Below, piece after piece: positions 1 through 64,000 of a stretch of 64,000 nt of DNA (position 1 is its first letter; the number at the start of each line of letters is the position of its first letter). The translations under genes and the position numbers were made by a program. The notes under the pieces are model-generated. The model was not told the origin of the DNA and did no database searches. It saw only the letters and a program-made list of their open reading frames with translations. Location: NCBI GenBank assembly GCA_031277805.1, contig JAITLR010000009.1, positions 558,001-622,000 of the forward strand, read 5' to 3'. The DNA is from Comamonas sp. Lineage in GTDB: Bacteria; Pseudomonadota; Gammaproteobacteria; Burkholderiales; Burkholderiaceae_C.

Positions 1-2123
1 AGGCCAACGCACTGCTGCAAACTCACAGCGCAACCGTCCTTCGGACCCAGGATGCAGGGGAGCGCAACGAAAGCACCGTGCGCCTGGCACTCAGCGACAT
101 CCAGAGCCGGCTGCAATTCGACCGCAATGGCGCGCTGCAGCAGTTGCTGCCTACAGCCCGGCAAATTGCCAAGCTGCCCGAGTACCTGGATACCGAGGTG
201 TACTGGACAGGCTGGGAATCACTGGCCCATGCTGCCCAGGCCTGGGACATTGCCGAACAAGGCGTGGACCTGCGCCGTGCTCATGAAAAAGCCAATCCCG
301 AACATGCCGAAGAGCAGGCATTCGGCGATGCCACCGCCTGTGTGCGCAAGGCCGAGATTGCATGCCGGCGCGATCCGGCGGCTGCTCAGGCCGCAGCCAC
401 ACGCCACATCCAGGTCGCCATCAACACCTTGCGCGATGCGCCTGCCGATCAGCATGTGGAGTTCGACCACTGGATGCAACTGGCCGACCAATGTCTGCCG
501 CTGGCGCCGCAGAGCCTGCCATCCCTGCTGATGGCCTGCGAGCAGCAGTTGGCCCAGCGCGAGCAGCCGGCGCCATCTCAAGCCATCCTGGCTCATCGCA
601 AGGTACGCATAGTGCGTCTGCAGGCCCAGGCCTGCGCACAGGCCGGCCAGCTGGAAGCCGCCGTGCAACTGGCGGCCCAAGGCCACTTTGGCCTGACCGA
701 TGACGATGGCGATGCCTTTGGCGCCCAGCGTCTGGAATGGCTGGCACAAGCCGGCCACCTGGACGAGGCCGCTGCCGTGGCGCTGGAAAGCGTGCTGCAT
801 GCCCGCCCCGGCTCGGCCGTGCGCGGCTACCAGTTGGCGCTGCAGCAGTTTGCCCCCGATGCCCCGCACGCCGACACCTGGGCGCTGATCCTGGCCATGG
901 CTCAGGAAGACGAGGATATGCGCTACCTGGTCGCAGGCGAGACCAGGCCGCCCCAGCCCGCGGACTATTATCTGGATCTGGTGCGCGCACGCGACCCGCA
1001 CAACGACCTGGTGGCGATGATCCTGGGCCTGCGCTACGCCCGCAAGCGCCAGATGGACCAGGCCCTGCCGCTGCTGGAGCAGTCCGTGGGCCGTCACCCC
1101 GAATGGAGCAACAGCGACGCCCTGTCGCGCCTGTGGGCCGCGCGCTTTGCCGTGCTGCCCCTGGAAGAAGCGCTGGCCCGCCCCTTCCCCGCCGCCCATG
1201 GCGGCCACTGGGGCTATGGCGCGGGCGTGGTGCTCGACGATGAAGACGATCTGGCGCCGCTGATGGGGGGCAAGAAGAAAGTCCCGTCCGACGAGGTGCG
1301 CGAGCCGCTGGTGCTGCGCTACTACGAAGAAGCGCTGGCGCGCTTTGAACATTTCTGGGCCACGGGCCAGGGCCGCTTCAAGGATGCCGATCTGCATGTG
1401 TACTCCATGCTGTGCAACAACCTGGGCATCAAATACCGTTTTCTGGACCGCTACGACGAATCCGAGGCGCTGCACCGCAAGGGCCTGGCCAGCAGCCCGT
1501 TTTCCGAGCATCACGAAGGCCTGTGGTGGGCCGCCGATGGACGCGGTGACGACGCAGGCATCGTGGCCGAAGCCGAGCAGCTGTGGCATTTTGCCGAACA
1601 GCATGGCTTCAGCCGCCACGAGCCGCCGCGATATTTCCCCACCGTGGCACTGTCGCTGTACAAGCTCGACCGCGGCGATGAGATCAGCATCTGGCTGGAA
1701 CGTCTGGACAGCTGGTATGCCGAGCTTGACACTGACGAGCAAAAGCAGGAGCGCCGCAACTACCTTGCTGCCATGATGTCGCTGCTGGATTTCTTCTCGG
1801 TCTTCCGCCCCGAACAGGTGCTGCCGCGCCTGCGTGCCTATCAAGAAGAAGTGCGCGCTCTCAAGGACAGCTACCCGCTGCGCCGCCTGGCCTGCGCACT
1901 GGAAGCCTGGCCCGAGTTGCTGGAAGAATCCGTGGCCCTGCACCGGGAATCGGCCACCTACCTGGGCCGTCACTCCAAAGAGCGGTTCGCGCTGGGCAAT
2001 GACAACGAGGCCGAGGCCCGCATGTCGGCCGAGGGTCTGGCCTCGGCCGAGCGCAAGCTGGCCGAACGCGATCAGGATACGGCCGCCGCATCGGGCCGCA
2101 AACCATGGTGGAAATTTTGGTGA
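1..2123 (+). CDS. Large repeat-like protein of unknown function, 5' end missing
   Basis: The frame stays open to the left edge of the window, so the true start lies outside; at least 706 residues are visible. The protein is soluble, rich in Ala, Leu, Glu and Trp, with regularly spaced helical segments such as QMDQALPLLEQSVGRHP and YDESEALHRKGLASSP that look like tetratricopeptide/Sel1-type helical repeats. It ends in a basic tail, GRKPWWKFW. I do not recognise a family. The next gene starts inside its stop codon and a third gene overlaps that one, so the three form one operon. Because the downstream genes are PcfJ-like and DUF1266, a shared but unknown cellular role is inferred from position only. 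An ATG or GTG inside the visible part, for example GTG at 78, is unlikely to be the real start because coding character continues upstream of it. Confidence 0.75.
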   Translation, partial: ANALLQTHSATVLRTQDAGERNESTVRLALSDIQSRLQFDRNGALQQLLPTARQIAKLPEYLDTEVYWTGWESLAHAAQAWDIAEQGVDLRRAHEKANPEHAEEQAFGDATACVRKAEIACRRDPAAAQAAATRHIQVAINTLRDAPADQHVEFDHWMQLADQCLPLAPQSLPSLLMACEQQLAQREQPAPSQAILAHRKVRIVRLQAQACAQAGQLEAAVQLAAQGHFGLTDDDGDAFGAQRLEWLAQAGHLDEAAAVALESVLHARPGSAVRGYQLALQQFAPDAPHADTWALILAMAQEDEDMRYLVAGETRPPQPADYYLDLVRARDPHNDLVAMILGLRYARKRQMDQALPLLEQSVGRHPEWSNSDALSRLWAARFAVLPLEEALARPFPAAHGGHWGYGAGVVLDDEDDLAPLMGGKKKVPSDEVREPLVLRYYEEALARFEHFWATGQGRFKDADLHVYSMLCNNLGIKYRFLDRYDESEALHRKGLASSPFSEHHEGLWWAADGRGDDAGIVAEAEQLWHFAEQHGFSRHEPPRYFPTVALSLYKLDRGDEISIWLERLDSWYAELDTDEQKQERRNYLAAMMSLLDFFSVFRPEQVLPRLRAYQEEVRALKDSYPLRRLACALEAWPELLEESVALHRESATYLGRHSKERFALGNDNEAEARMSAEGLASAERKLAERDQDTAAASGRKPWWKFW

Positions 2124-3307
2124 GCGAGCTTCGACCGACACAAGCCGCTGCCAGCGCCTACCAGGCGCGCGACGTGGTCAATGCGCCTGCCATCAAGCAA
2201 GCCATCGCATCGCGCAGCGCGGCGCGCGGTGATGCGCCCGATGTTGCCGCCTGGCTGGCCAACCATTTCTACCGCCATATGATCGGCAACCTGCAAGCCG
2301 AGCCGCCGGTGGTGCAGACCATTGCCGATGCCCATGAATTGCAGGAGTTGCTGGGCCGCAAGGAGGCTCCTGCCTGGGCGCTGGAGCGATTGAGCAAGAC
2401 AGCCAGCGGCTTTGCCCTGCCCGATCTGTGGTGGATTGTTCCCGATGCGCCCGCCGTGCTGGCGCTGGAAAGCCGCCTGGTGGAGTTTCTCTCCACCCGC
2501 AAAGGTACCTCGCTGGAAGGCAAGCTGCAGCGCATCAACGCGCCGCAGGCGCTGGCCCGCTGGACGCTGGAACATCTGTCCTTCGAGAAAAGGCAAAGCA
2601 GCGGCTTGGTCGAACATTCCAAGGATGCTGTGCGTGGGCTGCTGCCCGGCCAGCAAGGCATCTTCTTCGAGTTCGAGAGCCAAAGTGCCAATATGCGCCG
2701 CGAGATGGCGTATGAAAGCCAGATGATGGGCCACTGCGTGGGCCAGTTTGCCGACCGCAAGCAATTCAAGGGCGGCTATGGCGAGCACTATGCCCACGGA
2801 CTGGAATCCGGCCAGATGCGGCTGTTCAGCTACCGCACCGGCTCGGCCCAGCCGCGCATCACCGTCAATGCCTTTGTTCAAAAAGACGGCTCGCTGCAGA
2901 TCGAGCAGATCAAGGGCAAGCAGAACCGTCCGCCGATTGCCCGCTATGTGCCCGACGTGGTGGCCTTGCTCAACCACCTGCCGCTGAACGAAGAGGTGCC
3001 CCAGGATGCCATCGCCATGGGCGTGCTGCGCCGCCCGTCCCATCTACTGAAAGCCAATCCACAACTGGCGCCCTGGTGCTCGGTGCAGGAGCTGACCAGC
3101 GATGCCGAACAGTTATGGCTGATGCAACAACACCCCGAGCTGCTGGTGCGCCTGGATCTGCAATCCCCGCTGATGCAATGGATGGTGGCGGCACGCAAGG
3201 ACTCTGTGGATAACGAAGTGCTGGAACGCATGCCCAAATCCGCCGCGCTGAAGACTGCGCTGCAACTGGCCAGAAAGCGCCCTGCCCGCAGCGGAGGCCG
3301 GATATGA
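2120..3307 (+). CDS. PcfJ-like domain protein
   Basis: About 395 residues. The second half carries the features of the PcfJ-like family: a MGHCVG motif near residue 205, followed by a Gly/Tyr-rich stretch, then LFSYR, then a hydrophobic strand with ITVNAF, and IEQIKGKQNRPP near residue 266. PcfJ was named from an enterococcal conjugative plasmid; chromosomal relatives in proteobacteria have no established function. I chose GTG at 2120, which overlaps the preceding stop as GTGA and has GGTGGA seven bases upstream; ATG at 2105 is an in-frame alternative without a visible Shine-Dalgarno. The gene shares ATGA with the next gene, so translation of all three genes is probably coupled. No signal peptide or membrane segment is seen. 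Confidence 0.72.
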   Translation: MSELRPTQAAASAYQARDVVNAPAIKQAIASRSAARGDAPDVAAWLANHFYRHMIGNLQAEPPVVQTIADAHELQELLGRKEAPAWALERLSKTASGFALPDLWWIVPDAPAVLALESRLVEFLSTRKGTSLEGKLQRINAPQALARWTLEHLSFEKRQSSGLVEHSKDAVRGLLPGQQGIFFEFESQSANMRREMAYESQMMGHCVGQFADRKQFKGGYGEHYAHGLESGQMRLFSYRTGSAQPRITVNAFVQKDGSLQIEQIKGKQNRPPIARYVPDVVALLNHLPLNEEVPQDAIAMGVLRRPSHLLKANPQLAPWCSVQELTSDAEQLWLMQQHPELLVRLDLQSPLMQWMVAARKDSVDNEVLERMPKSAALKTALQLARKRPARSGGRI

Positions 3308-4020
3308 GCGGCTGGATGTATCTGCTGCTGACCGCAGCTGTGCTGTACTGGATCTTTCGCGGCAGCTCCCGGCGCCTCCATGCCGCCAAGGCCCGTGGCG
3401 ACATGATCAGCTACCAGGCCGGCAGCCCTGAGCGCAACTGGGCGCTGGCCCTGGCCCACCCCACGGCCTATCACGCCATGCAGGGCGGCTTTGCCAGCGA
3501 CCTCTACGGTGCCGACGATGCCCTGGCCAGGCAGCTGCGCCCCATGATCCTGCATCACCTGGGGTTGCGCACCGACCTTGGCGAAGAGCAGGTACGCCAG
3601 CAACTGCCCGACGCCCTGCGCCAGCGCTGGTTCACGCTGGATCTGCAACGCCTGCAGCGCAGCGACGATCCGCGTGCTGCCATGGCGTTTGCCTGCGCGC
3701 GCGTGAGCTTTTTTGTGCGCTGCGCGCGGCTGCTGGGCTGGATTGACGAAGCCGCGCAATGGCAGGTGCTCATGCTCAACGCCCAGCGCGCCCAGCAGTG
3801 TTTTGGCAGCTGGCTGGAGTTTGGCCAGGCCTACGCCAAGGGCCGTGCCCAATGGGTGGCCACTGGCCGCAGCGATGTGCTTGGCAAGGCCTTCACCGAA
3901 GAAGAAGTGGCGCAGTGGGTAACTGAGGAAAAGCACCCCTGGCATGTGATGGACTGGAATCTGCCGCTGGAGCCAGCCACAGAGACCGTGCCCGAGGCCG
4001 TTGCAGCGCAGACTGCATAA
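3304..4020 (+). CDS. DUF1266 domain protein with N-terminal membrane anchor
   Basis: 238 residues. A hydrophobic segment at about residues 4-18 (WMYLLLTAAVLYWIF) followed by RGSSRR suggests a single N-terminal anchor with a cytoplasmic body. The body has the pattern of DUF1266: conserved Trp and Arg around LRQRWFTLDL, a long helix with AMAFACARVSFFVRCARLLGWI, and the C-terminal SWLEFGQAYAKGRAQW motif. GGAGG lies six bases before the ATG, and the ATG overlaps the PcfJ-like stop by four bases. In E. coli, DUF1266 genes (ybeR, ybeU) sit beside Sel1-repeat and DnaJ-like genes, so the mix of a helical-repeat protein with DUF1266 is seen elsewhere. Function unknown. Confidence 0.75.
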   Translation: MSGWMYLLLTAAVLYWIFRGSSRRLHAAKARGDMISYQAGSPERNWALALAHPTAYHAMQGGFASDLYGADDALARQLRPMILHHLGLRTDLGEEQVRQQLPDALRQRWFTLDLQRLQRSDDPRAAMAFACARVSFFVRCARLLGWIDEAAQWQVLMLNAQRAQQCFGSWLEFGQAYAKGRAQWVATGRSDVLGKAFTEEEVAQWVTEEKHPWHVMDWNLPLEPATETVPEAVAAQTA

Positions 4021-4030
4021 TCCATGCAAA

Positions 4031-4069
4031 ACAGGCTCCAGCGCTTATCCATCAAACGCTGAAAGCTAT
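4031..4069. repeat. Short dispersed repeat (AGCGCTTATCCATCAA type)
   Basis: The stretch contains AGCGCTTATCCATCAAACGCT followed by AAAGCTATCAA in close succession. Related pieces occur at 30599-30640 and 59631-59667, and degraded versions appear within aroE, murF and murD. It lies directly before the terminator of the DUF1266 operon. The assignment to a family rests on similarity seen by eye within this window only. Confidence 0.4.
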
Positions 4070-4106
4070 CAAAAACAAAGGACTGCCTAGCAGTCCTTTG
4101 TTTTTG
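4070..4106. terminator. Bidirectional intrinsic terminator
   Basis: A perfect 17-bp inverted repeat (4070-4086 and 4090-4106) with a three-base loop CTA. The outer stem is A-rich on one side and T-rich on the other, so either strand gives a GC-containing hairpin followed by U residues. It lies between the convergent DUF1266 and NlpC/P60 genes and can end transcription from both sides. Confidence 0.85.
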
Positions 4107-4120
4107 AGTGGGAGTCCTTC

Positions 4121-4711
4121 TCAGGCAAAAATGCTGCGCGCTTCCGTGAAACGCTTGGCGAAATACACATTGTCCATACGCACACGCTGCACGGTGCCAC
4201 CGCTGGACGGCGCATGCACGAATTGCCCGTTGCCCACAAAAATGCCCATGTGCGAATAACGCCCGCCCAGGGTGTTGAAAAAGACAAAGTCGCCGCGCAG
4301 CAGATCGCGGTCCGACACCGGATTGCTGGACTGTGCCCACTGCGCCGTGGTGCGCGGCAGTCTGCGCTCGGTGATACCGCCCACGGCCCACTGGATCAGG
4401 CCACTGCAGTCAAAGCCACCTTCTGGCGAGTTGCCGCCATAGGTATAGGGCGTATTGACCACCAGCATGGTGCGCGCCAGCATGCCTTCGCGCAGCTCAT
4501 CGGACAGATTGAGAGGATTGACCGCCTTGACGCCGCCTGCACCGCTACCGATTTGCGCAGCCTGGGTGGGTCTGGGCGATGGTCTGGTCGAGCAGCCCGC
4601 CAGCAAGGCCAGCAGCGCGCCTGCTCCCAGCACCAACGCAGCACGGCGCCCCGCTTCCTCGGGCAATGGCTTATCCATGGAAGTCCAAGCTTGTACTTTC
4701 ATAGCGCGCAT
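4121..4711 (-). CDS. NlpC/P60 family lipoprotein, probable peptidoglycan endopeptidase
   Basis: About 196 residues from ATG at 4711, which has GAGA seven bases upstream; ATG at 4702 or 4678 are alternatives. A hydrophobic stretch ends in the lipobox LAGC (Cys about residue 40), so the protein should be lipidated and anchored facing the periplasm. The C-terminal half is an NlpC/P60 cysteine peptidase domain: YTYGGNSPEGGFDCSGL with the catalytic Cys about residue 102, SHMGIFVG with the catalytic His about 154, and FVHAPSSGG about 164-172. Family members cut peptide stems of murein, usually the gamma-D-Glu to diaminopimelate bond. The substrate here is not proven. Transcription ends at the shared terminator downstream. 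Confidence 0.88.
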   Translation of the reverse strand: MRAMKVQAWTSMDKPLPEEAGRRAALVLGAGALLALLAGCSTRPSPRPTQAAQIGSGAGGVKAVNPLNLSDELREGMLARTMLVVNTPYTYGGNSPEGGFDCSGLIQWAVGGITERRLPRTTAQWAQSSNPVSDRDLLRGDFVFFNTLGGRYSHMGIFVGNGQFVHAPSSGGTVQRVRMDNVYFAKRFTEARSIFA

Positions 4712-4926
4712 GTTCTCAGAAAGCAGCGCCCGGCTCCAGTCATAACCCTTGAGTGCACATAAAAAGTGAGCTGCTTGCGCACTCCAGATCATGAGAAAAC
4801 AATGAAAAATCATCGAAATCAAAATCCAGCAAGCGCAAGCAGCTCACTTTTTAGAACCCTCCAACCTCAACTCAGGCCTGCTCCAACCCAGGGGCAGCGA
4901 GCAAGCGCCGCCGCGCAACGAGGCTG

Positions 4927-4980
4927 TCGTCCCCCTCCCGAAGAGAGAGGGGGAAGCCGCGCAGCGGCTCAGGGGGTGAC
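4927..4980 (-). repeat. 3'-end GC-rich repeat, copy 1 (downstream of ffh)
   Basis: Read on the minus strand from the ffh stop, the element begins CCCCCTGAGCCGCTGCGC and continues through GCTTCCCCCTCTCTC to a GGGGGACGAC end. It can fold into two nested GC-rich hairpins (GAGCCGCTGCGCGGCTT and CCCCCTC..GAGGGGG). It begins five bases after the stop codon. Six other copies are in the window. Confidence 0.8.
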
Positions 4981-4985
4981 TCCGA

Positions 4986-6374
4986 TCAAAACGGCAGCTT
5001 GGGCATGCCGCCGCCCATCATGCCTTTCATCCCCTTCATGCCGCCCATCTTCTTCATCATCTTCATCAGACCACCGCCCTTGAACTTCTTCATCATGGTC
5101 TGCATCTGCTCGAACTCCTTGAGCAGACGGTTGACTTCCTGCACCTGTACACCGGCACCGTCGGCGATACGCTTCTTGCGCGTAGCCTTGATCAGGGCGG
5201 GATGCTTGCGCTCCTTGAGCGTCATGGAGCAGATGATGCCTTCCTTGCGCTTGATCTCGCGCTCGGCCTTGTCCATATCGACCTGACCGGCCTTGCCGGC
5301 CAGCTCGGCGGGCAGCTTGTCCATCAGCTGGGACAGGCCGCCCATCTGCTTCATCTGCTGCAGCTGGGCCAGGAAGTCGTTGAGGTCGAAGCCGTCGCCG
5401 CTCTTGAGCTTCTCGGCCATCTTCTGCGCGGCTTCCATGTCCACGCCCTTGGTGACCTGCTCGACCAGGGCCACGATGTCGCCCATGCCCAGCACGCGCT
5501 GTGCGTGGCGGTCGGCGTCAAAGACTTCCAGGCCGTCGATCTTTTCCGAGACACCGGCAAACTTGATGGGCGCGCCCGTGATCTGGCGCACCGACAGGGC
5601 CGCACCGCCGCGCGAGTCACCGTCGAGCTTGGTCAGCACGATACCCGTGAGCGGCAGCGCCTCCTTGAAGGCCTTGGCGGTGTTGATCGCATCCTGACCC
5701 TGCATGGCATCGACCACGAACAGGGTTTCGACGGGCTTGAGAGTGGCGTGCAGGTCCTTGATTTCCTGCATCAGCAATTCGTCAATGGCCAGGCGACCTG
5801 CCGTGTCCACCAGCAGCACATCGAAGAAATGGCGCTTGGCGTAGTCCAGTGCGGCAATGGCGATATCGCGCGGCTTCTGGTCGGGCGTGGACGGGAACCA
5901 TTCGGCACCGGCCTGGGCCGTCACGGTCTTGAGCTGCTCGATAGCGGCGGGGCGGTACACGTCACCCGAGACCGTCAGCACCTTCTTCTTGCGCTTTTCA
6001 ATCAGGTGCTTGGCCAGCTTGGCCGTGGTGGTGGTCTTACCCGCACCCTGCAGACCAGCCATCAGGATGATGGCGGGCGGCTGGGCGTTGAGGTTGATGT
6101 CGGCCACGCCCTCGCCCATGGTGGCAGCGAGTTCCTTGTTGACGATGGAGACCAGCACCTGGCCGGGCTGCAGCGAGCTGATGACTTCCTGGCCCAGCGC
6201 TTTTTCCTTGACGCGGGCAATGAAGTCGCGCACCACGGGCAGGGCCACGTCGGCTTCCAGCAAGGCCATGCGCACTTCGCGCAGCATGTCCTGAACGTTG
6301 GACTCGGTGATGCGGGCCTGGCCACGCATCTCTTTGACGAGGCGCGAGAGTTTATCGGTCAGTGCGGAGGCCAT
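4986..6374 (-). CDS. ffh: Signal recognition particle GTPase Ffh
   Basis: 462 residues starting MASALTDKLSRLVKEMRG. The protein subunit of the signal recognition particle binds 4.5S RNA and delivers ribosomes making membrane proteins to FtsY. Domains in order: N-domain helical bundle (about 1-90), G-domain with GLQGAGKTTTTAKLAKHL (G1), DTAGRL (G3), TKLDGDSRGGAAL (G4 and closing loop), and a C-terminal methionine-rich M-domain with the run MKKMGGMKGMKGMMGGGMP, which binds signal sequences and RNA. Length is normal for the family. An upstream in-frame start at 6440 exists but conservation begins at MASALTDK. Transcribed alone; a 3'-end repeat follows the stop. Confidence 0.97.
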   Translation of the reverse strand: MASALTDKLSRLVKEMRGQARITESNVQDMLREVRMALLEADVALPVVRDFIARVKEKALGQEVISSLQPGQVLVSIVNKELAATMGEGVADINLNAQPPAIILMAGLQGAGKTTTTAKLAKHLIEKRKKKVLTVSGDVYRPAAIEQLKTVTAQAGAEWFPSTPDQKPRDIAIAALDYAKRHFFDVLLVDTAGRLAIDELLMQEIKDLHATLKPVETLFVVDAMQGQDAINTAKAFKEALPLTGIVLTKLDGDSRGGAALSVRQITGAPIKFAGVSEKIDGLEVFDADRHAQRVLGMGDIVALVEQVTKGVDMEAAQKMAEKLKSGDGFDLNDFLAQLQQMKQMGGLSQLMDKLPAELAGKAGQVDMDKAEREIKRKEGIICSMTLKERKHPALIKATRKKRIADGAGVQVQEVNRLLKEFEQMQTMMKKFKGGGLMKMMKKMGGMKGMKGMMGGGMPKLPF

Positions 6375-6695
6375 AAGCAAAAAGCATTCGAAAGAGGTGG
6401 ACAGACAGCGGGCCTTGCTACCGAAAAGACCGGCAAGCAACCCGCTGCAAGAAGCCGCAAGGCTGGTGATGCCCCCATTTTACCCGCTCCCCCCAGCCAG
6501 ACATCGGGCAGGTGCCATGCCTTGCGCGCCAAGCCGCCGTGAGTGTGCGCCAACACAGCGAGACCCAATGGCTTGGCATGCTGCGAAGCAACGATCCTGC
6601 CATTGCACAGCCGTCAGCGCATTCAGCAGCCATCCGTCTGCAGGATTGAGCGCAACAAAAGGCGAGTGACAGCCGGCGGCACTATCATAGAAAGC
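6375..6695. other. Divergent intergenic region ffh / ccsA-like
   Basis: 321 bases between two divergent genes. It must carry promoters for both, but I find no pair of -35 and -10 boxes that clearly stands out. TATCAT at 6683-6688 is only eight bases before the ccsA-like ATG. No RNA gene, repeat or terminator is visible. Confidence 0.5.
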
Positions 6696-7502
6696 ATGCT
6701 TTCCCACCCGCTTACCGCAGCCAGCCCCATTAGCTGGATCCTGGCCATCGCGGCAGCCATTGCCTATGCCCTGCCTGCTCTTGCAACACAACGTCTGCAG
6801 GAAAAAGGCGCACGCCGCTGCCTGGGTCTTGCCTGGGCCTTGCATGCGCTGACACTGGGCTGGGGCCTTCTGGGCGAGCTCCCACGCTTTGGCTTTGCCC
6901 CGGCGCTGTCCATCACCGCCTGGCTGGTGCTGACGGTCTATGTGGTCGAGCAACAGCTTTATCCACAGCTGCGCTCGCGCTGGCCGCTGTCCATCATGGG
7001 CAGCGTGGCCGTTTTGCTGGCCGTGATCTTTCCCGGCACGCCCTTGCATGTCAACGCGTCGGCATGGCTGCCACTGCATCTGGCTCTGGGCATTGCGTCC
7101 TACGGCCTGTTTGCCGCAGCCGTCGTGCATGCGGCGCTGATGAGCCATGCCGAGCGGCAGATGCGCCAGGGGGGTGACCATGACAGTGGACTGCCTCTGC
7201 TGACGCTGGAACGGCTGACCTTCCGTTTTGTCGGAGCGGGCTTTGTGCTGTTGACCGCCACGCTGGCCGCTGGCTGGCTGTTTGGCGAGCAGCTCTACGG
7301 CCGCAGCTGGGTGTGGAACCACAAATCCGTGTTTTCTCTGCTGTCCTGGATCACTTTTGCCGTGCTGCTGTTCGGCCGCAAGCGCTTTGGCTGGCGCGGC
7401 CAGAGCGCAGTACGCGTGCTTTATATCGGGGCTGTCCTGCTTCTGCTGGCGTATGTGGGATCGCGCTTTGTCGTGGAAGTCCTGTTGGGGCGCATGGCAT
7501 GA
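6696..7502 (+). CDS. CcsA/ResC-type cytochrome c assembly membrane protein
   Basis: 268 residues with about eight hydrophobic helices, so an integral inner-membrane protein. The C-terminal half has the CcsA/CcmC family pattern: LPLHLALGIASYGLF with a conserved His, and LYGRSWVWNHKSVFSLLSWITF, equivalent to the WNHK heme-handling segment. Family members handle heme for cytochrome c maturation; this short version resembles YpjD-type proteins often found beside ffh in proteobacteria, whose exact role is not settled. The start ATG at 6696 gives MLSHPLTAASPISW; longer in-frame starts would add a non-hydrophobic segment. The stop overlaps the next ATG by four bases. Confidence 0.82.
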   Translation: MLSHPLTAASPISWILAIAAAIAYALPALATQRLQEKGARRCLGLAWALHALTLGWGLLGELPRFGFAPALSITAWLVLTVYVVEQQLYPQLRSRWPLSIMGSVAVLLAVIFPGTPLHVNASAWLPLHLALGIASYGLFAAAVVHAALMSHAERQMRQGGDHDSGLPLLTLERLTFRFVGAGFVLLTATLAAGWLFGEQLYGRSWVWNHKSVFSLLSWITFAVLLFGRKRFGWRGQSAVRVLYIGAVLLLLAYVGSRFVVEVLLGRMA

Positions 7503-7759
7503 AGTATTTGCTGGTAATGCTGGTCGTGGCGATTGCCATAGGCATATGGCGCGGCAAACGCCGCGTGCATGGAGCATCTTCCACCTCTGCCAGGCCGTCC
7601 ACCGCACTCAACAAGCCGCAATCCATGGTGGAGTGTGCATACTGCGGCCTGCACCTGCCCCAGGCAGATGCAGTGACCGATGCCCAGGGTACCCAGGGCC
7701 GGTTTTACTGCAGCGCGGAGCATCGCAGCCTGGCCACTCAAGACCCAACCGGCCGTTGA
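7499..7759 (+). CDS. PP0621-type small protein with zinc-ribbon-like Cys motif
   Basis: 86 residues. An N-terminal membrane segment (LLVMLVVAIAIGIW) is followed by a basic linker and a short conserved region MVECAYCGLHLPQADAV...FYCSAEHR. The CxxC plus C...H pattern suggests a small metal-binding knuckle. It resembles the PP0621 family of short Pseudomonas/Burkholderia proteins; no function is known to me. Overlap of ATGA with the upstream CcsA-like gene and three bases to the downstream sensor kinase place it in one operon. Confidence 0.72.
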   Translation: MKYLLVMLVVAIAIGIWRGKRRVHGASSTSARPSTALNKPQSMVECAYCGLHLPQADAVTDAQGTQGRFYCSAEHRSLATQDPTGR

Positions 7760-7762
7760 CAC

Positions 7763-9553
7763 ATGGCAGAGCCCTCCTCCGACTGGCAACACACTCTGAT
7801 TCCTCTGGAATCGGCCATCAACCGTCAGGCAGATGCCAATCTGAAAGCACCGTTTGTCCGCCTCTGGCAGGCTTTTCTGAGCGGCCGCGTGCTGCTGGCT
7901 GTCGCCCTGCTGTTGCTGCAGACCCTGAATCTGCAACTGCAGAAAATCAGCTCTCCCCTGGTCTGGCTGATCTGCATCGTTTATCTGGCGCTGACGCTGA
8001 TCATGCGCCTGGTGGCGGGACGCAACCTTCCCGCACCAAGCGCAGGCATGCAGTGGCTACCCGTCATCGGCGTGGACCTTGCCGTGATTTTTTTGCTGCA
8101 GGTTCTGCAGGCAGGCTCGCTGAACTACACAGCTTTGCTGGCCATTCCGATTCTGATTTCCTCCGCTCTGGGCGGGCTGATGCTGGCCTTTGGCACGACG
8201 GCTGCCGTGACGCTTCTGATGCTGGGGTACACCTTCTGGCAGCAGTCTCACGGCTTCAGCGACACCGCCCAGGCCTACTACCAGACGGCATTTTCCTGTG
8301 CCGGCTATTTCTGCGTGGCCTATCTCACGCACGAACTGGCCAAGCGCGTGCGGCGCGAGCGGGCTGCAGCGCTCTACAACCAGGTACGCACCAAGACCCA
8401 GGAGCAGGTCAACGCCCTGGTCATCAACCATCTCTCGGACGGTGTGCTGGTGGTGGACTCCAGCCTGCAGGTCATGCAAGCCAACCCCGCAGCACTGCGC
8501 TTGCTGGGTCTGCCTGAGCTGCATGCGCAGAACTTTTCCCTGCAGACACAGCCCTGGTGGCAGCCCTTGACCGAGGTTGTTCAAACCACTTTCTCCCATG
8601 CACGCCCCCTGTCCGTCACCGTTCATCTGCAAGCCAATGAACAGGGCACCACCACGGGCCTGGATGTACGCGCCCGGGTGACCGAGGTCGAGACCTCCTA
8701 CCTGAACAGCGCCCCCGGTCCGTCTGTCAGTCATTCGCTGTGTGTGATGTTCCTGCACGATCTGCGCGAGATGGAGGCCCAGATGCGCACCGAAAAACTG
8801 GCCTCCATGGGACGTATGTCCGCAGCCGTGGCCCATGAAATCCGCAACCCTCTGGCAGCCATCACCCAGGCCAATGCGCTGCTGGCCGAAGACCTGAGCA
8901 GCCAGCCCACCCAGCAGCAGCTGTGCCGCATCGTGGGCCAGAACGCAGACAGACTGGCCCGCATTGCCGAAGAGATTCTCAACATTGCCCGCGTGCAACA
9001 AGGTAGCGACACCAGCCCCGCACAGACGCTGGCACTGGACACCCAACTGGCCCTCAGCAGCCAGGAGTGGCAAGGCCAGACCTCACCACCTCGCCAACTG
9101 TTGCTGCAGCTCAATGCTCCCGCGCGCCATATCGTCTTTGACGAGGAACATCTGCGCCGCGTGCTCATCAACTTGCTGGACAATGCCCAGCGACACCGCA
9201 GCAACACCAGCCATCCGGCCAGCCTGCAACTGGTCAGCGGTCATGGCTGCGAGGAGCTGCAGATCCAGTATGCACCGCTGCAGGACAGCAGCTGGTTCAT
9301 GGTCTGGAGCGACGGTGCACCGCTGGAGGCCAGCGTGCAGCGCCATTTGTTCGAGCCGTTTTTCTCGTCGCAAAGTCGCTCCAGCGGCCTGGGCCTGTAT
9401 ATCTGCCGTGAGCTGTGCCAGCGCTACGGCGCCAGCATCAGCTATCAGCGCCTGACCCGCGACGGCGTCTCTGGCAACGCATTCATCGTCAGCCTGCGCA
9501 GCGGCCCTGCCACTGCCACCAACCGCCCCCTGTTTGATTCGATCATGGTGTAA
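7763..9553 (+). CDS. pilS: PilS-type membrane sensor histidine kinase
   Basis: 596 residues. About six transmembrane helices fill roughly residues 35-190, followed by a PAS-like region (VNALVINHLSDGVLVVDSSLQVMQANPAALRLLG, about 215-250), a HisKA domain with the H-box SAAVAHEIRNPLAAI (phospho-acceptor His near residue 358) and a HATPase_c domain with the N-box LINLLDNAQRH and the G-box SSGLGLYICRE. The layout of six helices, PAS and kinase is that of PilS, which controls type IV pilin transcription through PilR. The cognate regulator follows after five bases. No pilin gene is in the window, so the pilus target is inferred from homology. Confidence 0.85.
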   Translation: MAEPSSDWQHTLIPLESAINRQADANLKAPFVRLWQAFLSGRVLLAVALLLLQTLNLQLQKISSPLVWLICIVYLALTLIMRLVAGRNLPAPSAGMQWLPVIGVDLAVIFLLQVLQAGSLNYTALLAIPILISSALGGLMLAFGTTAAVTLLMLGYTFWQQSHGFSDTAQAYYQTAFSCAGYFCVAYLTHELAKRVRRERAAALYNQVRTKTQEQVNALVINHLSDGVLVVDSSLQVMQANPAALRLLGLPELHAQNFSLQTQPWWQPLTEVVQTTFSHARPLSVTVHLQANEQGTTTGLDVRARVTEVETSYLNSAPGPSVSHSLCVMFLHDLREMEAQMRTEKLASMGRMSAAVAHEIRNPLAAITQANALLAEDLSSQPTQQQLCRIVGQNADRLARIAEEILNIARVQQGSDTSPAQTLALDTQLALSSQEWQGQTSPPRQLLLQLNAPARHIVFDEEHLRRVLINLLDNAQRHRSNTSHPASLQLVSGHGCEELQIQYAPLQDSSWFMVWSDGAPLEASVQRHLFEPFFSSQSRSSGLGLYICRELCQRYGASISYQRLTRDGVSGNAFIVSLRSGPATATNRPLFDSIMV

Positions 9554-9558
9554 GCCTC

Positions 9559-11061
9559 GTGAATTCCTTGCCCACATCCCCCACCTTCGCCAGCATCCTG
9601 GTCGTGGACGACGAGCCCGATCTGCGTACGCTCTATGAGCTGACCTTGCTGCGCGAAGGCTATCGCGTGGAAACGGCAGGTTCGGTACAGGAAGCGGCGC
9701 AGCTGCTGCTGAGCAAGCGCTTTGACGTGATGATCAGCGATATGCGCCTGCCCGACGGCACCGGCATGGAGCTGCTGCTGCAACTGCGCGAGCAGACCCG
9801 GCCCGAGCGCTGCATCGTCATGACCGCCTATGGCTCCGCCGAGAACGCAGTCGACGCACTGCGTGCCGGGGCTTTTGATTACCTGACCAAGCCTGTGGAT
9901 CTGCGCCAGTTCCGCCAGGTGGTCGCCTCTGCCATTCAGGGCATAGGCGCCGTTCCCACTCCCGGCGTCCCCCCCAGCACGGCAACAGATGCGGCAAGCT
10001 GTCGGCCATTGCAGGGCGACGCGGCCTTGAAGGCACTGGTCGGCGATTCACCCGCCATGCAAAACGTCAAGCAGCGCATTGCCAAGGTTGCCAAGGGCAT
10101 GGCACCTGTGCTGGTCCATGGCGAATCGGGCACGGGCAAGGAGCTGGTGGCCCGTGCGCTGCACGCCTGCAGCCAGCGCGCAGACGGCCCCCTGGTTGCC
10201 GTCAACTGCGGCGCCATTCCCGAAAATCTGCTCGAAGCCGAATTCTTCGGCGCCCGCAAAGGTTCATACACCGGCGCCACGCAAGACCGGCCCGGCTACT
10301 TTCAGGCCGCACAGGGCGGCACATTGTTTCTCGACGAGATCGGTGATCTGCCCCTGGCCATGCAGGCCAAGCTGCTGCGCGCGATACAGGAGCGCAAGAT
10401 ACGCTGCCTGGGCAGCACACAGGAGGAAGCCGTCGATGTGCGCATCGTCAGCGCCACCCACCGCGACCTGGCAGCGCAGGTTCAGGCCGGACAGTTCCGC
10501 CAGGACCTGTTCTACCGTCTCAATGTGATCGAGATCGTCCTGCCGGCTCTGCGCGAGCGTCGCGGCGACCTGCCCGATCTCTGCCGTGCGCTGCTGACCA
10601 AGCTGGCCCATGAATCCGGTCTGCACACCCCCGAACTCGACGCGACCAGCCTGGGCCAGCTTGCCCAGCTGGAGCTGCCGGGCAATGTTCGCGAGCTGGA
10701 AAACGTGCTGCATCGCGCCATTGCGCTGGGCGATGACGGGCCGCTGCGCCTGCCGCAACCCATGGCATCTGGTGATGCTGTTCCCTCGCGCCAAGGTGCT
10801 CCGCTGTCAGCAGCATCTGCTCCACTGCCGCCGCAAGCTGCATCGGCGGATACACCCGCCGAGTTGCCCCAGGACCTGCAGGCCTGGCTCGACGAGAAAG
10901 AGCGTCATATTCTGGTACAAGCCCTGCAAGACAACGGCTTCAATCGCACCGCTGCCGCCACCCGCCTGGGCATCAGCCTGCGCCAGATTCGCTACCGCAT
11001 TGAACGCCTGGGCATCGACCTGCCCTCGGAAGGAAACAAGCACCATGGCGACAACGCCTGA
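9559..11061 (+). CDS. pilR: PilR-type sigma-54-dependent response regulator
   Basis: 500 residues from GTG at 9559. Receiver domain (about 13-125) with acidic DDEPD and phospho-acceptor Asp61 in ISDMRLP; AAA+ domain (about 165-395) with Walker A GESGTGKE near residue 188, Walker B TLFLDEIGDL and a sigma-54 contact loop reading GSYTGA rather than the textbook GAFTGA; C-terminal Fis-type helix-turn-helix with NRTAAATRLGISLRQIRYRIERL. It activates sigma-54 RNA polymerase when phosphorylated by the adjacent sensor. A low-complexity Ser/Ala/Pro linker joins AAA+ and DNA-binding parts. The next gene starts 17 bases before its stop. Confidence 0.88.
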   Translation: MNSLPTSPTFASILVVDDEPDLRTLYELTLLREGYRVETAGSVQEAAQLLLSKRFDVMISDMRLPDGTGMELLLQLREQTRPERCIVMTAYGSAENAVDALRAGAFDYLTKPVDLRQFRQVVASAIQGIGAVPTPGVPPSTATDAASCRPLQGDAALKALVGDSPAMQNVKQRIAKVAKGMAPVLVHGESGTGKELVARALHACSQRADGPLVAVNCGAIPENLLEAEFFGARKGSYTGATQDRPGYFQAAQGGTLFLDEIGDLPLAMQAKLLRAIQERKIRCLGSTQEEAVDVRIVSATHRDLAAQVQAGQFRQDLFYRLNVIEIVLPALRERRGDLPDLCRALLTKLAHESGLHTPELDATSLGQLAQLELPGNVRELENVLHRAIALGDDGPLRLPQPMASGDAVPSRQGAPLSAASAPLPPQAASADTPAELPQDLQAWLDEKERHILVQALQDNGFNRTAAATRLGISLRQIRYRIERLGIDLPSEGNKHHGDNA

Positions 11062-11656
11062 ACCCTCCGACCACCAGGCGGCATGGCAGGCCGGTTGGTG
11101 GCAGTCTGCGCAGCAACTGCCTTCGCCCAATTTCGGTCCACGTCCGCCGGGCGCGGAGATTGACCTGGTGGTCATCCACTCCATCAGCCTGCCCCCGGGT
11201 CAATACGGCACAGGCGCCGTTCAGCAGCTGTTCACCAATCAGCTGGACTGGGATGCCCACCCCTATTACCAGAGCATTCGCGGCCTGGAAGTTTCTTCAC
11301 ATTTTTTCATCACCCGCCAAGGCGTGATCTGGCAGTTCGTCAGCTGTGACGATCGTGCCTGGCATGCCGGCGTGAGCCAGTGGCGAGGACGTGATCGCTG
11401 CAACGACGACTCCATCGGCATCGAGCTGGAAGGCCTGGAGGGGCTGCACTTTGACGCACCGCAATACCGGGCGCTGCAACAACTGTGCGAGGCCATTGCC
11501 GCGCAATACCCGGTGCACTACATCGCCGGACACGAGCACATAGCACCTGGGCGCAAGCAGGACCCCGGCCCTGGATTTGACTGGCACAGGCTGCAGCGAC
11601 AGCTGGGGGGCGCGGCTAGCACCCGGGCCTGGGAGCTTCCTTCGCCTGCGGTCTGA
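11045..11656 (+). CDS. ampD: AmpD, 1,6-anhydro-N-acetylmuramyl-L-alanine amidase
   Basis: 203 residues. A cytoplasmic zinc amidase that removes the peptide from recycled anhydro-muropeptides. Family motifs seen: VVIHSISLPPG with the first zinc-ligand His, SSHFFITRQGVIWQFV, AWHAGVS, DDSIGIELEG and the C-terminal GHEHIAPGRKQDPGPGFDW with the second His and the catalytic Lys/Asp. The start is ATG at 11045 with GGAAGGAAAC upstream inside pilR, giving a 17-base overlap. It belongs functionally with mpl at 24308 in murein recycling, and by position may be co-transcribed with pilSR. Confidence 0.93.
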   Translation: MATTPEPSDHQAAWQAGWWQSAQQLPSPNFGPRPPGAEIDLVVIHSISLPPGQYGTGAVQQLFTNQLDWDAHPYYQSIRGLEVSSHFFITRQGVIWQFVSCDDRAWHAGVSQWRGRDRCNDDSIGIELEGLEGLHFDAPQYRALQQLCEAIAAQYPVHYIAGHEHIAPGRKQDPGPGFDWHRLQRQLGGAASTRAWELPSPAV

Positions 11657-11996
11657 GATTTTCATAGCATTCTCCGCAAGCGAGTTGGCAGCTTCAGAGC
11701 AACTTCCTCCTTAAGTCATTTGCAGACGGGCGTCAGAAGCTCATCTTTTGAGAGCTGCATGACTGCCGTCTCATTGCCCAAGCTTCGTACTCTCCTGTCA
11801 ATGACGCACCTGCAGCAACTGTCGCCTGCATCAAACACGCAATTTTTTTACATATTTCCCGTGCGGAAATCAGCTGCTGCGCAACCCCGCCACAGGCCTT
11901 TATTCATGCGGGATGAAGTCATTTTCAAAGCTGTCAAGCGGCTGAGGAAATGTCCGTTTCAGTAGTTTCATCAGGTCAGTCAGATTGAAGAGCGAT
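11657..11996. other. Intergenic region before the nrdA promoter
   Basis: 340 bases with no convincing gene. It includes a low-GC patch near 11840-11860. A short stretch near 11664-11692 vaguely resembles the AGCTATCAA-type dispersed repeat. I see no terminator for the pilSR-ampD transcript here. Confidence 0.45.
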
Positions 11997-12043
11997 ACAC
12001 TACCGGTAGTGTTTTAGAGCGCCCCAGACCCCACATATAGTGT
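11997..12043 (+). promoter_or_regulatory. nrdAB promoter with two NrdR boxes
   Basis: Box 1, ACACTACCGGTAGTGT at 11997-12012, is a perfect 16-bp palindrome; box 2, at 12028-12043, matches ACACTATATATAGTGT at 13 of 16 positions. Their starts are 31 bp apart, the three-turn spacing typical of NrdR operators. A sigma-70-like promoter TTTAGA (12013-12018), 17-bp spacer, TATAGT (12036-12041) sits between and under them, so bound NrdR would block RNA polymerase. NrdR represses ribonucleotide reductase genes when dATP is plentiful; no nrdR gene is in the window. Confidence 0.85.
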
Positions 12044-12051
12044 TTACAAGT

Positions 12052-12082
12052 TGTGCACACCCTGTGCAAACTGTGTGCAAAC
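12052..12082 (+). repeat. Three 11-bp-spaced direct repeats TGTGCAMAC in the nrdA leader
   Basis: TGTGCACAC at 12052-12060, TGTGCAAAC at 12063-12071 and TGTGCAAAC at 12074-12082 repeat every 11 bp, on nearly the same face of the helix, just downstream of the predicted transcription start. Each is within one or two bases of the loose DnaA-box pattern TGTGNAWAA. Either a DnaA-type or other activator/repressor array is possible. Confidence 0.5.
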
Positions 12083-12106
12083 CCGGCGCCGAATCGTTTG
12101 TTTGCT

Positions 12107-12127
12107 GGCCTGCTTAGTGTGCAGGCC
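12107..12127 (+). other. Hairpin in the nrdA 5' leader
   Basis: GGCCTGC and GCAGGCC form a perfect 7-bp stem with a 7-base loop, followed by TTTG. It lies 37 bases before the nrdA start. The U-tract is too short for a confident terminator; an mRNA-stability or weak attenuation role is possible. Confidence 0.4.
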
Positions 12128-12164
12128 TTTGTCTGCCTATCCACATTTGAATCAGAGGAAACTT

Positions 12165-15077
12165 ATGCAAGAAGCGTTGAACCCACTGTCTTCTGCCGCG
12201 CCCGACAGCGCAGCCAATTCTTCCTCCCAATCCGACAGCTACCAGGTCATCCGCCGCAGCGGTGATGTGGTTTCCTTCGCCCCTCAGAAAATCGCCGTGG
12301 CCCTGACCAAGGCGTTTCTGGCCGTGCGTGGCGCACAAGGTGCCGCCTCCGCCAGCGTGCGCGATACCGTCAACGAATTGACCGAAGGCGTGGTTCGCGC
12401 CCTGCAGCGCTCGCGTCCCGACGGCGGGACCTTCCACATCGAAGACATCCAGGACCAGGTTGAACTGGGCCTGATGCGCGGCGGTCACCAGGATGTGGCC
12501 CGTGCCTATGTGCTGTACCGCGAGGCCCGCAACCAGGAACGTGCCGAGCAGAAGAAAGTGGCCGTGGCGGCCGCCGCAGCAGCGGCTGCCAAGCCCGCCC
12601 TGCAGGTGACCGACAACGGCCAGCGCGTGCCCCTGGACCAGGAGCGCCTGCAGTCGCTGATCGCATCGGCTTGCCGCAACCTGAATGCCGATATCCAGCC
12701 CGCCCCCATCGTGGCCGAGACGCTGCGCAATCTGTATGACGGCGTGCCTATCGAAGAAGTGTTCAAGGCATCCATCCTGGCGGCCCGCACGCTGATCGAA
12801 AAAGATCCCGACTACACCTATGTCACGGCCCGCCTGCTGCTGCACACCATCGTGCGCGAAGTCATGGGCCGCGATGTGGCGCCTGCCGACATGCAGACCG
12901 CCTATACCGAATACTTCCCCGGCTTCATCCAGAAGGGCGTGGACAACGAGCTGCTCAACCCCGAGCTGCTGAACTACGACCTGCCCCGTCTGGCTGCAGC
13001 CCTCAAGGCCGAGCGCGACCAGCAGTTCGACTACCTGGGTCTGCAGACCCTGTACGACCGCTACTTCCTGCATGTGCGCAAGACACGCATCGAGTTGCCC
13101 CAGTCCTTCTTCATGCGCGTGGCCATGGGCCTGGCACTGAACGAGCAGGACCGCAACGCCCGTGCCATCGAGTTCTACGAGCTGCTGTCGTCCTTCGACT
13201 TCATGTCGTCCACTCCCACGCTGTTCAACAGCGGCACGCTGCGCTCGCAGCTGTCGTCCTGCTACCTGACCACCGTGCCCGACGACCTGGACGGCATCTA
13301 CGAATCCATCAAGGAAAACGCTCTGCTGTCCAAGTTTGCTGGCGGCCTGGGCAATGACTGGACCCGTGTGCGTGCCCTGGGCTCGCGCATCAAGGGCACG
13401 AACGGCGAATCGCAAGGCGTGGTTCCCTTCCTCAAGGTCGTCAACGACACGGCCGTCGCCGTGAACCAGGGCGGCAAGCGCAAGGGCGCGGTCTGCACCT
13501 ATCTGGAATCCTGGCACCTGGACATCGAAGAATTCCTGGAGCTGCGCAAGAACACCGGCGACGACCGCCGCCGCACCCATGACATGAACACGGCCAACTG
13601 GATTCCAGACCTGTTCATGAAGCGTGTGATGGAAAAGGGTGACTGGACCCTGTTCTCGCCCGCCGACACACCTGACCTGCACGATCTGTTCGGCGAAGCC
13701 TTCGAGAAGGCCTACACCGCTTACGAAACCAAGGCCGACAAGGGTGAGCTCAAGCTGTTCAAGCGCGTGCCTGCCGTGGATCTGTGGCGCAAGATGCTCT
13801 CGATGCTGTTCGAGACCGGCCACCCCTGGATCACCTTCAAGGACCCTTGCAACATTCGCTCGCCCCAGCAACATGTGGGTGTGGTGCACTCTTCCAATCT
13901 GTGCACCGAGATCACGCTCAACACCAGCGACACCGAAACCGCCGTCTGCAACCTGGGCTCGGTCAACCTGTCGCGCCACATCAAGGATGGCCAGATTGAT
14001 CACGACAAGCTGCGCAAGACCGTGAACACGGCCATGCGCATGCTGGACAACGTGATCGACATCAACTACTACGCCGTGCAAAAGGCCAAGGACTCCAATC
14101 TGCGCCACCGCCCTGTGGGCATGGGCCTGATGGGCTTCCAGGACGCGCTGTATGAAATGCGCACCGCCTACGCCAGCCAGGGCGCCGTGGAATTCGCCGA
14201 CGAATCCATGGAAGCCATCTGCTACTACGCCTACTGGGCTTCGACCGAGCTGGCCAAGGAACGCGGCACCTACTCCACCTTCAAGGGCTCTCTGTGGGAC
14301 CAGGGCATCCTGCCCCCCGACACCCTGAAGCTGCTGGAAAAGGCCCGCGGCGGTTATGTGGAAGTGGATCGCTCCGCCAAGCTGGACTGGGATGCCCTGC
14401 GCGCCAAGATCGCCAAGGACGGCATGCGCAACTCCAACTGCGTGGCCATCGCCCCCACCGCCACCATCTCCAACATCGTGGGCGTGGATGCTTCGATCGA
14501 GCCCTCGTTCGGCAACCTGTCCGTGAAGTCCAACCTGTCTGGCGAGTTCACCGTCATCAACCAGTACCTGGTGCGTGACCTCAAGCGCCTGGGCCTGTGG
14601 GACGATGTGATGGTCATGGACCTCAAGCACTTCGACGGCTCGCTGCGTGCCATCGACCGCGTGCCGCAAGAGATCAAGAATCTCTACGCCACTGCGTTCG
14701 AAGTCTCGCCCGAATGGCTGGTGGAAGCCGCCTCGCGCCGCCAGAAGTGGATCGACCAGGCTCAGAGCCTGAACATCTACATGGCTGGTGCATCGGGCAA
14801 GAAGCTGCACGACACCTACATGCTGGCCTGGGTTCGCGGCCTCAAGACCACCTACTACCTGCGCACTACCAGCGCGACCAACATCGAGAAGTCCACCGTG
14901 CAAAGCCGTGTGCTGAACGCCGTGTCCTCCGGTGCCCCTGCCGCTTCGACAGCACCTGCAGCCAAGCCTGCAATGAGCGCACTGGAAGCCGCTGCCGCCG
15001 CTGCCCGTGTCCAGGCACCGGCGACGGACATCAAGTTCTGCGCGATCGACGACCCTGGTTGCGAGGCATGTCAATAA
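12165..15077 (+). CDS. nrdA: Class Ia ribonucleoside-diphosphate reductase, alpha subunit
   Basis: 970 residues from ATG at 12165, preceded by GAGGAAAC. Reduces ribonucleoside diphosphates to deoxy forms with the beta subunit NrdB. The N-terminus holds two ATP-cone regulatory domains: VIRRSGDVVSFAPQKIAVAL (about 25-110) and VTDNGQRVPLDQERLQSLI (about 148-240), the duplicated arrangement known from Pseudomonas NrdA. The barrel carries SSCYL, NLCTEITLNTS, the active-site region AVCNLGSVNLS, and PTATISNIVG. The extreme C-terminus CAIDDPGCEACQ has the mobile cysteine pair that is re-reduced by thioredoxin or glutaredoxin. An Ala/Pro-rich linker precedes it. A 3'-end repeat begins directly at the stop; nrdB follows after 150 bases. 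Confidence 0.96.
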   Translation: MQEALNPLSSAAPDSAANSSSQSDSYQVIRRSGDVVSFAPQKIAVALTKAFLAVRGAQGAASASVRDTVNELTEGVVRALQRSRPDGGTFHIEDIQDQVELGLMRGGHQDVARAYVLYREARNQERAEQKKVAVAAAAAAAAKPALQVTDNGQRVPLDQERLQSLIASACRNLNADIQPAPIVAETLRNLYDGVPIEEVFKASILAARTLIEKDPDYTYVTARLLLHTIVREVMGRDVAPADMQTAYTEYFPGFIQKGVDNELLNPELLNYDLPRLAAALKAERDQQFDYLGLQTLYDRYFLHVRKTRIELPQSFFMRVAMGLALNEQDRNARAIEFYELLSSFDFMSSTPTLFNSGTLRSQLSSCYLTTVPDDLDGIYESIKENALLSKFAGGLGNDWTRVRALGSRIKGTNGESQGVVPFLKVVNDTAVAVNQGGKRKGAVCTYLESWHLDIEEFLELRKNTGDDRRRTHDMNTANWIPDLFMKRVMEKGDWTLFSPADTPDLHDLFGEAFEKAYTAYETKADKGELKLFKRVPAVDLWRKMLSMLFETGHPWITFKDPCNIRSPQQHVGVVHSSNLCTEITLNTSDTETAVCNLGSVNLSRHIKDGQIDHDKLRKTVNTAMRMLDNVIDINYYAVQKAKDSNLRHRPVGMGLMGFQDALYEMRTAYASQGAVEFADESMEAICYYAYWASTELAKERGTYSTFKGSLWDQGILPPDTLKLLEKARGGYVEVDRSAKLDWDALRAKIAKDGMRNSNCVAIAPTATISNIVGVDASIEPSFGNLSVKSNLSGEFTVINQYLVRDLKRLGLWDDVMVMDLKHFDGSLRAIDRVPQEIKNLYATAFEVSPEWLVEAASRRQKWIDQAQSLNIYMAGASGKKLHDTYMLAWVRGLKTTYYLRTTSATNIEKSTVQSRVLNAVSSGAPAASTAPAAKPAMSALEAAAAAARVQAPATDIKFCAIDDPGCEACQ

Positions 15078-15078
15078 C

Positions 15079-15140
15079 CCCCTGAGCGGCTGCGCCGCTT
15101 CCCCCTGAGGGGGACGGCGCCCCTGGACTGGGGCGCGCCG
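15079..15140 (+). repeat. 3'-end GC-rich repeat, copy 2 (downstream of nrdA)
   Basis: CCCCCTGAGCGGCTGCGCCGCTTCCCC begins immediately after the nrdA stop codon, followed by GAGGGGGACGGCGCCCC. Two hairpins are possible. Orientation relative to the gene is the same as in the other copies. As it lies between nrdA and nrdB it may reduce read-through or protect the nrdA 3' end. Confidence 0.8.
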
Positions 15141-15227
15141 GTTTTGAACCGCCGTTCACACCATTAGATGAATCAGAAGGCTGGATGTTTTTCAATGCAC
15201 CCAGCTTTTCCCTTAAAGGAATAACTC

Positions 15228-16319
15228 ATGCTGAGCTTTGACGACGACACCTTTGCTCCTTCTACAACCAACGCAGAAGCTGGTGCATCCACCAGCACCC
15301 ACAAGCGCGTGAATGCCGCTGACAAGCGCATCATCAACGCCAAGACCGACGTGAACCAGCTGGTTCCCTTCAAGTACAAGTGGGCCTGGGAAAAGTATCT
15401 GGCTACCTGCGCCAACCACTGGATGCCGCAGGAAGTGAACATGACTCGCGACATCGCTCTGTGGAAGGACCCCAACGGCCTGACCGAAGACGAGCGCCGT
15501 ATCGTCAAGCGCAATCTGGGCTTCTTCGTGACAGCCGACTCGCTGGCCGCCAACAACATCGTGCTGGGCACCTACCGCCACATCACGGCGCCCGAATGCC
15601 GCCAGTTCCTGCTGCGCCAGGCTTTCGAGGAAGCCATCCACACCCACGCCTACCAGTACATCGTGGAGTCGCTGGGTCTCGATGAATCGGAAATCTTCAA
15701 CGCCTATAACGAAGTCCAATCCATCCGCGACAAGGATGAGTTCCTGATCCCCTTCATCGAAGCGATCATGGACCCCAACTTCAAGACAGGCACGCACGAA
15801 ACCGACCAGACACTGCTCAAGTCGCTGATCGTTTTTGCCTGCCTGATGGAAGGTCTGTTCTTCTACGTGGGCTTCACGCAGATCTTGGCACTGGGCCGCC
15901 AGAACAAGATGACAGGCGCGGCCGAGCAGTACCAGTACATCCTGCGCGACGAGTCCATGCACTGCAACTTCGGCATCGACCTGATCAACCAGCTCAAGCT
16001 CGAAAATCCGGGTCTGTGGACAGCCGAGTTCAAGCAGGAAATCACCGCTCTGTTCCAGAAGGCCGTGGAACTCGAATACCGCTATGCCGAAGACACCATG
16101 CCACGCGGCGTGCTGGGCATGAATGCATCGATGTTCAAGGGCTACCTGCGCTACATCGCCAACCGTCGCGCAACTCAGATCGGCCTGGAAGAGCTGTTCC
16201 CTGGCGAAGAAAATCCCTTCCCATGGATGAGCGAAATGATCGATTTGAAGAAAGAACGTAACTTCTTTGAGACACGAGTGATCGAGTATCAGACCGGAGG
16301 CGCACTTTCTTGGGATTAA
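15228..16319 (+). CDS. nrdB: Class Ia ribonucleoside-diphosphate reductase, beta subunit
   Basis: 363 residues. Holds the di-iron centre and tyrosyl radical that start catalysis in NrdA. The iron ligands and radical Tyr are in [12 protein letters not shown], with Glu, His and Tyr spaced as E. coli Glu115, His118 and Tyr122; later ligands are in [11 protein letters not shown] and [10 protein letters not shown]. It is therefore a tyrosyl-radical class Ia enzyme, not the Mn-only Ic type. The C-terminus ends [17 protein letters not shown], the tail that docks into NrdA. AAAGGAATAACTC precedes the ATG. Shares the NrdR-controlled promoter of nrdA unless the intervening repeat terminates transcription. 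Confidence 0.96.
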
Positions 16320-16494
16320 TTGCTTCTAAGCAGGCACAATGCGAGTCATGACTTGCTTCACTTCATTGCTACAAAAAACTGAGATTTTGGCGTGAAGCAA
16401 ATTTGTGTTCCTAGCGATGCGTAACTCCACATCGCTTTGAATCGTCCGGCAATGCAAAGTGCCGGGCGTCTTATGCAAATCAACGAAGGAGAAA

Positions 16495-17367
16495 ATGATG
16501 GCAACTGCGAAGAAGACGGCCGCCAAGGCCACAACCGAGAAAAAAACACCTGCCAAAAAGGCGGCCGCGCCCAAGGCTGAAGCTGTGAAGAAAGCAGCGA
16601 CAGCCAAGACCGCAACCCCCAAGGCAGCAGCTCCTGCAAAGGCTGCACCCAAGAAGGCTGCAACTGCTGCCAAGGCTGCTCCCGCCAAGAAGGCTGCAAC
16701 TGCTGCCAAGGCTGCTCCTGCCAAGAAGGCTGCAACTGCTGCCAAGGCCGCTCCCGCCAAGAAGGCTGCAACTGCTGCCAAGGCTGCTCCTGCCAAGAAG
16801 GCTGCAACTGCTGCCAAGGCTGCTCCTGCCAAGAAGGCTGCAACTGCTGCCAAGGCTGCTCCTGCCAAGAAGGCTGCAACTGCTGCCAAGGCCGCTCCCG
16901 CCAAGAAGGCTACAACTGCTGCCAAGGCCGCTCCCGCCAAGAAGGCTGCAACTGCTGCCAAGGCCGCTCCCGCCAAGAAGGCTGCAACTGCTGCCAAGGC
17001 CGCTCCTGCCAAGAAGGCTGCAACTGCTGCCAAGGCCGCTCCCGCCAAGAAGGCTGCAACTGCTGCCAAGGCTGCTCCTGCCAAGAAGGCTGCAACTGCT
17101 GCCAAGGCTGCTCCCGCCAAGAAGGCTGCAACTGCTGCCAAGGCTGCTCCCGCCAAGAAGGCTGCAACTGCTGCCAAGGCTGCTCCCGCCAAGAAGGCTG
17201 CAACTGCTGCCAAAGCGGCTCCCGTCAAGGCTGCAGCTCCCAAGAAGGCAGCCAGCAAGAAGGCTGCAGCTCCTGCACCAGCCGCTGTTGAAGCTGCCGC
17301 ACCTGTCGCGCAAACTCGCCTGGCACCTCAAGCTGCCTGGCCCTTCCCTACTGGCAACAAGCCCTGA
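16495..17367 (+). CDS. Histone H1-like Lys/Ala/Pro-rich DNA-binding protein
   Basis: 290 residues composed mostly of Lys, Ala, Pro and Thr, very basic. After a non-repeated N-terminal part (ATAKKTAAKATTEKKTPAKK) the protein has 15 exact-length copies of a 12-residue unit AKAAPAKKAATA (about residues 59-238), then a C-terminal segment ending LAPQAAWPFPTGNKP. Similar proteins in Bordetella (BpH1), Pseudomonas (AlgP) and Chlamydia (Hc2) bind DNA through such tails and compact the nucleoid. AAGGAG precedes the double ATG at 16495/16498. It stands alone, downstream of nrdB and convergent with the kinase gene. The repeat number is expected to vary between strains. Confidence 0.88.
   Translation: MMATAKKTAAKATTEKKTPAKKAAAPKAEAVKKAATAKTATPKAAAPAKAAPKKAATAAKAAPAKKAATAAKAAPAKKAATAAKAAPAKKAATAAKAAPAKKAATAAKAAPAKKAATAAKAAPAKKAATAAKAAPAKKATTAAKAAPAKKAATAAKAAPAKKAATAAKAAPAKKAATAAKAAPAKKAATAAKAAPAKKAATAAKAAPAKKAATAAKAAPAKKAATAAKAAPAKKAATAAKAAPVKAAAPKKAASKKAAAPAPAAVEAAAPVAQTRLAPQAAWPFPTGNKP
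16669..17208 (+). repeat. Tandem array, 15 units of 36 bp inside the histone-like gene
   Basis: Fifteen consecutive 36-bp units starting GCCAAGGCTGCTCCCGCC. Differences are almost all synonymous (GCT/GCC, CCC/CCT); one unit near 16910 codes ACA for GCA and gives KKATTAA. Length divisible by three keeps the frame when units are gained or lost. No spacers, so not a CRISPR array. Confidence 0.95.
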
Positions 17368-17391
17368 GCGATCTACTGATCAACTCGCTAT

Positions 17392-17431
17392 AAAAAAGCC
17401 CGATCTCTCCACCGAGAGATCGGGCTTTTTT
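17392..17431. terminator. Bidirectional intrinsic terminator
   Basis: A perfect 17-bp inverted repeat (17392-17408, 17415-17431) with loop CCACCG, flanked by A6 on the left and T6 on the right. It lies 24 bases after the histone-like stop and can serve both that gene and the convergent kinase gene. Confidence 0.9.
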
Positions 17432-17542
17432 CTGCTGCGCCTTGAGAACGTGTTGACGATCTCTATGTCGCGTTGCAGTGCAATCGGAGTGAACTCGAAG
17501 CGAGTGGCTCGCCGCTTGCACCAGGGTGCAAGCGGATTGGCA

Positions 17543-18442
17543 TCAAGACTGGAAGTCCAGCTGATAGTTCTGCGGGCCACGGTGCGCAATCTTCAGCGCG
17601 CCCATGCGGTTGCCCAACTCTGCGCAGCGCACCAGATCCCAGCCACGCTCCAGGCCAAACAGGAAAGCGCCGCGCCATGCATCGCCGCAACCCGTGGGGT
17701 CCACCACGGCAGCCGGCTTGACAGCTGCAACCAGCGTCTTCCTGCCTTGCTCCCAGACTTCGCAGCCCTCGGCCCCCAGTGTCACGATCAGGCCACGCAC
17801 CTGCTGCGAGATCTGCTCAAAACTCAGACCTGTACGCTCGCTGAGCATCTTGCCTTCGTAGTCGTTCACAGCCACCCAGTCGGCCTGCGCAATAAATTCC
17901 TTGAGCTCGTCGCCGTTGAACATGGGCAGACCTTGGCCAGGATCGAACACAAAGGGAATGCCTGCAGCCTTGAACTGGGCAGCGTGATCGATCATGGCCT
18001 GACGGCCATCGGGAGCCACGATACCGACCTTGATCTCGGCAGCCATATCGGCCGTGATCTGATTTTCGTGCGCCTGCATCATGGCACCGGGGTGGAAGGC
18101 CGTGATCTGGTTGTTGTCACGATCGGTCATGATCATGCACTGGGCCGTGTGCGTGCTCTGCAGCTGTCCCACATGGCGAGTCTCAATGCCCAGCTCCTTG
18201 AAGCGCTGCACATAGTCGGCACCATCGCTGCCCACCATGGCCATGGGCTGTGCGTCGCCACCCAGCAGTTTCAGGCTGTAGGCGATATTGCCGGCACAGC
18301 CACCAAAGTCACGGCGCAGCGTGGGCACCAGAAATGACACGTTGAGGATGTGCAGCTGGTCGGGCAGGATCTGGTCCGCAAAACGACCATCGAAGGTCAT
18401 GATGTTGTCAAACGCCAGCGATCCGCAGATCAAAGCAGCCAT
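17543..18442 (-). CDS. PfkB-family carbohydrate/adenosine kinase
   Basis: 299 residues, MAALICGSLAFDNIMTFDGRF. PfkB family motifs: early GG motif in DFGGCAGNIAYSLKLLGG (about 45-62) and the C-terminal signature VVDPTGCGDAWRGAFLFGL with the catalytic Asp in the TGCGDAW anion hole. Proteins of this type in betaproteobacteria are annotated as adenosine kinase or ribokinase-like; the substrate cannot be fixed from sequence. The usual second Gly of DTxGAGD is Cys here (GCGD), as in the adenosine-kinase-like branch. ATG at 18442 has AAAGAGAAC upstream. It follows the DUF3426 gene by 23 bases. Confidence 0.85.
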   Translation of the reverse strand: MAALICGSLAFDNIMTFDGRFADQILPDQLHILNVSFLVPTLRRDFGGCAGNIAYSLKLLGGDAQPMAMVGSDGADYVQRFKELGIETRHVGQLQSTHTAQCMIMTDRDNNQITAFHPGAMMQAHENQITADMAAEIKVGIVAPDGRQAMIDHAAQFKAAGIPFVFDPGQGLPMFNGDELKEFIAQADWVAVNDYEGKMLSERTGLSFEQISQQVRGLIVTLGAEGCEVWEQGRKTLVAAVKPAAVVDPTGCGDAWRGAFLFGLERGWDLVRCAELGNRMGALKIAHRGPQNYQLDFQS

Positions 18443-18465
18443 GGTTGTTCTCTTTCTATGAGGGA

Positions 18466-19677
18466 TTAAGGGTAGAAGACCAGAGCCCGGTAACCGGCCA
18501 CAGGTGCTGACAAATCCTGCACCCGCACTGGCACATTCACACTCCACTCCTGGCGGGGCTGCAGTTGCTGCGGAGCGCCCAGCGACTTGAGATCCACAAC
18601 ACGCCGCAACAAGGGCTTGTCCTGCGCATCCGTGAGCGTCAGCTCTGCCACGGGCATGGCCACCGGCGTATCGGAGCGGTTTTCAAGTGTCAGACTCCAC
18701 TGATATTGATAGGCATCGGCCAGCTGCTTGAAACCCGAGCCGCTGATCACCACATCGCCAATCTCGCGCCGGGCATGCAGTTCGCAACCTGCCGCCTGGC
18801 AGGCCTTGGCCAGCACCGGAGCCAGGGCGGGATACTCAGCCGCCAGCACATCGCGCTGCTGCCATGCATACTGCGCCGCCATGCCCCCAGCGGCCAGCAC
18901 ACTGCCCAGCACCAGCGCCACACGCATGCCACGGGAATGCCAGAAGGCTTGGCGTCGGGCCTGCCGTACAAAGCCAGGCTCATCCAGAGCTGCGCAGGAG
19001 TCCGTGGCAGCAGCTTCATCGTCTGCCGAATGGGCGACATCGACCTCACGCCGCACCTGATCCACATCGGATGACAGCGGTGTGGAAACTGCCCCCGCAT
19101 AGGCATCTGAATCAGGAAAAGCAGCCAGCTCTGGCGCGAACTCCGGATCCGCATCGATTGAAGCCTCAACAGGCTTGTCTGCCTCCTGAGGCACTTGCTC
19201 AGGTTCCATGAGCACAGAAACTTCAGTGGCTTCAACTTCCTCAGGCTCGGCCAACAAAGGCTTGGCATGGTCGATAAACGATGACTCAGGCGGCTCCGCC
19301 CCAGGCTCTGCAGCCACGGGCTCGGGCTCTGATGGCAGATCTGCGGAAGCCGGCGGCGTTGCAGCCCCCTCAGCCAGTGCAGAGGGCTTCAAGTCAAAAT
19401 GGTCCTCAGACCTTTCCTGACTTGCGCCATCAGCTCCCAGAGAAGGAGCATCCAGTTCCTCGGACTGAGCATGCGCCGGAAGCTTGGATGCTTCGATGGC
19501 CTGTGCCTGCTCCACGGCCGACTGAAGCACCTCGTCCGGTACGGACTGCAAATCCTCGGAGGCGTCGAACACGCTCTGGCACATCCCACAGCGCACCCAG
19601 CCCTGCGAAATACGCAGCTGGTCTGCAACCACTTTGAAGCGGGTTCCACAAGAGGGGCAACGGGTGACTTGGCTCAT
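18466..19677 (-). CDS. Zinc-ribbon DUF3426 membrane protein
   Basis: 403 residues from MSQVTRCPSCGTRFKV. The N-terminus is an MJ0042-type zinc ribbon with two CxxC pairs (CPSC and CGMC, about 7-31). A long acidic, Pro/Glu/Ser-rich low-complexity stretch (about 40-240) is followed by one membrane helix (MRVALVLGSVLAAGGMAAQYAW) and a DUF3426 domain to the end, predicted periplasmic, with LENRSDTPVAMPVAELTLTDAQ. Function is unknown; the gene commonly follows prmA in Burkholderiales, as here, with 83 bases between. Confidence 0.85.
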   Translation of the reverse strand: MSQVTRCPSCGTRFKVVADQLRISQGWVRCGMCQSVFDASEDLQSVPDEVLQSAVEQAQAIEASKLPAHAQSEELDAPSLGADGASQERSEDHFDLKPSALAEGAATPPASADLPSEPEPVAAEPGAEPPESSFIDHAKPLLAEPEEVEATEVSVLMEPEQVPQEADKPVEASIDADPEFAPELAAFPDSDAYAGAVSTPLSSDVDQVRREVDVAHSADDEAAATDSCAALDEPGFVRQARRQAFWHSRGMRVALVLGSVLAAGGMAAQYAWQQRDVLAAEYPALAPVLAKACQAAGCELHARREIGDVVISGSGFKQLADAYQYQWSLTLENRSDTPVAMPVAELTLTDAQDKPLLRRVVDLKSLGAPQQLQPRQEWSVNVPVRVQDLSAPVAGYRALVFYP

Positions 19678-19760
19678 CGGTTTGCAATTGTAGGCAGGCG
19701 CGCGGGTTCGCCGGAAATCGGGCGGCGAACCCACATACGACTAGCTCACGCGTGGCGTGA

Positions 19761-20651
19761 TCAGGCCACGCGCTGTGCCGTCATCAAAATCCAGCCGTCC
19801 TCGCTGTCGGCAACTTCCAGCTTGACGTAAGGCGCATAAGCCTCTTTCAGCTCATCGGCCTGGCGTTCCAGAATACCGGCCAGCACCAGATTGCCACCGG
19901 CCTGTACACGACCGCACAGCAGCGGAGCCAGTACCTTGAGCGGCGTTGCCAGAATATTGGCCAGCACGGTCTGGTACTCGCCGCCTGCCGCCTCGGGCAG
20001 ACCTGCCTTGACTTCCACATGGTTGGCACTGGTGTTGTAGTTGGTGGACTCCACTGCTGCGGGATCGATATCCACGGCATCAATGTCGGATGCCCCAAAC
20101 TTGGCAGCGCCAATGGCCAAAATGCCCGAGCCGCAGCCATAGTCCAGCGTACGGCCCAGCGAGCCCTTGGGCTGACGTGCAATCCAACGCAGGCACATGC
20201 GTGTCGTGGGATGCGTGCCGGTGCCAAAGGCCAGACCAGGGTCGAGGCGGATGCTGACCTTGGCTTGTTCGGGCAGCTCATGCCAGGTAGGCACGATCCA
20301 GAACTCGGGTGTGATTTCCACGGGCTCGAATTGTGATTGCGTCAGACGCACCCAGTCCTGCTCAGGCACAGGCTTGACCGCCAGAATCCGGCAGCCCTCA
20401 AAGAAGTCCTGAGGTAACAGCAGATCGCGCGCTTCGGTGGCTGCGGCTTCATCGGGGTACAGAGCGATCACGCGGCTGCGCTGCCAGCCCTCTTTGGGGG
20501 CAGGCATGCCGGGTTCGCCAAACAACGCCTGCTCGGCATCAGTCTGTGCGTCGGCATCTTCCACAGACACGCTCAGCGCGTCGAGGGCATCGAGCGCATC
20601 GCTAATCGTCTCGACCCGGTCCTCCGGGCACAACAGGCTCAGCTCGTACAT
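19761..20651 (-). CDS. prmA: Ribosomal protein L11 methyltransferase
   Basis: 296 residues, MYELSLLCPEDRVETISDAL. Trimethylates ribosomal protein L11 using S-adenosylmethionine. An N-terminal substrate-recognition part (1-120) is followed by the class I methyltransferase fold with IRLDPGLAFGTGTHPTTRMCL, motif I LDYGCGSGILAIGAAKFG, DIDAVDIDPAAVESTNYN and VLANILATPLKVLAPLL, all typical of PrmA. The accBC terminator lies upstream, so the gene should have its own promoter. The start at 20651 is chosen because conservation begins at MYEL. Confidence 0.95.
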   Translation of the reverse strand: MYELSLLCPEDRVETISDALDALDALSVSVEDADAQTDAEQALFGEPGMPAPKEGWQRSRVIALYPDEAAATEARDLLLPQDFFEGCRILAVKPVPEQDWVRLTQSQFEPVEITPEFWIVPTWHELPEQAKVSIRLDPGLAFGTGTHPTTRMCLRWIARQPKGSLGRTLDYGCGSGILAIGAAKFGASDIDAVDIDPAAVESTNYNTSANHVEVKAGLPEAAGGEYQTVLANILATPLKVLAPLLCGRVQAGGNLVLAGILERQADELKEAYAPYVKLEVADSEDGWILMTAQRVA

Positions 20652-20713
20652 GGCCAATCCTTTCTTGGGCCAGCCGCTGCGCACGGATGTGCAGCGGCTG
20701 ACCGTTTATTCCT

Positions 20714-20754
20714 GAAAAACGAAAATGCTGGCCTCCGTTGCCAGAGGCCAGCAT
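20714..20754 (-). terminator. Intrinsic terminator of the accBC operon
   Basis: On the minus strand an 11-bp perfect stem ATGCTGGCCTC / GAGGCCAGCAT with an 8-base loop is followed by TTTTCGTTTTTC. It begins 27 bases after the accC stop and separates accBC from prmA. Confidence 0.85.
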
Positions 20755-20780
20755 GAGAAGTCAAAGCGGCAAATGCCAGC

Positions 20781-22139
20781 TCATCGCTTGGTGGGATTGC
20801 GGCGTGTCAGCCACTCTTCCAAGTAGTGAATATTGGTACCGCCTTCGAGGAACTTCGCGTCCACCATCAAATCCTGGTGCAGCGGAATATTCGTGTTGAT
20901 GCCTTCAACCACGGTCTCCAGCAGGGCGGTACGCATGCGGGCAATCGCCTGCTCACGTGTGTCGCCATACGTGATGACCTTGCCGATCATCGAGTCGTAA
21001 TTGGGCGGCACAAAGTAGTTGTTGTACACATGCGAGTCCACACGCACGCCAGGGCCACCGGGGGCATGCCACATGGTGATGCGGCCAGGCGAAGGCGTGA
21101 ACTTGTAAGGATCTTCCGCGTTCACGCGGCATTCAATGGCATGGCCCTTGAACTCGATCTGACGCTGGGTGAAAGGCAGCTTTTCGCCAGCAGCCACCAT
21201 GATCTGGGTGCGCACAATGTCCACACCAGTGATCAATTCGGAGATCGGGTGCTCCACCTGCACGCGGGTGTTCATTTCGATGAAGTAGAACTCGCCGTTC
21301 TCATACAGAAACTCGAAGGTACCCGCACCGCGATAGCCGATCTTCTTGCAAGCGGCCACGCAACGATCACCGATGCGCTCGATCAGCTTGCGGGGGATGC
21401 CGGGAGCCGGGGCTTCCTCGATCACCTTCTGGTGGCGGCGCTGCATGGAGCAGTCACGCTCACCCAGGTAGACGGCGTTCTTGAAGGTATCGGCAATCAC
21501 CTGAATTTCCACGTGACGTGGATTTTGCAGGTACTTTTCCATATAGACCGCAGGATTGCCAAACGCGGCAGCTGCCTCGGCCTTGGTCATCTGCACGGCA
21601 TTGATCAGTGCTGCTTCGGTATGCACCACACGCATGCCGCGGCCACCGCCACCGCCCGAAGCCTTGATGATCACGGGATAGCCAATGGTCTTGGCAATGC
21701 GCTTGATCAGCGCAGGATCGTCGGGCAGCTCGCCGTCCGAACCCGGCACGCAGGGCACGCCAGCCTTGATCATGGCCTGCTTGGCAGACACCTTGTCACC
21801 CATGATTCGGATGTTTTCGGGAGTCGGGCCAATGAAGGTGAAACCGCTCTTTTCCACGCGTTCGGCAAAGTCGGCGTTCTCCGCCAAAAAGCCGTAACCG
21901 GGGTGGATGGCTTCCGCATCCGTCACCTCGGCGGCCGAGATGAGGGCCGGCATGTTGAGGTAGGACAGCGGAGATGGAGCCGGGCCGATACAAACGGCTT
22001 CGTCGGCCAGCTTGACATACTTGGCATCGCGGTCGGCTTCGGAATACACCATCACCGCCTTGATACCCAGCTCACGGCAAGCGCGCTGGATGCGCAGGGC
22101 GATCTCGCCCCGATTGGCAACCAAAATTTTCTTAAACAT
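20781..22139 (-). CDS. accC: Acetyl-CoA carboxylase, biotin carboxylase subunit
   Basis: 452 residues starting [17 protein letters not shown]. Carboxylates biotin on AccB with ATP and bicarbonate, the first step of fatty acid synthesis. The ATP-grasp domain shows the glycine loop [32 protein letters not shown], the metal site [16 protein letters not shown] and the C-terminal [23 protein letters not shown]. Length is exactly that of the family. It follows accB after a gap of 124 bases on the same strand and ends at a strong terminator. Confidence 0.97.
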
Positions 22140-22263
22140 GAAGTTCCTCGCAGCTTGGTGCCTACGCCTCAGCGCAGGCCACTGCCAATGACCCAGTCGC
22201 GCAGCCAGTGGCTTGCGCACCTCGGCGCTGCAATGCGAGCCGCATGCAACGCCTCATGATCTA

Positions 22264-22728
22264 TCACTCGATCACGAACAGAGGCTGGCCGTATTCCACA
22301 GCCTGGCCGTTTTCGCCCAGAACGCGAACAATGGTGCCGCTCTTGTCGGCTTCGATCTCGTTGAGAATCTTCATGGCTTCAACGATGCAGATGGTCTCGC
22401 CTTCCTTGACTTGGCTGCCCACATCCACAAAAGGCTTTGCGCCTGGGCTGGAAGCACGGTAGAAAGTACCGACCATGGGCGACTTGACCACATGGCCGTC
22501 GATAGCTGCAGCAGCCGGTGCAGCAGCAGTGGCTGCGGCGGCCACCGGAGCAGCGGCCACGGGAGCAGCCATCACAGGAGCTGCCTGCACGGGAGCAGCG
22601 ACGAACTGCTGCACCACACCTTCGCTCTTGACGATACGGACCTTGCCCTCTGCTTCGGTGATCTCCAGTTCCGAAACATTCGATTCGGACACGAGATCAA
22701 TAAGGGTCTTGAGTTTTCGCAAATCCAT
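22264..22728 (-). CDS. accB: Acetyl-CoA carboxylase, biotin carboxyl carrier protein
   Basis: 154 residues. [25 protein letters not shown] at the N-terminus, a Pro/Ala-rich hinge (about 45-75), then the biotinyl domain with the modified lysine in [11 protein letters not shown]. It carries carboxybiotin between AccC and the carboxyltransferase. First gene of accBC. The 5' leader holds a possible hairpin (22757-22784, GAATTT/AAATTC with flanking GGGC/GCCC). Confidence 0.96.
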
Positions 22729-22875
22729 GGGAGCTCCAGCGACGTAATTCTAAACAGGGCGCGAATTTACCTCAAATTCGCCCTTCTGCGTGCATTGGTG
22801 CATATTTTTCAATAACGTCACCATGGAATTCAGTTACCTACACTTTTCTGACGACAACAGCAAGGCTCATTCGCT

Positions 22876-23430
22876 CTACTTGCTCCAATTCGCCAGATCT
22901 TCGCTGGAAAGCTCGCCTATTTTACGCTGCCGCACCTGCCCCTTGGCATCGAAAAGCACCGAAAAAGGCAGTCCCCCTTGAAGGTTACCCAGGGCCCGTG
23001 ATAGGCCTAATCCCCCTTGCATCGCCAGGGCAACTGGAAATTGCACGGGTTGGCGCTGCAAAAAGCGCAGCACGGCTTCCGGCTTGTCCACCGCCAGCCC
23101 CACGACTTGAATGCCACCCGCGCCTTGCTTGCCCGCAAATTCACTGAGCATGGGCAGTTCCTTGACACAAGGGGGGCACCATGTGGCCCAGAAGTTGACC
23201 AACAGAGGCTTGCCCTTGAGGTCAGCCATGGCAAAAGGCTGTCCGTCGGGAGTTGTGAATACTTGACTCCAAAGCTGCGCCTCGGCACCTGGCCCCATGG
23301 CCTGGGGCTGGCTGCGCCACCAGGCAACACCAGCACCCGCTGCTGCCGCTGCAGCCGCCACAACTCCAGTCAGCCACAGCCGACGCGAGCCGCCTTTGGA
23401 CTTGCCATCAGCGCCTGGTAACTCAGTCAT
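22876..23430 (-). CDS. TlpA/ResA-type membrane-anchored thioredoxin
   Basis: 184 residues. A short cytoplasmic start (TELPGADGKSKGGSRRLW), one membrane anchor (LTGVVAAAAAAAGAGVAWW), then a periplasmic thioredoxin fold with LKGKPLLVNFWATWCPPCVKELPML; the redox pair is the WCPPC at about residues 84-88. Proteins of this type reduce apocytochrome c or other periplasmic disulfides. Two ATGs occur in tandem; I chose the second (23430) because GGAGG is then six bases upstream. The start overlaps the end of the upstream gene by eight bases, so the two are co-translated. Confidence 0.88.
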   Translation of the reverse strand: MTELPGADGKSKGGSRRLWLTGVVAAAAAAAGAGVAWWRSQPQAMGPGAEAQLWSQVFTTPDGQPFAMADLKGKPLLVNFWATWCPPCVKELPMLSEFAGKQGAGGIQVVGLAVDKPEAVLRFLQRQPVQFPVALAMQGGLGLSRALGNLQGGLPFSVLFDAKGQVRQRKIGELSSEDLANWSK

Positions 23431-24022
23431 CATTTCCCTCCAGCAATTTGCGCAGCGCCTTGACGTCGCCGCGCGGGCTGCGCCCGCCGGAGTCGGGCTT
23501 CATCGCTCCACGCATATCGTCATGGTCATAAATCATCAGATGCACGCCCACGGTTTCATGGAGTGGTTTACACAGCGCATGGATGGATAACGCCTCTACA
23601 GGCTTGCCCTGGAAACCCGTCACCGTACTGGGCTCGTACTGCACATGGTTGTTGATCAGCGCAATCTCGGCGGACTTTGGGTCATCGCAAAACAATTGCA
23701 GATAAACGTCCGACAAACGCGTAGCGGTACCACGCCATACCGCACCCGCCAGATAAGGGCGAAACTCCTGCAACCTGTCCATCCATACCAGTGCAAGTTC
23801 GCGCAAGGCCCGCAGCTCCTGCGGTTGGGTCTCGCCGCAGAACAGTTCTATATATTCACGAACAGCTTCCTCCAGCTGGTCGTTGTCTGGCAACGCGGTA
23901 CGACCGGGCAGGCCCAGTTGCCTCACGGCACGCTGCTTGGCGGGGCCCCACTCCAGCCCCTCCTCCACCACCATGCGGGCCGCCGTCTGGGCAATTTCAG
24001 CAGTCACATTATCCAAACTCAT
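23423..24022 (-). CDS. Conserved protein of unknown function, possibly nucleotidyltransferase-like
   Basis: 199 residues, MSLDNVTAEIAQTAARMVVEEGLEWG, soluble. The central part YLAGAVWRGTATRLSDVYLQLFCDDPKSAEIALIN resembles a nucleotidyltransferase core in spacing (small residues, then D.x.L.L..DD), but the usual GSxARG is not present, so this is only a suggestion. It ends RKLLEGNDD. GGAAG lies six bases before the ATG. Divergent from mpl and translationally linked to the thioredoxin downstream; homologues often sit beside mpl in Burkholderiales. The real role is unknown. Confidence 0.7.
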   Translation of the reverse strand: MSLDNVTAEIAQTAARMVVEEGLEWGPAKQRAVRQLGLPGRTALPDNDQLEEAVREYIELFCGETQPQELRALRELALVWMDRLQEFRPYLAGAVWRGTATRLSDVYLQLFCDDPKSAEIALINNHVQYEPSTVTGFQGKPVEALSIHALCKPLHETVGVHLMIYDHDDMRGAMKPDSGGRSPRGDVKALRKLLEGNDD

Positions 24023-24307
24023 AGCGCACTTCCGTTGGGCCGACGCAGTATGCGTCACGGGCCGAGCAGCCATTGTGACCCAGATGGCTACAGGTCTTTT
24101 TCCCATTCCGCACAGGTCAAGAGGGCAGATTGCATTTTTTCATAGCTGCTACCGCCGATAAGGCCTCAGCTGTCACCTCATAACATCTTGAAAATATTGC
24201 CAAACAAGCGCACACAGCTATCAATTTGATAAGAAAGGTTACCACCAGTGCCACGCCAGCCCACGGCTTGCTTCCAGGTCATGCCCGCAACCGTAGAATC
24301 CCCGGCC

Positions 24308-25714
24308 ATGCACATACATATTCTGGGCATTTGCGGCACCTTCATGGGAGGTCTGGCCGCCTTGGCACGTGAAGCCGGCCACAAGGTCACGGGTTGCGAT
24401 GCGGGCGTTTACCCGCCGATGAGCGATCAGTTGCGTCAACTGGGCATAGAGCTGATTGAGGGCTACGGCGCCGATCAGATCACCCTCCAGCCTGATATGT
24501 ATGTGATCGGCAACGTGGTCAGCCGCAAGCGCTTGCCTGACGGATCTCCCAAATTCCCCTTGATGGAAGCCATTCTGGACACGGGTGCCGCCTACACCAG
24601 CGGCCCGCAGTGGCTGGCCGAGCATGTGCTGCGCGGCCGCCATGTGCTGGCCGTCGCTGGCACGCATGGCAAGACCACGACCACCTCCATGCTGACTTGG
24701 GTACTGGAATGCGCGGGCCTGAAGCCCGGCTTTCTCGTTGGTGGCGTGCCACTGGACTTTGGCGTCTCCGCCCGCCTCGGCGCGGCCAAGCGCCCCACCC
24801 ACGGCCCCGGCCCGGTGGGCGATGAGCCGGTGTTTGTGATCGAAGCCGATGAATACGATACCGCTTTCTTCGACAAGCGCAGCAAGTTCGTGCACTATCG
24901 CCCCCGCACGGCCGTGCTCAACAACCTTGAATTCGATCACGCCGACATCTTTGATGATCTGGCCGCCATCGAGCGCCAGTTTCACCACCTGATTCGTACC
25001 GTGCCTTCGACTGGGCGTGTCGTCACCAATGGACTGGAAGAAAGCCTGACCCGCGTGCTGAACCAAGGCTGCTGGAGCGAGGTGCGCAACTTCGGCTCCG
25101 CCGTCAGCGACTTCAGCGCCGAAGGCGACCCCAGCGACTTTGCTGTGCTGCATCACGGCAAAAAAATCGGTCAACTGACCTGGTCTCTGACCGGCGTGCA
25201 CAGCCAGCTCAACGCCCTGGCCGCCATTGCGGCCGCCGACCATCTGGGCGTGAGTGCCGAAGTGGCCTGCGAAGCCCTGTCCCGTTTTCAAAATGTGAAG
25301 CGCCGCATGGAGCTGCGCGGCACCGTGAACGGCATCGAGGTCTACGACGACTTTGCCCACCACCCCACGGCCATCCGCACCACACTGGACGGTCTGCGCC
25401 GCAAAATAGGTCCGAACGCCCGCATCCTGGCCGTCTTCGAGCCACGCAGCAACACCATGAAACTGGGCACCATGAAAAGCCAGCTGCCCTGGTCGCTGGA
25501 AAGCGCTGACCTCTCCTTCTGCCACACCGCAGGCCTGGACTGGGATGCAGCCGAAGCCCTGCAGCCCATGGGCGAGCACGCCAAGGTGGCCGACAACATC
25601 GACACCCTGATTGCCCAGGTCACTGCGGCAGCCCGGCCTGGCGACACCATCGTCTGCATGAGCAACGGCGGCTTTGGCGGCATACACGCCAAACTGCTTG
25701 AGACCCTGAAATAA
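24308..25714 (+). CDS. mpl: UDP-N-acetylmuramate:L-Ala-gamma-D-Glu-meso-DAP ligase
   Basis: 468 residues, MHIHILGICGTFMGGLAALAREAGH. Mpl joins recycled murein tripeptide to UDP-MurNAc. Mur ligase motifs in order: N-terminal Rossmann GICGTFMGG, ATP loop [14 protein letters not shown] (about 116-129), VIEADEYDTAFFDKRSKFVHY, NNLEFDHADIF and the C-terminal YDDFAHHPTAI and FEPRSNTM. The DEYDTAFFDKRSKF stretch is characteristic of Mpl rather than MurC. Together with AmpD (11045) it completes a murein recycling step. ATG at 24308 is the only start giving the conserved N-terminus. Confidence 0.96.
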   Translation: MHIHILGICGTFMGGLAALAREAGHKVTGCDAGVYPPMSDQLRQLGIELIEGYGADQITLQPDMYVIGNVVSRKRLPDGSPKFPLMEAILDTGAAYTSGPQWLAEHVLRGRHVLAVAGTHGKTTTTSMLTWVLECAGLKPGFLVGGVPLDFGVSARLGAAKRPTHGPGPVGDEPVFVIEADEYDTAFFDKRSKFVHYRPRTAVLNNLEFDHADIFDDLAAIERQFHHLIRTVPSTGRVVTNGLEESLTRVLNQGCWSEVRNFGSAVSDFSAEGDPSDFAVLHHGKKIGQLTWSLTGVHSQLNALAAIAAADHLGVSAEVACEALSRFQNVKRRMELRGTVNGIEVYDDFAHHPTAIRTTLDGLRRKIGPNARILAVFEPRSNTMKLGTMKSQLPWSLESADLSFCHTAGLDWDAAEALQPMGEHAKVADNIDTLIAQVTAAARPGDTIVCMSNGGFGGIHAKLLETLK

Positions 25715-25742
25715 GAAATGCCCGCATCAGCGGGCATTTCTT
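25713..25742 (+). terminator. Intrinsic terminator of mpl
   Basis: A 13-bp perfect stem AAGAAATGCCCGC / GCGGGCATTTCTT with loop ATCA, starting at the mpl stop codon. T residues lie in the stem end, so it should work from both sides. Confidence 0.85.
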
Positions 25743-25763
25743 CGAAAAAACACATCCTATATC

Positions 25764-25889
<126 letters not shown>

Positions 25890-25890
25890 G

Positions 25891-26208
25891 TCAATAACTA
25901 ATCGACATTGCCGGCACATCCACCCGAATCAGCGGTTTGGACAGCACGGCCTGGGCTGCTACTGCATAAGTGTTGCGCCAATCTTCACTGTCAAACAGCT
26001 CGGGACGGTTCCGAGCCTCGCGCGCGACAACGACCAGCTTGTCGGCCAGCAGCACCTTGCCAGTGGCACGCAGAGGCTCACAATCCAAAGAGACAAACTG
26101 CTGGTCCAGCCAGCGGCGACCTTCATCCGAGCTCACGGGTGTCAATGCCTGGGTATCCACCCGGTATTCATGGTCATCATCCAAAATCACAATTACTTCA
26201 CTACGCAT
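25891..26208 (-). CDS. Small protein of unknown function
   Basis: 105 residues, MRSEVIVILDDDHEYRVDTQAL. No membrane segment, no cysteine cluster (one Cys), slightly acidic, with a central VLLADKLVVVAREARNRPELF. AGGAG six bases before the ATG is a strong Shine-Dalgarno, and codon use fits the neighbours, which supports a real gene. I do not recognise a family. It is transcribed alone and convergent with mpl; a 3'-end repeat follows one base after the stop. Confidence 0.7.
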   Translation of the reverse strand: MRSEVIVILDDDHEYRVDTQALTPVSSDEGRRWLDQQFVSLDCEPLRATGKVLLADKLVVVAREARNRPELFDSEDWRNTYAVAAQAVLSKPLIRVDVPAMSISY

Positions 26209-26591
26209 AGATCTCCTCTCACTCCCTGGCGCATCTGGCGCCAGTCGTTGTCATGACCACAGCTTAATGGCGGCCGCATGGACTGAAGACGCTGCAAGCT
26301 GACTGCATGCGCACTGCCTTGATCGCAATACTGGGCATGATCGACTCACTAGACATCACAGCGGTTACAGAAAAATAGTCAATCAAAGGGCAGGAAGCCA
26401 TCAATATTCATAGCACCCCTCACATGATTGATAACAATATATGGGCAAGCCCATGTATTTCAAGTGCTGTCGAAGAGAAGTAACTCCCTTGTTATCCGGA
26501 GAAGGCTCCGGACTTGAAATCTGCGCGAGAGGGCTTACATACTGAGCAGCATATTTGTGCCAAGCACAGTCAAGCCTCGGAGCCCATCACC
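26209..26591. other. Divergent intergenic region, AT-rich, with palindromes
   Basis: 383 bases between two divergent small genes. Seen: a 7-bp stem CTGGCGC/GCGCCAG at 26226-26244, a perfect palindrome ATGGGC-AA-GCCCAT at 26441-26454 in an AT-rich setting, and a hairpin around TCCGGAG/CTCCGGA at 26496-26513. The palindrome at 26441 could be an operator. No coding region or RNA gene is evident. Confidence 0.45.
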
Positions 26592-26963
26592 ATGACCACC
26601 TCAAACATCCACAACGAACTGCGCGAGCATCTGCGGCAACTGCAAGCCGAGCTGCAGCTGCAAAAGCTGTGGTCATCCGTGGCGCCTGACCCCAAGGCGC
26701 TGGAGTCAACCGTCCCTTTCATGTATGACACGCTCAAGATCCATGAGTGGCTGCAGTGGGTCTACATCCCGCGCCTGCATGCGCTGATCGATGCCAATGG
26801 CGTTCTACCGCATCAAAGCCATGTATTCCCCCTGGCCGAGCATGAGTGGGAAAAGCGTACCGACTTTGACAAGCAGCATCTGCTGCGCCTGATCAACCGT
26901 ATTGATGCCACGCTCAACGGCTGTGCGATGACGCCGGACCTGCCGTCAGAATCCCAGAGCTGA
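26592..26963 (+). CDS. YqcC-family protein
   Basis: 123 residues from MTTSNIHNELREHLRQL. The region VPFMYDTLKIHEWLQWVYIPRLHALIDANGVLP matches the hallmark of the YqcC (DUF446) family, which has a conserved LQW-x-IPR segment. Function unknown; in E. coli yqcC sits with the tRNA pseudouridine synthase truC, which is not next to it here. A longer in-frame ATG at 26514 lacks conservation. Convergent with aroG, with a shared terminator in between. Confidence 0.8.
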   Translation: MTTSNIHNELREHLRQLQAELQLQKLWSSVAPDPKALESTVPFMYDTLKIHEWLQWVYIPRLHALIDANGVLPHQSHVFPLAEHEWEKRTDFDKQHLLRLINRIDATLNGCAMTPDLPSESQS

Positions 26964-26989
26964 GTCTCTTCCAGGAGCAGGCACCATAA

Positions 26990-27026
26990 AAACAGGCCAC
27001 GGAGCAAATTGTTCCGTGGCCTGTTT
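26990..27026. terminator. Bidirectional terminator between yqcC-like gene and aroG
   Basis: AAACAGGCCACGGA at 26990-27003 pairs perfectly with TCCGTGGCCTGTTT at 27013-27026; the stem is extended by G-T and C-G pairs. A-rich and T-rich flanks give U tracts on both strands. Confidence 0.85.
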
Positions 27027-27044
27027 CATTCATACTGCCCGCGT

Positions 27045-28205
27045 TCAGGCAGCGACTGCCGCTTCCTTCTTGCTGGCAGCTGCCGTTTCACGACGCTGCA
27101 GCACGGCCTGCGACAACTCCTCCAGCGTTGCCAGGGAATCATCCCAACCCAGGCAGGCGTCGGTAATGCTCTGACCATAGGTCAGATTGCAGACCTCGTC
27201 CTTGCCGGGAGTGAACTTCTGGGCTCCGCCTACAAGGTGGCCTTCGATCATCACGCCGAACACGCTGTTGGAGCCACCGGCGATCTGGCCCGCGATATCG
27301 CGCGCAACATCCTTCTGGCGCTCATGCTGCTTGTTGCTGTTGGCATGGCTGCAGTCCACCATCAGCGAAGGCGTCAGACCTGCAGCCTCCAGGTCCTTGC
27401 AGGCTGCCGCTACATGTTCGGCGTCATAGTTGGGGGTCTTGCCGCCACGCAGAATCACGTGGCAATCCTGATTGCCGCCCGTGTGCACGATGGCGACCTG
27501 ACCATTCTTGTGCACCGACAGGAAGTGATGGCCACGGCTGGCCGACTGGATGGCGTCGGTCGCAATGCGGATATTGCCGTCCGTGCCGTTCTTGAAACCA
27601 ATCGGCGCCGAGATGCCCGAAGCCAGCTCGCGGTGTACCTGGCTTTCAGTCGTACGGGCACCGATCGCACCCCAGCTGATCAGGTCACCGATGTACTGAG
27701 GCGAGATCACGTCCAGGAACTCGCTGGCAGCCGGCACACCCAGACGATTGATATCGATCAGCAGCTGGCGCGCAATGCGCAGACCTTCGTCGATGCGATA
27801 GCTCTGGTCCAGGTAGGGGTCGTTGATCAGTCCCTTCCAGCCCACGGTGGTGCGGGGCTTTTCGAAGTAGACGCGCATCACCACTTCCAGCGTGTCCTTG
27901 TACTGCTCTCGCACCACGGCCAGACGGCGGGCGTAATCCAGAGCTGCAGCCGGATCGTGAATCGAGCAAGGACCGACGATGACCAGCAGGCGGTCATCTT
28001 GCGCCTGCATGATGTTGTGAATGCTGCGACGGGTATCGCCGATCAGAGTCTCGACGGCCGTGCCGCGAATCGGGAAGAAGCGAATGAGGTGCTCTGGAGG
28101 GGGTAACACTGTGATGTCCTTGATACGTGCGTCGTCGGTCTGGCCTGTCTTGGGAGAACCGGTGCGATACCAGGAATCGGTGGAGGAAGTGTTCAGAGCA
28201 GTCAT
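27045..28205 (-). CDS. aroG: 3-deoxy-7-phosphoheptulonate synthase (DAHP synthase, type I)
   Basis: 386 residues. Condenses phosphoenolpyruvate and erythrose 4-phosphate, the first step of the shikimate pathway. AroG/F/H family motifs: LLVIVGPCSIHDPAAAL, RVYFEKPRTTVGWKGLINDP, GARTTESQVHRELASG, GFKNGTDGNI, ILRGGKTPNYD and SLMVDCSHANSNK. An Ala/Lys-rich tail of about 15 residues is extra. The upstream leader (28329-28391) encodes an aromatic-rich peptide followed by a terminator 58 bases before the start, which implies attenuation by charged aromatic tRNAs. Which amino acid inhibits the enzyme allosterically cannot be told from the sequence. aroE of the same pathway is at 35758. Confidence 0.96.
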   Translation of the reverse strand: MTALNTSSTDSWYRTGSPKTGQTDDARIKDITVLPPPEHLIRFFPIRGTAVETLIGDTRRSIHNIMQAQDDRLLVIVGPCSIHDPAAALDYARRLAVVREQYKDTLEVVMRVYFEKPRTTVGWKGLINDPYLDQSYRIDEGLRIARQLLIDINRLGVPAASEFLDVISPQYIGDLISWGAIGARTTESQVHRELASGISAPIGFKNGTDGNIRIATDAIQSASRGHHFLSVHKNGQVAIVHTGGNQDCHVILRGGKTPNYDAEHVAAACKDLEAAGLTPSLMVDCSHANSNKQHERQKDVARDIAGQIAGGSNSVFGVMIEGHLVGGAQKFTPGKDEVCNLTYGQSITDACLGWDDSLATLEELSQAVLQRRETAAASKKEAAVAA

Positions 28206-28263
28206 GGCAATCTTTCGTGAGGTGTTGGATCGTGAAAACCGGGGGTGCTGAAACGTAGGGATG

Positions 28264-28298
28264 AAAAAAAACCGCCGGGCTTTGCAGCTTCGGCGGTT
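28264..28298 (-). terminator. Attenuator (intrinsic terminator) ahead of aroG
   Basis: On the minus strand AACCGCCG, a 13-base loop region and CGGCGGTT are followed by further T, giving eight T in a row (28264-28271). It lies between the leader peptide stop (28329) and the aroG start (28205). Its 5' arm CCGCCG is also complementary to CGGCGG near the end of the leader frame (28340-28345), which would form a competing antiterminator. Confidence 0.8.
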
Positions 28299-28328
28299 CT
28301 TTGGGAGGTGTTTGCAGGGTGCGCGCTC

Positions 28329-28391
28329 TTACCTCTCAGCCGCCGGGGGCGAGAACCAAAAGTAAAAGAAATAGGCGCGTTGCGTTTGCAT
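28329..28391 (-). CDS. Aromatic-rich leader peptide of aroG
   Basis: A 20-codon frame, ATG at 28391-28389 and TAA at 28331-28329, encoding MQTQRA, then YFFYFWF, then SPPAAER. Seven consecutive aromatic codons (two Tyr, four Phe, one Trp) in a peptide this short are the hallmark of a transcription-attenuation leader, as in the E. coli pheA leader. GAAAG six or so bases before the ATG is a weak Shine-Dalgarno. The terminator at 28264-28298 follows after 30 bases. Candidate promoter: TTGCAA (28421-28426), 16-bp spacer, TACATT (28399-28404), which would start the RNA almost at the ATG; a promoter further upstream is also possible. Confidence 0.8.
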   Translation of the reverse strand: MQTQRAYFFYFWFSPPAAER

Positions 28392-28489
28392 GTCTTTCAA
28401 TGTAGCACAGCTCTTTTGCATTGCAACATCTGCAGCCGGCGCAACAGTTCTGCCCGGAACAGGTTTCCCCTCTGATACGGGGCATTTTT

Positions 28490-28600
28490 CATAATTTTTT
28501 GAACGCATGTTTTTTGCGTTTTTATTTATTTTTCAGAATTTTATTGATATTAATTTTCATTAAATCCCATTTAATGCGATTTTTCAGCGAATCAACAATA
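28490..28600 (-). promoter_or_regulatory. AT-rich island with Fur-like box upstream of aroG
   Basis: About 110 bases with very low GC in a GC-rich genome. It holds TGATATTAATTTTCA at 28545-28559, which read on the minus strand matches the 7-1-7 Fur pattern TGATAATNATTATCA at 12 of 14 positions, and next to it a perfect 8-bp inverted repeat CATTAAAT-CCC-ATTTAATG at 28558-28576. Only aroG is transcribed away from it. An UP element or nucleoid-protein site is an equally simple explanation. Confidence 0.4.
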
Positions 28601-28663
28601 TTCACGCTCAGGCATCAAAACACCCTTGAAAAACCCTGCTGACAGACAATTGCCGCCCTCGGA

Positions 28664-28699
28664 AACGAAAAAACCCCGGTCTGCCATGCAGAGCGGGGT
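28664..28699 (-). terminator. Intrinsic terminator of tldD
   Basis: On the minus strand ACCCCGCTCTGC and GCAGACCGGGGT pair with one mismatch around the loop ATG, followed by five further T. It lies about 36 bases after the tldD stop. Confidence 0.8.
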
Positions 28700-28734
28700 C
28701 TTGCTTTCGGCAGAAAACCCGCCGGAATTCTCCG

Positions 28735-30195
28735 TCAGGCCGTACCGCCGACCGTCAGGCCGTCGATGCGCAGCGTCGGCTGACCCACGCCCACAGGAAC
28801 GCTCTGACCTTCCTTGCCGCAGGTGCCTACGCCCGAGTCCAGACGCATATCGTTGCCTATCATGCTGATGTGCTTGAGCGATTCAGGGCCGCTGCCGATG
28901 ATGGTCGCGCCCTTGACGGGGTACTGGATCTTGCCGTTTTCCACCCAGTAGGCTTCGCTGGCGGAGAACACGAACTTGCCGCTGGTGATGTCCACCTGGC
29001 CGCCGCCGAAGTTGGTGGCGTACAGGCCCTTCTTGATGGAGCCAATGATCTCCTGCGGATCCTTGTCACCACCCAGCATATAGGTGTTGGTCATGCGCGG
29101 CATGGGGATGTGGGCGTAGCTTTCGCGGCGGCCATTACCCGTGGGCTTGACGCCCATCAGGCGCGCATTCATGGAATCCTGAATATAGCCCTTGAGGATA
29201 CCGTCCTCGATCAGCATATTACTCTGGCTGACGTGGCCTTCGTCGTCCACATTGAGCGAACCACGGCGGTCGGCAATCGTGCCGTCATCCAGCACCGTGA
29301 CACCCTTGGCCGCCACGCGCTGGCCGATACGGCCGCTGAAAGCGCTGGAGCCCTTGCGATTGAAGTCACCTTCCAGCCCATGACCCACGGCCTCGTGGAA
29401 CAGCACGCCAGGCCAGCCCGAGCCCAACACCACCGTCATCACCCCAGCTGGAGCGGGACGTGAGTCCAGGTTCACCAGCGCCGCATGCACAGCCTCGTCT
29501 ACATACTGGCTGATCTGCTCATCACTGAAATACGCCAGACCGAAGCGACCACCGCCACCGGAGGAGCCCACCTCGCGGCGGCCCTTTTGCTCGGCGATCA
29601 CCGTCACCGACAGGCGCACCAGCGGACGCACATCGGCCGCCAGCGTGCCATCGGCACGCGCCACCAGCACCACGTCATATTCGCTGGCAAGGCCCGCCAT
29701 GACCTGCACGATGCGCGGGTCCTTGGCTCGGGCCAGTTTCTCCACCTTGCCCAGCAGTTCGACCTTGGCCGTGCTGTCCAGGGTACCGATGGGGTCCAGG
29801 CTCGGATACAGCGAACGGCTTTGTGCGATCTTGGAAGCACCGGCCTTGACACGGCGGGTCTGAGAAGCGGCGGAGATGGAGCGCACGGTACGCGCGGCAT
29901 CCAGCAACGAAGCCTCGGAAATATCATCGGAATAGGCAAACGCCGTCTTCTCTCCGCTCACGGCACGTACGCCCACGCCTTGATCGATGGAGAAGGAGCC
30001 GGTTTTGACTATGCCCTCTTCCAGGCTCCAGCCTTCGGCGCGCGTGTACTGAAAGTACAGATCGGCATCATCCACCTGATGCGATCGGATTTCAGCCAAT
30101 GCACGGGAGAGATGGGTCTCGTCCAGGCCAAAAGGCTCGAGCAGCAGTTGGCGGGCCGTGGCCAGACGTTCGATGGTGGGTTCGCGGGAGATCAT
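28735..30195 (-). CDS. tldD: TldD metalloprotease subunit
   Basis: 486 residues from [16 protein letters not shown], close to the 481 of E. coli TldD. With TldE (PmbA) it forms a protease that trims unfolded peptides and matures microcins and similar precursors. The zinc motif [18 protein letters not shown] (first His about residue 267) is intact, as are [24 protein letters not shown] and the C-terminal [32 protein letters not shown] at 30204 is a possible alternative start; neither start has a clear Shine-Dalgarno. No tldE/pmbA gene is in the window. Confidence 0.95.
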
Positions 30196-30346
30196 GGAAT
30201 ACATTGTAGGCAGGCTTGCATGTCCTCGCGGCTGGCAGGCCGCAGACAGCGGCCTCCTCACAAGAACATGGCTCATGCCAATCAGGTTCAGGCAAGGGCT
30301 TTGCCTCAAGGAGGCCGACCTGGTGCATCCTTGTTTGCACAAGCTC

Positions 30347-30397
30347 TAAAAAGAAAGAGCGGAATGCCACCCCACCAGGCTGGACAACATTCCGCTC
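30347..30397 (-). terminator. Intrinsic terminator between rodA and tldD
   Basis: On the minus strand GAGCGGAATG and CATTCCGCTC form a perfect 10-bp stem (30388-30397 and 30357-30366) with a 21-base loop, followed by TTTCTTTTT. It is 270 bases after the rodA stop and 150 bases before the tldD start. It can end rodA transcription, a tldD leader, or a separate small RNA. Confidence 0.7.
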
Positions 30398-30501
30398 CAT
30401 TCACTCGCTTCACTGACTCGGCTTCTGCACCGCCCGCTATGCAGTACAGAAACCACCTTGGGCCTTGCCGCTCCCGCTCGATCGGTCTTGTGACCCACCC
30501 A
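30347..30501 (-). ncRNA. Candidate small RNA or attenuated leader upstream of tldD
   Basis: Inferred from a promoter-like sequence at 30508-30536 and the intrinsic terminator ending at 30347, both on the minus strand, about 150 bases apart, with no convincing reading frame in between. If real it is either a small RNA of about 150 bases or the early-terminated leader of tldD. Nothing in the sequence identifies a target or a known RNA family. Confidence 0.3.
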
Positions 30502-30507
30502 GAGCCA

Positions 30508-30536
30508 TTTGTAAACGCTGTTTACAGTGCAGGCAA
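30508..30536 (-). promoter_or_regulatory. Promoter with 17-bp palindromic operator-like site
   Basis: On the minus strand TTGCCT (30536-30531), a 17-bp spacer and TACAAA (30513-30508) form a sigma-70-like promoter. A perfect inverted repeat, TGTAAAC-AGC-GTTTACA (30510-30526), fills the spacer and half of the -10 box, the typical place for a repressor site. It resembles half-sites of LacI/GntR-type regulators, but the regulator is unknown. Confidence 0.5.
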
Positions 30537-30598
30537 GAGCCCGAAAAGAGTACTGACAATTTTCAACGATCGCGTCAGGCAGCGATACAAAGAGAAAT

Positions 30599-30640
30599 CA
30601 CCATCAAACGCTTATGCATCAAGCGCTTGCAGCTTCTTTA
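30599..30640. repeat. Short dispersed repeat (AGCGCTTATCCATCAA type), diverged
   Basis: CATCAAACGCTTATGCATCAAGCGCTTGCAGC shares the ATCAAGCGCT and GCTTAT pieces with copies at 4031 and 59631. It sits 30 bases downstream of the rodA stop. Confidence 0.35.
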
Positions 30641-30668
30641 TCAAGAGCACCGCATATTTTACGGGTCT

Positions 30669-31850
30669 TCACCCATGGGGTATGTGCCCATCCCCTCCCG
30701 GGAGTTGCCGCTGCGCCCGAGCGACCGACATCAGAACTCCCAACGACAGCCCCAGCGTCACCATGGCCGTTCCGCCATAGCTGATGAAAGGCAAAGGCAC
30801 GCCCACCACGGGCAGGATGCCGCTGACCATGCCCATGTTCACAAAGGCATAGGTGAAGAAGATCATGGAAACGGCTGCCGCCATCAGGCGTCCGAACAGC
30901 GAACTGGCATTCATGGCGATGGCCAGGCCGCGCCAGACCAGAAAAAGAAAGCAGACAATGATGAAGAGATTGCCCACCAGGCCAAACTCCTCGGAATAGG
31001 CGGCAAAGATGAAGTCGGTGGTGCGCTCTGGAATGAACTCCAGGTGGGTCTGCGTGCCAGCCATGAAACCCTTACCCCAGACCCCACCCGAGCCGATGGC
31101 AATCATGCCCTGGATGATGTGAAAGCCCTTGCCCAGCGGATCGCGCGTAGGGTCCAGCAGCGTACAGACCCGAGTGCGCTGGTAATCATGCAAAAAGTAC
31201 CAGCTCACGCCATCAGCGCAGAGCTGGGGTTCATACCAGATGATGAGGAACACGCCGACCACACCCAGAACCACAGGCGGCACGATGAGTTTCCAGGGCA
31301 GGCCGGCAAAGAAGATGACAGACAGCCCCGCCGCCATCACCAGCAAGGAAGTTCCCAGGTCGGGTTGCTTCATGATCAGCCCCACGGGCACCATGAGCAG
31401 TACAAAGGCGATGACAAAGTCCGAAGCACGCAGATTGCCTTCACGGCGCTGGAACCACCAGGCCAGCATCAGCGGCGTGGCGATCTTGAGCAGCTCGGAG
31501 GGCTGAATCACCACCCCTACATTGACCCAGCGCGTCGCCCCCTTCTTGGTGATACCGAACAGGGCTACTGCAACCAGCAGGGCAACCCCCAGGGTATAGA
31601 GCGGCACAGCCACCTTCATCAGTTGCTGCGGATGGATTTGCGCGATCACGAACAGCAGACCGGCCGCAATCAACATATTGCGCCCATGATCCGTAAAGCG
31701 TGTTCCATGGTCAAAGCCCGATGAATACATGGCCAGCAGCCCCGCGCTGGCCAGCAGCAGGACAAACAGGAGCAGCAAAAAATCAAAGCCGCGAAACAGC
31801 GGAACAATGCGCTGCAACAGCGAGGGCTTGTCGAATTCGGTGGCGGACAT
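30669..31850 (-). CDS. rodA: Rod-shape peptidoglycan glycosyltransferase RodA
   Basis: 393 residues from MSATEFDKPSLLQRI (ATG at 31850). A SEDS-family membrane protein with about ten helices that polymerises lipid II for sidewall growth. Motifs: GATRWVNVGVVIQPSELLKIATPLMLAWW, MKQPDLGTSLLVMAAGLSVIFFAG, FIPERTTDFIFAAYSEEFGLVG and the C-terminal GVPLPFISYGGTAMVTLGLSLGVLMSV. FtsW at 47169 is the divisome paralogue. The usual partner PBP2 (mrdA) and mreBCD would lie upstream in many relatives, but here the upstream gene is divergent, so rodA is alone. The TTG at 31859 is an unlikely alternative start. Confidence 0.94.
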   Translation of the reverse strand: MSATEFDKPSLLQRIVPLFRGFDFLLLLFVLLLASAGLLAMYSSGFDHGTRFTDHGRNMLIAAGLLFVIAQIHPQQLMKVAVPLYTLGVALLVAVALFGITKKGATRWVNVGVVIQPSELLKIATPLMLAWWFQRREGNLRASDFVIAFVLLMVPVGLIMKQPDLGTSLLVMAAGLSVIFFAGLPWKLIVPPVVLGVVGVFLIIWYEPQLCADGVSWYFLHDYQRTRVCTLLDPTRDPLGKGFHIIQGMIAIGSGGVWGKGFMAGTQTHLEFIPERTTDFIFAAYSEEFGLVGNLFIIVCFLFLVWRGLAIAMNASSLFGRLMAAAVSMIFFTYAFVNMGMVSGILPVVGVPLPFISYGGTAMVTLGLSLGVLMSVARAQRQLPGGDGHIPHG

Positions 31851-32045
31851 GGGCGGCAATTATCGTGGGAGCCGGTCGCCGTGCTCACTGCAGGGTTGCA
31901 GCTTTGCTGACAGCGCAAGGCGCTTGTACCCTGGGCAGGTCTTGATAGGTCTTCTACGCTGATAGGCTCAGAGCTGTCGACCGCACAATGAGGCGCAGAC
32001 ACTGCCAGCTGACTCAATGATTGCTAACCAGAGGAGATTGCCGCC

Positions 32046-32630
32046 ATGACAACTACCCACCTGCTGTATCTGCACGGCTTTCGCTCCTCTCCCCAGTCCA
32101 ACAAGGCACGCATCCTGGCCGACCATATTGCGACCAAACATCCACAAGTCCGCTGGTGGTGCCCGCAGCTGCCACCTTCTCCGCGGGAGGCCACAGCCCT
32201 GATTGCCGAAGGCATTGCGAACTGGCCGCGCCAGAACATGGCCGTGGTCGGCTCCTCGCTGGGCGGCTACTACGCGAGCTGGGTCGCCCAGCTCGCACGC
32301 TGCAAGAGCGTGATGATCAATCCCGCCGTCAACCCGGCTCGCGACCTGGAGCGCCATATCGGTGAACAAAGCAACTGGCATGACCCGGAAGATGTTTTCT
32401 ATTTCCGTCCCGAATACATTGATGAGTTGCGCCAGCTCGACACCCGCGACCTCACGGCAGCTGCACCAGAGATGGTACTGATCGCCGAGGGGGACGAGGT
32501 TCTAGACTGGCGCGAGATGAGTGAGCGCTATCCGCACGCACTGCAATTGGTGCAGGAAAACGGCGACCATGCGCTATCGAATTTCCCGGAATACCTGGAG
32601 CGCATCGACGAATTTCTGGCCTTGGCTTGA
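32046..32630 (+). CDS. YqiA/YcfP-type alpha/beta-fold esterase
   Basis: 194 residues. YLHGFRSSPQSNKARIL at the N-terminus (oxyanion region), nucleophile elbow GSSLGGYYASW (Ser about residue 70), GDEVLDW with the acid and a late His in NGDHALSNF. This is the UPF0227 (YqiA) pattern; E. coli YqiA is an esterase acting on acyl-CoA-like and p-nitrophenyl esters. AGAGGAG precedes the ATG. First gene of a plus-strand series that continues with the RNB exonuclease. Confidence 0.88.
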   Translation: MTTTHLLYLHGFRSSPQSNKARILADHIATKHPQVRWWCPQLPPSPREATALIAEGIANWPRQNMAVVGSSLGGYYASWVAQLARCKSVMINPAVNPARDLERHIGEQSNWHDPEDVFYFRPEYIDELRQLDTRDLTAAAPEMVLIAEGDEVLDWREMSERYPHALQLVQENGDHALSNFPEYLERIDEFLALA

Positions 32631-32687
32631 GCTGCACCATGAACTCAGTCAACGGCGGATTGTCCGCTCGTGGGAAAATACGCGGTT

Positions 32688-34760
32688 ATGCACGCACTGT
32701 TTGAAGAAGCCGGCAAATTTCTGGCCGGACGCATCCTCTCTGAAGCCGAGTCCTCTGCCCAGGTCGAACTGGACTCGGGCAAGCGGGTCAAGGTCAAGGC
32801 CGCCAATATTCTGCTCAAGTTCGAGAAGCCCGCTCCTGCCGAGCTGATGGCCCAGGCCCAGGGCCAGGCCGCCGAAATCGATCTGGACCTGGCTTGGGAA
32901 TTTGCGCCCGATGAGGAGTTCGGCTTCGCCGATCTGGCGCGTGACTATTTCTCCGAATCCGCCACGCTGGCCCAACAGGCCGGTGCGCTGTTCCGGCTCT
33001 ACGATGCCCCCCATTATTTCCGCCGTGCGGGCAAGGGCCGCTTCAAGAAGGCCCCCGCAGAAATCCTGCAGCAGGCACTGGCCGCCATCGAGAAGAAGAA
33101 GCTGATTCAGGCTCAGATCGACGGCTGGGCCGAAGAGCTGGGCCGCGGCGAATGTCCACAGGCCATTCGCGAACAGCTCTACAAGATTCTGTTCAAGCCC
33201 GACAAGAACGCTCCCGAGTACAAGGCTGTGGTCGAAGCCAGCCGCGCCACCAAGATGGCCCCGCTGGAGCTGCTGCACCGCGCAGGCGCCATCGACTCGT
33301 CCTACCAGTTCCACTGGAAGCGCTTCCTGTTCGACAACTTCCCCAAAGGCACGGGCTTCCCCGCCGTACAGGCACCTCAGCCACCGGCCGATCTGCCCGT
33401 GGCCGCTGTGCAGGCCTTCTCCATCGACGATTCGGCCACCACCGAAATCGACGATGCACTGTCCGTCACGGGCCTGGGCACGGGCACCGTGACCGTAGGT
33501 ATCCACATTGCCGCCCCAGGTCTGGCCATCACGCCCGGTGGTGAGCTGGACAAGCTGGGCCGCGCACGCCTGTCGACGGTCTATATGCCGGGCTACAAGA
33601 TCACCATGCTGCCCGATGACGTGGTGCATATCTACACACTGGACGAAGGCCGCTCCAACCCCGCCGTGTCGCTGTATGTGCAGATCAACGAGGAGACACT
33701 GGAAACGATTTCCAGCGAAACCCGTCTGGAGCGCGTGCCCGTGGAAGTCAACTTCCGCTACGACAAGCTCGACCATATCGTGACCGAGGAATGGCTGGCC
33801 GATCCATCCATTGAGATCGAAAACACGCCTGAGTCCTTGCTGGGCAAGCGCAAGGAGCTCACCTTTTTGCAGCGCTGGTCCAAGTTCCTCAAGGCCAATC
33901 GCGAAGTGGTGCGCGGCAAGCCCGAGAACTTCAACCGCCCGGACTACAACTTCCGCCTCGTCGGCAACGACGGCGCCGAACCCAACGGCAGCGAGCAGGT
34001 GCAGATCACCGTGCGCAAGCGCGGCGCGCCGCTGGACCTGATCGTGGCCGAGGCTGCCATCGTCGCCAACAGCACCTGGGGCCTGATGCTGGCCGAGCAC
34101 GGCGTGCCCGGCATCTATCGCAGCCAGGCCAGCCTGGCACCCGGCGTCAAGGTGCGCATGAGCACCAAGGCCCTGCCGCATGCCGGCATCGGCGTGAAAG
34201 CCTACTCCTGGGCCACCTCGCCGCTGCGCCGCTATGTGGATCTGGTCAATCAGTGGCAGATCATTGCCTGCGCCCGCCACGGCAAGACGGCGGCCCTGGC
34301 CGCCCCGTTCAAGCCCAAGGATGCCGAGCTGTTCGGCATCATCAGCAGCTTTGACGGCGCCTACAGTGCCTACAACGGCTATCAGGCCGGTATGGAGCGC
34401 TTCTGGACACTCAAGTATCTGGAGCAGAACGGCATTACCGAGCTGACGGCCAGCGTCTTCAAGGAAGGCCCCAACGGTTCCTTCCTGGTGCGCGCCGACA
34501 ATCTGCCGCTGGTGCTGCCCGTGCTGGGTGCGCAGAACCTGCCGCGCGGCGCCCATGTGCGCATCAGGCTCGGTGAGATCGACGAGATCTCGCTGGACAT
34601 CTCGGGCACGCTGATCGAGCGTCTGGATACCGAAGCCGAGGCTCAGGTCGAAGGCGATGACAGCGGTGACGACGATGATGACGCCGTCGCCGGCCCCATC
34701 TCCATTGCGGTGGACATGAACGATGCCGAGACCCCCGGTTCCGACTCAACGCAGTCCTGA
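32688..34760 (+). CDS. RNB-domain (RNase II family) exoribonuclease
   Basis: 690 residues from MHALFEEAGKFLAGRIL. An N-terminal 300-residue part of unclear fold is followed by the RNB catalytic domain starting FSIDDSATTEIDDALSV, where the four Asp ligands for magnesium lie, then HIAAPGLAI, GRARLSTVYMPGYKITMLP, RGKPENFNRPDYNF and SYATSPLRRYVDLVNQ-like YSWATSPLRRYVDLVNQWQ. The C-terminus has a short acidic tail (EGDDSGDDDDDAV). It should degrade RNA 3' to 5'. It differs from canonical RNase II and RNase R in its N-terminus, so I give no symbol. Followed after 27 bases by the TonB-like gene. Confidence 0.9.
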   Translation: MHALFEEAGKFLAGRILSEAESSAQVELDSGKRVKVKAANILLKFEKPAPAELMAQAQGQAAEIDLDLAWEFAPDEEFGFADLARDYFSESATLAQQAGALFRLYDAPHYFRRAGKGRFKKAPAEILQQALAAIEKKKLIQAQIDGWAEELGRGECPQAIREQLYKILFKPDKNAPEYKAVVEASRATKMAPLELLHRAGAIDSSYQFHWKRFLFDNFPKGTGFPAVQAPQPPADLPVAAVQAFSIDDSATTEIDDALSVTGLGTGTVTVGIHIAAPGLAITPGGELDKLGRARLSTVYMPGYKITMLPDDVVHIYTLDEGRSNPAVSLYVQINEETLETISSETRLERVPVEVNFRYDKLDHIVTEEWLADPSIEIENTPESLLGKRKELTFLQRWSKFLKANREVVRGKPENFNRPDYNFRLVGNDGAEPNGSEQVQITVRKRGAPLDLIVAEAAIVANSTWGLMLAEHGVPGIYRSQASLAPGVKVRMSTKALPHAGIGVKAYSWATSPLRRYVDLVNQWQIIACARHGKTAALAAPFKPKDAELFGIISSFDGAYSAYNGYQAGMERFWTLKYLEQNGITELTASVFKEGPNGSFLVRADNLPLVLPVLGAQNLPRGAHVRIRLGEIDEISLDISGTLIERLDTEAEAQVEGDDSGDDDDDAVAGPISIAVDMNDAETPGSDSTQS

Positions 34761-34787
34761 TTCACTTTTTTCCGTTCAAGCGCTGCC

Positions 34788-35648
34788 GTGAAACTGCCAA
34801 CCTCACTTCAACGACTGAGCACGCTGCAACTGGCATTGGGCGTCTCCATCGCCGTCCATGCCGTGCTGCTGACCGTCAAGTTCGTGGACCCGGAGCGCTT
34901 CGAGCGCGTGTTCCAGGATACGCCGCTGGAAGTCATCCTCGTCAACGCCCGCGCCAATGAAACGCCGGACAAGGCCCAGGCCATTGCCCAGACGGCACTG
35001 GCCGGAGGAGGTGACGCCGACAAGGGCCGGGCCACCAGCCCCATGCCCTACTCGGCGCTGACGGCCGTGGGCGATGACTTTGAGGAAAAACAGCGCCAGA
35101 TCGATGCCATGCAGCAGCAGCAAAATCAGCTGCTGACCCAGCTGCGCCAGCAGGTGTCCGCCCTGCCGCCACTCGATCCTCGCCTGTCCGCCGATGCCAA
35201 GGCCCAGGAAGCGCAGGAAGAGAAACGGCTGCAGCTCATCAAGATGCTGGCCGAAATCGAAAAGCGCATCAACGAAGAAAACGCACGCCCCAAGAAGCGC
35301 TACATCAGCCCTGCCACCAAGGAGGCCGTGTACGCCGTCTACTACGATGCGCTGCGCCGCAAGGTCGAGGACAAGGGCACGGAGAACTTCCCCGAGAACA
35401 AGGGCAAGAAGCTCTATGGCGAGCTGGTCATGATCCTGACCGTGAACCACGACGGTCATGTGCTCTCTACCGAAGTGGTGCAGGGCTCTGGCAATCGCAT
35501 GTTGGACACCCGCGCCGAAGCCATCGCCCGTGCCGCAGGCCCCTACGGTCACTTCGGTCCGGCCATGCGTGCCAAGGCCGATCAGATTGCGGTGGTTTCG
35601 CGCTTCAGATTCACCCGCGAGCAGACGCTGGAAACCAGCGTGCACTAA
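34788..35648 (+). CDS. TonB-like energy transducer / TonB C-terminal domain protein
   Basis: 286 residues from GTG at 34788. One N-terminal membrane helix (LALGVSIAVHAVLLTVKFV) typical of TonB (SxxxH pattern, with SIAVH), a coiled-coil, Gln/Glu-rich middle (about 95-165; QRQIDAMQQQQNQLLTQL) and a C-terminal TonB-like domain with LYGELVMILTVNHDGHVLSTEVVQGSGNRMLD. No exbB/exbD gene is nearby, so a role in outer-membrane energy transduction is uncertain; similar stand-alone genes sit between an RNB exonuclease and aroE in Comamonadaceae. Confidence 0.82.
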   Translation: MKLPTSLQRLSTLQLALGVSIAVHAVLLTVKFVDPERFERVFQDTPLEVILVNARANETPDKAQAIAQTALAGGGDADKGRATSPMPYSALTAVGDDFEEKQRQIDAMQQQQNQLLTQLRQQVSALPPLDPRLSADAKAQEAQEEKRLQLIKMLAEIEKRINEENARPKKRYISPATKEAVYAVYYDALRRKVEDKGTENFPENKGKKLYGELVMILTVNHDGHVLSTEVVQGSGNRMLDTRAEAIARAAGPYGHFGPAMRAKADQIAVVSRFRFTREQTLETSVH

Positions 35649-35757
35649 AAGGGCCCCAGGCTTGTCACCATGTGCACTGCGCTGCCTCCAAGGAGGCTCG
35701 CTTTATTGCCTTGGGGCGGCTCGGCGGCAATAAGCGTCCCCATCCACTGCCTTCGCC

Positions 35758-36642
35758 ATGACTATGACCAACCCCGAACACCCCAGCGCTGACCCATACT
35801 GCGTCATGGGCAACCCCGTTGCCCATAGCCGCTCCCCCTGGATTCATGCGCGCTTTGCCGAGCTGACAGGCCAGCCTGTCCACTACGAGCGGGCCCTGGT
35901 TCCACTGGACGGTTTTGCCGAATTTGTGCGTGACTTTGCGGCACGAGGCGGCAAGGGATGCAATGTGACCGTTCCCTTCAAGCTGCAGGCGGCCGAGCTG
36001 TCCACCAGCGCCAGCGAACGTGTGCGCCTGGCCGGAGCGGCCAACACTCTGGCCTTCAGCGCCAGCGGCATCCATGCCGACAACACCGACGGCCTGGGCA
36101 TCGTGGCCGATATCACCCGCAACGCCGGCGTACAGATTACCGGTCGTGATGTGCTGCTGCTGGGCGCTGGTGGCGCAGCGGCCGGCGCACTGGGTTCGCT
36201 GATCGAGCAAAAGCCCAGACGCATTGCTGTGGTCAACCGCACGCATGCCAAGGCTGTCGCCCTGGTGGATCAACATGCGGCCCTGGCAACGCTGCATAAA
36301 GTAGAGCTTATTGCGCTTGACAAGCAAGGGCTTGAGGCTGATTTGACTCAAAATTTCGACATCGTCATCAATGCCACGGCCAGCAGCCTGGCGGGTGCCG
36401 AAGTGCCTGCGCCGGCCTCCGTGCTGCGCTCCGGCAGCCTGGCCTACGACATGATGTACGGCCCGGCCGCCCAGCCCTTTCTGGATTGGGCCAGCAGCTA
36501 CGGCGCCATCGCACGTGACGGCCTGGGCATGCTGGTCGAGCAGGCTGCCGAATCCTTTGCGCTGTGGCGTGGCGTGCGCCCTCCATCGGCCCAGGTCCTG
36601 AGCGAACTGCGAGCCCTGCTCCAAGCCGAAGCCGCCCGCTGA
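35758..36642 (+). CDS. aroE: Shikimate dehydrogenase
   Basis: 294 residues. Reduces 3-dehydroshikimate with NADPH. Motifs: YCVMGNPVAHSRSPWIHARF (shikimate binding), GCNVTVPFK with the catalytic Lys, DNTDGLG with the Asp, the nucleotide loop GAGGAAAGAL, and VINATASSL; it ends with a normal C-terminal helix ALWRGVRPPSAQVL. A segment at 36291-36360 (HKVELIALDKQGLEADLTQNFD) is visibly AT-richer than its surroundings and resembles a dispersed repeat in frame. Follows the TonB-like gene by 109 bases; mtgA follows after 30. Confidence 0.95.
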   Translation: MTMTNPEHPSADPYCVMGNPVAHSRSPWIHARFAELTGQPVHYERALVPLDGFAEFVRDFAARGGKGCNVTVPFKLQAAELSTSASERVRLAGAANTLAFSASGIHADNTDGLGIVADITRNAGVQITGRDVLLLGAGGAAAGALGSLIEQKPRRIAVVNRTHAKAVALVDQHAALATLHKVELIALDKQGLEADLTQNFDIVINATASSLAGAEVPAPASVLRSGSLAYDMMYGPAAQPFLDWASSYGAIARDGLGMLVEQAAESFALWRGVRPPSAQVLSELRALLQAEAAR

Positions 36643-36672
36643 CCCGCTCTGTCACTCTGACTTATCCACACC

Positions 36673-37401
36673 ATGAAAGCCCTGGGCCGACTGCTGCTGC
36701 TTGTGCTTTGTGCGGGCTTGCTGCTGCAACTTTTTTTTGTAGCACGCATCGCCCTCATGGCCTGGGTTGACCCTGAATCGACCACCTATCAGCGTTCCGA
36801 AGCCTGGCAGTTGGCCCACAGCCCGGATGGCTTGCGCTGGCGCCAGCAGTGGGTGGATTACCGAAATATCTCCAGCAACCTCGCGCGGGCGGTGATAGCC
36901 TCCGAAGACGCGGGCTTCATGGAGCACCATGGCGTGCAGTGGGATGCCATCCAGAAGGCTTATCAGCGCAATGTCAAAGCCGAAGCCAGGGCGGAGCAAG
37001 CCGAAAAAGCAGGAAACAGCGGCAAACCCGCCAAGGTCTATGGCGGCTCCACCATCACTCAGCAACTGGCCAAGAATCTATTGCTCTCAGGTGAGCGCAA
37101 TATGCTGCGCAAAGGCCAGGAGCTGGTGCTGGCCCAGTTGCTGGAGCTGATGCTGGACAAGCGACGCATTCTGGAAATCTACCTGAACAACGTCGAATGG
37201 GGCCAGGGCGTCTTTGGTGCCGAAGCAGCCGCCCAGCATTACTTCCGCAAGAGTGCAGCACAGCTCAACGCCAGCGAAGCTGCCCGGCTGGCGGCCATGC
37301 TGCCCGCACCCAAACGCTTTGAAAAAATGCCGCAGTCGCGTTACCTGGCCGTGCGCACGCGCACCATCACACGCTACATTCCGATGATTAGTCCCCCCTG
37401 A
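36673..37401 (+). CDS. mtgA: Monofunctional biosynthetic peptidoglycan transglycosylase
   Basis: 242 residues with one N-terminal membrane anchor (about 5-30). The GT51 glycosyltransferase domain has AVIASEDAGFMEHHGVQW (catalytic Glu about residue 78), GGSTITQQLAKNLLLS, KGQELVLAQLLELMLDKRRILEIYLNNVEWG and GAEAAAQHYF. Polymerises lipid II. The normal catalytic body is complete, but an insert of about 12 residues (KAEARAEQAEKAG) follows the first motif. The last two Pro codons and the stop (CCC CCC TGA) form the beginning of a 3'-end repeat element. Confidence 0.94.
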   Translation: MKALGRLLLLVLCAGLLLQLFFVARIALMAWVDPESTTYQRSEAWQLAHSPDGLRWRQQWVDYRNISSNLARAVIASEDAGFMEHHGVQWDAIQKAYQRNVKAEARAEQAEKAGNSGKPAKVYGGSTITQQLAKNLLLSGERNMLRKGQELVLAQLLELMLDKRRILEIYLNNVEWGQGVFGAEAAAQHYFRKSAAQLNASEAARLAAMLPAPKRFEKMPQSRYLAVRTRTITRYIPMISPP

Positions 37402-37497
37402 GGCGCTTTGCCTGGGCGGCCCCGCGCCTTCCCCCAGGGGACGACACCTTCGCCTGGACGGCCCCGCCGCGAGGCGGCTCTTGCTCGGTGTCCCTAA
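37391..37497 (+). repeat. 3'-end GC-rich repeat, copy 4 (overlaps the mtgA stop)
   Basis: CCCCCCTGAGGCGCTTTGCC supplies the mtgA stop codon; then CCTTCCCCCAGGGGACGACACC and GCCGCGAGGCGGC follow, ending GCTCGGTGTCC. It is a longer variant that, like copies 6 and 7, includes the GACACC...GGTGTC outer stem. Confidence 0.75.
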
Positions 37498-37558
37498 GCA
37501 TGGACCATGCTCACTTCCGGCCATGGCATCCCGGCATAGGCGTGGATAATCCACAGCC

Positions 37559-38107
37559 ATGCGCATTCTAGGAATCGACCCCGGCCTGCAGACCACGGGC
37601 TTTGGCGTCATCGACATGGACGGTCAACGGCTGTCCTATGTGGCCAGCGGCACCATCCGCACCCACAAGATGGAGCTGGGCGACCTGCCCGGTCGCCTCA
37701 AGGTGCTGTTTGACGGCATCTCCGAAGTCGCTGCCCGCTACCAGCCCGAGGTGGCCTCGGTGGAAATCGTCTTTGTCAACGTCAACCCTCAGTCCACCTT
37801 GCTGCTAGGGCAGGCCCGAGGGGCTGCGCTGACGGCCCTGGTCAATGCCAATCTCACGGTTTCCGAGTACACCGCGCTGCAGATGAAAAAAGCCGTGGTC
37901 GGTCATGGCCGTGCCGCCAAGAACCAGATTCAGGAGATGGTCAAACGTCTGCTTCAGCTGCCCGGCTTACCCGGCCCCGATGCAGCCGACGCACTGGGGC
38001 TGGCCATCACCCATGCTCATGCCTCTGCCGCCATGAACCTGATGGCCAAATCCACGGAGCTGCACCGCAAGCAGCACGCCATGTATCGGGGTGGAAGAGT
38101 TTATTGA
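37559..38107 (+). CDS. ruvC: Holliday junction endonuclease RuvC
   Basis: 182 residues, [19 protein letters not shown]. Resolves Holliday junctions with RuvAB. Catalytic acidic residues lie in GIDPG (Asp7), [13 protein letters not shown] (Glu about 66) and [15 protein letters not shown]. It has the standard RuvC length and keeps the [24 protein letters not shown] segment. ruvA and ruvB are not in the window. The ATG is preceded by TGGATAATCCACAGCC with no clear Shine-Dalgarno. Confidence 0.95.
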
Positions 38108-38109
38108 AT

Positions 38110-38200
38110 TCCCCCTGAGCCGCTTTGCGGCTTCCCCCAAAGGGGGACGGCAGCTTCGCCGCAGGGCGGCCTTTGCTTGCTGCCCCTGAGTTGGAGCTGA
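38110..38200 (+). repeat. 3'-end GC-rich repeat, copy 5 (downstream of ruvC)
   Basis: Starts four bases after the ruvC stop: CCCCCTGAGCCGCTTTGCGGCTTCCCCC, then AAAGGGGGACGGCAGC and GCCGCAGGGCGGC, ending TGCCCCTGAG. Orientation follows ruvC. Confidence 0.8.
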
Positions 38201-38215
38201 GCCTGCGCCCTGCGC

Positions 38216-38241
38216 AAAAAGCCGTGGCATGCCACGGCTTT
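38216..38241 (-). terminator. Intrinsic terminator of the RcnB-like gene
   Basis: On the minus strand AAAGCCGTGGC-AT-GCCACGGCTTT is an 11-bp near-palindromic stem followed by TT (five T in total). It starts 25 bases after the stop of the RcnB-like gene. Confidence 0.8.
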
Positions 38242-38265
38242 CGTCTGGGTCACGTGTTGACCGCT

Positions 38266-38682
38266 TTAGTAGTTGCCCAGCACCAGGGAAGCAATCACGC
38301 CCGTGGCGATGGCCACCAGCAGGTAGTCATTGCCGTTCTGAATCCAGTGATAGCCACGCGGCGGGGCCGACAAACGGTGCCCGCGCCAGTCGTTGACCAC
38401 ATAGTTGTAGCCCCGGTACTGAGGCGGCACACGCGAGCCGCGCACCCAGTTGTGATTGGGGCCAGCGCCGCGGTAGCCATCATGGCGGTCATAGCGCGAG
38501 TCATGACCGCGATCATTGCGGTGATCGTTACGACCACGGTCATCATGACGGCCACCATGGCGCATATCGTTCTGGCCATGGCCCGGAGGTGGGCCTGGCT
38601 GGGCATAGGCGGCCAGGCTGCCCAGGCCCATGCAGGCTGCAATGGAAGCGGAAAGAATGCGGGTTGTCCAGCGAGATGTCAT
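38266..38682 (-). CDS. RcnB-family periplasmic protein
   Basis: 138 residues. Signal peptide MTSRWTTRILSASIAACMGLG with cleavage after AYA, then a His/Arg/Asp-rich stretch (HGQNDMRHGGRHDDRGRND) and the RcnB domain: VPPQYRGYNYVVNDWRGHRLSAPPRGYHWIQNGNDYLLVAIATGVI. E. coli RcnB helps nickel and cobalt export; paralogues are numerous and mostly untested. Transcribed alone, with its own terminator. Confidence 0.85.
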   Translation of the reverse strand: MTSRWTTRILSASIAACMGLGSLAAYAQPGPPPGHGQNDMRHGGRHDDRGRNDHRNDRGHDSRYDRHDGYRGAGPNHNWVRGSRVPPQYRGYNYVVNDWRGHRLSAPPRGYHWIQNGNDYLLVAIATGVIASLVLGNY

Positions 38683-38884
38683 GGGATGTCCTCCTTTTCA
38701 ATCCTGGCAGGTAGAAAAACTTGCCATGGATTGCATGATCACCCAAATGGAGGTCTGGGCAATGCAGGACAGTTCTGCTTTACCCCTATTTTTCCCGCGC
38801 TTTACAAAGCAGAGACATGCTTACATTTTCCGAAAATTCATAGCAATCAATGCTTACTACATATGCGCAAATACCATTTTCACT

Positions 38885-39061
38885 TCAGATGATTCGTCCC
38901 ACAAACATCACGGCAAAGAAGGCCAGACCTGCAATCACCGTCCACTTGAACAGCAGAAAGCCGAAGCGTTTGTACTGCGCCTTGCCGGTTCCCAGATAGA
39001 AGGCAAAGCTCAGGGCAGAGGCCAATATCAGCAGGGTCGCCAGCCAGCGAAAGATCAGCAT
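38885..39061 (-). CDS. Small membrane protein downstream of lpxC
   Basis: 58 residues, MLIFRWLATLLILASALSFAFYLGTG...FLLFKWTVIAGLAFFAVMFVGRII. Two membrane helices joined by a basic KAQYKRF loop. The ATG lies ten bases after the lpxC stop with GAGCAGGGCG upstream, so it should be co-translated as the last gene of the dcw cluster. No known function; a small helper of the envelope enzymes is possible but not shown. Confidence 0.68.
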   Translation of the reverse strand: MLIFRWLATLLILASALSFAFYLGTGKAQYKRFGFLLFKWTVIAGLAFFAVMFVGRII

Positions 39062-39071
39062 ATCGCCCTGC

Positions 39072-39995
39072 TCACCATGCCTGCACGGGCATGGCAAACC
39101 CCTGAGGAGCCTGACGCTCGCTCTCGAAAGTCACGATCTCCCAGGTCTCGGGCTGCTCCATCATGGCCCGCAGCAGCTTGTTGTTGAGGCCGTGGCCCGA
39201 ACGAAAAGCGCTATAGGCTCCCAGAATTGGCTTGCCGATCAGATACAGGTCGCCGATGGCGTCGAGAATTTTGTGCTTGGCGAATTCATCGTCATAACGC
39301 AGGCCGTCGCTGTTGAGGACCTTGTAGTCGTCCATGACGATGGCGTTGTCCAGCCCGCCACCCAGCGCCAGGCCATTGTTGCGCAGCATCTCCACATCCT
39401 TGGTAAAGCCAAAGGTACGCGCACGCGCGATGTCACGGGTGTAGTTGTCCAGGCCCATGTCGAACTCCACGCATTGACCTGTCGAATCCACGGCAGGGTG
39501 GGCAAAGTCGATTTCAAAACGCAGCTTGAAGCCGTGATAGGGATCGAAACGCGCCCATTTGAGGTTCTGGCCCTCGCCTTCACGCACTTCCACTGGGGTC
39601 TTGATACGGATGAAGCGCTTGGGGGCCTTTTGCAACTCGATGCCAGCGCTTTGCAGCAGAAAGACAAAGGACGAGGAGGAGCCATCGAGAATCGGCACTT
39701 CCTCGGCCGTGATGTCCACGTAGAGGTTATCGATGCCCAGGCCCGCGCAGGCCGACATGATGTGCTCCACCGTATGCACCTTGGCACCGCCCGTGCCAAT
39801 GGTTGACGCCATGCGCGTATCGGTCACGGCCTCGGGGGAAATCGGAATATCCACAGGCTCAGGCAAATCCACCCGACGGAACACGATGCCGGTGTCAGGC
39901 TGGGCAGGGCGCAGCGTCAACTCGACGCGCTGGCCGCTGTGCAGACCCACGCCTACGGCACGGGAAATGGTCTTGATGGTGCGTTGCTGAAGCAT
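39072..39995 (-). CDS. lpxC: UDP-3-O-acyl-N-acetylglucosamine deacetylase
   Basis: 307 residues. Zinc enzyme for the committed step of lipid A synthesis. Zinc ligands in HTVEHIMSA (His78) and [15 protein letters not shown] (His and Asp about 237-241); the catalytic His in [38 protein letters not shown] and [18 protein letters not shown] are typical. Last conserved member of the dcw cluster. Between ftsZ and lpxC lie a 3'-end repeat and an 8-bp inverted repeat GACAACCC/GGGTTGTC (40013-40050), suggesting that lpxC also has its own start or leader control. Confidence 0.97.
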
Positions 39996-40141
39996 CTGTG
40001 TATTTTAAATGGGACAACCCCGAGAAGGCGCTAGCCCACCCAGGGTTGTCTTAATCGCTGCGATACAGCGAACTGATGAAGGCCTCAGTGCTTAACGCGC
40101 CAGAGGGCTTTGCGGCTGACTCTCGAACACGGACGCACTCG

Positions 40142-40236
40142 GAGCCAGAGACACCGAGGAAGGGCCGCCCCGCACCGAAGGTGTCGTCCCCCTCCCGAAG
40201 AGAGAGGGGGAAGCGGCAAAGCCGCTCAGGGGGAGC
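40142..40236 (-). repeat. 3'-end GC-rich repeat, copy 6 (downstream of ftsZ)
   Basis: On the minus strand from the ftsZ stop: GCTCCCCCTGAGCGGCTTTGCCGCTTCCCCC, TCTCTC, TTCGGGAGGGGGACGACACC, then GGTGCGGGGCGGCC and GGTGTCTC. The longest clear form of the element with outer GACACC/GGTGTC pairing. Confidence 0.8.
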
Positions 40237-41430
40237 TTAGTCAGCCTGCTTGCGCAGGAACGCCGGAATTTCCACGTCGTCCATGCCGCCAGACGCCAAT
40301 GCGCTTACACGCTCCGAAGCCTGGGTGCGGTTGGTGCGCCAGACGCTTGGCACATTGGTGTTGGCCGTGCCGTAGTCCATGCCACCCAGGGGAGGCAGGC
40401 CCACAGCCACATTGTCGGTACCGGTACGCAGACCGCCTTGCACCACCTGGATGTTCTGGCGACGAGCGTTGGGACGCGACAGGCCGGTAGCCACCACGGT
40501 CACGCGGATTTCGTCACCCAGCGAATCGTCGTAGGCAGCGCCGTAGATCACATGCGCATCAGGCGAAGCGTAGGCGTTGATGGTGGACATGGCCAGGCGC
40601 GACTCGGACAGCTTCAGGCTGCCCTTGGCAGCCGTCACCAGCACCAGGACGCCCTTGGCGCCGGACAGGTCAATGCCTTCCAGCAGCGGGCATGCCACGG
40701 CCTGCTCGGCAGCGATGCGAGCGCGGTCGGGACCTGCGGCCTTTGCCGTGCCCATCATGGCCTTGCCGGGCTCGCCCATCACGGTGCGCACGTCTTCAAA
40801 GTCGACGTTCACATGGCCGTACTCGTTGATGATTTCGGCAATGCCGCCCACGGCGTTCTTCAGAACGTCGTTGGCATGGGCAAAAGCCTCATCCTGGGAG
40901 ATATCGTCACCCAGCACATCGAGCAGCTTTTCGTTGAGCACCACGATCAGCGAGTCCACATTCGCTTCCAGCTCGGACAGGCCGGCGTCAGCGTTCTGCA
41001 TGCGGCGACCGCCTTCCCACTCGAAAGGCTTGGTCACCACACCCACCGTCAGAATGCCCATTTCCTTGGCCACGCGCGCGATCACAGGAGATGCGCCCGT
41101 ACCAGTGCCACCACCCATGCCGGCCGTAATGAAGAGCATGTGCGCGCCTTCGATGGCGGCACGAATGTCTTCCACAGCCAGCTCAGCAGCTTCGCGACCC
41201 TTGTCAGGCTTGCTGCCTGCACCCAGACCACTACCACCCAGATGAATGGTGCGATGAGCACGGCTGCGCAGCAGAGCCTGCGCATCCGTGTTGGCGGTGA
41301 TGAACTCAACGCCTTGCACGCTGCGTTCAATCATGTGGTCAACGGCATTGCCGCCGCCGCCGCCGACGCCGATCACCTTGATCTGCGTACCTTGGTTGAA
41401 CTCTTCAACTTCAATCATGTCAATTGGCAT
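40237..41430 (-). CDS. ftsZ: Cell division GTPase FtsZ
   Basis: 397 residues. Forms the cytokinetic ring. Motifs: IKVIGVGGGGGNAVDHM (T1), the tubulin signature GMGGGTGTGASPVIA, and the catalytic T7 loop NVDFEDVRTVM. A variable linker of about 60 residues ends with the conserved C-terminal peptide DDVEIPAFLRKQAD that binds FtsA and ZipA. Transcribed after ftsA with a 146-base gap, which probably holds a further ftsZ promoter. Confidence 0.98.
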   Translation of the reverse strand: MPIDMIEVEEFNQGTQIKVIGVGGGGGNAVDHMIERSVQGVEFITANTDAQALLRSRAHRTIHLGGSGLGAGSKPDKGREAAELAVEDIRAAIEGAHMLFITAGMGGGTGTGASPVIARVAKEMGILTVGVVTKPFEWEGGRRMQNADAGLSELEANVDSLIVVLNEKLLDVLGDDISQDEAFAHANDVLKNAVGGIAEIINEYGHVNVDFEDVRTVMGEPGKAMMGTAKAAGPDRARIAAEQAVACPLLEGIDLSGAKGVLVLVTAAKGSLKLSESRLAMSTINAYASPDAHVIYGAAYDDSLGDEIRVTVVATGLSRPNARRQNIQVVQGGLRTGTDNVAVGLPPLGGMDYGTANTNVPSVWRTNRTQASERVSALASGGMDDVEIPAFLRKQAD

Positions 41431-41576
41431 GGTGGTGCTCCTGTTCTTTAGTGGTGGTTAGTCGCTGCTGAGGAAAATAAATCTGTGATTCGTGAGGCGG
41501 CCTAGGTCTTCGGCGTCTGAAACGCACGAAGTCCATCATGGGTGGACCGGTGATGAACATGCGATAGGTGCTCATG

Positions 41577-42806
41577 TCAGAAGTTCCCCACGATAAAGTC
41601 CTTGAACCGGCCAAAAGCGGTTTTCATGGAGCCGCTCTTCTGGGCCACCTTGTAGCCGCGCATGCGTGCCAGGCGCGCTTCATCGAGCAGGCCCATCACG
41701 GTGGCTGCACGAGGCTGGGCGACCATGTCGGCCAGCGCACCCGAATATTTGGGCAAGCCACGGCGCACGGGCTTGAGGAAGATGTCCTCGCCCAGCTCAA
41801 TCATTCCGGGCATGACGGCGCTGCCGCCCGTGAGCACGATGCCCGAGGACAGCACCTCTTCGTATCCCGACTCGCGGATCACCTGCTGCACCAGCGAGAA
41901 GATTTCCTCGACACGGGGCTCGATCACGCCGGCCAGGGCCTGCTTGCTGATCATGCGAGGGCTGCGATCACCCAGACCCGGCACTTCGACCTGGGCATCG
42001 GGATCGGCCAGCAATTGCTTGGCATAGCCGCTTTCGACCTTGATGTCCTCGGCGTCCTTGGTGGGCGTGCGCAGCGCCATGGCAATGTCGCTGGTGATCA
42101 GGTCGCCGGCAATCGGAATCACGGCCGTGTGGCGAATCGCACCGCCCGTGAAGATGGCCACGTCGGTCGCACCGGCGCCGATGTCCACCACCGCCACACC
42201 CAGCTCGCGCTCATCGTCGGTGAGCACCGCCTGGGCCGCTGCCAGCGGGTTGAGCAGCAATTGCTCCACTTCCAGGCCGCAGCGACGCACGCACTTGATG
42301 ATGTTTTCGGCCGCACTCTGCGCACCGGTCACGATATGAATCTTGGCTTCGAGACGAATGCCGCTCATGCCGATTGGCTCGCGCACCTCATGGCCATCAA
42401 TCACGAATTCCTGGGCTTCCACCAGCAGCAGGCGCTGGTCGGAGGAGATATTGATGGCCTTGGCGGTTTCCATCACGCGCGCCATATCGGTGGCCGAGAC
42501 TTCCTTGTCCTTGATGGCCACCATGCCGCTGGAATTCAGGCCGCGGATATGGCTTCCCGTGATGCCGGTGCAAACGCGCTGGATCTTGCAGTCGGCCATC
42601 AGCTCGGCCTCCTTCAAGGCCTGCTGGATGCTTTGCACGGTGGCATCGATATTGACGACCACGCCGCGCTTCAAGCCGTTGCTGGGCGCGACGCCCAGCC
42701 CCGCCAGCTTGAGTTCGCCATTGGACATGACCTCGGCCACCACCGCCATGACCTTGGCCGTGCCGATATCCAGCCCAACAATCACATCCTTGTATTCTCT
42801 TGCCAT
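41577..42806 (-). CDS. ftsA: Cell division protein FtsA
   Basis: 409 residues from MAREYKDVIVGLDIGTAKV. Actin-like ATPase that tethers FtsZ to the membrane. Seen: phosphate-1 loop GLDIGTAKV, the 1C domain region, ELGVAVVDIGAGATDVAIF (phosphate-2) and IVLTGGSAVMPGM (adenosine motif). The C-terminal end KTAFGRFKDFIVGNF fits the amphipathic membrane-targeting helix. Start at 42806 is chosen because the residues before it, in frame, are not conserved. Confidence 0.97.
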   Translation of the reverse strand: MAREYKDVIVGLDIGTAKVMAVVAEVMSNGELKLAGLGVAPSNGLKRGVVVNIDATVQSIQQALKEAELMADCKIQRVCTGITGSHIRGLNSSGMVAIKDKEVSATDMARVMETAKAINISSDQRLLLVEAQEFVIDGHEVREPIGMSGIRLEAKIHIVTGAQSAAENIIKCVRRCGLEVEQLLLNPLAAAQAVLTDDERELGVAVVDIGAGATDVAIFTGGAIRHTAVIPIAGDLITSDIAMALRTPTKDAEDIKVESGYAKQLLADPDAQVEVPGLGDRSPRMISKQALAGVIEPRVEEIFSLVQQVIRESGYEEVLSSGIVLTGGSAVMPGMIELGEDIFLKPVRRGLPKYSGALADMVAQPRAATVMGLLDEARLARMRGYKVAQKSGSMKTAFGRFKDFIVGNF

Positions 42807-42879
42807 ATCAGCATCCGCCCCCGGTAGGTTCTGTCTTGTCTTTATGTGCGCCTTGCATAGGTGATTCCCCCGTTCCTCT

Positions 42880-43689
42880 TTATCTTCTTGCCCGCGCAGA
42901 TGCTGCCGAGGCACTGGAACCAGTGGTCACGCCCTTGAGTCGCAAGGCATAGCCATCGTCGTAACGCAGATCGGCGGACTCCAGAGCCTCGGCCGTGCGC
43001 TTGTATTGAGAAGTGATCTGGGGCAAGGTGCGCACAAAGCGCTGCACGCGCTGCAGCACGTCTTCTGTGGTGCCGCCACCGAGCTTCACCACCGCTTCGT
43101 TGTCCAGCGCCATCACCCAGCTGCCGCGGTTATCCAGCGTCAGGTTGTCCAGGCTGACCTTGAGCGGATCCAGTGCTGGCGCCAGCGCCCGGTACATCTG
43201 CAGGACGCGGGGTGCGGAACCCTCCGGCCCCTGCAGACGTGGCAGACCTTCGCGGTCCAGCTCGCCCAGATTGGCTTCAAACACTTCACCGCTCTTGTCG
43301 ACCAGACCGGTTCCGGTATCCGGACCCCAGAAGGCTTCGGCGGCGTGCTCCTTGAGGATCACGCGCAGACCGTTGGGATACTCACGGCGTACCTGCGCCT
43401 CATGCACCCAGGGCACCTGTTCGAAGGCATGCTGGGCAGCCTTCAGATCCACGGTAAAGAAGTTGCCCTTGAGCACCGGCGCCACATTGGCACGCAGTGT
43501 CACGGCATTGTTGTGTACCAGTTCGCCCTCGACCACGATGCGGCCGATGTTGAACGCTGGCGTGCGCATCAACCACCAGCCCACGGCCATCACGCACGCC
43601 GCCAAGCACCCCATGAACATCACCGTGGCGGTGATGTTCATGAGCTTGACGTCGAACGGGACGTTGGCAGTGGGCAGATTGCGGTTCAT
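42880..43689 (-). CDS. ftsQ: Cell division protein FtsQ
   Basis: 269 residues. Short cytoplasmic N-terminus, one membrane helix ([19 protein letters not shown]), then the POTRA domain beginning [37 protein letters not shown] and the FtsQ beta domain. Bridges early and late divisome proteins (FtsB, FtsL). The ATG overlaps the ddlB stop by four bases. The C-terminus is an Ala/Ser/Arg-rich tail. Confidence 0.95.
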
Positions 43690-44657
43690 GGCTGCTCCGC
43701 TTCTCCATCCAGTGCGCTGCTGGCCAGAATGCCCAGGCACAGGTTTTCATAGCTCACGTCGGAAGCGCGCGCAGCCATGGGCACGAGAGAATGCCCTGTC
43801 ATGCCTGGCGATGTGTTGATCTCCAGCAGGAAGGGCTTGCGATCGCTGGCGCGGATCATGATGTCGGCACGCGCCCAGCCACGGCAACCCAGGGTGCGGA
43901 AGGCCTTTTCCACAATGCGCTGGATTTCCAGTTCTTCCTGTTCGGGCAGACCGCTCGGGCAGTGATATTGCGTGGTGTCGGTGAAATACTTGTTCTGATA
44001 GTCGTAGTTGCCTTCGGGCGCCACGATGCGGATCACCGGCAAGGCGCGGGCATTGGCACCGCTGCCCAGCACGGGGCAGGTGGTTTCATCACCGGCGATG
44101 AACTGCTCACACAGCACTTCCAGGTCGTACTGGGCTGCCAGCTCATAGGCCTTGGCACATTCCTCGACATCCATCACCTTGGTCAGGCCGATGCTGGAGC
44201 CGTCACGCGCAGGCTTGACGATCATGGGCGCCCCCAGCGCCTCAAAGGCAGCACGGGTTTCTTGCGCCGAAGCCACCATGCGCCAGTCGGGAGTAGGCAG
44301 ACCTTCAAAGCGCCAGATGCGCTTGGTCATGACCTTGTCCATGGCGATGCTGGAAGCCATCACGCCCGAGCCGGTGTAGGGAATGCCCAGCAGCTCCAGC
44401 GCACCCTGCACCGTGCCGTCCTCGCCATAGCGGCCATGCAGCGCGATGAAGCAGCGGTCGAAGCCCTGCACCTTGAGCTGGTCCAGTCCCTGCTCGGCGG
44501 GATCGAACTTGTGGGCATCAACCCCCTTGGACTGCAGTGCAGCCAGCACGCCCGAGCCCGACATCAGCGAGACTTCTCGCTCGGAAGAAGTACCGCCCAT
44601 GAGCACCGCAACCTTGCCCAGTGCCTTCACATCGATATTTGTGCCAAACACGCTCAT
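43686..44657 (-). CDS. ddlB: D-alanine--D-alanine ligase
   Basis: 323 residues. Makes the D-Ala-D-Ala dipeptide used by MurF. ATP-grasp motifs: [63 protein letters not shown] and [21 protein letters not shown]. The loop Tyr that selects D-Ala over D-lactate (IPYTG...) fits a normal ligase. The ATG overlaps the murC stop (ATGA). Confidence 0.97.
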
Positions 44658-46090
44658 TGCGCTTGTCCTTTCTGCGCAGATCGCTCATTTTTCGAGAGCA
44701 TCTCAACCAATTTTCCGGACACCGCACCAATGGAGCCCGCACCCATGCACAGCAGCACATCACCGGCCTGTGCATTGGCAGCAATCGCCGCGGGCAACTC
44801 GTTGATGTCTTCCACAAACACGGGCTCAACCTTGCCTGCCACGCGCAGCGCGCGGGCCAGGGAGCGGCCGTCGGCGGCGATGATGGGTGCTTCGCCAGCC
44901 GCATAGATCTCGGTCAGCAGCACGGAATCGGCATTGCCGATGACCTTCACGAAGTCCTCGAAGCAGTCGCGCGTGCGGCTGTAGCGGTGCGGCTGGAAGG
45001 CCAGCACTAGGCGCTGCCCCGGGAAGGCACCGCGCGCCGCAGCCAGCGTGGCCGCCATTTCCACAGGATGGTGGCCGTAGTCGTCAATGACGGTGAACGA
45101 GCCGCCATTGCTGGCTGGCAGATCGCCGTAACGCTGAAAACGACGGCCCACGCCCTTGAAACCATCCAGTGCGCGCAGCAGCGCCTCGTCGGAGATTTCA
45201 AGCTCCATGGCCACCGCCACGGCCGACAGTGCGTTGAGCACGTTGTGCTCGCCCGGCAGGCTCAGCACCACTTCCAGATCGGGGTAGACATGCTCGCCCA
45301 GCTGACGCTTGACGGTGAAGCGCATGCGGCCGGCTTCGGCGCGCACATCGATGGCACGCACCTGGGCATCTTCGGCAAAGCCGTAAGTGGTCACGGGACG
45401 CGCCACCTGAGGCAGGATTTCGCGGATCGCAGGACTGTCGATGCACAGGATGGCACGGCCATAGAAAGGCATGCGGTGCAGGAAGTCGACAAAAGCCTGC
45501 TTGAGACGGCCGAAGTCATGGCCGTAGGTTTCCATGTGGTCGGCATCGATATTGGTGACGACGGCCATCACGGGCAACAGATTCAGAAACGAAGCATCGG
45601 ACTCATCGGCCTCGACCACGATGTAGTCGCCATGGCCCAGCTTGGCGTTGGCACCCGCGCTGTTAAGCTTGCCGCCGATCACGAAGGTCGGGTCCAGCCC
45701 TGCCTCGGCCAGCACGCTGGTCACCAGGCTGGTGGTCGTGGTCTTGCCATGCGCACCGGCAATCGCAATGCCCTGCTTGAAGCGCATCAGTTCGGCCAGC
45801 ATCAGCGCACGGGGTACGACAGGAATTTTCTTCTCGCGGGCGGCAATCACCTCGGGGTTGCTGCCTTGCACCGCCGTGGATGTCACCACCGCTTCGGCGC
45901 CCAGAATATTGTCTGCGGCATGACCCACAAAGGTCTTGATACCCAGACTGGCCAGGCGCCGCAGCGTGGCGCTGTCGGACAGGTCGGAGCCCGAAATCAC
46001 GTAGCCCAGGTTGTGCAGAACCTCTGCAATACCGCTCATGCCGGCCCCGCCAATGCCGACAAAGTGAATGTGATGAATGGCGTATTTCAT
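44654..46090 (-). CDS. murC: UDP-N-acetylmuramate--L-alanine ligase
   Basis: 478 residues, [25 protein letters not shown]. Adds L-Ala to UDP-MurNAc. Motifs: N-terminal [12 protein letters not shown] loop [60 protein letters not shown] and [10 protein letters not shown]. The VEADESD stretch distinguishes it from Mpl (EADEYD). Four-base overlaps on both sides (murG upstream, ddlB downstream). Confidence 0.97.
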
Positions 46091-47172
46091 GCGGCCAACT
46101 CCTCACAAGCGGCAACCACCTTCTGGGTGGCATCAATTTTTTGCATTTTCTTCGCTAGTTCAGCGCGCTCCAGCAGCGTCGCACGCTGCATATTTTGTAG
46201 CATTTCGGCCAACCCTTGGGGGCTCAAAGTACTTTGCGGCTGTAACCAACCTGCACCTGCATCAACGAGAAAGCGTGCATTGCTTGTCTGGTGGTCATCC
46301 ACGGCTGCCGGGAAAGGTACATAGACCGCTGCCGCGCCGATGGCAGCAATCTCGGTCACGGTGCTGGCGCCGGAGCGGCAGACGATGATGTCGGCATCGG
46401 CAAAGGCCTTGGCCGTGTCTTCGATGAAGGGGGTCAGCTCGGCCTGCACGCCTGCAGCCTGATAGTTGGTGCGCAGCGCGTCGATCTGGGCCGTGCCGCT
46501 CTGGTGCGTGACCTGGGGCCGTTGGGCTGCAGGGATCAAGGCCAGGGCCTGAGGCACGATTTCGTTGAGCGCCTTGGCCCCGAGGCTGCCACCGACGACC
46601 AACAGCCTGAGCGGACCGCTGCGACCAGCAAAGCGCTGGGCCGGGGCAGCCTGCTCGACAAAAGCATGGCGCAGCGGGTTGCCCACCCACTCACCCTTGG
46701 CAAATACATTCGGAAACGCTGTGAACACGCGTCTTGCAATTTTGGCCACCACCTTGTTGGCCATGCCGGCCACGGAGTTCTGCTCGTGAAGTACCACGGG
46801 CACGCCGGACATCGCAGCCATCAGACCGCCGGGCACCGTGAGATAACCACCCAGGCCTATCACCACATCAGGCTGCACACGCTTCATCACGGCTCGCGCC
46901 TGAGAGAAGGCCTTGGCCAGCTTGAATGGCAGTTGGAGCAATGTCTTTGCACCCTTGCCGCGCACGCCGCCGAACTCGATGGTCTCCAGTGCAAAGCCTT
47001 GCGGTGGCACGATGCGCGACTCCATGGAGCCGGGAGCCCCCAGCCAGTGCACATTCCAGCCACGCGCACGCAGCTCCTGCGCCACGGCGAGGCCCGGGAA
47101 GATATGGCCGCCGGTACCGCCGGCCATCACCAGCGCGGTACGTTGCTTGTTTTGTTGAACGGGAAGCGTCAT
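46087..47172 (-). CDS. murG: Lipid II-forming N-acetylglucosaminyltransferase MurG
   Basis: 361 residues, [34 protein letters not shown]. Adds GlcNAc to lipid I on the inner face of the membrane. Motifs: [55 protein letters not shown] and the donor site [15 protein letters not shown]...[14 protein letters not shown]. Start at 47172 overlaps ftsW by ATGA; longer in-frame starts would run deep into ftsW. The last 35 codons (46090-46215) are less GC-rich than the rest. Confidence 0.97.
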
Positions 47173-48440
47173 GCGTGGCCTCCCTTCATCAACAGCTTGT
47201 TTTCGTAATCGACTCTGAGAACCACGGCTATCGCAATCAAATTCATCAAAATGGCCGAGCCGCCAAAACTCATCAACGGCAAGGTCAGGCCCTTGGTTGG
47301 CAAGGCGCCCAGGTTCACCCCCATGTTGATGAAGGCCTGGAAGCCCATCCAGATGGCCACACCCTCGGCCACCAATCCGGCAAAGACTCTGTCCAGAGCG
47401 ATGGCCTGACGACCGATCAGCATGATGCGGCGGGTCAGCCAGAAGAAGATGACCGCAATCAGCAGCAGTCCGAGCAGGCCGAACTCCTCGCCGATCACGG
47501 CCAGCAGAAAGTCGGTGTGCGCTTCGGGCAGCCAATGCAGCTTTTCCACGCTGCGACCCAGGCCCACGCCAAAGATCTCGCCCCGGCCAATGGCAATCAG
47601 CGCGTGCGAGAGCTGGTAGCCCTTGCCCAGTGCATGCTTTTCATCCCAGGGATCAAGGTAGGCGAAGATACGTTCACGACGCCATTCGGAGGTCGCAATG
47701 ATCATCGCAAAGGCCAGCACCACCAGCAGCGCGATGATGAAGAACATGCGCGCATTCACGCCGCCCAGGAACAGAATGCCCATGGAGATCACCACGATCA
47801 CCATGAAGGCGCCCATATCGGGCTCGGCCAGCAGCAGCACACCGACCACCACCACAGCCAGGCCCATGGGCAGCACGGCGCGGAAGAAGCGCTCCTTGAC
47901 CTCCATCTTGCGCACCATGTAATCAGCCGCGTAGATGAGGATGGAAAACTTGGCCAGCTCGGACGGCTGGAAGTTCATGATGCCCAGCGACAGCCAGCGC
48001 CGCGCCCCATTGACCACCGTGCCCACATGCGGGATCAGCACGGCAACCAGCAGCACGATGGAAACCACGAACAGCTTGCGCGCCACCTTTTCCCAGACAT
48101 TCATGGGCACCTGGAAGGCCAGCAGCGCCGCCACAAAGGCCATGCCTATGGACATGCTGTGGCGCAGCAGGAAGTGATAGGGCTCGATCTTGCCGAAGCG
48201 CGGGTTGTCCGGCATCGCAATCGATGCCGAATACACCATGACCAGACTCCAGGCCAGCAAACCGATCACCACCCAGATCAGCGCCTGATCCAGGCCCAGC
48301 ACGCTGGCCGGGGTACGGGTGGGACGGTCGTACTGTGGCCCGCCCACGCGCACGGGAAGCACATCAATGGGCTTGTCCTCTGCGCTGCGGAACCACGAGC
48401 GCATGCGGCCGGAGAGACTGGTCAGGAAGGCGGCAGTCAT
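47169..48440 (-). CDS. ftsW: Divisome peptidoglycan glycosyltransferase FtsW
   Basis: 423 residues. SEDS-family protein with about ten helices, partner of FtsI for septal murein. The long N-terminal cytoplasmic part (about 50 residues) is followed by [20 protein letters not shown]. Motifs: [77 protein letters not shown] and [18 protein letters not shown]. Four-base overlap with murD upstream. Confidence 0.96.
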
Positions 48441-50380
48441 GCACCATCCTCCAGTTGCTGGCCGGCGTCCAGCGCCAGCTCACGTACCGCTTCCACAAAC
48501 TGGTGGGCGCGGTCCGCGTAGTCCTTGAACATGTCCATGCTGGCGCAAGCGGGCGAAAGCAGCACGGCGTCATTGGCGTGGGCCAGACGCGCGGCCTGCT
48601 GCACGGCCTCCTGCATGGTGACGGCATCCACCAGCTTCACACCGGTATCGGCCAGCGCCTCGCGAATCTGCGGTGCATCCTGGCCGATCAGCACGGCCGC
48701 GCGCACATAGCGCGAGACGGGAGCCGCCAGTGGAGCGAAGTCCTGGCCCTTGCCCAGGCCGCCCAGGATCACCACGATGCGGTGATCGGGGCCCAGGCCC
48801 ATGAGGGCAGCCACGGTGGCGCCCACATTCGTGCCCTTGCTGTCGTCAAAGTATTCGACGTCGCTGACGCGGCCTACGGGCTGCACGCGGTGCGGCTCGC
48901 CCCGATATTCGCGCAGGCCGTAGAGCAGCGGTGCCAGCGTGCATCCCGCGCCGGTCGCCAGCGCCAGGGCCGACAGTGCATTGATGGCGTTGTGGCGGCC
49001 GCGGATGCGCAGTGCATCGGCCGGCATCAGGCGCACGATGTGCAGGTCGTCGGCACGACCATTCACACCTTTGCCTTTGCTGGTTTCATCGGCCTCATGG
49101 GCGCGCACCAGCCAGGTCATGCCGTTGACGACTTCCAGACCAAAGTCGCCCGGGTGGCGGGGCATGTCGCCACCAAAGGTGATGTGCGCACGCTGGAAGG
49201 TCTTGCCGCGCTTGCCGGGAACCGGCACCGGTGCGGGCAGCATGGCCATGACCACGGGATCTTCGCGATTGAGCACCATCAGGCCCTGCTCGCCAAAGAC
49301 ATGGGCCTTGGCTGCGGCATAAGCCTGCATGCCGCCATGCCAGTCCAGATGGTCCTGGGTGATATTGAGCACCGTGGCCGCCGTGGGCTCGAAACCCTGG
49401 CAGTCGTCGAGCTGGAAGCTGGACAACTCCAGTACCCAGGCCTGGGGCAGCGTCTCGGCATCGATGCGCTCGGACAAGGTATCGAGCAGCGATGGACCGA
49501 TATTTCCGGCCACACCCACGGTCATGCCGGCATGCTCCAGCAACTGACCGGTCAGCGAGGTGACCGTGGTCTTGCCATTGGTGCCGGTAATGCCCAGCAC
49601 CTTGGGCGCATAGCCATGGGCTTCGCGCAGGCCCTTGAGAGCAAAGGCAAACAGATCCAGCTCTCCGCCCGTGGGCAGACCAATGCTGCGCGCGGCATGG
49701 AAGACAGGAGCCACACTGGCAGGGCTCAGGCCCGGCGAACGGTAGACGGAGCTCAGGCCCTGGCCATCGACCAGTGCCGCAGTGAACTCACCGGCGACAA
49801 AACGCACGCCGTGCAGTTCGGCCTGCAGCGCCGGCAGGAAAGGCGGGGCTTCACGCGTATCGGCGACAGTGACTTCGGCACCGGCACGCACGCACCAGCG
49901 TGCCATGGCAATGCCCGAGATACCCAGACCCAGAATCAGCACGCGCTGACCCTGCAGGTGCTGGGCAGCGCCCTGAGGCCAGTGCACCGGAACGGGAGGC
50001 AACTCCACCACCGGCTCTTCGACCGTTTCAGGCTGTTCGACGGTAGTGACCTCGGTATCTGCGGCGTCGGAGACGCTGGGGTCGGCAAAGATCTGCGCCA
50101 CAAAAGCGGCGGCATCCTTGGCTGCCGTCAAGGTGGAAATATCGGGAATCGGCTCGGCCCCCAGGGCCTGGACCAGTTCTGCAACCGTGGCTGAACCTGC
50201 ATCGGTGGAAGGCTGCTGCACCTCAATTTCAATAGCTTCTGGCGCAGGCAGCTCAACAACCTCAACAGGAAATTCATCTGCAATGGTCACAGCATCAGCG
50301 TCAGCCGCTTGCATTTGCATAGCAGCCACCGGCTCCTGAGCCTGTAGCGGATGGTCGAGCTTGAGGTCTTCGTCTTGCAT
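48437..50380 (-). CDS. murD: UDP-N-acetylmuramoylalanine--D-glutamate ligase with N-terminal extension
   Basis: 647 residues, far longer than the usual 440-500. Residues from about 143 on are a normal Mur[21 protein letters not shown] loop [47 protein letters not shown] and the C-terminal [17 protein letters not shown] and [18 protein letters not shown]. The first 140 or so residues are acidic, Ala/Val/Glu/Pro-rich, apparently disordered ([18 protein letters not shown]) and have no counterpart in ordinary MurD. ATG at 50380 with GAGG eight bases upstream and five bases after the mraY stop is the natural start and includes the extension. An insertion near [14 protein letters not shown] is also present. 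Confidence 0.94.
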
Positions 50381-50385
50381 GGCGA

Positions 50386-51564
50386 TTACCTCAGCTTCAG
50401 GGTCGAAAGACCCAGCAGGCACAGCAGCATGGTGATGATCCAGAAACGGATCACGACCTGGGTTTCCTTCCAGCCGCTCTTTTCAAAGTGGTGGTGCAAC
50501 GGAGCCATCTTCAGCAGACGGCGGCCTTCGCCATAGCGCTTCTTGGTGTACTTGAAGTAAGTCACCTGCAGCATCACCGAGATGGCTTCCGCCACAAAGA
50601 TGCCGCCCATCACGGCCAGCACGATTTCCTGGCGCACGATCACGGCGATCGTGCCCAGAGCCGCGCCCAGGGCCAGCGCGCCCACGTCACCCATGAAAAC
50701 CTGGGCCGGGTGCGCGTTGAACCAGAGGAAGGCCAGACCGGCACCCGCCATGGCACCGCAGAACACCATCAGCTCGCCGGTGCCGGGAATGCTGGGGAAA
50801 AGCAGGTATTTGGCGTAGGTGGCATTGCCCGTCACATAGGCAAATATGCCCAGGGCCGTACCCACCATGATGACCGGCATGATGGCCAAGCCATCGAGAC
50901 CGTCGGTCAGGTTCACCGCATTGCTGGCTCCCACGATGACCAGATAGGTCATGACGATGAAGCCCAGCACGCCCAGCGGATAGCTGACTTCCTTGAAGAA
51001 GGGCACCATCAGGCCTGCCTTGGGTGGCAGATCCATGGAAAAGCCAGACTGCACCCAGGAAATGAACAGCGCGAACACCTCGGCGTTGTTGTTCTCGGAA
51101 ATGCAGAACACCAGATACAGCGCGGCCAGCAGGCCGATGACGGACTGCCAGAAATACTTCTCGCCCGAACGCATGCCCTCGGGGTCCTTGTTGACCACCT
51201 TGCGCCAGTCGTCCACCCATCCAATGGCACCAAAGCCCAGCGTGACCAGCAGCACGATCCAGACGAAGCGATTGGACAGGTCAAACCACAGCAGCGTGGA
51301 CATGGCAATCGAGAACAGAATCAGCACGCCGCCCATGGTGGGCGTACCGCTTTTGACCAGATGGGTCTCCATGGCATAGCCACGCACGGGCTGGCCAATC
51401 TTCAATGCGGTCAGCATGCGGATGGCCTTGGGGCCAATCCACAGGCCGATCAGCAAGGCGGTAACGGCGGCCAGCACGGCGCGCAGCGTCAGATACTGGA
51501 ACACGCGCAGGAAACCGAATTCCGGCGAAATGCTCTGCAGCCATTGAGCCAACATCAGCAGCAT
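50386..51564 (-). CDS. mraY: Phospho-N-acetylmuramoyl-pentapeptide transferase MraY
   Basis: 392 residues from [20 protein letters not shown] with GGGAGG upstream. Ten-helix membrane enzyme that makes lipid I. Motifs: [33 protein letters not shown] with the catalytic Asp pair, [28 protein letters not shown] and the C-terminal [23 protein letters not shown]. Overlaps the end of murF by ten bases. Confidence 0.97.
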
Positions 51565-52985
51565 GTGGCCTCCCCGCAAGCGCCTTGCTCCTTGCCCTGC
51601 TTCTCGTCTGCACAGGCTTGCAACGCCTGCACCACTTGCTCCATCTTCATGAACCGCGAACCCTTGACCAAAACGCTACCTACCTTGGGTAAAACTGCGC
51701 ACACCGCCTGCTCAAGGGCGGCCATGCTATCAAAATGCCTAGCACCGCTGCCAAAGGCAGAGGCCGCAAACGCGCTTTGCTCGCCCAGAGCAAAGACCTG
51801 GGCAATCCCGGCCCGCTTGGCCAATGCACCGGCCTCGGCATGGAACTGCGGGCCGTTGTCACCCACCTCACCCATATCACCGAGCACCAGCAACTGCGGC
51901 GCGGGCAACTCGGCCAGCACGGCAATGGCGGCGGCCACGGAATCGGGATTGGCGTTATATGTATCGTCGACCACCGTGACGCTTTGAGCGCCAACCTGCA
52001 CAGCCAGCGCGCGCGAGCGGCCAGTCACAGGCTCGAAGCCCGACAGGCCCTGGGCAATCGCGGTCAGCGGCACACCAGCGGCATGGGCGCAAGCAGCGGC
52101 AGCCAGTGCATTGCGCACGTTATGGCGCCCGGCAATATGCAGTTGCACGAATGCCTGGCCTTGGGGCATGTGCAATTGCAGGCTCCATGCGCCCTGCTCC
52201 CAACGCAGCTCGCTGGCATAGACCTGCGCACCATCGGCTTGCTCGCCAAACATCAGGCACTTGCGGCCCTCGGCCAGCGTCGTCCACAGCGGCGTGTATT
52301 CATCGCCAGCAGGAAAGATGGCCGTGCCATCCTGGGGCAGAAAGCTCAGCACCGATCCGTTCTCGCGCGCCACGGCTTCCACCGTGCCCATGAATTCCTG
52401 GTGCTCGCGCTGGGCGTTGTTGACCAGCGCCACCGTGGGCTGGCCGATAGCGGCCAGCTCGGCAATCTCACCGGGGTGGTTCATGCCCATTTCCAGCACG
52501 GCAATGCGGTGCTCGGCCATCATGCGCAGCAGATTGAGCGGCATGCCGATGGAGTTGTTGAAATTGCCGCGCGTGGCCAGCGCCGCATCACCGGCATGGG
52601 CGCGCAGAATGGACGCAATCATCTGCGTGACCGTCGTCTTGCCATTGCTGCCGGTCACGGCAATCAAAGGCAGATCGAACTGCGCACGCCAGGCGCGGGC
52701 CAGCGCCCCCAGCGCCAGCAGCGTGTCGGGCACCTCAATGCCCGACATGCCTGCCGCCTCCAGCCCATGATTGGCTATAGCAGCCACCGCACCTGCGGCC
52801 TGCGCCTGAGGCAGAAAATCATGGGCGTCAAAACGCTCGCCCTTCAGGGCCACAAACAAATCCCCGGCCTGCAACGTGCGCGTATCGGTATGCACGCGGG
52901 CCAGCTCCAGCTGGCCGTTGCCGACCAGACGGGCTTGGGGGATATGCGTCTGGATCAGCTCCAGCGCTTTTTGCAAGGTCATCAT
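51555..52985 (-). CDS. murF: UDP-MurNAc-tripeptide--D-alanyl-D-alanine ligase
   Basis: 476 residues, [22 protein letters not shown]. Adds D-Ala-D-Ala to UDP-MurNAc-tripeptide. ATP loop [65 protein letters not shown] and [11 protein letters not shown]. The segment around 51724-51756 ([12 protein letters not shown] region) contains bases resembling the AGCTATCAA-type dispersed repeat. Four-base overlap with murE (ATGATGA). Confidence 0.97.
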
Positions 52986-54487
52986 GACCGCATCTTTCCT
53001 TCACGGGCCGCCAGCGCCTTCTGCGCCTCGGCCATGTCGGAGAACGGATGGCGCACGCCCTTCGTCTCCTGATAATCCTCATGACCCTTGCCGGCGATCA
53101 GCACCACATCACGCACATCGGCACGGGCAATGGCTTCGGCAATGGCCACCGCACGGTCAGCCTGGACATGCAAGGCCTCGCCCGCCTTCATGCCAGCCAG
53201 AATCTGGCCGATGATGCTTTCGGGAACTTCGCTGCGCGGGTTGTCGCTGGTGACAAACACGCAATCTGCATGGGCCTGGGCCGCCTGCCCCATCAACGGG
53301 CGCTTGCTGTTGTCACGATCACCACCACAGCCAAACACGCACCACAGCTTGCCGCCGCGCTGCTGTGCCGCAGGCTGCAGCGCGCGCAGCGCTTTTTCGA
53401 GTGCATCGGGTGTGTGGGCATAGTCCACGGCGATCAGCGGCAGCTCGGGCCTGACGATCTGCTGCATGCGGCCGGGCACGGGTTCCAGATCGGCACAGGC
53501 CGCCACGGCCTCATCCAGAGTCAGACCCAGGCTGCGCAAAGCCGCCAGCACGCCCAGCAGATTGGAGACGTTGTATTGCCCCACCAGACGCGTATTCATG
53601 CGCAGGCTGTGGCCTGCCTCCAGCACGGTAAAGCTCAGTCCTTGCTCGCCCAGACCGATGTCCTTGGCCTGCAAGCGCGCAGGCCCTTGGATGGAGACAC
53701 TCCAGACATCCAGAGACCTGGCTTGCAGCTTGGCCCAAAGCTTGGCGCCATGCGCATCATCGATATTGACCACCGCAGTCCGCAGGCCGGGCCAGTCGAA
53801 CAGCTGGGCCTTGGCCTGCCAATAGGCATCCATGCTGCCGTGGTAATCCAGATGGTCCTGGGTGAAGTTGGTGAACAAGGCCACGCGAATCTGGGTGCCG
53901 TCCAGCCGGTGCTCGACGATACCGATGGATGAAGCCTCGATGGCACAGGCCGCCAGCCCCTGGTCGGCATAGCTGCGAAACACGCGCTGCAGCAACACCG
54001 GGTCCGGCGTGGTCATGCCGGTGGACTCCAGCGCAGGCGGCACGCCCACGCCCAAAGTGCCGACCAGCGCGCAGCCAGTGCGCGTATTCAGCTTCACTTT
54101 CGATAGTGCATGCGCCAGCCACCAGGCGGTGGTGGTCTTGCCATTGGTACCTGTAACGGCCAGCACGTCAATCTGGCCGCTCGGGTGAGCAAACCACTGG
54201 TCCGCAATCAGACCTGTGGCGGCTTTCAGCCCCTTGAGAGCGGCAACCTTGTCACTGTTCAAAGCAAAGGCCTCCAGACCTTCAGCTTCGACCAGCACGG
54301 CAGCGGCTCCCTGCTCCAGCGCCTTGGCCACATAGGCACGGCCATCGGTGGCGGCGCCGGGCCAGGCAATGAAGGCATCGCCGGCCTTGACCTTGCGGCT
54401 ATCGGTTTGCAGATCGCCCTGCACGCGTGCACGCAGCCAGGCCACTGCCTCGGCTGCGCTGTTCAATGTCTGGATAGAGCTGCTCAT
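52982..54487 (-). CDS. murE: UDP-MurNAc-L-Ala-D-Glu--meso-DAP ligase
   Basis: 501 residues. Adds meso-diaminopimelate; the specificity motif DNPRSE (in VTSDNPRSEVPESII) marks the DAP rather than Lys enzyme. Other motifs: [56 protein letters not shown] and GCGGDRDNSKRPLMG. ATGA overlap with ftsI. Its product feeds MurF downstream. Confidence 0.97.
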   Translation of the reverse strand: MSSSIQTLNSAAEAVAWLRARVQGDLQTDSRKVKAGDAFIAWPGAATDGRAYVAKALEQGAAAVLVEAEGLEAFALNSDKVAALKGLKAATGLIADQWFAHPSGQIDVLAVTGTNGKTTTAWWLAHALSKVKLNTRTGCALVGTLGVGVPPALESTGMTTPDPVLLQRVFRSYADQGLAACAIEASSIGIVEHRLDGTQIRVALFTNFTQDHLDYHGSMDAYWQAKAQLFDWPGLRTAVVNIDDAHGAKLWAKLQARSLDVWSVSIQGPARLQAKDIGLGEQGLSFTVLEAGHSLRMNTRLVGQYNVSNLLGVLAALRSLGLTLDEAVAACADLEPVPGRMQQIVRPELPLIAVDYAHTPDALEKALRALQPAAQQRGGKLWCVFGCGGDRDNSKRPLMGQAAQAHADCVFVTSDNPRSEVPESIIGQILAGMKAGEALHVQADRAVAIAEAIARADVRDVVLIAGKGHEDYQETKGVRHPFSDMAEAQKALAAREGKMRS

Positions 54488-56232
54488 AGCACAGGCTCCT
54501 CAGGTGGCGCGGCCACGATCAGAGGTTTGACTTCCTTGTCGGGCTGAACGCCCATGAAACGCAGGGTTTGCTGAACCACGTCGGCAAACACGGGCCCCGC
54601 CACCGTACCGCCGTAGTAAGAGCCGGCTGTAGGCTCGTCCACCATCACGGCCACGATGATGCGCGGCTTGTCGATAGGGGCGATGCCGGTAAACCAGGCC
54701 CGGTATTTGCCCGCCGCATAGCTCCTCCCAACCTGCTTGCGGGCCGTGCCCGACTTGCCGCCAATGGTGTAGCCCTCGGCCTGGGCCTTCTGGCCCGTAC
54801 CTCCAGGGCCTGCGGCCAGGCGCAGCATATGCAGCACGGCAGCGGCATTCTCCTTGGAGATCACGCGCACGCCGACAGGCGGCTCCGAAGTCTTCAGGAT
54901 GGTGGACGGGATGACGTTGCCGTCATTGGAGAAGACTGTGTACGAGCGCGCCATCTGGAACAGCGAAGCCGAGAGGCCATAGCCATAGGACATGGTGGCC
55001 TGCTCGATGGGCTTCCAGGTCTTCCAGGCACGCAGACGGCCCGAGACCGCACCAGGGAACTGGATCTGCGGCTTCTGGCCGAAGCCCAGCGCGCTGAAGT
55101 ACTCCCACATTTCCTGAGGGGTGAGCCTTTGCGCAACCTTGGTTGCACCCACGTTGCTGGACTTCTGGATCACGCCTTCCACCGTCAGGGCACCATAGTT
55201 GTGCGTGTCGGTGATGGTGGAGCCCGTGACCGTGTAGCGGCCGGGCGCGGTATCGATGATGGTCGATGGTTTGACCCGCTTGAGCTCCAGCGCCGTCGCG
55301 ATGGTGATGGGCTTCATGGTCGAGCCCGGCTCGAAGGTATCGGTCAGCGCGCGGTTGCGCAGTTGCTCGCCCGTCAGGTTCTTGCGGTGGCCGGGATCGT
55401 AGCTGGGGTAGTTGGCCAGGGCCAGCAGCTCGCCCGTGTGGGCATCCATCACCACCACGCTGCCTGCCTTGGCCTTGCTGACCTCGACCTGCTGCTTGAG
55501 CTTTTGGTAGGCGTAGTACTGGACCTTGCTGTCGATGGACAGCTGGATGTCCTTGCCATCCTGAGGCGGAACTTCGTCGCCCACGCCTTCGACCACGCGC
55601 CCCAGTCGGTCCTTGATCACGCGGCGCGAGCCGGGCTTGCCGGCCAGCTCCTTGTCAAAGGCCAGCTCCATCCCCTCCTGGCCATGGTCCTCCACATTGG
55701 TGAAGCCCACGATGTGCGCGGCGGACTCGCCTTCTGGGTATTGGCGCTTGTATTCCTTGCGGTTGTAGATGCCCTTGATATTGAGGGCCACGATCTGCTG
55801 GCCGACATTCCAGTCCAGCTGACGCTTGACCCAGACAAAGGTCTTGTCCTCGTCACCGAGCTTGGCCAGCAATGTTGGCAGCGGCATCTCCATGAGTTGG
55901 GCCACCTGCTTGAGCTTTTGCTGGACTTCCGGATCCTTGAGATCCACGTCCTCAGGGATGGCCCAGATACTGGCAGCAGGCACGCTGGAGGCAAGAATCA
56001 GTCCATTGCGATCCAGCAGACGGCCCCGATTGGCTGGCAGCTCCAGGGTACGCGCAAAGCGCACCAGACCCTGGCGCTTGAAGAAATCGTTGCCAAACAC
56101 CTGGACATAGGCTGCACGCGCACCCAGCCCCACAAAGCCCAGGGCCAGAGCGGCCACGATGAACTTGCTACGCCATAGCGGCGTCTTGGACGCCAGCAGC
56201 GGGCTGGTGGTGTAGAGCACGCTACGCGTCAT
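54484..56232 (-). CDS. ftsI: Penicillin-binding protein 3 (FtsI), septal transpeptidase
   Basis: 582 residues. Short cytoplasmic part, one membrane helix (KFIVAALALGFVGLGARAAYVQV), PBP dimerisation domain (about 55-215) and class B transpeptidase domain with the nucleophile in GSTMKPITIATAL, SSN in QKSSNVGATKV and KSGT in GGKSGTARKQVG. Cross-links septal peptidoglycan with FtsW. ATGA overlap with ftsL upstream and murE downstream. Confidence 0.97.
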   Translation of the reverse strand: MTRSVLYTTSPLLASKTPLWRSKFIVAALALGFVGLGARAAYVQVFGNDFFKRQGLVRFARTLELPANRGRLLDRNGLILASSVPAASIWAIPEDVDLKDPEVQQKLKQVAQLMEMPLPTLLAKLGDEDKTFVWVKRQLDWNVGQQIVALNIKGIYNRKEYKRQYPEGESAAHIVGFTNVEDHGQEGMELAFDKELAGKPGSRRVIKDRLGRVVEGVGDEVPPQDGKDIQLSIDSKVQYYAYQKLKQQVEVSKAKAGSVVVMDAHTGELLALANYPSYDPGHRKNLTGEQLRNRALTDTFEPGSTMKPITIATALELKRVKPSTIIDTAPGRYTVTGSTITDTHNYGALTVEGVIQKSSNVGATKVAQRLTPQEMWEYFSALGFGQKPQIQFPGAVSGRLRAWKTWKPIEQATMSYGYGLSASLFQMARSYTVFSNDGNVIPSTILKTSEPPVGVRVISKENAAAVLHMLRLAAGPGGTGQKAQAEGYTIGGKSGTARKQVGRSYAAGKYRAWFTGIAPIDKPRIIVAVMVDEPTAGSYYGGTVAGPVFADVVQQTLRFMGVQPDKEVKPLIVAAPPEEPVL

Positions 56233-56513
56233 TGCGCCGCTCCTGCGGTATTTCCTTCCTGCACATACTGGGTGATGGCAGGCGATGCGGGACGCATCTG
56301 CAGTTTTTCACGCGCCAGCGTTTCAATGCGCTGAGGCGTGGCCTGAGCGCGCTTTTCCACCTGCAGACGCTGCTGATCGGTTGCCAGACGGCGCGATTCG
56401 TTCTCCGCACGATCCAGCTCGGTAAACAGCTTTCGCGACTCGTACTGAGTGCCCACCAGAAAGAGGGCGCTCATCATCACGGCCAGCAGCAACAGCAGAT
56501 TTATGCGCAGCAT
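56229..56513 (-). CDS. ftsL: Cell division protein FtsL
   Basis: 94 residues. One membrane helix (INLLLLLAVMMSALFLVGTQY) followed by a coiled coil KLFTELDRAENESRRLATDQQRLQVEKRAQ and LAREKLQMRPASP, the typical FtsL layout. Binds FtsB and FtsQ in the divisome. ATG at 56513 has GAAAGGG upstream; TTG at 56552 would be an unlikely alternative. Located between rsmH (43-base gap) and ftsI (four-base overlap). Confidence 0.92.
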   Translation of the reverse strand: MLRINLLLLLAVMMSALFLVGTQYESRKLFTELDRAENESRRLATDQQRLQVEKRAQATPQRIETLAREKLQMRPASPAITQYVQEGNTAGAAQ

Positions 56514-56556
56514 GGCAGCCCTTTCGCAGCCATGCTCAAGCGGGCATGGCAATGCA

Positions 56557-57492
56557 TCATGCGGGGACCTCCGTACGCTCGGCCACGCGCATCACCGCGG
56601 AGCGGGAGCGTGGATTGGTGTCAATCTCGGCAGCACTGGGCTTGATGCGCTCCAGCGCCTTCAGCCGCATGGGCGTGGGCGGCGCAAACGGAGCACGGCG
56701 GTCATAGACCTCCTTGGAGTGCTTGGCAATGAATTGCTTGACGATGCGATCTTCCAGCGAATGGAAGCTGATCACCGCCAGCCGGCCGCCAGGCGCCAGC
56801 ACCCGCAGGCTGGCTTCTAACGCTTGTTCAAGCTCCTGAAGCTCGGCGTTGATGAAAATCCGAAGAGCCTGGAAGGTACGTGTTGCCGGGTTCTGCCCAG
56901 CCTCGCGGGTCTTGACCGCGCCAGCCACGAGCTGGGCCAGCTCACCGGTGGTACGCAATGGGCCCTGGCTCTCGCGCCTAGCAACAATCGCCTTTGCAAT
57001 GGGGCCAGCAAACCGTTCTTCGCCGTAGTCACGTATCACCTCCGCAATCTGATGCACTTCCGCATCTTCCAGCCACTCGGCCACGCTCTGACCACGGGTT
57101 GTGTCCATGCGCATGTCCAGCGGCCCGTCGAAACGGAAGCTGAAGCCCCGATCGGGATTGTCGATCTGGGGCGAGCTCACGCCCAGATCCATCAAGACCC
57201 CCTGCACGCTGCCTTCAGGCAGCTCGCCGAGGTGACGAAATCCTTCATGCCGAATCGAAAAACGCGCATCGGTGATGCGCGCCGCTTCAGCGATTGCGTC
57301 CGGATCTTTGTCGAACGCAATCAATCGCCCATCCGGCCCGAGTCGCTGCAAAATAAGCCTGGAGTGACCTCCCCGACCGAACGTTGCATCCACCCAGTGA
57401 CCTGCCGGTGGCTGGCTTGCGCCACCCAGCAAAGCGTCGACGGCCTCGTCGAGCAAAACGGTGATATGTTGCAACGGCTGATTCACAAGCAC
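56557..57492 (-). CDS. rsmH: 16S rRNA (cytosine-N4)-methyltransferase RsmH
   Basis: 311 residues from GTG at 57492, with AGGAAGAG upstream. Methylates C1402 of 16S rRNA. Motifs: [29 protein letters not shown] (SAM binding), [51 protein letters not shown] and [16 protein letters not shown]. Second gene of the dcw cluster after mraZ, eight bases downstream of its stop. Confidence 0.97.
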
Positions 57493-57500
57493 GTCTCTTC

Positions 57501-57929
57501 CTAAAAAACAAAATCCTGGAAAGCCGCCGGCATCTCCTGCTGCATGGCTTCCGCTTCACGCGCCTCATAAGTGGCCTTGTCCCACAGCTCGAAATGGTCA
57601 CCCATTCCCAGCAGCAGCACCTCTTTGGTCAGCCCGGCCGCTTCACGCAACTCGGGCGCCACCAGCACACGCCCTGTGCCATCCATTTCCGCATCCATGG
57701 CACTGCCCAGAAACACCCGCTTCCACCACTGGGCGTTCATGGGCACCTGCGCAATCCGTTCGCGGAACTTCAACCACTGAGGGCGTGGGAAAAGCATCAA
57801 ACAGCCATGGGGATGCTTGGTGAAGGTCACCTGACCTTCGGCCATGGACAAAAGGGCGTCACGATGCCGGGTAGGCACCGAAAGCCTCCCCTTTGCATCG
57901 AGATTCAATGAAGACGCCCCTTGAAACAC
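57501..57929 (-). CDS. mraZ: Transcriptional regulator MraZ
   Basis: 142 residues from GTG at 57929. Two SpoVT/AbrB-like repeats: [25 protein letters not shown] and [28 protein letters not shown]; both contain the D-x-x-GR core. MraZ binds the promoter of its own operon and represses the dcw cluster in E. coli. First gene of the cluster here. A candidate operator is at 57994-58018. Confidence 0.95.
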
Positions 57930-57993
57930 GGCCAGCCTCTCCGGTTATTTGGAGCCGCTCGCGCCTCAAAAATGGGGCATGAGGGCAGTTTTC

Positions 57994-58070
57994 ACCACTT
58001 AATTGCACTTTTTTCCACTGTAGCAGCAATTTTGTAGCCCACCAAACCCGAAGGAACAATTATTTGCAAT
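57994..58070 (-). promoter_or_regulatory. dcw cluster promoter with MraZ-box-like repeats
   Basis: On the minus strand three repeats GTGGA, GTGCA and GTGGT (58018-58014, 58008-58004, 57998-57994) occur every 10 bp, separated by five-base spacers, the layout of MraZ boxes (TGGGN repeats, five-base spacers). Upstream, TTGTTC, a 17-bp spacer and TACAAA form a sigma-70-like promoter ending near 58037. The repeats would cover the start region. Confidence 0.5.
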
Positions 58071-58240
58071 GAAATCAATCACTTAGACCATTTCAAAAGA
58101 GCCTCTCAAAAGCAAAATATCTTTCCTTTACAAGCACTTAGCAAAGTCTGTGCATGTGTAGCCTCAATAGAAGCCATCAATTGAAACCATTCAATTCAAT
58201 GGAAAGCACGTATTCATCAAACGAACTTTTCCTACAAATG
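58065..58240. other. AT-rich non-coding stretch between dcw promoter and hslU
   Basis: About 175 bases with distinctly lower GC than the surroundings, no reading frame of note. It includes imperfect repeats of CCATTCAATTCAATGG / CCATCAATTGAAA near 58176-58202. An UP element or nucleoid-protein site for the dcw promoter is possible; nothing else recognised. Confidence 0.4.
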
Positions 58241-58244
58241 CAAA

Positions 58245-58264
58245 CTGCCCGCAAATGCGGGCAG
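58245..58264 (-). terminator. Probable terminator of hslVU
   Basis: CTGCCCGC-AAAT-GCGGGCAG, an 8-bp perfect GC-rich stem 22 bases after the hslU stop; on the minus strand it is followed by TTTGCATTT, a moderate U tract. Confidence 0.65.
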
Positions 58265-58286
58265 CTCGCTGTGCAAACCTTGAATA

Positions 58287-59606
58287 TCAAAGAATGAAAC
58301 GCGACAGATCCTCATCCTGGCTCAGCACCTGCAAACGCTGGTCAACATAGCCTGCGTCTATCACCACGGTCTGGCCTGCCAGCTTGGCAGCATCAAAGCT
58401 GACTTCATCAAGCAGCCGTTCCATCACGGTGGACAGACGACGCGCGCCGATATTCTCGGTGCTCTCGTTGACGTCAAACGCAATGGTCGCCAGACGGGTG
58501 ATGCCTTCAGGTTTGAATTCCAGCGTTACGCCTTCGGTCGCCAGCAGCGCCTGATACTGCTTGACCAGGGAGGCGTGAGTCTGCATGAGAATGGCTTCGA
58601 AGTCCTGGACCGACAGCGAATCCAGTTCCACGCGAATGGGAAAGCGTCCCTGCAGTTCGGGGATCAGGTCGCTGGGTTTGGAGAGGTGGAAGGCGCCCGA
58701 GGCGATGAACAGAATGTGATCGGTCTTGACCACACCGTATTTGGTGGAGACCGAGGTGCCCTCCACCAGCGGCAGCAGATCGCGCTGCACGCCCTGGCGC
58801 GAGACATCGGAGCCGCTGGTTTCCTGACGCGTCGCCACCTTGTCGATTTCATCGATGAAGACAATGCCGTTTTGCTCGGCATTCGCAATGGCGCGGGTCT
58901 TGATGTCTTCCTCGTTGACCATCTTGGCCGCTTCCTCGTCGGTCAGCAGCTTCAACGCTTCGGCAATCTTGAGCTTGCGGGTCTTACGCTTTTCCTGGCC
59001 CATCTGGCTGAACATGCCGCGCAGTTGCTCGGCCATCTCTTCCATGCCCTGGGGGCCCATGATCTGCATCTGGGGCATCTGTTCGGCGATGTCGATCTCG
59101 ATTTCCTTGTCGTCGAGCTGACCCTCGCGCAGCTTTTTGCGAAAGACCTGGCGCGCCGTGTTGTCGGCAGGCACTTCGCCTGTGCGGGCCTGTGGCACCA
59201 GCACATCGAGGATGCGATCCTCGGCAGCATCTTCGGCGCGGGCACGCATCTTCTTCATGTCCGACTCACGTGTCTGCTTGACGGCGACTTCGGCCAGGTC
59301 ACGAATGATGGCGTCCACATCCTTGCCGACATAACCGACTTCAGTGAACTTGGTGGCTTCGACCTTGATGAAAGGCGCATCGGCCAGCTTTGCCAGGCGG
59401 CGCGCGATCTCGGTCTTGCCCACGCCCGTGGGGCCGATCATCAGAATGTTCTTGGGCGTGATTTCCTGGCGCAGGCCGTCAGCAACCTGCTGGCGACGCC
59501 AGCGGTTGCGCAACGCGATGGCCACGGCGCGCTTGGCGCCATGCTGGCCGACGATGTGTTTGTCCAGCTCGGAGACGATCTCCTGGGGAGTCATGGCAGA
59601 AGACAT
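58287..59606 (-). CDS. hslU: ATP-dependent protease ATPase subunit HslU (ClpY)
   Basis: 439 residues. AAA+ unfoldase of the HslUV protease. Walker [16 protein letters not shown] (about 56-70), the pore motif GYVG in EVGYVGKDV, an intermediate I-domain (about 110-240), Walker [13 protein letters not shown], sensor region and the C-terminal LSRFIL tail that docks into HslV. Follows hslV by 77 bases. Confidence 0.97.
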
Positions 59607-59630
59607 GTGAATTCTCAGTCAAATATGCCT

Positions 59631-59667
59631 CTAGCGCCCATCCATCAAGCGCCAGCAGCTATCAATT
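59631..59667. repeat. Short dispersed repeat (AGCGCTTATCCATCAA type)
   Basis: CTAGCGCCCATCCATCAAGCGCCAGCAGCTATCAA, between hslV and hslU, shares ATCCATCAA, AGCGC and AGCTATCAA in the same order as the copy at 4031-4069. Its effect on hslU expression is unknown. Confidence 0.45.
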
Positions 59668-59683
59668 CGGATAGACGAAGCGC

Positions 59684-60229
59684 TTACAGCGTCTCGATCG
59701 TGTGATTCATATTGGTGTAGATGCACAGCTCGCCGGCAATCGCCAGGGATTTGCGCACCACGTCTTCGGCCGACAACTCGGTGTTGTTGATCAGCGCCTT
59801 GGCAGCGGAATGAGCATAGGCGCCGCCCGAGCCGATGGCCACAATGCCCTGCTCGGGCTCCAGCACATCGCCATTGCCGGTAATGATGAGCGAAGTGGTC
59901 GCATCAGCCACGGCCAGCATGGCTTCAAGCTTGCGCAGCACGCGATCGGTGCGCCATTCCTTGGTCAGCTCGATGGCCGCCCGGGTCAGATTGCCCTGGT
60001 GTTTTTCCAGCTTGGCCTCAAAGCGCTCAAACAGCGTGAAGGCGTCTGCGGTTGCGCCCGCAAAGCCCGCCAGCACCTTGCCGTGATAGAGCTTGCGCAC
60101 CTTGCGCGCCGTGCCCTTGATGACGATATGACCCAATGTGACCTGACCATCACCACCGATGGCGACTTGCACGCCCTCGGGAGTCTGGCGGCGCACGCTC
60201 AAAATGGTGGTGCCGTGAAACTGTTCCAT
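59684..60229 (-). CDS. hslV: ATP-dependent protease peptidase subunit HslV (ClpQ)
   Basis: 181 residues, [33 protein letters not shown]. Proteasome-like peptidase; removal of MEQFHG exposes the catalytic Thr of [37 protein letters not shown] and ALEAGSGG-like [17 protein letters not shown] are typical. A sigma-32-like promoter lies 9 to 36 bases upstream of the ATG, consistent with heat-shock control. ATG at 60229 is fixed by the conserved N-terminus. Confidence 0.96.
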
Positions 60230-60238
60230 CTGCTGCAG

Positions 60239-60303
60239 ATGGGGCAACAACGGCACAAACTCAAGAGCGCAAAAAATTTAATTTGCAGCGCTTGTTTGAA
60301 CAA
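60239..60303 (-). promoter_or_regulatory. hslVU promoter region: sigma-32-type plus sigma-70-like
   Basis: On the minus strand CTTGAG (60265-60260), 15 bases, CCCCAT (60244-60239) followed by CT matches the sigma-32 pattern CTTGAAA-N-CCCCATNT closely and is placed directly before a heat-shock operon. Further upstream TTGTTC (60303-60298), a 17-bp spacer and TAAATT (60280-60275) form a sigma-70-like promoter; its -35 overlaps the hairpin GCTTGTT/AACAAGC. From the sigma-32 site the RNA would begin within a few bases of the hslV ATG. Confidence 0.7.
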
Positions 60304-60317
60304 GCATGACCCAACTC

Positions 60318-60407
60318 AGGGACACCGAGGAAGGGCCTAGGCGGCCCCGCCGCCCCGCACCGAAGGTGTCGTCCCCCTTGGGGGAAGCCGCGCAGCGGCT
60401 CAGGGGG
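60318..60407 (-). repeat. 3'-end GC-rich repeat, copy 7 (downstream of STAS gene)
   Basis: On the minus strand directly after the stop: CCCCCTGAGCCGCTGCGCGGCTTCCCCC, AAGGGGGACGACACC, GGTGCGGGGCGGC, ending GGTGTCCCTGAG. Without the CTCTC part seen in copies 1, 3 and 6. Orientation follows the gene. Confidence 0.8.
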
Positions 60408-62147
60408 TCAATCTCGTCTCGGTATCACCTGTGCATGTTCCTGAATGCCCACGACATTGAAGAACACCGCCACCAGTTGATGCAGCTGACTGAATTGCAG
60501 CACATGCCCCAGCGACTGCATTTCGGCCGCCCAGTTGAGCACCGAGCCCGCCGCAGCAAAATCCATGCGCACCAGACGCGAGCAGTCAATCGCCACGGCC
60601 TCACCCAGTTTGGCCTTGTCCTGCACCTGGGCCAGCCAGGGCAGCGCATCACCGTCAATCACGCCCTGCAAGGCAAAGCGCGGAGCACGCTCCCGCCACA
60701 GCACATCGGGGGAAAGCGTATCCGGCCCTTGCACAGAAATGCTCTTGGCCGGGCTGCCGCTTTGTCCTTCCTGCAGGAATTGGCTCACCGGATCCACCCA
60801 GGATGGAGGAGAAACTTCGTAGGTCACGCAGTAGTCGAGGGCGGTCAGCTCAAAATCGTCCTGCCGGTGCATGAGCCGCTGCAGTGCCAGACGCAGATGC
60901 CACCAGTCTGGAGGCACATCGGCCTGGCCTGAGGGGCAGTGCTTGCCCATGACGGCCAGCAGACGCTCATGACCGGCAAACACCAACTCACCTTTTTCAT
61001 CACACCATTGCTGCACTGCAGTCAGCAGCGGCATCAGTGCAGCAGCCTCGATTTCTTCCAGCGCGCTCCAGTCCATGGCCCAGGGGCCTGCGCTGCGCGC
61101 CTTGCTGGTCTGCAGGGCCTTGAGGCTGGACTCGCCCAGCAGCACAGGCGCCTGCCAGCGAAAGCCCGCAGCAGCCGTCCCTGCGTCGCTGCCGGTATCT
61201 CGCAACTCGCCCGCCTGCTGCGGCATGGCAAACCATTGCGGAGCAGAGCGGCCAAAGCGGGAGGCAAAGTCCATGCCCGCGTCGTCAAACTGCTCCTGCC
61301 AGCCAGCCGCACGGTACAGGTCCAGCAAAGCCAGCCACAGCGACAGCTGAGCTGGTGCATCATGGCTGCGGCGCTCGATCAGGGCCTTGAGACCGAGCTC
61401 TGCACCTGCCACATCTCCATTGGCAAACACAATGGCAGGCTCTTCCAGCGCCACATCATGCTCGTAGCGCGTGAATGATGGGGGCACCATGCTGGCCTCG
61501 GCGGGCGCGGACACTTCGGTGGGAGCAAAGCCGGGCGAAAAATCGGTTTCACCACGCATGCTCGCCAGACCGGGAATACCGGTGCCGCTCATCAAAGGCG
61601 CCTGAGCCGAGGCGTTGCCAGGCAGCTTCAGATCGCTGGGCAGCGCATCGCTGAGCAAGGGAGGGAAGCTCCCTGGCGGCGGGGAGCGGAATGAAGAAGG
61701 CAGGGCGTTGCCACTCTCGGACAGCGGCAAGGGCATGGTCGCGGCATCGCCAGCCTGCTTGCCACGCCACCACTGCTGGGCCATCTGAGCCTCTATTTCG
61801 TCAATTTTCTTGATCGTATCGGCTCGCTCACCGGAGTCGCCGCTATAGACCGTCTGCAGAAAAGACGTTGCAGCCGGGATGGGACGAGTCTGACCCACCC
61901 CTGCAGCCTTGGAGGACTGCGCAAGCTGCGCCTGACGCAGCTTGCGCAGATGGTCGAACTCGCGCTTGCGCGCAAAGTCGTTCTGGCGCTTTCGCTCCAG
62001 CATTTCCTTGAGTGCCTGCTTGCTGTATTGATTTTCTTCGTTTTCCTGGCTCAGATGATCCAAATCGGACCAGTTGACGGTCGGGTGACGCACAAAACGC
62101 GCCACTTTGGACAACAAGCCCCCCGATTTATTCTCTTCTTTTGCCAT
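60408..62147 (-). CDS. STAS-domain protein with long disordered N-terminal half
   Basis: 579 residues from MAKEENKSGGLLSKVARFVRHP. A basic N-terminal part with coiled-coil stretch ALKEMLERKRQNDFARKREFDHLRKL, then a Pro/Ser/Ala-rich region (about 130-225), a helical middle with AGAELGLKALIERRSHDAPAQLSLWLALLDLYR, and at the end a STAS-like domain: EAVAIDCSRLVRMDFAAAGSVLNWAAEMQSLG...LQFSQLHQLVAVFFNVVGI. STAS domains mediate regulation by phosphorylation or ligand binding in anti-sigma antagonists and transporters; the key Ser is represented by the SAAG-like FAAAG without Ser. No transporter or anti-sigma gene is adjacent. Between dksA (46-base gap) and hslVU. Role unknown. Confidence 0.78.
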   Translation of the reverse strand: MAKEENKSGGLLSKVARFVRHPTVNWSDLDHLSQENEENQYSKQALKEMLERKRQNDFARKREFDHLRKLRQAQLAQSSKAAGVGQTRPIPAATSFLQTVYSGDSGERADTIKKIDEIEAQMAQQWWRGKQAGDAATMPLPLSESGNALPSSFRSPPPGSFPPLLSDALPSDLKLPGNASAQAPLMSGTGIPGLASMRGETDFSPGFAPTEVSAPAEASMVPPSFTRYEHDVALEEPAIVFANGDVAGAELGLKALIERRSHDAPAQLSLWLALLDLYRAAGWQEQFDDAGMDFASRFGRSAPQWFAMPQQAGELRDTGSDAGTAAAGFRWQAPVLLGESSLKALQTSKARSAGPWAMDWSALEEIEAAALMPLLTAVQQWCDEKGELVFAGHERLLAVMGKHCPSGQADVPPDWWHLRLALQRLMHRQDDFELTALDYCVTYEVSPPSWVDPVSQFLQEGQSGSPAKSISVQGPDTLSPDVLWRERAPRFALQGVIDGDALPWLAQVQDKAKLGEAVAIDCSRLVRMDFAAAGSVLNWAAEMQSLGHVLQFSQLHQLVAVFFNVVGIQEHAQVIPRRD

Positions 62148-62193
62148 GATCAACTACTTTGATGCCAAGTGAGCAGCGAGCACCTGATACATA

Positions 62194-62940
62194 TCAATCG
62201 CCGTACATCTTCTGCTTGAGCTCACGACGCTGCTGCGCTTCCAGCGACAGCGTTGCCGTGGGGCGAGCCAGCAGACGGCCCACACCGATGGGCTCGCCGG
62301 TCTCGTCGCAGTAGCCATAGTCGCCAGCATCGATGCGGGCGATGGACTGGTCGATCTTCTTGAGCAGCTTGCGCTCACGGTCACGGGTGCGCAACTCCAG
62401 AGCATGCTCTTCCTCGATGGTGGCGCGGTCTGCAGGATCGGGCACCACCACGGTGTCCTCACGCAGGTTTTCTGCGGTTTCACCGGCGTTGACATGCATG
62501 TCGTTCTTGAGCGTAACCAGCTTGCGACGGAAGAACGCCAGCTGTGCGTCGTTCATGTAATCGTCATCAGACATGGCCAGCACGTCCGCATCGGTCAATT
62601 CCTCCACCGACTTGGTCTTCCAGGCATTGGCCAGCTTGGGATCTTTTTTGGTCGCAGCTTGCTTTGTGTTGGTCATAGCTTTCGTATCGCTCTTGGTTAC
62701 CGCAGCACTGGACTGTATAGGGACCAGAGGCGGAACTGTCGTTTTGGGCTGCCGCGCAGGAGGCTTTGCAGAACGTTGGGATTGTGATGTCGCGGAAGCT
62801 TTCCGCGGCGCAACGGGCGCCAGCTCCGGATTGCCCGGCGCGACGTCCACCAAAGAGGTCTTGGCGCTGCGGGTACGCAAAGCAAGCTCCGCCGCCTTGT
62901 CGGCTGCAGTCATGGGCTTGTCACGTTTCACAGCGTTCAC
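62194..62940 (-). CDS. dksA: RNA polymerase-binding factor DksA, N-terminally extended, reduced zinc finger
   Basis: 248 residues from GTG at 62940, which has AGGAG seven bases upstream. The first 88 or so residues are a basic Ala/Pro/Ser/Thr-rich extension. From MTNTKQ on it is a standard DksA: VLAMSDDDYMNDAQLAFFRRKL, the coiled-coil tip DPADRAT with the Asp-x-x-Asp-x-Ala residues needed for RNA polymerase, and ELRTRDRERKLLKKIDQSIARID. In the zinc-finger region only Cys211 remains; the other three positions are Thr214, Ser232 and Ala235. It modulates transcription with ppGpp. ATG at 62676 would give a 160-residue standard-size protein but lacks the strong ribosome site. Confidence 0.92.
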   Translation of the reverse strand: MNAVKRDKPMTAADKAAELALRTRSAKTSLVDVAPGNPELAPVAPRKASATSQSQRSAKPPARQPKTTVPPLVPIQSSAAVTKSDTKAMTNTKQAATKKDPKLANAWKTKSVEELTDADVLAMSDDDYMNDAQLAFFRRKLVTLKNDMHVNAGETAENLREDTVVVPDPADRATIEEEHALELRTRDRERKLLKKIDQSIARIDAGDYGYCDETGEPIGVGRLLARPTATLSLEAQQRRELKQKMYGD

Positions 62941-63111
62941 GTCCTGTCTCCTCACAGTACGGTGCACATTGCAAGGCCGGATTGCTCCAACCTCCTCTTC
63001 AGGGGCGGCATTGTAGCCATGCCGCCAACACTGTCCCCTCTCCGTTGCACATACCCCACAAATACAGGGTTGGTCTCCGGTCGAACCTCATCAGTTTGCG
63101 AGAGATATCGA

Positions 63112-63139
63112 ACAAAAAACGGCCTGCAAAGCAGGCCGT
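63112..63139 (-). terminator. Intrinsic terminator of the CobW-family gene
   Basis: On the minus strand ACGGCCTGC-TTT-GCAGGCCGT, a 9-bp perfect stem, is followed by five further T. It lies 30 bases after the stop and separates the GTPase gene from dksA. Confidence 0.88.
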
Positions 63140-63168
63140 CAGTCATTGTCAGCAATCAGCAAGCCAGG

Positions 63169-64000
63169 TCACACCAGACACTGGTCCAGCCCCTGCTTGA
63201 AGATGTCCTGCGGCAGGTCGATACCGATAAAGACCATACGGCTTTCGCGCTTTTCACCGGCCTCCCATTCAGGCCCCAGATCGCTGCCCATGAGCTGGTG
63301 CACGCCCTGGAAGATGACCTTGCGGCTCGTGCCCTTCATATCGAGCACGCCTTTGTAGCGCAGCATCTTGGGACCGTAGATATTGACGATGGCGCCCAGG
63401 AAGTCTTCCAGCTTGGCGGGGTCGAAGGCGCGATCGGCACGGTAGACAAAGCTCTTCACATCATCGTCGTGGTGATGGTGATGCGGGTGATTGCAGTGCT
63501 CGCCATGTTCGTGATCATGGTGCTCGTGGCCGCAATGCTCGTCGTGCTTGTGCTCATGGCCGTGATCGTGCTCACATTGGCCATGGTCATGGTCGCAGGC
63601 ACTGTGATCATGATGCTCATGGTCGTGCTCATCCTCCTTGAGGAAATCGGGGTCGATGTCCAGCTTGGCGTTCAGATTGAAGCCACGCAGGTCGAACACT
63701 TCGCTCAGGGGCACATCGCCAAAATGTACGGCGCGAATGGGCGCGCGCGGGTTCATGTGCTTCAAGCGATGAATCAGTGAATCCTTTTCAGCATCCGTCA
63801 CCAGATCGGTCTTGGACAGAAACATCTGGTCGGCAAAGCCCACCTGGCGACGCGCCTCCTGGCGGTCGTCGAGCTGCTGGTTGGCATGCTTGGCGTCCAC
63901 CAGGGTGATGATGGAGTCGATCAGATAGGTCTCGGCGATCTCGTCGTCCATGAAGAAGGTCTGGGCGACGGGGCCGGGATCGGCCAGGCCGGTGGTCTCG
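63169..64000 (-). CDS. CobW/COG0523-family GTPase with His-rich metal loop, 5' end missing
   Basis: The frame is open to the right window edge; about 277 residues are visible. The visible start reads ETTGLADPGPVAQTFF, the conserved switch region of COG0523 GTPases, followed by DQMFLSKTDL (NKxD-type motif with Ser). A stretch of about 60 residues at 63460-63640 is almost entirely His, Asp, Glu and Cys (HDHEHHDH, HDHGQCEHDHG and similar) and should bind Zn, Ni or Co. The C-terminal CobW_C domain has LRYKGVLDMKGTSRKVIFQGVHQLMGSDLG. COG0523 proteins act as metallochaperones, the ZNG1 type for zinc; the P-loop and GCICC motif would lie outside the window. Confidence 0.92.
   Translation of the reverse strand, partial: ETTGLADPGPVAQTFFMDDEIAETYLIDSIITLVDAKHANQQLDDRQEARRQVGFADQMFLSKTDLVTDAEKDSLIHRLKHMNPRAPIRAVHFGDVPLSEVFDLRGFNLNAKLDIDPDFLKEDEHDHEHHDHSACDHDHGQCEHDHGHEHKHDEHCGHEHHDHEHGEHCNHPHHHHHDDDVKSFVYRADRAFDPAKLEDFLGAIVNIYGPKMLRYKGVLDMKGTSRKVIFQGVHQLMGSDLGPEWEAGEKRESRMVFIGIDLPQDIFKQGLDQCLV

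Follow-up and report, generated by a model that had tools for sequence, protein, structure and literature searches.

The gene whose regulation is considered here occupies positions 28205-27045 of the window, that is, of the whole 64-kb stretch of Comamonas DNA that was analysed. It is read from the minus strand, as are all elements of the leader device in front of it; the original prediction had given no strand. Profile matches place its product among the class I DAHP synthases, since it matches the Pfam model DAHP_synth_1 and reaches 531.5 bits with the DAHP synthase equivalog TIGR00034 (cut-off 173.2). The curated AroG equivalog model was just missed (551.8 bits, cut-off 568). The name aroG, under which the gene had been introduced, thus stands as far as DAHP synthase is meant, but it is loose as a reference to AroG itself. 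The leader region sits on the minus strand, downstream of tldD. Inspection by eye of the stretch between tldD and the aroG promoter revealed an inverted repeat with a T run (28660-28700, minus strand), which looks like the tldD terminator and, if so, would make aroG a separate transcription unit; this repeat is absent from the minus-strand listing of the terminator scan.

Upstream of aroG, a frame of 20 codons, MQTQRAYFFYFWFSPPAAER (28391-28329), runs from an ATG at 28391-28389 to a TAA at 28331-28329 and is kept in relatives. It contains the control codons Tyr-Phe-Phe-Tyr-Phe-Trp-Phe (YFFYFWF, 28373-28353), of which the terminal YFWF is the most conserved part; coordinates and peptide were confirmed as they had been predicted. 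Among the ATG frames of 10-60 codons in the 64-kb window, it is the only one to reach an aromatic content of 7/8 (as three nested starts of one frame), and the next best, again a single frame, reaches 5/8. This uniqueness, together with the recurrence of the leader in relatives, led us to reject a chance frame.

Between the leader stop codon and aroG lies the intrinsic terminator that had been foreseen there, a hairpin of regions 3 and 4 followed by eight T (28299-28264). Its 5' arm CCGCCG (28296-28291) pairs with the 3' arm CGGCGG, the T run occupies 28271-28264, and the hairpin has a folding energy of -17.8 kcal/mol. A terminator with dG of -8 or lower is present in 133 of 134 family leaders. 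The terminator scan alone is weak evidence because a palindromic hairpin scores on the other strand too, and 59 of 107 reverse-strand controls did score. Region 1, UUCUCGCC (28355-28348), lies just past the Trp codon and would form the 5' side of the 1:2 (pause, or anti-antiterminator) hairpin. Region 2, CGGCGGCUGAGAGGU (28345-28331), is a partner of either region 1 or region 3, and region 3 (28309-28291), the 3' side of the antiterminator, consists of ACCUC (28309-28305) and of the same CCGCCG that serves as the terminator 5' arm. The complementarity on which an antiterminator had been proposed, between CGGCGG in the leader arm (28345-28340) and CCGCCG, is indeed there. The antiterminator and 1:2 alternatives both fold as expected. 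The whole leader with its terminator folds better than shuffled sequences (z -2.17; 6 of 200 shuffles). When the terminator 3' arm is left out (28359-28286), CGGCGG:CCGCCG and GAGGU:ACCUC form with -20.1 kcal/mol (z -0.07 against shuffles), and the leader end alone (28361-28329) gives the 1:2 hairpin UUCUCGCC/GGC.GAGAG with -10.8 kcal/mol (z -0.63). Since these two folds are no better than those of shuffles, the weight of the argument rests on comparison.

The probable promoter (28426-28399) consists of TTGCAA (28426-28421), 16 nt and an extended -10 element, TGCTACATT (28407-28399), in which TACATT is preceded by TG; the leader ATG begins after seven further bases. A simple promoter scan listed no promoter in 26900-28760. 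In the family, TGTGCTACATT is conserved upstream of the leaders, and a -10 box is found 6-9 nt before the leader ATG in 123 of 134 cases (mode 7; 3.4% in shuffles), the base before the ATG being C in 75%. With usual promoter geometry, the first transcribed base would be at or next to the A of the ATG. An SD-like four-base motif at -16 to -4 was found before none of the 134 leaders, and before 80 of the 134 aroG starts, which are placed approximately. Because the leaders have no Shine-Dalgarno motif but have a -10 box 6-9 nt from the ATG, they are probably translated from leaderless mRNA. Leaderless mRNAs have been reported in Burkholderia cenocepacia and Cupriavidus metallidurans.

Conservation of the region extends well past its close relatives, for the aromatic codons, the leader frame, the terminator and the antiterminator pairing alike. 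In a sample of the GTDB family, upstream DNA of the best AroG match was obtained from 143 of the 150 genomes searched; in G040, G043, G068, G074, G112 and G115 the best AroG place was not listed, and G055 gave no match. A leader at least 5/8 aromatic precedes the gene at 138 of the 143 loci, two more reach 4/8 and three have none. Two of the latter are cut by contig ends; at the third (L222, genome G140) the gene is the second of a tandem DAHP synthase pair, and a leader, MLFRAYFFFWFYLCRPAVRG, is situated upstream of the first gene. Among 80 named relatives (Comamonas, Delftia, Acidovorax, Variovorax and others) 79 carry the leader, and the last has just 31 upstream bases. Altogether, the gene start could be placed at 218 loci, and 213 of these have a leader of at least 5/8; counted by distinct upstream stretches, the figure is 205 of 210. 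Eight named loci share an identical stretch with the family sample. None of the 218 reverse complements reaches 5/8. The main count used ATG starts only, while the follow-up and the scans at the order and class levels allowed GTG and TTG too. Analyses of 134 or fewer leaders exclude those below 5/8 and five loci placed only in the later scan.

Phe occurs in all 134 family leaders and is the commonest (mean 4.51 per leader), Tyr occurs in 131 (mean 1.60) and Trp in 126 (mean 0.99), so Tyr is missing from three leaders and Trp from eight; 123 contain all three. In the quartet beside region 1, Tyr is conserved in 107, Phe in 132, Trp in 120 and the last Phe in 124 of the 134. Phe is encoded by TTC after Trp in 114 leaders and by TTT before Trp in 125, a difference which may be explained by the location of region 1 (UUCUC) on the Phe-Ser codons following Trp. 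The third base of TTn and TAn codons in the control region is a pyrimidine in 741 of 742 cases, compared with 264 of 354 and 136 of 366 when the other frames are read, a contrast overstated because the frames were chosen for aromatic content; a third-base pyrimidine is what a translated aromatic run needs. A stalled ribosome usually reaches about 12 nt past its A-site codon. Stalls on YFWF would thus cover region 1 and stalls further upstream would not, and we take YFWF to be the actual control sequence, a single group of codons serving Phe, Tyr and Trp. Its conservation suggests that scarcity of any one of the three could be enough to release aroG; a response to the three together is what the codons predict.

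Support for the antiterminator came from matched changes in its two arms. The terminator 5' arm is altered in 12 of 129 family sequences, four of the 133 (L208 among them) having been dropped from this count for want of a recognised arm. In 10 of the 12 the leader arm is changed to match (GACGG with CCGTC, AGCGG with CCGCT), and the other two pair by wobble. As the terminator 3' arm keeps CCGGCGG in nine of these 10, the partner following the 5' arm is the leader arm. The observed pairing was reached in none of 300 trials in which arms were swapped among sequences, a procedure that does not keep relatedness. Many of the 12 may be related, and these counts are of sequences and not of independent events; AGCGG/CCGCT (L190, L223) and GGCGA/TCGCC (L208) nevertheless argue for more than one event. 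In L208 (184-287), leader arm and terminator 5' arm are changed together, and the terminator 3' arm has lost its pairing at the changed base. The DNA of the leader arm is kept across reading frames (frames 0, 2 and 1 in 106, 23 and 3 of 132). The window's leader is itself one of the frame-shifted ones. It reads SPPAAER; in most close relatives the reading is SVPGG, followed by the stop.

The structures were also compared in an alignment of 60 of the 133 sequences, chosen for diversity; ten variants were forced in after having been seen, which favours finding matched changes, and misaligned leader arms (e.g. L201, L212) were counted as unpaired. In this alignment the antiterminator is 87.3% paired and has seven cells changed on both sides, a number reached in 0 of 500 shuffles, and its covariation score was reached in 10 of 500. 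Weaker measures stand beside these: pairs with a both-side change (40 of 500 shuffles) and further pair types (399 of 500). Controls slid by +2 and +3 contain more both-side cells (9 and 11), but only 31% and 60% of their cells are paired. For the terminator helix the pairing is 98.1%, and a single both-side change was counted (63 of 500 shuffles). Apart from those weaker measures, the comparison supports an antiterminator whose formation would exclude the terminator, as expected of a ribosome-mediated attenuator. The 1:2 hairpin is less secure. Its outer helix is 93.7% paired in the 60 relatives, with five both-side cells in four pairs (1 of 500 shuffles), a column count in its favour; however, the +3 slid control also gives five such cells, and a laxer best-match test does not support it (236 for own partners against a random mean of 237, with 658 of 1000 at least as high).

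Outside the family, the leader was found at 13 of 28 loci of the order (L226-L253). The 28 came from the best 30 loci of a search that matched 44 of 60 genomes, and one of the 13 (L235) starts with TTG and is doubtful. The second closest outside-family relative among these best 30 loci (L227, 73% identical) is without a leader. In the wider class, one of 29 loci has a candidate, the doubtful GTG frame of L266. In the other 16 of the 60 Burkholderiales genomes nothing matched this DAHP synthase, and the unrelated class II enzyme may be used there instead. With a covariance model, 58 of 60 family genomes, many of them sources of the model, were found to carry the element, as were 34 outside-family genomes among 120 searched in the order. 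Sixteen of the 34 were cross-checked: in 13 the element is directly upstream of a DAHP synthase gene, and three are weak matches elsewhere. In each of the ten family genomes G001-G010, the best match falls immediately before the AroG place. Copies at other genes of the window's genome were rejected, as the model gives one strong match there, at aroG (E 1.1e-17), the ten further matches at E <= 1 being no better than 0.0125.

The same genome has a second DAHP synthase gene (L002, G000:C17:75419-76540), 54% identical to the first and excluded from the upstream counts. A leader device was rejected for it, the best upstream frame being 2/8 aromatic, and the two genes are therefore probably under different control. 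Tandem DAHP synthase genes were noticed at G171:C1:2636369-2638526, G140:C27:140823-143010 and G258:C127:14423-16499; in G171, as in G140, an aromatic leader stands before the first gene of the pair.

In E. coli, TyrR and TrpR share control of three DAHP synthase genes, and the original prediction set the leader against this arrangement. The contrast is backed by the near-absence of both regulators from 60 family genomes, where the TrpR model exceeded its cut-off in none (one weaker match) and the TyrR helix-turn-helix model in three (four weaker matches), E. coli controls being positive for both. Searches of the window's genome with the two models found nothing. The three family genomes with TyrR keep the aromatic leader.

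We are highly confident that the aroG leader is a classical ribosome-mediated transcription attenuator, a reading whose observed basis is the leader frame and its conservation, together with the pairings and the antiterminator's matched changes. From these we infer the transcription start, translation, stalling, and the amino acid response with its direction. Transcription would begin at or beside the leader ATG, and a ribosome translating the leader would trail RNA polymerase. As long as the three aromatic tRNAs are all charged, it would arrive at the stop codon, inside region 2 or immediately beyond it, and mask this region, allowing regions 3 and 4 to form the terminator and leaving aroG off. 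If Tyr, Phe or Trp tRNA were short, the ribosome would stall on Tyr-Phe-Trp-Phe and cover region 1, so that region 2 could pair with region 3 and aroG be transcribed. Without translation, the 1:2 hairpin would form and the terminator would stand. Probably, then, aroG is turned up when Phe, Tyr and Trp run short, and nearly all relatives examined in the family carry the device.

How many amino acids such an attenuator would sense is less certain. We lean slightly towards a leaderless device with three inputs, in which YFWF lets shortage of any one aromatic amino acid open aroG, thereby doing the work of E. coli TyrR and TrpR in the greater part of the family and in some other Burkholderiales. 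It might instead respond mainly to either Phe or Trp, in which case the remaining aromatic codons would be passengers. The presence of Phe in every leader and its high frequency agree with this, as does the AroR leader of Corynebacterium glutamicum, which holds Tyr and is reportedly unresponsive to it (PMC11802643). Nevertheless, Tyr and Trp are nearly as widespread and keep fixed places beside region 1, and a neutral single Trp codon would hardly persist so widely; we regard a one-amino-acid sensor as possible but the less probable choice.

Two further explanations depart from cis attenuation as the full account. The terminated leader RNA or its peptide could also act in trans, like rnTrpL and peTrpL of Sinorhizobium meliloti, with attenuation only a part of the function. 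The leaderless layout is the same as that of rnTrpL (PMC7298713) and the leader is strongly conserved; however, the peptide C-termini vary widely, the leader-arm DNA is in different frames, and cis structures account for the conserved stretches, which makes an additional trans role unlikely. That a constitutive terminator merely follows a chance T-rich frame, with no regulation at all, would suit the poor specificity of the terminator scan, but it is contradicted by the comparative evidence of conservation, frame and matched changes, and we give it practically no credence. If the three-input attenuator is correct, it would explain how entry into the shikimate pathway is controlled in a large bacterial group with little sign of TrpR or TyrR, and one RNA switch would take three amino acid inputs, a natural three-amino-acid sensor. 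The aroG leader would also be a test case for attenuation with a leader translated from leaderless mRNA.

A known Rfam family was rejected, with no match in the 64-kb window (the best score in the region, STnc240, was 21.9 bits against 55). Among the literature matches listed, none describes a DAHP synthase attenuator of Burkholderiales; the likeliest earlier report, Vitreschak 2004 (FEMS Microbiol Lett 234:357), lies outside that search, and if this survey of proteobacterial attenuators describes the device, its outline is already known. In the searched literature, YFWFS, AYFWF and FYFWF turned up as peptide motifs only in an unrelated medical case report. Attenuation of aroG is supported by the conservation and the matched changes, but for a DAHP synthase gene it is not unprecedented.

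The pheL and trpL leaders of E. coli have ribosome binding sites, whereas the aroG leader here shows none. Otherwise, the pheL-pheA and trpL-trpE attenuators (named in PMC11802643) resemble it in their leader with codons for the product, the 1:2 (here only predicted), 2:3 and 3:4 pairings and the intrinsic terminator, although each serves one amino acid and they precede branch genes, not a DAHP synthase gene. An attenuator of E. coli aroF was reported or proposed, according to a table entry citing work from 1980. The C. glutamicum AroR leader precedes the aroF (DAHP synthase) operon and attenuates it by Phe and Tyr codons (PMC11802643, on Neshat 2014); this is an actinobacterium, however, the codons are Phe-Tyr-Phe with no Trp mentioned in that account, and the reported response is to Phe. 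The uORFC-13-1 motif before aroF in Acholeplasma likewise combines a predicted uORF and a terminator before a DAHP synthase gene, but it was described, in other bacteria, with at least one Phe codon and with a ribosome binding site in the model (PMC8632094). The trpL leader of S. meliloti opens at the first base of its transcript, rnTrpL (PMC7298713), which is stated there and deduced here, and it is a Trp attenuator before trpE(G). The mechanism itself is classical, and DAHP synthase attenuators have already been reported or proposed elsewhere; what would be new here is the predicted sensing of three amino acids together, the probable leaderless start, and the occurrence in genomes where the E. 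coli repressors have left little trace.
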